Below, in pieces: positions 1-18,025 of a stretch of DNA of 18,025 nt (position 1 is the stretch's first letter; every line of letters starts with the position of its first letter). Under the pieces are notes generated by a model that was not told the origin of the DNA, did not search any database, and was given only the letters and a program-made list of their open reading frames with translations. This stretch comes from an uncultured Pseudodesulfovibrio sp. (GTDB lineage Bacteria; Desulfobacterota; Desulfovibrionia; Desulfovibrionales; Desulfovibrionaceae). The position numbers and the translations under genes are program-made. The stretch lies in NCBI GenBank assembly GCA_947259235.1, contig CAMYLL010000012.1, positions 1-18,025 of the forward strand. The letters are read 5' to 3'.

Positions 1-564
1 GCGGATGTCGTTGGGCGAGATTTCCAGGGCCTTGGTGAGGTATTCGACGGCCTCGGGGAACATGCCGAACATGGCCAGCCTGTTGCCGATGTCCGAATCT
101 ATGCCCTCGATATCCTGGAAGTACTCGGAAATTTTGCGGTAGAGTTTGCGGGCTTCGAGCTTGTTGTCTTCCTTGACCAGCCCGGCGGCCTTGATCATGT
201 TGTCGTCCAGCACAGCCAAGCGCTTGCGCATCTTGGTCAGCCGCGCCTTCTCCATGGCCTCTCCGAGCTTGGCATGCAGCCGGACCAGGGTCTGGAAGAA
301 CGCCTTTTCCTTGCCCCGCTGATAGCTCAGCCCGGCAGGGAAAAGCCGTTTTATCATCTTCATCTTGTTGAGATCGCGCAGGGCCTCGTCCAGATGGGCG
401 TATATCTCGAACTTCTCCGCACCGAAGACCTGGCTGGAGACCAGCCCGCGCACGGCATTTGCCAGACAGCTGAGCGTCTTGAGGTACTCGCTCTTGAGCG
501 CATAGGCCCGCGCACGCGCGATGTTCTCGCGGATGTCCTTGGCTGTGACGGGAGTTGGTGGCAT
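1..564 (-). CDS. Tetratricopeptide-repeat protein, 3' end outside the window
   Basis: This reading frame is open from an ATG at 564 to the window edge, giving the first 188 residues of a longer protein. The start (MPPTPVTAKDIRENIARA) is preceded by a GGGAAAGA Shine-Dalgarno-like stretch. The sequence is charged and helical, with no signal peptide or membrane segment. The last 50 or so visible residues (EARKLYRKISEYF, then RLAMFGMFPEAVEYLTKALEISPND) have the A/G/Y/A/P spacing of TPR helix pairs, so it is probably a soluble cytoplasmic scaffold or regulator. No partner can be named from the sequence. It is divergent from the protease gene at 839. The TPR assignment is firm for the C-terminal part seen; the N-terminal 130 residues are not recognised. 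Confidence 0.75.
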   Translation of the reverse strand, partial: MPPTPVTAKDIRENIARARAYALKSEYLKTLSCLANAVRGLVSSQVFGAEKFEIYAHLDEALRDLNKMKMIKRLFPAGLSYQRGKEKAFFQTLVRLHAKLGEAMEKARLTKMRKRLAVLDDNMIKAAGLVKEDNKLEARKLYRKISEYFQDIEGIDSDIGNRLAMFGMFPEAVEYLTKALEISPNDIR

Positions 565-838
565 CGATCAATCTTTCCCAATGGTTGTGCGGATACAGAT
601 ACCCTGTAAACTAATACAGGGTGTCCGTTTTAGCAAGCAGCATGAAAACAAGGGCGTCAGGGCGGCACAAGGGGATTCCCGGCACGCCGCCGAACCATCA
701 GTAGGCTTCGTCCGAAACATCCCCGGTTGACGCATGGAGTTCCAGCAGATAGCCTAACACGGCTCGATCCCGAGCCAGACGACCAGGCCAAGCCGTCGAA
801 CCGCCCATGCATCCATCATTCAACCAACCGGAGTTTTC
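565..838. other. Divergent intergenic region between TPR gene and protease gene
   Basis: These 274 bases separate two divergent genes and hold no convincing ORF. They contain a clean inverted repeat at 601-622 (separate entry). A longer-range pair, GGCGGC at 661-666 with GCCGCC at 686-691, could form a hairpin. A TTGACG at 727-732 followed 17 bases later by TAGCCT (750-755) is a weak sigma-70 candidate for the plus-strand gene. None of these is proven. Confidence 0.4.
601..622. repeat. Inverted repeat, possible operator
   Basis: ACCCTGTA (601-608) and TACAGGGT (615-622) are perfect 8-base arms around the 6-base centre AACTAA. The site lies 37 bases upstream of the minus-strand TPR gene start. 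There is no T tract in either direction, so a protein-binding operator is more likely than a terminator. The regulator is unknown. Confidence 0.4.
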
Positions 839-2075
839 GTGAACGCATACCTCGCCGTCATTATCGGCTCGCTGGCCGTTTCATGGCTGCTCGGCGTGTT
901 CTCGAACATCCTCGGTGCGCGGCATATGCCGCCTGCCCCGCCGCCGGAATTCGCCGATGTCTTTGACCCCGAGACCTACCGAAAATCACGGGAATACACC
1001 CGGGCCTCCATGCGCCTTGCCGCCGTCACCGATACCTGCAACACCGTGCTCATCCTCTTTTTCATTCTCACCGGCGCGTTCAACCAGCTGGACCGGGTGG
1101 TCCGCGCCCTGGAGCTGCCGCCCCTGGCCACCGGGCTGGTCTACATAGGCGCGCTGGCCCTGGCGGCCTCTGCCATCGGCCTGCCCTTCGAGGCATACCG
1201 GACCTTTGTCCACGAGAAGCGGTTCGGCTTCAACACCACCACGCTGCGGACCTTCATCGCCGACCGGGTCAAGGCGTTCGCCCTGACCGTGATCCTGGGC
1301 GGGCCGCCTGGCGGCTGTCCTGGTCTTCTTCGAGATGGCCGGGCCTTACGCCTGGCTGCTGTGCTGGGCCGTGGCCGTGGCCTTCTCCCTGGGGCTGACC
1401 TATGTCGCACCGGCCTGGATTCTGCCGCTGTTCAATTCATTCACCCCCCTTGAGGACGGCCCTCTGCGCCGCGCCCTTGAGACATACGCCCGCAAGGTTG
1501 GATTCCGGCTTTCCGGCATCTTTGTCATGGACGGGTCGCGCCGGTCCACCAAGGGCAACGCCTTCTTCACCGGCTTCGGCAGGCGCAAACGCATCGCCCT
1601 GTTCGACACGCTGATCAAGGAACACGACACCGACGAGATCGTGGCCGTGCTCGCCCACGAGGTGGGCCATTCAAAACGCGGCCACATCAAGCAGCGGCTG
1701 GCCCTGGGCGTGATCAGGACAGGCGTCGTCTTCTATCTCATGTCTCTGTTCATGAACAGCCCCGACCTGTTCGCGGCCTTCGGCATGGCGCATACGAGCA
1801 TCTATGCCGGACTGGTCTTCTTCATCCTGCTCTACACGCCGGTCTCTCTCGTCCTCTCCGTCATCGGCAACGCCATCTCCCGCGCCCATGAATATGAGGC
1901 GGATGCCTATGCCGCCCGGACCACCGGAACCCCGCAGGCCATGATCTCCGCCCTGAAGAAGCTTTCGGCCAGCACCCTGGCCAACCTGACCCCCCATCCG
2001 CTCACGGTCTGGCTCGACTACGGCCACCCGCCCGCGCTCCAGAGAATCCGCGCCCTGTCCGCACTGATCAGATAA
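839..2075 (+). pseudogene. M48 family (Ste24/CAAX-type) zinc metalloprotease, split by a frameshift
   Basis: A GTG start at 839 with GGAG at 830-833 opens a frame whose product begins with a membrane segment (residues about 3-20) and the Ste24-like N-terminal helices. At 1298-1312 the frame reads GGPPGG and then drifts off. Removing one C at 1307/1308 restores GPLAAVLVFFEMAGPYAW and joins the second frame, which runs to the stop at 2075. The rejoined protein would be 411 residues, the usual length for Ste24-type M48 peptidases. The second half carries the zinc-binding HEVGH (1656-1670) and the third-ligand region RAHEYEADAY, plus hydrophobic segments, so it would be a membrane-embedded endopeptidase involved in membrane protein quality control or processing. 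As written the gene yields no intact enzyme. A base-call error is a real alternative. Family assignment is firm; inactivity is not. Confidence 0.85.
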
Positions 2076-2082
2076 TTCTCGC

Positions 2083-2102
2083 GCCACATGGCACTATGTG
2101 GC
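2083..2102. repeat. Inverted repeat upstream of the first cNMP-binding gene
   Basis: GCCACAT (2083-2089) and ATGTGGC (2096-2102) are perfect 7-base arms around GGCACT. The repeat lies 45 bases before the ATG at 2148 and just after the protease stop. It could be an operator or a small hairpin in the intercistronic RNA. A partly similar string occurs upstream of the second paralogue (4798-4824). Confidence 0.35.
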
Positions 2103-2147
2103 ATTATGTCAAGGCATTCGCCTACAACCACAGCCAGGGGAAACGAC

Positions 2148-2639
2148 ATGCGAGAAGTACCCTTCGACCCGGCCAACGACGACATCATGGACCGTCTGCG
2201 CAATATTCCCGCCTTCGACGCCCTGCCTGACAGCCTCATTCGCCAGGCCATGACGGTGGCCTCCATCCGCCGCTACGAGGCTGGTGAGGTTCTCATCCGC
2301 GAAGGCGAGTTCGACAACCAGGTGTTCTTCCTCATCTTCGGCAACCTGGACATCTCGGTGGGCGGAAACGTGGTGGGGAACCTGCAACGGCTGGGCGACA
2401 TCTTCGGCGAGATGGCGCTCATCGTCGGCAGCCCCCGCTCGGCAACGATCACCGCCACCAAGACCTCCCTGGTGGTCTCCCTGGACGACACGGCCATCGG
2501 CGCCATGGGCGACACGGGCAAGATATTCACCCAGGCGGTCATGTACCGGGTCTTTGCCGAGGTCCTCGCCGTCAGGCTGCGCGCGGCCAACCGGCAGATA
2601 GCGGAGCTGAGCGGGGAGCTGGCCGCCCTGCGGTCATAA
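2148..2639 (+). CDS. Stand-alone cyclic nucleotide-binding domain protein (paralogue 1)
   Basis: This 163-residue protein consists of one Crp-type cNMP-binding beta-barrel plus a C-terminal helix. The phosphate-binding cassette is intact: FGEMA at 86-90 and PRSAT at 96-100, with the Glu88 and Arg97 that contact the ribose and cyclic phosphate in active family members. The protein ends after the helix AVRLRAANRQIAELSGELAA, which resembles the CRP dimer helix, and has no helix-turn-helix, enzyme or channel domain. The start at 2148 is chosen because AGGGGA at 2136-2141 is well spaced and because the N-terminus MRE..FDPA matches paralogue 2 exactly in register. It probably acts as a small soluble nucleotide sensor that works through a partner. 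Ligand (cAMP, cGMP or other) and partner are unknown. A terminator follows at 2649-2686. Confidence 0.85.
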   Translation: MREVPFDPANDDIMDRLRNIPAFDALPDSLIRQAMTVASIRRYEAGEVLIREGEFDNQVFFLIFGNLDISVGGNVVGNLQRLGDIFGEMALIVGSPRSATITATKTSLVVSLDDTAIGAMGDTGKIFTQAVMYRVFAEVLAVRLRAANRQIAELSGELAALRS

Positions 2640-2648
2640 CACCACAAA

Positions 2649-2686
2649 AAACCGGCGCACCCCCACAGGCACGCCGGTTTGTTTGT
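2649..2686. terminator. Intrinsic terminator, probably bidirectional, between convergent genes
   Basis: AAACCGGCG (2649-2657) pairs perfectly with CGCCGGTTT (2672-2680) around a 14-base loop, followed by TTTGTTTGTTT on the plus strand and preceded by a run of As, which gives Ts on the minus strand. It sits between the cNMP-binding gene ending at 2639 and the convergent chemotaxis gene ending at 2701. Confidence 0.8.
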
Positions 2687-2700
2687 TTGCTGACGGCCCG

Positions 2701-4593
2701 CTACATACTCTCAAGCCCACTGCCACGCGGCAATGCCTTGCCCGGACCATGGGGAATCACCCGCACGTTCCCGGCCGCCACTCCACCGGCTTCGCCCGGA
2801 CCGACGCGGAAGAACTCCATGGTCTGCTGCAACTGCACAGCCTGACTCGAAAGCTCCTGCGACGTGGCGGATAGCTCCTCGGAAAAGGAGGCGTTCTTCT
2901 GGACCACGATATCCAGATGCTGGATTGAGGCGGTTATCTGCTGGGCCGCCGAGTCCTGCTCCTGGCTGGCCGCGGCCACGGTCTGCACCAGCTCTTCGTT
3001 GTGCCTGATGTCGGCGACGATCTTCTTGAGCATGGTCCCCGCCTCCTCGGCCACCTTGAGGCTGTTGCCGGTCAGCTCGCTGATCTCTCCGGCAGCAATG
3101 CCGCTGTGCTCGGCGAGCTTGCGAACCTCTGCGGCCACCACGGCAAACCCCTTGCCGTGCTCGCCCGCCCGGGCCGCCTCGATGGCGGCGTTGAGAGCCA
3201 GCAGGTTGGTCTGACGAGCGATGTCCTCGATGACCGAGGTGCGGTTGGCTATGTCGCGCATGGCGACCACGGTCTGCTGCACCGCGTCCCCGCCCACGGC
3301 CGCGTCGCTTGCGGTCTTGACGGCGATGTCCCTGGTCTGCCGGGCCACCTCCATGTTCTGGCGGATGCTGGCCGCCATCTGCTCCATGGATGCGGATATT
3401 TCCTCGACACTTGCGGCCTGCTCCACACTGCCCTCGCTCATCTGCTCGGCAGACGAGGCGATCTCCTCACTGCCGGCGGCCACTATCTCGGAGGCGGCCT
3501 TGACGATATGCACAATGGAACGCAGGGACGCTATCATGGCCCCGAGGGACCGCATCAGCCGGCCAAGCTCGTTGGGCGAGCTGCTGTCCAGGTCCATCAT
3601 CAGATCGCCGCTTGAGAGCTTCATGGAAGCATCCATGCCCTCGGTGACGGGCCCGACCACCAGACGGCTCAGGAAAAAGACAACCAGCCCGGACACCACC
3701 AGCACGATGACCAGCCCGATACCCATGAGCATGTACCCCTGGCGCACGGCATCGGCAGCCATGTCCGACTCGTAGGCGGACATGCACACGATCCACCCGG
3801 TGGACGGATCGGTACGGAAGACCATGATCTTGTCCCGGCCATTCCAATCGTACTCGACCACGCCGTTCTTGCGGCTCATGGCCTCGCGCACGAAGCCATG
3901 GCTGCTGTAGTCTTCAAGAACGACGTCGCGCTCCTTGGGAAGGTAGATGAAGCGTCCCGAGGCATCGAGGACAAAGCCGTACCCCTCGTGCCCGAGGGTC
4001 ACCGGATCGATGAAATCCCTCCCGAAGACGTCCCACGCCGAAAACAGGGCCACGCCGCCCACCACCGCGCCGGTGCTGTTCACCACCGGCGCGCTGACGG
4101 CAAAGACCAGCGCCCCGTCCGTCTTGGACTTGAACACCGTCTTCGAGATATACGAGCGCTCCCCGCCCAGCACGGCCCTGACGTAATCACGGTCCGCGAT
4201 ATCGAGTCCGACCATGTCTCCGCCGTCGCTCATGCCCCCGGCCACAACCCGGCCCGCCGTGTCAAAGGCCACTGCGGCCCACAGATTCCTGTTGCTCCTG
4301 GCATAGTCCTTGAGCATGCCGTCGGCCGTGGCGCTCTCCGCGCTCAGGGCGGCCACCACTTCCCACCGCCCGGCCATGGCTCTGGCCGAGGCCACGGTAT
4401 CCTCCACAAAAAGCCGGAGGGACGACGTGATCCCCGAGGCCATGTTTTCCGCGCCACGGGTCTCGCTCTCCAGCGTCATATCGTAAGAAGTCGTATCGAC
4501 ATACCAGACAAGAGAGGCCACGCCCAACACAATGGACAGGATCACGGGAAGCAGTATGGATCTTGCCAGACTCCGCGTTACTATCTCAACCAT
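2701..4593 (-). CDS. Methyl-accepting chemotaxis protein with periplasmic dCache sensor domain
   Basis: This transmembrane chemoreceptor passes ligand signals to the CheA/CheW array. In the 630-residue product, TM1 is about residues 11-31. A periplasmic region (about 33-285) has Cache-type features ([41 protein letters not shown]). TM2 is about 287-312, followed by HAMP (about 310-365) and the MCP signalling domain with the conserved hairpin tip around residues 453-498 ([20 protein letters not shown], then [20 protein letters not shown]). There is no C-terminal NWETF-like tether for CheR/CheB. The start at 4593 is preferred over an upstream ATG at 4722 because AAGGAG lies 7 bases before it and the membrane anchor follows at once. 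Its chemical ligand cannot be read from the sequence. It is flanked by cNMP-binding genes on the other strand. Confidence 0.93.
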
Positions 4594-4908
4594 CTCGAAA
4601 CTCCTTGCTCCGGCTCCTAAACTGTGCCGCACCACCGGCATTACTACAATCCCATCCCGGGACATCCAGCGCACCCTCCCCCGCATTTGCCTGACTGAGC
4701 GGTCAACCAAGGCGAATACCAAAAGACGTTACTCGCCAAAGGCGATCAATTCCATCGATATATGACTGAACCTTTTATAAATATGTCCCCCGGCTTGCAT
4801 GGCGCTATCAATATGCCGCATTATCATGCCGATTGCGCAACGCCGTTATGGAATTCGCCCTCGTAGTCTGGTAGTGTCGGCATGTACAAGAAGCCAAAGG
4901 ACCCACGC
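4594..4908. other. Divergent intergenic region, chemotaxis gene / second cNMP-binding gene
   Basis: About 315 bases with an AT-rich core at 4745-4825. A small hairpin TCGCC-AAA-GGCGA lies at 4733-4745. CATGGCGCTAT (4798-4808) followed by GCATTAT (4818-4824) resembles the string at 2087-2107 before paralogue 1 (CATGGCACTAT, then GCATTAT). I found no convincing sigma-70, sigma-28 or sigma-54 promoter for the chemoreceptor. No credible small gene is seen. Confidence 0.4.
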
Positions 4909-5415
4909 GTGAGAGAAAGCCATTTCGACCCGGCGGACAATGAACTGTTAGGCCGCATAAAGAAAATGCCCGTCTTCGACGCCATGGACGCGGACATGCT
5001 GCCCGAGGTGCTCGGGCGCGCCATGGTGCGGCGATACGGGGCCGGAGAGGCCGTCATCACGGAAGGCGACGCGGACCGCATCGTCTATTTTCTCGTCAGC
5101 GGGAGCTGCGCGGTATCGGTGGACGGCACGGATGTGAACACCCTTTCCACCCCGGGCGATGTCTTCGGCGAGATGGGGTTCATCGAGCACAAAGCCCGCT
5201 CGGCCACCGTTACCGCCCAGACGCCCACAACATGCCTGACCCTGGACGGCGCGGTCATCGAACGGATGAAGGGCGTGGAAACCCTGGCCGCCCAGGCGCT
5301 CTTTCACCGCGTCTTTGCGGAGATCCTGGCCGCACGCGTCCGCCATGCAAACGCCAGGCTGCTGACCCTCGAAAACGAGCTGGAGACCCTGTCCGTCCAG
5401 CGCATCACCTTCTGA
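4909..5415 (+). CDS. Stand-alone cyclic nucleotide-binding domain protein (paralogue 2)
   Basis: This 168-residue single-domain cNMP-binding protein aligns with paralogue 1 without gaps over about 150 residues; a hand count gives 62 of 150 identical. The binding cassette has FGEMG at 86-90 and ARSAT at 96-100, keeping Glu88 and Arg97, with Ala in place of the usual Pro. It ends with a charged helix (ARVRHANARLLTLENELETL) and no output domain. The GTG at 4909 is taken as the start because AAAGGA lies 7 bases before it and the N-terminus MRE..FDPAD then matches paralogue 1. An in-frame ATG at 4882 would add nine residues but lacks a ribosome-binding site. Five bases separate its stop from the ATG of paralogue 3, so the two are probably translated together. 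Function beyond nucleotide sensing is unknown. Confidence 0.85.
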   Translation: MRESHFDPADNELLGRIKKMPVFDAMDADMLPEVLGRAMVRRYGAGEAVITEGDADRIVYFLVSGSCAVSVDGTDVNTLSTPGDVFGEMGFIEHKARSATVTAQTPTTCLTLDGAVIERMKGVETLAAQALFHRVFAEILAARVRHANARLLTLENELETLSVQRITF

Positions 5416-5420
5416 GCGTC

Positions 5421-5924
5421 ATGGAAACAGTCACGTTCAACCCGGACGATGCGGCCATGGTCGCCGCCATCAGGCAAATCCCCGCCTTCACGCCCCTCGG
5501 GCCGGAGCTGTTCGGCCAGGTGATGGAGATGGTGACCATCAGGGACTACGCCCCCCGCGACGACGTCCTCACCCAGGGGGAGCAGGACAACTGCATGTTC
5601 TTCCTCCTCCACGGCAAGCTCTCGGTGCGGGTGGACAGCGTGGAGGTCAACACCCTGACCAAGCCCAACACGGTCTTCGGGGAGATGGGCATCGTCGCCC
5701 AGGCCCCGCGCTCGGCCACGGTGACGGCCGTGCGCCCGTCCCGCTGCCTGGCCCTGGACATCCGCTTCTTCGACAGACTGCAAGGCCGGGCCAGGCTCGC
5801 CGTCCAGGCGTTTTTCTACAAGATGTTCTCGCACATCCTCGCCGAGCGGCTGCGCGAGACCGACGCGCGTATCGCGGACCTCGACATGCAGAAAGCAGTG
5901 CTCGAAAACATCGACATCGACTAA
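5421..5924 (+). CDS. Stand-alone cyclic nucleotide-binding domain protein (paralogue 3)
   Basis: This 167-residue protein is in register with the other two paralogues: FNPDD near the N-terminus, FGEMG at 86-90 and PRSAT at 96-100 (Glu88, Arg97 kept). Its terminal helix is AERLRETDARIADLDMQKAV. No DNA-binding or catalytic domain follows. The ATG at 5421 is five bases after the preceding stop and has only a weak ribosome-binding site, which suggests translational coupling to paralogue 2. The frame stays open well upstream, but that part overlaps paralogue 2 in another frame and is not coding. Pgm begins 15 bases downstream, so all three genes probably share a transcript. That would link nucleotide sensing to sugar-phosphate metabolism at least in expression. 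Confidence 0.85.
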   Translation: METVTFNPDDAAMVAAIRQIPAFTPLGPELFGQVMEMVTIRDYAPRDDVLTQGEQDNCMFFLLHGKLSVRVDSVEVNTLTKPNTVFGEMGIVAQAPRSATVTAVRPSRCLALDIRFFDRLQGRARLAVQAFFYKMFSHILAERLRETDARIADLDMQKAVLENIDID

Positions 5925-5939
5925 CCACGGAGCAACACC

Positions 5940-7592
5940 ATGCCGATGCACGAACTGGCCGGAAAACCGGCTCCCCGGGAAATCCTGGTCAACGTCCCCC
6001 GTCTCGTGGCCCACTACTTCCTGACCAAGCCCGACCCGGACGACCCGGCCTGCGCCATCGCCTTCGGGACCTCGGGCCATCGCGGCTCGTCCTTCGACGC
6101 CAGCTTCAACGAGGACCACATCCTCGCCGTCACCCAGGCCGTGTGTGAGTACCGGGCGGCCAAGGGCATTGACGGCCCGCTCTTCCTGGGCATGGACACC
6201 CATGCCCTGAGCGAACCGGCCCTGGCCACCGCCATCGAGGTCTTCGCGGCAAACAACGTGGCCGTCCGCATCCAGTCCGGCCTGGGCTACACGCCCACCC
6301 CGGTCATCTCCCACGCCATCCTCACGTGGAACACGGGCCGCACAACGGGCCTGGCGGACGGCGTGGTCATCACCCCCTCGCACAACCCGCCCCGCGACGG
6401 CGGCTACAAGTACAACCCGCCCGAGGGCGGCCCGGCAGACACCCAGACCACGGGAGCCATCCAGACACGGGCCAACGAGATTCTCCGGGACGGGCTCAAG
6501 GACGTCAGGCGCATCCCATATGCCCGTGCCATCACAAGCGAGAGCGTCACCCATTACGACTACATCACCCCCTACCTCGCCGACCTGCGCAACGTCGTGG
6601 ACATGGACCTCATCCGCGACGCGGGGGTCAGGATCGGCGTGGACCCGCTGGGCGGCTCGGGCATCGCATACTGGGAGCCGATGGCCGAGATGTACGGGCT
6701 GAACCTGACCATCACCAACGACATCGTGGACCCCTCCTTCGCCTTCATGACCGTGGACAAGGACGGCAAGATCCGCATGGACTGCTCCTCCCCCTCGGCC
6801 ATGGCCTCCCTCATCCGGCACAAGGACAACTACGACATAGCCTTCGGCAACGACCCGGACTACGACCGGCACGGCATCGTCACCAGAAGCTCCGGGCTGC
6901 TCAATCCCAACCATTACCTGGCCGTGGCCGTCGACTACCTGTTCACCAACCGGCCCGAGTGGAGCCGCGACGCGGCGGTGGGCAAGACCCTGGTCTCAAG
7001 CTCCATGATCGACCGGGTGGCCGCCAGCCTCGGCCGCCGCCTGCATGAAGTGCCCGTGGGCTTCAAGTGGTTCGTGGACGGCCTCATCGACGGCTCCTGC
7101 GGCTTCGGCGGCGAGGAATCCGCCGGGGCCAGCTTCCTGCGCCGCAACGGAACGGTCTGGACCACGGACAAGGACGGCCTCATCATGGACCTCCTGGCCG
7201 CCGAGATCACGGCACGCATGGGGCGGGACCCTGGCGACATCTACCACGATCTGGAAAGGGAGCACGGCTCGCCCGTGTACGAGCGCATGGACGCCCCCGC
7301 CTCCCCGGCCCAAAAGGCGGCCTTCTCCGCCCTCACGCCGGACATGGTCGCCGAGGACACCCTGGCCGGGGAACCCATCCGCGCCAAGCTCACCCGCGCG
7401 CCGGGCAACGACGCCCCGATCGGCGGCCTCAAGGTCACCACCGACAACGGCTGGTTCGCCGCACGCCCGTCCGGCACGGAGAACATCTACAAGATCTACG
7501 CGGAATCCTTCAAGGGAAACGGGCATCTGCAGGAAATCCAGCACGAGGCCCAGAACATCGTTGCCGCCGTCTTCGCCAAGGCAGGCGTGTAG
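5940..7592 (+). CDS. pgm: Phosphoglucomutase (alpha-D-glucose phosphate-specific)
   Basis: This cytoplasmic enzyme interconverts glucose 1-phosphate and glucose 6-phosphate, feeding glycogen, trehalose and nucleotide-sugar synthesis. The 550-residue product has the length and motif order of E. coli Pgm. These are FGTSGHRGS at 42-50, the phosphoserine loop TPSHNP with Ser147, the metal loop DPDYDR (Asp305, Asp307, Asp309), the sugar-binding GGEES at 390-394, and the phosphate-binding RPSGTEN at 509-515. GGAG at 5929-5932 sets the start at 5940. It is the last gene of the run beginning at 4909 and is followed by a strong terminator at 7646-7681. All catalytic residues are present, so activity is expected. 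Confidence 0.97.
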
Positions 7593-7645
7593 CCGCCGGC
7601 CATCAGAGAATCCCCCAACGGCTGCATCCCGCAGCTATTACCACA

Positions 7646-7681
7646 AAGAAGCCCCTGCGAATCGTCTCGCAGGGGCTTCTT
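7646..7681. terminator. Strong hairpin terminator between pgm and the convergent GGDEF/TPR gene
   Basis: AAGAAGCCCCTGCGA (7646-7660) and TCGCAGGGGCTTCTT (7667-7681) are perfect 15-base arms around ATCGTC. The stem itself ends in an A/T-rich stretch on both strands but there is no long T run. It serves pgm (ends 7592) and probably also the minus-strand gene ending at 7725. Confidence 0.8.
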
Positions 7682-7724
7682 CGTGCTGATGACACGACGC
7701 GCAGTCAACGGGCAATCCTGCGCG

Positions 7725-10217
7725 CTAACCGGCCCGGGCGGCCACCTTGACGGCTTCCTCGACCTTGCCCTGAGCCTCCAGCGCCTCCACCAGCACGTCC
7801 CAGTAGGCGTCCCTTTCAGGAGACAGTGCCGACGACTGACGGGCGAGCACCTCGGCGATCTGCGGGTCCTCGCCCTGGTCGAGGTAGAGCTTGGCAAGCA
7901 TGTGCATGGCCTGATGGTCGTTGTGGTCCGCGTTCAGGGCGAGATGCAGATATTCGCGCATGCCGTCTATGTCGCCCTGACGGTAGGCGATGCGGGCCAG
8001 GGGGCGCAGAACCATGCGCTCGCCACCGGGCTGTGCCGCCGCCTTCTTGTAGTAGTTCGCCGCCTTCTTGAGGTGGCCCGCGTTCTCGCTGATGGAGCCC
8101 AGGCGCATGAGGGAATAAGTGTGGCTCGGGTCCGCCTTGAGGCATTGACGATACGCCTGCTCCGCCTTCTTCAGATCGCCCAGGCGGTGGTTGGCCCAGC
8201 CGAGGTTGTAGAGGGCGAGGACGTCCTTCTTGTCAAAGGCCGTGACCTGCTCGAACTGGCGGCGGGCGTCCTCGAAGCGACCCAGCTGGGCGTAACAGAT
8301 TCCCAGCGAGTTGCGGGCCAGGAGGTTGTTCTCATCGCTCAGGAGCGCGAGCTTGAACTCCTCGATGGCCCCGTAGATGTCGCCGTCCATGAACCGGCGG
8401 TCCGCCGCGAGGTTCAGGGAGATGGAGTCGAAAAGAGCCACACGCGGCTCCGGCAGCAGCAGCGCGTGTTCCAGCGCCTTGCGGCAGTTCTCCAGGATGT
8501 CTGCACGGTCGAAATTGAGGAACGGATAGCAGGCGGAGCCTATGGAGACGGTGATTCCCAGCGTGTCCCCGGCGAGCTTGCATATCTCATGGGAACGCTC
8601 GCGCAGGGTCGCCCCGTCCACGCCCTCCTGATAAAAGATCATGCCGTTGAGCCCGTAGCGTCCGCCAAAGGCGCCGTCCCCGAACCCGCCGCGCGCGAGC
8701 CCGGCCACGTCGGCCACCATCTGGTCCATGGCGTCCTGGTAGGCCTCGCCGGTGTCCGCAGGCTGGTCCAGCACCCGGATCAGGGACAGGCCAAAGGTCT
8801 CCGGCTTGAGCCGCGCCGTTGCCAGCGCCGCCACGAAATCGCTGTAGCAGACGAGGCGGGTGGCCGCATCCTTGCGCGGGGCGGAATCGGCAGGCCGTTC
8901 GCGCTCGGCAAAAAGCCGCTCGTCACCAGTGACAAGCTTGAGCCGGTCACCGGGTTCCACGCTCCAACTGGCGTCGCCCAGGTGCAGGATTTCGGCAAAG
9001 GCCATCTCGCTCTGCACCTCGACCAGCACCACCTCGGCCTTGTACATGGCCGGATAGCGGCCGGTGATCCGCTCGTCCTCGGTCAAGGCGGTCGACGCGG
9101 CCTGGCCCGACTTGGGCGCGCGCACCAGGAACCGCTGGCCCACCTTGGCCCCGGACGATTCGCCCAGGCTGACCAGGACGCGATTCATGGGCAGGGATTC
9201 GAGGACCCGCCCGCCCTTGGACAGGCTGTCGGCATAGCTGAAGACCCGGTTGCGCCCCTGGTCCTTGGCCACGGTCACCGCCTTGCGCGCCTTGCGTACG
9301 AGCATGCGAGCCTGCTCAGTGGGCATGCGGCGGAACTGCGCGCCCTCCAGCCCCTGGGGATAATTGACAAAGCCCACGCTGGCCGTGACGGTAATGGTGT
9401 CGTTGGTGATGTCGTCCACAAAAGAAAGCTTGCTGATGCCCGAGCGGATGACTTCCGAAAGCTGGAAACAGGCGCGGGGTTTGGCGTCGGGCACGAGGAT
9501 GGCGAACTTGTCGTTGGCCAGCCGTGAAACCGTGGTGTACTTGGGGCAGACCAGTCTGAGCAGCCGCCCCACCTCGCCCACGATGTCGTCGCCCGTGAGA
9601 TAGCCGTAATGCTCGTTGATCCACAGAAAGTTGTCCAGGTCGACAAAAAGCACGCCCAGCGTGCCGGAAAAAACCTGCTCGGCCTCGCAGACCACGCCGG
9701 GGGCAACGGCCGCCGCGGGCCGGTCGCCAGCCGCGCGCTGCCGCACGGCTCCGTTGCGCGAGTCGTCCCCGGCGCGGCAGTTGCCGGTGGCCAGGCAGCC
9801 CTGGACCAGGTCGATGGCTTTCTCCAGCTCGCCCACGAAATAATCACGGGTGAAGAGCCCGGTGAGCGGATCGGTCACGCTTTTCTTGTAAAGGGCGAGT
9901 TTTTCGAGCACAGCGGTGGCCAGGGCCATGATGTAGCCCGGCGCGGTGGAGGGGGCCTTGAGCCGAACGCCCTTGGCGATGAAGTAGCACAACACGCGTC
10001 CCTGGAAGACCAGCGGCAGGATCAGCTCACTGTCCTCGCGCCGGTATTCCGGCTCGGGGATGGGGCCGTCCGCTTCCTGCCTGGGAAAGAACAGGCTGTA
10101 GGAACTGAAGGGCAGAAACTCGGCGATGCAATCCTTGATTGTATGCTCGAAGTCGATCAGCTCCTGGGGAGTGAAAGACAGGGTCCCGTCCGCGAAGATA
10201 TCTTTTATCGTCCTCAT
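7725..10217 (-). CDS. Double degenerate-GGDEF protein with C-terminal TPR repeats
   Basis: An 830-residue soluble protein. Residues about 20-110 look like a GAF-type sensor. A first GGDEF-type domain (about 112-330) has the fold motifs DPLTGL (116-121) and FVDLDNF but reads SRLANDKF (231-238) where active cyclases have GGDEF. It also carries an inserted low-complexity stretch of about 40 residues (about 145-185). Residues about 338-430 look like a small beta-barrel (VLVSLGESSGAKVGQRFLV, then YKAEVVLVEVQ). A second GGDEF-like domain (about 455-600) has GRYGLNGMIFY (519-529) at the active site and GITVSIGSACYPF. The rest (about 605-830) is a TPR array. Neither half-site should make c-di-GMP, so it is better seen as a c-di-GMP-related scaffold or GTP/c-di-GMP sensor. 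The ATG at 10217 has a poor ribosome-binding site, so the start is less certain. Confidence 0.85.
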   Translation of the reverse strand: MRTIKDIFADGTLSFTPQELIDFEHTIKDCIAEFLPFSSYSLFFPRQEADGPIPEPEYRREDSELILPLVFQGRVLCYFIAKGVRLKAPSTAPGYIMALATAVLEKLALYKKSVTDPLTGLFTRDYFVGELEKAIDLVQGCLATGNCRAGDDSRNGAVRQRAAGDRPAAAVAPGVVCEAEQVFSGTLGVLFVDLDNFLWINEHYGYLTGDDIVGEVGRLLRLVCPKYTTVSRLANDKFAILVPDAKPRACFQLSEVIRSGISKLSFVDDITNDTITVTASVGFVNYPQGLEGAQFRRMPTEQARMLVRKARKAVTVAKDQGRNRVFSYADSLSKGGRVLESLPMNRVLVSLGESSGAKVGQRFLVRAPKSGQAASTALTEDERITGRYPAMYKAEVVLVEVQSEMAFAEILHLGDASWSVEPGDRLKLVTGDERLFAERERPADSAPRKDAATRLVCYSDFVAALATARLKPETFGLSLIRVLDQPADTGEAYQDAMDQMVADVAGLARGGFGDGAFGGRYGLNGMIFYQEGVDGATLRERSHEICKLAGDTLGITVSIGSACYPFLNFDRADILENCRKALEHALLLPEPRVALFDSISLNLAADRRFMDGDIYGAIEEFKLALLSDENNLLARNSLGICYAQLGRFEDARRQFEQVTAFDKKDVLALYNLGWANHRLGDLKKAEQAYRQCLKADPSHTYSLMRLGSISENAGHLKKAANYYKKAAAQPGGERMVLRPLARIAYRQGDIDGMREYLHLALNADHNDHQAMHMLAKLYLDQGEDPQIAEVLARQSSALSPERDAYWDVLVEALEAQGKVEEAVKVAARAG

Positions 10218-10410
10218 AATTCGGGAGCTTACAACGCGCCCATATTTTACTCAAACAAAAGTTTGCTCCAGCACGGTGCGGCGCGGAGCAGAAAACCGCA
10301 CCGGAGACCGCCTTCCGGGCCGCAACCCCGGAGCCATTCCTCCAGCCGGAGGGCCCTTGCCAGCCGATTGCAGGCAGACGCAACGGAGACTATATCAACA
10401 CATTTGGATA

Positions 10411-10439
10411 TTGACATTTCGTTTGAATAGTCATAGCAA
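10411..10439 (+). promoter_or_regulatory. Possible sigma-70 promoter for panC
   Basis: A perfect -35 TTGACA (10411-10416) is followed after 17 bases by TAGCAA (10434-10439), a poor -10. The position, 34 bases before the panC start, is right, but the weak -10 keeps confidence low. The rest of the 255-base gap from 10218 holds a small CAAAC-AAAA-GTTTG repeat (10252-10265) and nothing else recognisable. Confidence 0.3.
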
Positions 10440-10472
10440 GGCCATCAGTTGCCGTGGTAGCAATATTGAACA

Positions 10473-11321
10473 ATGAACATCATCAACGACCCACAAGAAC
10501 TCCAGCAGCACTGCCTGACATGGCGACGCGACGGCCTGCGAATCGGCTTGGTGCCGACCATGGGCTATCTGCACGACGGCCATCAGGCACTCATGCGCCA
10601 CGCCCGCACCCTGTGCGACAGGCTCGTGGTCTCAATATTTTTGAACCCCACCCAGTTCGGCCCCGGCGAGGACCTGGACAAATATCCGCATGATCCCGAG
10701 GGGGACAAGGCCAAGGCACTTGCCTGCGGCACCGATCTCCTCTTCATGCCCGATCCCGCCGCCATGTACGCCGCGAACCACGCCACGTGGATCGACGTAC
10801 CGGACCTCGGCCGCCATCTTTGCGGTGCCAGGCGGCCCGGCCATTTCAGGGGCGTGTGCACCGTGGTGACCAAGCTCTTCATGCTCGCCCAGCCCGAGGT
10901 GGCCGTGTTCGGCCGCAAGGACTGGCAGCAGCTGGCCATACTCAAGCGCCTGGTGCGCGACCTGAACATCCCGGTGGACCTCGTCGGCCACGACATAGTG
11001 CGCGAGGCGGACGGTCTGGCGCTCAGCTCGCGCAACGCCTATCTCACCAGAGATGAACGCGCCGCCGCGCCAGCCATCCGCCAGGGGCTTGTGAAGCTGG
11101 CCGAAATGGTTCAAAAGGGCGAGCGCGACCCCGAGGTCGCCAAGAAATTCCTGCGTGACGAGTATGCCGCCACCCTGCCCATGGGCACGGTGGACTACAT
11201 CGAGCTGGTCGATCCCGACGACATCACGCCGGTGGCGGCCGTGACCGGCCCGGTACTGGCCGCGGTGGCCGTGGGCATGGGCAGGGCGAGACTCATAGAC
11301 AATATTTTGATAGAGGTTTGA
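10473..11321 (+). CDS. panC: Pantothenate synthetase (pantoate-beta-alanine ligase)
   Basis: The enzyme joins pantoate to beta-alanine with ATP, the last step to pantothenate. The 282-residue protein has the expected length and motifs: the nucleotide-binding PTMGYLHDGH near the N-terminus, the pantoate/ATP site RRPGHFRG, FGRKDWQQ, and the KMSKS-like loop region SSRNAYL. The ATG at 10473 has little Shine-Dalgarno sequence, but the start agrees with the family N-terminus (short strand, then GLVPTMG). Its stop overlaps the panD initiation region, so panC and panD form an operon whose products supply ligase and beta-alanine. panB is not in the window. Confidence 0.96.
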   Translation: MNIINDPQELQQHCLTWRRDGLRIGLVPTMGYLHDGHQALMRHARTLCDRLVVSIFLNPTQFGPGEDLDKYPHDPEGDKAKALACGTDLLFMPDPAAMYAANHATWIDVPDLGRHLCGARRPGHFRGVCTVVTKLFMLAQPEVAVFGRKDWQQLAILKRLVRDLNIPVDLVGHDIVREADGLALSSRNAYLTRDERAAAPAIRQGLVKLAEMVQKGERDPEVAKKFLRDEYAATLPMGTVDYIELVDPDDITPVAAVTGPVLAAVAVGMGRARLIDNILIEV

Positions 11322-11326
11322 TTCCC

Positions 11327-11704
11327 TTGGCACAGCGATGTTTTTTAAGCGCCAAGATTCATGGCGCCAGGATCACCTGCGCGAACCTTGAGTACCGGGG
11401 CAGCATTTCCATAGACACGGCCCTCATGAAGGCCGTGGGACTGCTGCCCTACGAGCAGGTGGACGTTTACAATCTGGACAACGGGGAACGCCTGACCACC
11501 TATGCGATCCCCGGCGCAACCGGCGAGATATGCCTCAACGGAGCCGCCGCCCACAAGGGCGCGGTCGGCCAGCGGGTGATAATCGCCGCCTACACATGGC
11601 TCGGCGAGGAAGAGGCCAGGACGCACACGCCCATGGTCGCCATCGCGGACAACAACAACGGCGTCGACGAGATCATCGAGTGCGACATGACACCGGATTT
11701 CTAG
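11327..11704 (+). CDS. panD: Aspartate 1-decarboxylase, pyruvoyl enzyme precursor
   Basis: This enzyme makes beta-alanine from aspartate for the neighbouring PanC. The 125-residue proenzyme shows FLSAKIHGARIT at the N-terminus and the self-cleavage site Gly-Ser in EYRGSISID; Ser26 becomes the pyruvoyl group, at nearly the same position as Ser25 in E. coli. NGAAAHKGAVGQRVIIAAY is also typical. I take the TTG at 11327 as the start because it gives family length and lies 10 bases after GAGG at 11313-11316. The earlier TTG at 11318 would leave one base between it and the same GAGG. There is no ATG alternative. metK follows after 35 bases. Confidence 0.93.
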   Translation: MAQRCFLSAKIHGARITCANLEYRGSISIDTALMKAVGLLPYEQVDVYNLDNGERLTTYAIPGATGEICLNGAAAHKGAVGQRVIIAAYTWLGEEEARTHTPMVAIADNNNGVDEIIECDMTPDF

Positions 11705-11739
11705 ACGTGTATTACCTTAAGGACTTTTAGGAGGATTCA

Positions 11740-12909
<1,170 letters not shown>

Positions 12910-12935
12910 ACGGTCCGGTTCACCCAAGCACGCAC

Positions 12936-12972
12936 AAGGGCGGGAGCAGAAGCTCCCGCCCTTTCTTGTTTG
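12936..12972 (+). terminator. Intrinsic terminator after metK
   Basis: AAGGGCGGGAGC (12936-12947) pairs perfectly with GCTCCCGCCCTT (12952-12963) around AGAA, followed by TTCTTGTTT. This is a clear rho-independent terminator for the panC-panD-metK unit. Confidence 0.9.
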
Positions 12973-13056
12973 ACTCGGTCCATCGTTACGGAAAAAGAAA
13001 GTGCCCTCCGGCGACAAAGCAGGCGCAGCCATCTGCCGCGAAAATACAGCGCTCGG

Positions 13057-13803
13057 CTACCGGTTGTCCGGGACCGTGCCGTTGCCCGCCCTGATCGCCT
13101 CCAGCTCCCGGCTGAACTGCTCTGCCAAATGCCTGCCGTGCGCTCCCCTGGCCTTGGTGAATGCGATGAACAGGGGACGCCGGGAGAGCTGCAGAGCGAT
13201 GCGCGCCCTGTCCTGATAGCCCATCTGCCTGATGGTGTATTCGCCGGAGTGACGGGTGGCAAGGGCCGCGTCGATCCGGCCCTCGCCCAGCATGCGCAGC
13301 AGTGCCTCCATGTCCTTGAACTGGTCAACGTCGGCAGGGAGTTGCGTGCTGACGCCCTCGCCGTAGTAGTATCCCCTGATCACGCCCACGCGCAGTCCGG
13401 CCAGATCGCGAACCGACGCCGGATGCAGATCGCCACGGGTGACAAAGACAACCGTGTCTTCAAATGAAAGTGGCGTATCGGCGAAGTGGAATTCACTCGC
13501 TCGAACCTTGCTCCAAAAAAGGGAAAAGATGCCGTCCACCTGGCCTGAGCGAGCATCGGCCATGGCCCGGGCAAAGGGACGGCTGAGAAAGACCGGGGTC
13601 ACCCCCAGTCGCTCACACACCTGGCGGATGATGGCGACATGGGTTCCCTTGGGCTCGCCATCCTGCTGATATTCAAAAGGCGGGAAGTCCTCATAGGCCA
13701 ACCGCAACTCGCCGGCAACCGCCAAGGAACCGAACACCCCGACGACCTGCCAGAGAACAACGGCGATAATCACGGCAAAATATGTCGTCGGTACTCCCCT
13801 CAT
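13057..13803 (-). CDS. Periplasmic solute-binding protein, family 3 type
   Basis: A 248-residue secreted protein of the ABC-transporter family 3 binding-protein fold. Residues 1-30 form a signal peptide ending in SLAVA with likely cleavage after Ala30. The mature part begins GELRLAYEDFPPFEYQQDG, typical of the first strand and ligand pocket, and continues with GTHVAIIRQVCERLG, ADARSGQVDGIFSL and the second-lobe entry LAGLRVGVIRGYYYG. No permease or ATPase genes are adjacent, so this is an orphan. Such proteins may serve a distant transporter or act in signalling. It lies 78 bases downstream of the EAL gene on the same strand and may share its transcript. The start lacks a clear ribosome-binding site. 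Substrate unknown; amino acids or organic acids are typical of the family. Confidence 0.85.
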   Translation of the reverse strand: MRGVPTTYFAVIIAVVLWQVVGVFGSLAVAGELRLAYEDFPPFEYQQDGEPKGTHVAIIRQVCERLGVTPVFLSRPFARAMADARSGQVDGIFSLFWSKVRASEFHFADTPLSFEDTVVFVTRGDLHPASVRDLAGLRVGVIRGYYYGEGVSTQLPADVDQFKDMEALLRMLGEGRIDAALATRHSGEYTIRQMGYQDRARIALQLSRRPLFIAFTKARGAHGRHLAEQFSRELEAIRAGNGTVPDNR

Positions 13804-13881
13804 TATGAAATACTATGAAGAGCGCCGGGGTAAGTCAAGCCTAGGTGCGAGAAACCGCCCCCCTGCCCGGCCCCACTCGGG

Positions 13882-15126
13882 CTAAAGACCGCACGCCACA
13901 TCATCCCGGCTCATGTCCGCGCACAGGATCAGGTGGCGGCCGCCGCATTTGTGGAAAAAGACATGGGAGATAGTGGTGCACAGATTGCCCGACGCCAATG
14001 AGATGTATGGATCTGTGGTGAACTTCTCAAGCCCTGCCTGAATCGGAAGGAAATACTCCTTGAGGGAGTGATCCGCGCCCATGCGTGCAGGTTCATAGAG
14101 CAGACGCTTGCTTTTCTTGAGCTTCAAGGGATTGCATAGCGTATCCGACACCTGCCTGCCTTTCATGTCGAGCACATAGAGGCACTCGACACTGTCAAAG
14201 TCATCGAGATAGCGCGTCAGCGCCTGGGAGAGCCCCCGTGTGGGCGTGTCGGACAGCCCCTGGCACATGGTCAGGATGGTCAGATCATAGCTCGAAAAGA
14301 GCCGCTTCTCCTCGGCGATCCGGCGGGTGCGGTTCTGCCGGTGCTTCTCGGCCAGGGCATCCACCTTGCCAGCCATGCCGGGCACGGAATCAAGCCCGGG
14401 AGCGGGGCGTGCGAAGAAAAACCCCTGGAAGACGTCCACGCCGTTGCTGAGCAGGCACATGACCTCCTCGCTCGTCTCCACACCCTCGGCCAGGACCAGG
14501 CAGCCCAGCCGGTTGGCCATCTGCACGAAGCTGCGCGCCACTTCAAGCTTGTGGAAGTGCTCGTTGACGCCGGAGATGAGCGAGCGGTCGAGCTTGAGCA
14601 CGTCCGGCTTGAGCAAGGGGATGCGGTCGAGGTTCGAGAAACCGGCGCCGACATCGTCCAGCGCGATGAGAAAATTCTTTTTCCTGTAAAAACGGACGAA
14701 CTCCAGCAGGGCGTCCACGTCCTCGCACCGGGATTCGATGATCTCGATGATGACGTTGCTGGGGCAGATGTCGCACCGTTTGATGAGCCGGAGCAGGTGG
14801 TTCGACCCCCTGGTCTCCTCGGTAATGCACGCCGCGTCTATGTTCATGGAGAGCATGATGCTCTTGTCACGCCGGTGGAGCTGGGCAAACGACTCGGCCG
14901 CCTTTATCCGGCAGGCCCTGTCCAGGGCGAGCCTGAGCTGCGGGTCCCGGGCCTGACCGAACAGGATGTCCGGGGGAATCAGCTCCCCGCTTTGGGAATC
15001 GAATCCCCGGCTCAGGGCCTCCAACCCAATGACGGCCTTTCGCTTGAGCGACACCTGGGGCTGGAAATGGGTGAGGATTGCACCCTTTTCAATAATCTCG
15101 TCGAGTCCGCACATTGTATTGATCAT
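13882..15126 (-). CDS. EAL-domain c-di-GMP phosphodiesterase with C-terminal sensor-like domain
   Basis: The 414-residue protein starts directly with an EAL domain (about residues 10-250). Catalytic motifs look complete: Glu36 in GLEALSR, Asn95 in MNID, Glu128 in IIEIIES, Asp157-Asp158 in ALDDVGAG, Lys178 in LKLD and Glu214 in LAEGVET, with QG at 234-235. It should therefore hydrolyse c-di-GMP to pGpG. Residues about 280-410 form a second domain (LTILTMCQGLSDTP, ECLYVLDMKGRQVSD, DPYISLASGNLCTTISHVF). This has the look of a PAS/Cache-like fold such as the YkuI C-terminal domain, probably sensing a small ligand in the cytoplasm. There are no membrane segments. The start at 15126 has weak ribosome-binding sequence; an ATG at 15114 is an alternative. 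Confidence 0.9.
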   Translation of the reverse strand: MINTMCGLDEIIEKGAILTHFQPQVSLKRKAVIGLEALSRGFDSQSGELIPPDILFGQARDPQLRLALDRACRIKAAESFAQLHRRDKSIMLSMNIDAACITEETRGSNHLLRLIKRCDICPSNVIIEIIESRCEDVDALLEFVRFYRKKNFLIALDDVGAGFSNLDRIPLLKPDVLKLDRSLISGVNEHFHKLEVARSFVQMANRLGCLVLAEGVETSEEVMCLLSNGVDVFQGFFFARPAPGLDSVPGMAGKVDALAEKHRQNRTRRIAEEKRLFSSYDLTILTMCQGLSDTPTRGLSQALTRYLDDFDSVECLYVLDMKGRQVSDTLCNPLKLKKSKRLLYEPARMGADHSLKEYFLPIQAGLEKFTTDPYISLASGNLCTTISHVFFHKCGGRHLILCADMSRDDVACGL

Positions 15127-15176
15127 CTAACTATCTGTGTTCTGGGTTATATTACGTGCTGCGGAAGGCACGAATG

Positions 15177-15202
15177 GCCGGGGCGGCAAGGGCCGCCCCG
15201 GC
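15177..15202. terminator. GC-rich hairpin downstream of glnB
   Basis: GCCGGGGCGGC (15177-15187) and GCCGCCCCGGC (15192-15202) are perfect 11-base arms around AAGG. It lies 26 bases after the glnB stop, between glnB and the EAL gene, both on the minus strand. There is no T tract, so it may only weaken read-through or stabilise the amtB-glnB mRNA end. Confidence 0.5.
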
Positions 15203-15227
15203 GCCTATATACTGTCGCAATCCGATT

Positions 15228-15560
15228 CTAGAGGATTCCGTCCTCGCCGGTCCTGATGCGCAGGGCCTTGGCAAGCTCGGTCACGAAGATGACGCCGTCA
15301 CCTTCCTTGCCAGTCTGACCGGCGGACTGGATGGCCTCGATGGCCTTGGCCTCGAAGTCGTCATTGACGCCGATCTCAAGGCGAACCTTCTTGAGGAGGT
15401 TCACTTCCATCTGCACGCCGCGGTAGGTCTCCGTGAATCCCTTCTGCCTGCCGGAGCCGAGGATGTTGGTCACTGACAGGGAGTAGATCTCCTTGGCGTA
15501 CAGCGCCTGCTTCACGTCGTTGAGCTTTTCCGGCCTGATGTATGCTATGATGAGCTTCAT
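15228..15560 (-). CDS. glnB: P-II nitrogen regulatory protein
   Basis: A 110-residue P-II trimer subunit that senses 2-oxoglutarate and ATP/ADP and here probably gates the adjacent ammonium transporter. The family core is clear: [12 protein letters not shown] in the T-loop base (37-48), Lys58, [12 protein letters not shown] in the B-loop (81-92) and the C-terminal RIRTGEDG. Residue 51, the uridylylated Tyr in E. coli GlnB, is Met here (YRGVQMEV). GlnD-type uridylylation at that site is therefore impossible and control should be by ligand binding alone. AAGGAG lies 8 bases before the ATG. It is the second gene of the amtB-glnB operon, 41 bases downstream of amtB. A GlnK- or NifI-like name is equally defensible. 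Confidence 0.94.
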
Positions 15561-15601
15561 TTCATTTTCTCCTTATGATGTCTGATGATCTTACTGCTGG
15601 G

Positions 15602-16960
15602 CTACTCGTTGCTGAAGAGCTGGAAGCCGTTGTAGGACTCGCTGCCGTGCTCGGCAATGTCCAGACCCTTGAGCTCTTCTTCCTTTTCCGCACGCAGCCC
15701 GAAGACAGCCTTGATCACAGACATGAGGATGAAACCGCCGCCGAACGCCCAGGCAAAGAACACGCCCACGCCGATGAGCTGCACGCCCAGCTGGCCGAAT
15801 CCGCCGCCGAAGAGCAGGCCGCCGTCAGTGTTGAACAGGCCGCAGGCGATGGTTCCCCAGGCGCCGCACACGCCGTGGACCGAAGTGGCGCCGACCGGGT
15901 CGTCGATCTTCAGGACCTTGTCGATGAACTCGATGGACAGGACAACCAGCACACCGGCGATGAGGCCGATGACCACGGAAGAGGACGGAAGGACGGTGGC
16001 GCAGGGGGCGGTGATGCCGACCAGACCGGCCAGAGCGCCGTTGAGGCTCATGGAGATGTCCGGCTTGCCGAAGCGGAACCAGGAGATGACCATGGCGCCG
16101 AGCACGCCGCCGCAGGCTGCCAGAGAGGTGTTCATGGCGATCAGGCCGATGGTGTCGTCGGCAGTGGTGGTGGAGCCGGGGTTGAAGCCGAACCAGCCGA
16201 ACCAGAGGATGAAGACGCCCAGAGCCGCCAGGGGAATGTTGTGACCGGGAATGGCCTTGGCCTTGCCGTCTTCGGTGTACTTGCCGATACGGGGTCCCAG
16301 GACCATGGCACCGGCCAGGGCGATCCAGCCGCCGACGGAGTGGACAACGGAGGAACCGGCGAAGTCGCAGAAGCCGAGGCCTTCGAGCCAGCCCGCGCCG
16401 TCGTCGCCCAGCCACAGCGAGCCCCAGGCCCAGTGGCCGGAGATGGGGTAGATGATGCCGGTCACCACGATGGAGACCAGGATGTAGCTCGAAAACTTGG
16501 TGCGCTCGGCCATGCCGCCGGAGACGATGGTGGCGGCGGTGGCGGCGAACACGGACTGGAAGAACCAGAAGGTGTAGGTCCAGCCCAGGTCGGCATCGGC
16601 GACGCCGCCCAGCCCGTAGCCGGAGGTGCCGATGAACCCGCCGGCGTCAAGGCCGAACATGATGGCGAAGCCGAACAGGAAAAAGCAGATGGAACCGACG
16701 GAGAAATCCAGCAGGTTCTTCATCATGATGTTGCCGGCGGATTTGGCGCGGGTGAACCCGGCCTCGACACAGGCGAATCCGGCCTGCATGAACATGACCA
16801 GAATGGCCGCGATGAGCGTCCACAGAATGTTGCCGTTGAGCTGGGTGAGATACTCCACCTCTTCAGCGAAGGCGAGGGTCGGCACGAGGACGGCCACCAT
16901 GGCCGCCATTGCGATGGCAACCTTCCTGGACACACGGGTCGGGGACTTGCTAAGAAACAT
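15602..16960 (-). CDS. amtB: Ammonium transporter, Amt family
   Basis: This inner-membrane trimeric channel imports ammonium. The 452-residue protein has a signal peptide (residues about 12-33, ending TLAFA), then eleven predicted membrane helices. Visible signatures are MQAGFACVEAGFTRAKS, FAATAATIVSGGMAERTKF, the family pattern DFAGSSVVHSVGG with the first pore histidine, HGVCGAWGTIACGLF with the second, and the C-terminal GLDIAEHGSESYNGFQ tail that P-II proteins dock to. The ATG at 16960 is preferred over an upstream in-frame codon near 17026 because AAGGAGGAG ends 7 bases before it and the signal peptide follows, and because the sigma-54 promoter at 17010-17025 overlaps the longer version. 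It is co-transcribed with glnB. Confidence 0.96.
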   Translation of the reverse strand: MFLSKSPTRVSRKVAIAMAAMVAVLVPTLAFAEEVEYLTQLNGNILWTLIAAILVMFMQAGFACVEAGFTRAKSAGNIMMKNLLDFSVGSICFFLFGFAIMFGLDAGGFIGTSGYGLGGVADADLGWTYTFWFFQSVFAATAATIVSGGMAERTKFSSYILVSIVVTGIIYPISGHWAWGSLWLGDDGAGWLEGLGFCDFAGSSVVHSVGGWIALAGAMVLGPRIGKYTEDGKAKAIPGHNIPLAALGVFILWFGWFGFNPGSTTTADDTIGLIAMNTSLAACGGVLGAMVISWFRFGKPDISMSLNGALAGLVGITAPCATVLPSSSVVIGLIAGVLVVLSIEFIDKVLKIDDPVGATSVHGVCGAWGTIACGLFNTDGGLLFGGGFGQLGVQLIGVGVFFAWAFGGGFILMSVIKAVFGLRAEKEEELKGLDIAEHGSESYNGFQLFSNE

Positions 16961-17009
16961 TACGGTACTCCTCCTTGAATGGAATGCGTTTCTAACCTGC
17001 GCTCCCCCT

Positions 17010-17025
17010 ATCAAGACCCGTGCCA
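17010..17025 (-). promoter_or_regulatory. Sigma-54 (RpoN) promoter of amtB-glnB
   Basis: On the minus strand the sequence is TGGCACGGGTCTTGAT, matching the -24/-12 consensus TGGCACG-N4-TTGC except A for C in the -12 box. The spacing of the GG and the -12 G is correct. Transcription would start near 17000, giving a leader of about 40 bases before the amtB ATG. Nitrogen-controlled amtB operons commonly use this class of promoter with an NtrC-type activator. Confidence 0.75.
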
Positions 17026-17133
17026 AAACCTATTTTTATTGCTATCAATGTAAAATCATCATTTTGAACCCATTTTTACTGTGTCATTTTTTGCAAAATT
17101 GTTATTTATTACATTTTTGAAACCTCCATATTA

Positions 17134-17146
17134 GACAAATTTTGTC
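17134..17146. promoter_or_regulatory. Palindrome 1, possible protein-binding site
   Basis: GACAAA (17134-17139), a single T, and TTTGTC (17141-17146) form a 13-base dyad. It lies about 140 bases upstream of the predicted amtB transcription start and about 130 bases before the leader peptide gene. Confidence 0.4.
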
Positions 17147-17167
17147 AATCAGTACAAACACCACAAA

Positions 17168-17182
17168 GTGACCGCCGGTCAC
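17168..17182. promoter_or_regulatory. Palindrome 2, GTGACCG-C-CGGTCAC
   Basis: Seven-base perfect arms around one C. The outer GTGA/TCAC half-sites recall Crp/Fnr-family operators, but the gap between them is 7 rather than 6 bases, so family membership is uncertain. It is GC-rich in an otherwise AT-rich stretch, which makes chance less likely. Confidence 0.5.
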
Positions 17183-17184
17183 AT

Positions 17185-17203
17185 AGTATATTAGTAATAT
17201 ACT
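17185..17203. promoter_or_regulatory. Palindrome 3, AGTATATTA-G-TAATATACT
   Basis: Nine-base perfect arms around one G, starting two bases after palindrome 2. A one-base centre rules out a stable hairpin, so a dimeric protein site is the natural reading. It also contains TATACT on both strands, which could serve as a -10 element. Confidence 0.5.
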
Positions 17204-17272
17204 CCATCCACCTGATTTCCCGTTTATTTTTTGGGTTGACAGAATTTCCTGCAAGGAGTACCCATTGTCTCC

Positions 17273-17368
17273 ATGAACACCACCTTTGGCCTTCCCGCAT
17301 ACTTTTCCTCCTTTTATTTTGGATATTGGTATTGCCGCGCTCGCGGTCTCGGGAGAGGTGCACTGTAA
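17273..17368 (+). CDS. Aromatic-rich leader peptide of an attenuator
   Basis: This 31-codon ORF (ATG 17273, TAA 17366-17368) encodes a peptide with Phe at 5, 11, 14 and 16, Tyr at 10, 15, 18 and 20, and Trp at 19. Residues 10-20 read YFSSFYFGYWY, 8 of 11 aromatic. AAGGAG at 17253-17258 is 14 bases upstream, longer than usual; a rare ATT start at 17264 would be better spaced. It precedes an alternative RNA structure and terminator in front of an aromatic-pathway gene. Its likely role is as a sensor: ribosome stalling at Phe/Tyr/Trp codons when charged tRNA is short. The peptide product itself probably has no function. The assignment is inference from composition and context, but the coincidence is very strong. 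Confidence 0.85.
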   Translation: MNTTFGLPAYFSSFYFGYWYCRARGLGRGAL

Positions 17369-17420
17369 GCCAGGTGGTGGATTACTAGCTAAAAAAGAAC
17401 CTCTTCAAGGGCCGCGGGCG
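17338..17420 (+). promoter_or_regulatory. Antiterminator helix of the aromatic attenuator
   Basis: Bases 17338-17349 can pair with 17409-17420 (12 pairs, three G-U). After a 2x2 internal loop, 17352-17359 can pair with 17399-17406 (8 pairs, one G-U). The 3' arm covers nearly all of the 5' arm of the terminator (17406-17419), so the two structures exclude each other. The 5' arm starts at leader codons 22-23, just past the aromatic run. It would be masked by a ribosome that reaches the stop codon at 17366, allowing the terminator to form. Confidence 0.7.
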
Positions 17421-17445
17421 AAAGCCGGCGGCCCTTGTTTTTTTT
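17406..17445 (+). terminator. Intrinsic terminator (attenuator) before the ADTH synthase gene
   Basis: CAAGGGCCGCGGGC (17406-17419) pairs with GCCGGCGGCCCTTG (17424-17437) with one mismatch around a GAAA loop, and eight Ts follow (17438-17445). It lies upstream of the gene it would control and downstream of a short leader ORF, the layout of an attenuator rather than of an end-of-operon terminator. Confidence 0.9.
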
Positions 17446-17511
17446 CCAGGGCTCCGTCGGCGAACAGGCAAACGCCAGGGCACGCAGAAGGGACAACCGC
17501 AGGAGAACGAC

Positions 17512-18025
17512 ATGCATATCGGAAAAGCAATCAGGCTGGAGAGGATCTTCAACAGAAACACAGGCAGAACGATCGTCGTGCCCATGGACCACGGCGTCAC
17601 GGTCGGCCCCATCGACGGACTCGTGGACATGCGGGAAGCCGTCGGCAAGGTGGTTGACGGCGGCGCGAACGCGGTCATCGAGCACAAGGGCCTTGTCCGC
17701 TGCGGCCACAGGGCCACGGGCAAAGACATCGGCCTCATCGTCCACCTCTCAGCCTCCACCTCCCTCTCCCCCTTCCCCAACGCAAAGAGCCTTGTCGCCA
17801 CCGTAGAAGACGCCATGCGCCTGGGCGCGGACGCCGTCTCCATCCACTGCAACCTCGGCGACGAGACGGAATCCGCCATGCTGGCCGATTTCGGCAAGGT
17901 CGCTTCCGAGGCCTCCAACTGGGGCATGCCGCTGCTGGCCATGGTCTACGCGCGCGGCCCCAAGGTCTCCGACGAATACGCCCCCGAGGTGGTGGCCCAC
18001 TGCGCACGCGTCGGCACCGAGCTGG
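17512..18025 (+). CDS. 2-amino-3,7-dideoxy-D-threo-hept-6-ulosonate synthase (ADTH synthase), 3' end outside the window
   Basis: This class I aldolase-like enzyme makes the seven-carbon precursor of 3-dehydroquinate in the archaeal-type shikimate route, replacing DAHP synthase. The first 171 residues (of about 265) are present: [16 protein letters not shown] with Asp26-His27, [46 protein letters not shown] and MVYARG with Tyr146. These match the Methanocaldococcus MJ0400-type family closely. The Schiff-base lysine lies beyond the edge. AGGAG at 17501-17505 sets the ATG at 17512. The upstream aromatic leader and attenuator support the aromatic role over a plain fructose-bisphosphate aldolase. 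In Desulfovibrio species I recall this gene leading a long aromatic/tryptophan operon, so the operon probably continues past the window. Confidence 0.9.

Follow-up and report, generated by a model that had tools for sequence, protein, structure and literature searches.

Genomic Setting of the Leader

The window, meaning the whole stretch of 18,025 nucleotides analyzed here, is an entire contig (G000:C12) of an incomplete genome (474 contigs, 82.8% completeness). Near its end it carries, on the forward strand, a short leader open reading frame (ORF), a set of predicted RNA helices, and the beginning of a gene for 2-amino-3,7-dideoxy-D-threo-hept-6-ulosonate synthase (ADTH synthase, ADTHS; 17512..18025); the contig end at 18025 falls within this gene, whose 3′ part is lost, and the operon downstream is invisible in the window. 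The truncated 171-aa product matches Pfam DeoC, and its full-length relative L005 (94% identical) scores above the NCBIfam equivalog cut-off for ADTHS (TIGR01949; 394.2 bits vs. 299.45); judged by these matches the gene encodes an ADTHS-type aldolase, in agreement with the initial annotation, which had named ADTH synthase as the gene following the leader. In L005, the operon has the order ADTHS, DHQS II, pheA, aroA, tyrA, trpE, trpG, trpD, trpC, trpF (NCBIfam assignments), and many other relatives share this order as far as their contigs extend.

Genes for a P-II protein and an ammonium transporter (15228–17026, reverse strand) adjoin the operon in divergent orientation. A palindrome, GTGACCGCCGGTCAC, lies at 17168–17182, about 105 nt upstream of the leader ATG; its pattern TGACC-n-CGGTC is present in 13 of the 16 close relatives printed, even where the flanks differ (L004, L087), and it is a possible candidate operator for some transcription factor.

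The Leader Open Reading Frame

The leader ORF (17273..17368, forward strand) comprises 31 codons plus TAA, with the translation MNTTFGLPAYFSSFYFGYWYCRARGLGRGAL, and is kept in relatives. It holds nine aromatic residues, eight of them in the run YFSSFYFGYWY (3 Phe, 4 Tyr, and 1 Trp; 17300..17332), which are taken as the regulatory codons; the ORF and the run were found as the initial annotation had described them. Of 3000 dinucleotide shuffles made from the window’s own upstream region, 15 reached at least eight aromatics within 14 residues. When the regions upstream of ADTHS genes were compared across relatives, a short ORF with at least seven aromatics in 14 residues occurred in 128 of 184 regions (some species are included twice, taken from two collections), vs. 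22 of 9323 real stretches taken from other parts of these loci and 13 of 1840 upstream regions after shuffling. The conservation of an aromatic-rich ORF that had been proposed as a check was thereby observed, and a chance ORF was rejected on the contrast with the 9323 control stretches. The element thus has the dense run of regulatory codons within a short leader ORF that is typical of ribosome-mediated attenuators.

Antiterminator, Terminator and Protector Hairpin

Directly past the aromatic run, a 5′ antiterminator strand (strand 2, 17338..17359, ending in a toehold AGAGGU at 17354–17359) is predicted to pair with a 3′ strand (strand 3, 17399..17420) at 20 of 22 positions, an assignment based on pairing, alignment, and nascent-RNA folding. 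An intrinsic terminator (17406..17445), identified by pairing and conservation, consists of a hairpin in which 13 of 14 positions are paired (17406–17419 with 17424–17437, a GAAA loop, and a single G·G mismatch at 17416/17427), followed by eight Ts at 17438–17445; the hairpin ends 75 nt upstream of the ADTHS start. Both the 20-pair antiterminator and the near-perfect terminator that the initial annotation had proposed are thus in place. A small protector hairpin (17335..17346; 17335–17338 with 17343–17346) would by analogy be the counterpart of the 1:2 hairpin in trp attenuators; over 55 relatives, 72.7% of its cells are paired, hence it is not universal, and one pair covaries (GC 24, AU 16, GU 5, and unpaired 10 of 55).

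Folding of the leader region with structure prediction, also suggested as a check, gave a 198-nt fold with z = −3.1, none of 200 shuffles being equally stable; relative to shuffled versions of the leader strand, the duplex between the segment past the run and the terminator 5′ side reached z = −5.2. The predicted fold contains a further helix, 17277–17290 with 17369–17380 (CACCACC/GGTGGTG), that connects the leader start to the region after the stop codon.

The mixed-codon alignment (A1) holds 55 of 96 distinct segments, a set from which loci with fewer than six aromatics, or whose duplex was weak at z above −2.5, had already been removed. Within it, the antiterminator pair between columns 22 and 109 (n = 54) appears as CG 23, UA 21, UG 6, AU 3, and unpaired 1, yet column 109 is unpaired within the terminator in 45 of the 54 sequences, which shows that the antiterminator is under selection independent of the terminator. 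In the window, the pair 17342/17416 is part of the antiterminator and is left unpaired in the terminator. In the terminator, changes on both sides were found at 5 of 13 positions, the column-109 position among them, so that the mutually exclusive helices proposed initially both show compensatory changes. The helices are also kept in leaders before stand-alone ADTHS genes: the Phe-only alignment (A3, 17 of 21 loci) has 99.4% of antiterminator and 98.2% of terminator cells paired, and the Tyr-only alignment (A2, 15 of 18 loci, with the omitted locus L113 pairing poorly) has 89.3 and 80.0%, respectively.

Rfam searches yielded no match in the window at the gathering threshold; the region 17150–17520 gave eight weak matches, with leader families (trp, phe, and other) and the T-box not among them. 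An Rfam leader family or T-box identity was rejected, as no such match in the window reached the curated score.

Codon Content and Downstream Genes

Across the loci compared, the codon content of the leader follows the genes downstream, with Phe, Tyr, and Trp codons preceding the combined operon. Among operon loci whose sequence continues for 9 kb or more downstream, the run includes a Trp codon at 48 of the 48 that contain trpE and two or more at 33 of these 48, vs. two or more at 0 of 20 that lack trpE; two to four independent evolutionary pairs back this link. Where trpE is located separately, an upstream ORF with at least three Trp in ten residues (e.g., GWWWR) was counted at 8 of 11 loci; two of the remaining loci have just two Trp, a level also reached by other ORFs there, and one has none.

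Leaders of stand-alone ADTHS paralogs are Phe-only (such as RFFFFFSF), Tyr-only (such as SYYYYG), in a few cases Phe/Tyr, or absent. When the hand-labelled classes are placed on a tree built with FastTree from 228 ADTHS proteins, the Phe class requires three changes and the Tyr class two. Labelled loci are at hand for 79 family genomes, of which 14 combine mixed copies, Phe copies, and copies lacking a leader and 16 combine mixed and Tyr; Phe and Tyr classes occur together in none of the 79, among the ADTHS copies included. Nine of nine other sampled genomes of the window’s genus have the set of mixed, Phe, and none. In the window’s own genome, two ADTHS copies were found; the Phe-type copy was not found, nor was DHQS II, an absence that shows little at 474 contigs and 82.8% completeness, and the incomplete assembly may explain both. 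A pattern search of this genome for the Phe-type element produced seven one-mismatch matches (four forward, three reverse) vs. four for the reversed control pattern, and no Phe-type element is therefore credited to it.

Phe and Tyr are preferentially encoded by U-ending codons in the leaders (UUU in 448 of 616 Phe codons, UAU in 245 of 398 Tyr codons), vs. AAU in 44 of 212 Asn and CAU in 19 of 88 His codons of the same leaders; U-ending codons are fairly common there for Asp (19/44) and Cys (51/154) as well. In ADTHS genes, UUU accounts for 167 of 800 Phe codons. Synonymous codon choice affects attenuator sensitivity, as described in PMC1183508.

As a caveat, the terminator finder needs a near-unbroken T tract and sometimes chose the wrong ORF; 26 locus classes were therefore to be read as hand-set, 12 from the viewed sequence and the others from the peptide. 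Under the automatic rule, a leader was lacking at 31 of the 175 loci with the operon and at 38 of the 75 stand-alone ones, counts that precede the hand labelling; the class changes on the FastTree tree and the genome-set counts follow it. Some of the loci without a leader are finder misses; in other cases, such as several distant families and the third paralog of ADTHS, the leader seems to be genuinely absent. For the third paralog of the genus (L002 and related), a leader was not found; distant ADTHS aldolase paralogs, with 34–42% identity, occur in several genomes.

The Symporter Version

When 11 genomes, some of which also gave training rows, were searched with a covariance model of the element, at least 25 matches with E < 1e-10 were returned from 150 candidates scored per genome, and further copies may exist. 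The matches listed comprise 11 before the mixed operon, six before Phe-type ADTHS, two before Tyr-type ADTHS, and six before an SSF-family sodium/solute symporter; their targets are solely ADTHS genes and this one symporter. Five of the next matches (E 2e-6 to 6e-6) were inspected, and the aromatic run was absent from them. At L319, the case examined, a 44-aa ORF lies between element and symporter.

The symporter was found in 24 of 99 family-sample genomes, and 16 of its 26 loci carry a leader rich in Phe or Tyr, the other 10 having none. Phe-/Tyr-rich leaders and terminators were seen before the symporter at L307–L312, L319, L327–L333, L335–L338, L342, L343, and L350–L352. Two genomes have tandem symporters with homologous leaders: in G079, the runs FFAFFGFR and FYAYYGYR differ at 5 of 24 bases, four of which convert Phe to Tyr, and in G057 the leaders end in FAFFGFR and YAYYGYR. 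Symporters with Phe-/Tyr-rich leaders are predicted, from this codon content, to import Phe and Tyr. The window’s own genome has the symporter as well; the available sequence stops 153 nt upstream of it. The initial view of an element serving a single operon is borne out insofar as the combined operon exists in relatives; its scope was too narrow, since isozyme-, trp-, and transporter-specific versions exist.

Distribution Across the Phylum

ADTHS matches at E 1e-3 or better were obtained in 140 of 149 family genomes; a phylum sample gave 179 of 297, many of them weak matches to distant aldolases. Outside the family, a Tyr/Phe-rich leader precedes ADTHS–DHQS II in members of many other families of the phylum; some phylum ADTHS operons, for example in family f28, show no such leader. 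A leader-like run, YFYSYFWFYYYYSY, lies upstream of a spirochaete ADTHS locus (L062), where the leader was possibly acquired by transfer.

Attenuation and Alternative Explanations

Judged by its parts, their conservation, the compensatory pairing, and the codon content matched to downstream genes, the element is very probably a real ribosome-mediated transcription attenuator. Nascent-peptide sensing in the manner of TnaC, in which a free amino acid, and not codon starvation, would trigger arrest of the ribosome by the aromatic peptide, could draw on the well-conserved peptide tail past the run (RARGLGRG or ACGLGV); however, the antiterminator strand is the sequence that encodes this tail, which explains why the tail is conserved, whereas the residues of the run itself vary widely among lineages and the density of aromatics alone is retained. 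The U-ending codon preference for Phe and Tyr and the correspondence of run composition to the downstream genes also speak against peptide sensing, which is very improbable. Translational control, with the RNA masking the ADTHS ribosome-binding site and transcription continuing, would fit the location of the leader in the 5′ region of ADTHS; it can hardly apply to a hairpin that has eight Ts behind it and lies 75 nt away from the start of ADTHS, and T-rich tails 3′ of the hairpin recur in most relatives scanned, some tracts being interrupted. A constitutive terminator, a small RNA, or a small membrane peptide gene that merely precedes ADTHS could draw on the best weak Rfam match, the sRNA model BjrC68, which is below threshold (24.2 bits vs. 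39, E 0.0003); such an arrangement is extremely unlikely in view of the compensatory change seen in the antiterminator at a pair left open in the terminator, and of codon content that tracks the downstream genes.

Within the attenuation reading, the start of the leader transcript has to be considered separately. The predicted promoter (17236..17264, forward strand, called from sequence) consists of TTGACA at 17236–17241, a 17-nt spacer, and the TA-type hexamer TACCCA at 17259–17264, which would place the transcript start at approximately 17271–17273, either on the leader ATG itself or a few nt from it. An exact TTGACA lies 35–40 nt upstream of the leader ATG in 101 of 143 family leaders vs. 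2 of 39 outside the family; the best-placed −10 hexamer starts with TA in 94 of these 101, and the gap from hexamer to ATG is 6–8 nt in 90 leaders of the TA-type set. For these calls, the in-frame ATG with the best TTGACA at 26–47 nt was chosen, and the −10 was the best of three spacers; since ATG and hexamer were chosen for fit, the pattern is flattered. Shine-Dalgarno-like motifs precede 20 of 143 family leaders vs. 169 of 183 ADTHS genes. The leader mRNA is accordingly predicted to be leaderless, beginning at or next to its AUG, and AAGGAG at 17253–17258 is probably promoter spacer, given the TTGACA/TA spacing, and not a ribosome-binding site. An attenuator with an ordinary 5′ untranslated region, in which AAGGAG does serve as the ribosome-binding site, is a less likely arrangement that still deserves some weight: the motif exists in the window, 20 family leaders have one like it, the −10 hexamers are poor past TA (a final T in 12 of 101), and the selection for fit noted above applies. 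It is opposed by the recurrence of TTGACA at a fixed distance in family leaders vs. others, and by the regular presence of Shine-Dalgarno-like motifs before the ADTHS genes themselves. A consensus promoter and terminator scan reported neither the leader’s promoter, with its poor −10, nor its terminator, with its internal mismatch.

Proposed Mechanism

Under attenuation with a leaderless start, a ribosome would engage the leader AUG once RNA polymerase clears the promoter. With charged Phe, Tyr, and Trp tRNAs plentiful, it would clear 17300–17332, reach the stop codon at 17366, and cover the toehold at 17354–17359, while the remaining strand 2 sequence would be sequestered in the protector hairpin; the terminator hairpin could then fold, and transcription would end near 17445. 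If any of the three amino acids were scarce, we infer that the ribosome would stall on the run and leave strand 2 free to capture the emerging strand 3 before strand 4 exists, so that polymerase would read through to ADTHS and, in relatives, also to the phe, tyr, and trp genes. The presence of codons for all three amino acids in the run, together with the combined operon of relatives, supports the original suggestion of one attenuator sensing Phe, Tyr, and Trp for a combined aromatic operon.

Nascent-RNA folding is consistent with this sequence of events. As long as strand 2 is free, RNAs whose 3′ ends lie between 17420 and 17431 have the antiterminator core at P 0.98–1.00; a ribosome on the stop codon, represented by letting the RNA fold from 17379 onward, leads to the terminator. 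The antiterminator also appears for a while without any ribosome. As soon as the RNA extends to 17437, equilibrium favours the terminator in all modelled states (P 0.97–1.00), so that, if the modelling holds, the switch must be kinetic.

Comparison With Known Systems

The initial annotation named no described case for ADTHS, yet the locus is not entirely without precedent. Table 7 of PMC1173090 (2005) lists, from a prediction website, a putative attenuator before Desulfovibrio vulgaris aroA′>aroB′>aroQ-pheA>aroF>tyrA>[trp operon]; the operon is the one considered here, in a member of the same family, and the listed attenuator is most likely the same element. The term “leader peptide” does not occur in the main text of that paper, and compared with the listing, the leader peptide, the codon logic, the paralog versions, and the comparative proof are provided only here. 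In the literature covered, which includes subscription journals thinly, no description of the leader peptide or of paralog-specific or symporter versions was found. Published transcriptomes indicate that aromatic genes of these sulfate reducers move together: the Desulfovibrio hydrothermalis cluster DESAMv2_21548–21557, whose first gene, an aldolase, is taken for ADTHS, goes down as a whole under high pressure (PMC4162548), and in D. desulfuricans a trp cluster is nitrate-induced and an aromatic cluster is up with NO, the nitrate effect being regarded as unexplained by the authors (PMC5701242).

On balance, it seems somewhat probable that in Desulfovibrionaceae one reusable attenuator chassis with swappable codons and leaderless leader mRNAs runs much of the aromatic network: Phe/Tyr/Trp versions would control the full operon, Phe-only and Tyr-only versions the ADTHS isozymes, Trp versions the split trp operons, and Phe or Tyr versions the symporters, which would thereby be Phe/Tyr importers; rewiring would take few codon swaps, as between FFAFFGFR and FYAYYGYR. 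Sulfate reducers would gain a concrete system of aromatic amino acid control that can be tested, in which leader codon content is linked to gene function across many genera and the element predicts substrates for a symporter; duplicated attenuators that differ chiefly in Phe vs. Tyr are natural specificity-swap experiments. Mixed codons have a parallel in ilv leaders, which combine codons of several amino acids, and attenuators of proteobacteria were reportedly treated by Vitreschak et al. in 2004.

The mechanism itself is already known in kind; the codon-tuned copies across the aromatic network are new. The enterobacterial trp, his, and pheA attenuators, as presented in PMC1183508, share with the present element a leader ORF with regulatory codons, the strand order 1-2-3-4, the mutually exclusive antiterminator and terminator, the T tract, and control of the matching pathway. 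In contrast to these, the element described here has one run for three amino acids, U-ending Phe and Tyr codons, an archaeal-type entry enzyme under its control, a predicted leaderless start, and copies re-tuned for isozymes and a transporter. In Sinorhizobium meliloti, the trpL transcript begins with the leader ATG, yielding the leaderless rnTrpL (PMC7298713); an attenuator transcript starting at the leader ATG would be a common trait, established by experiment and for Trp only in S. meliloti, whereas here it is predicted from promoter spacing, with mixed, Phe-only, and Tyr-only versions. Finally, the Escherichia coli isozymes AroF, AroG, and AroH (PMC5343134) are likewise entry-step enzymes that are each linked to one aromatic amino acid; there, the link is made by feedback inhibition and the DNA-binding repressors TyrR and TrpR, whereas here it would be made by Phe-only or Tyr-only codons before the ADTHS copies.
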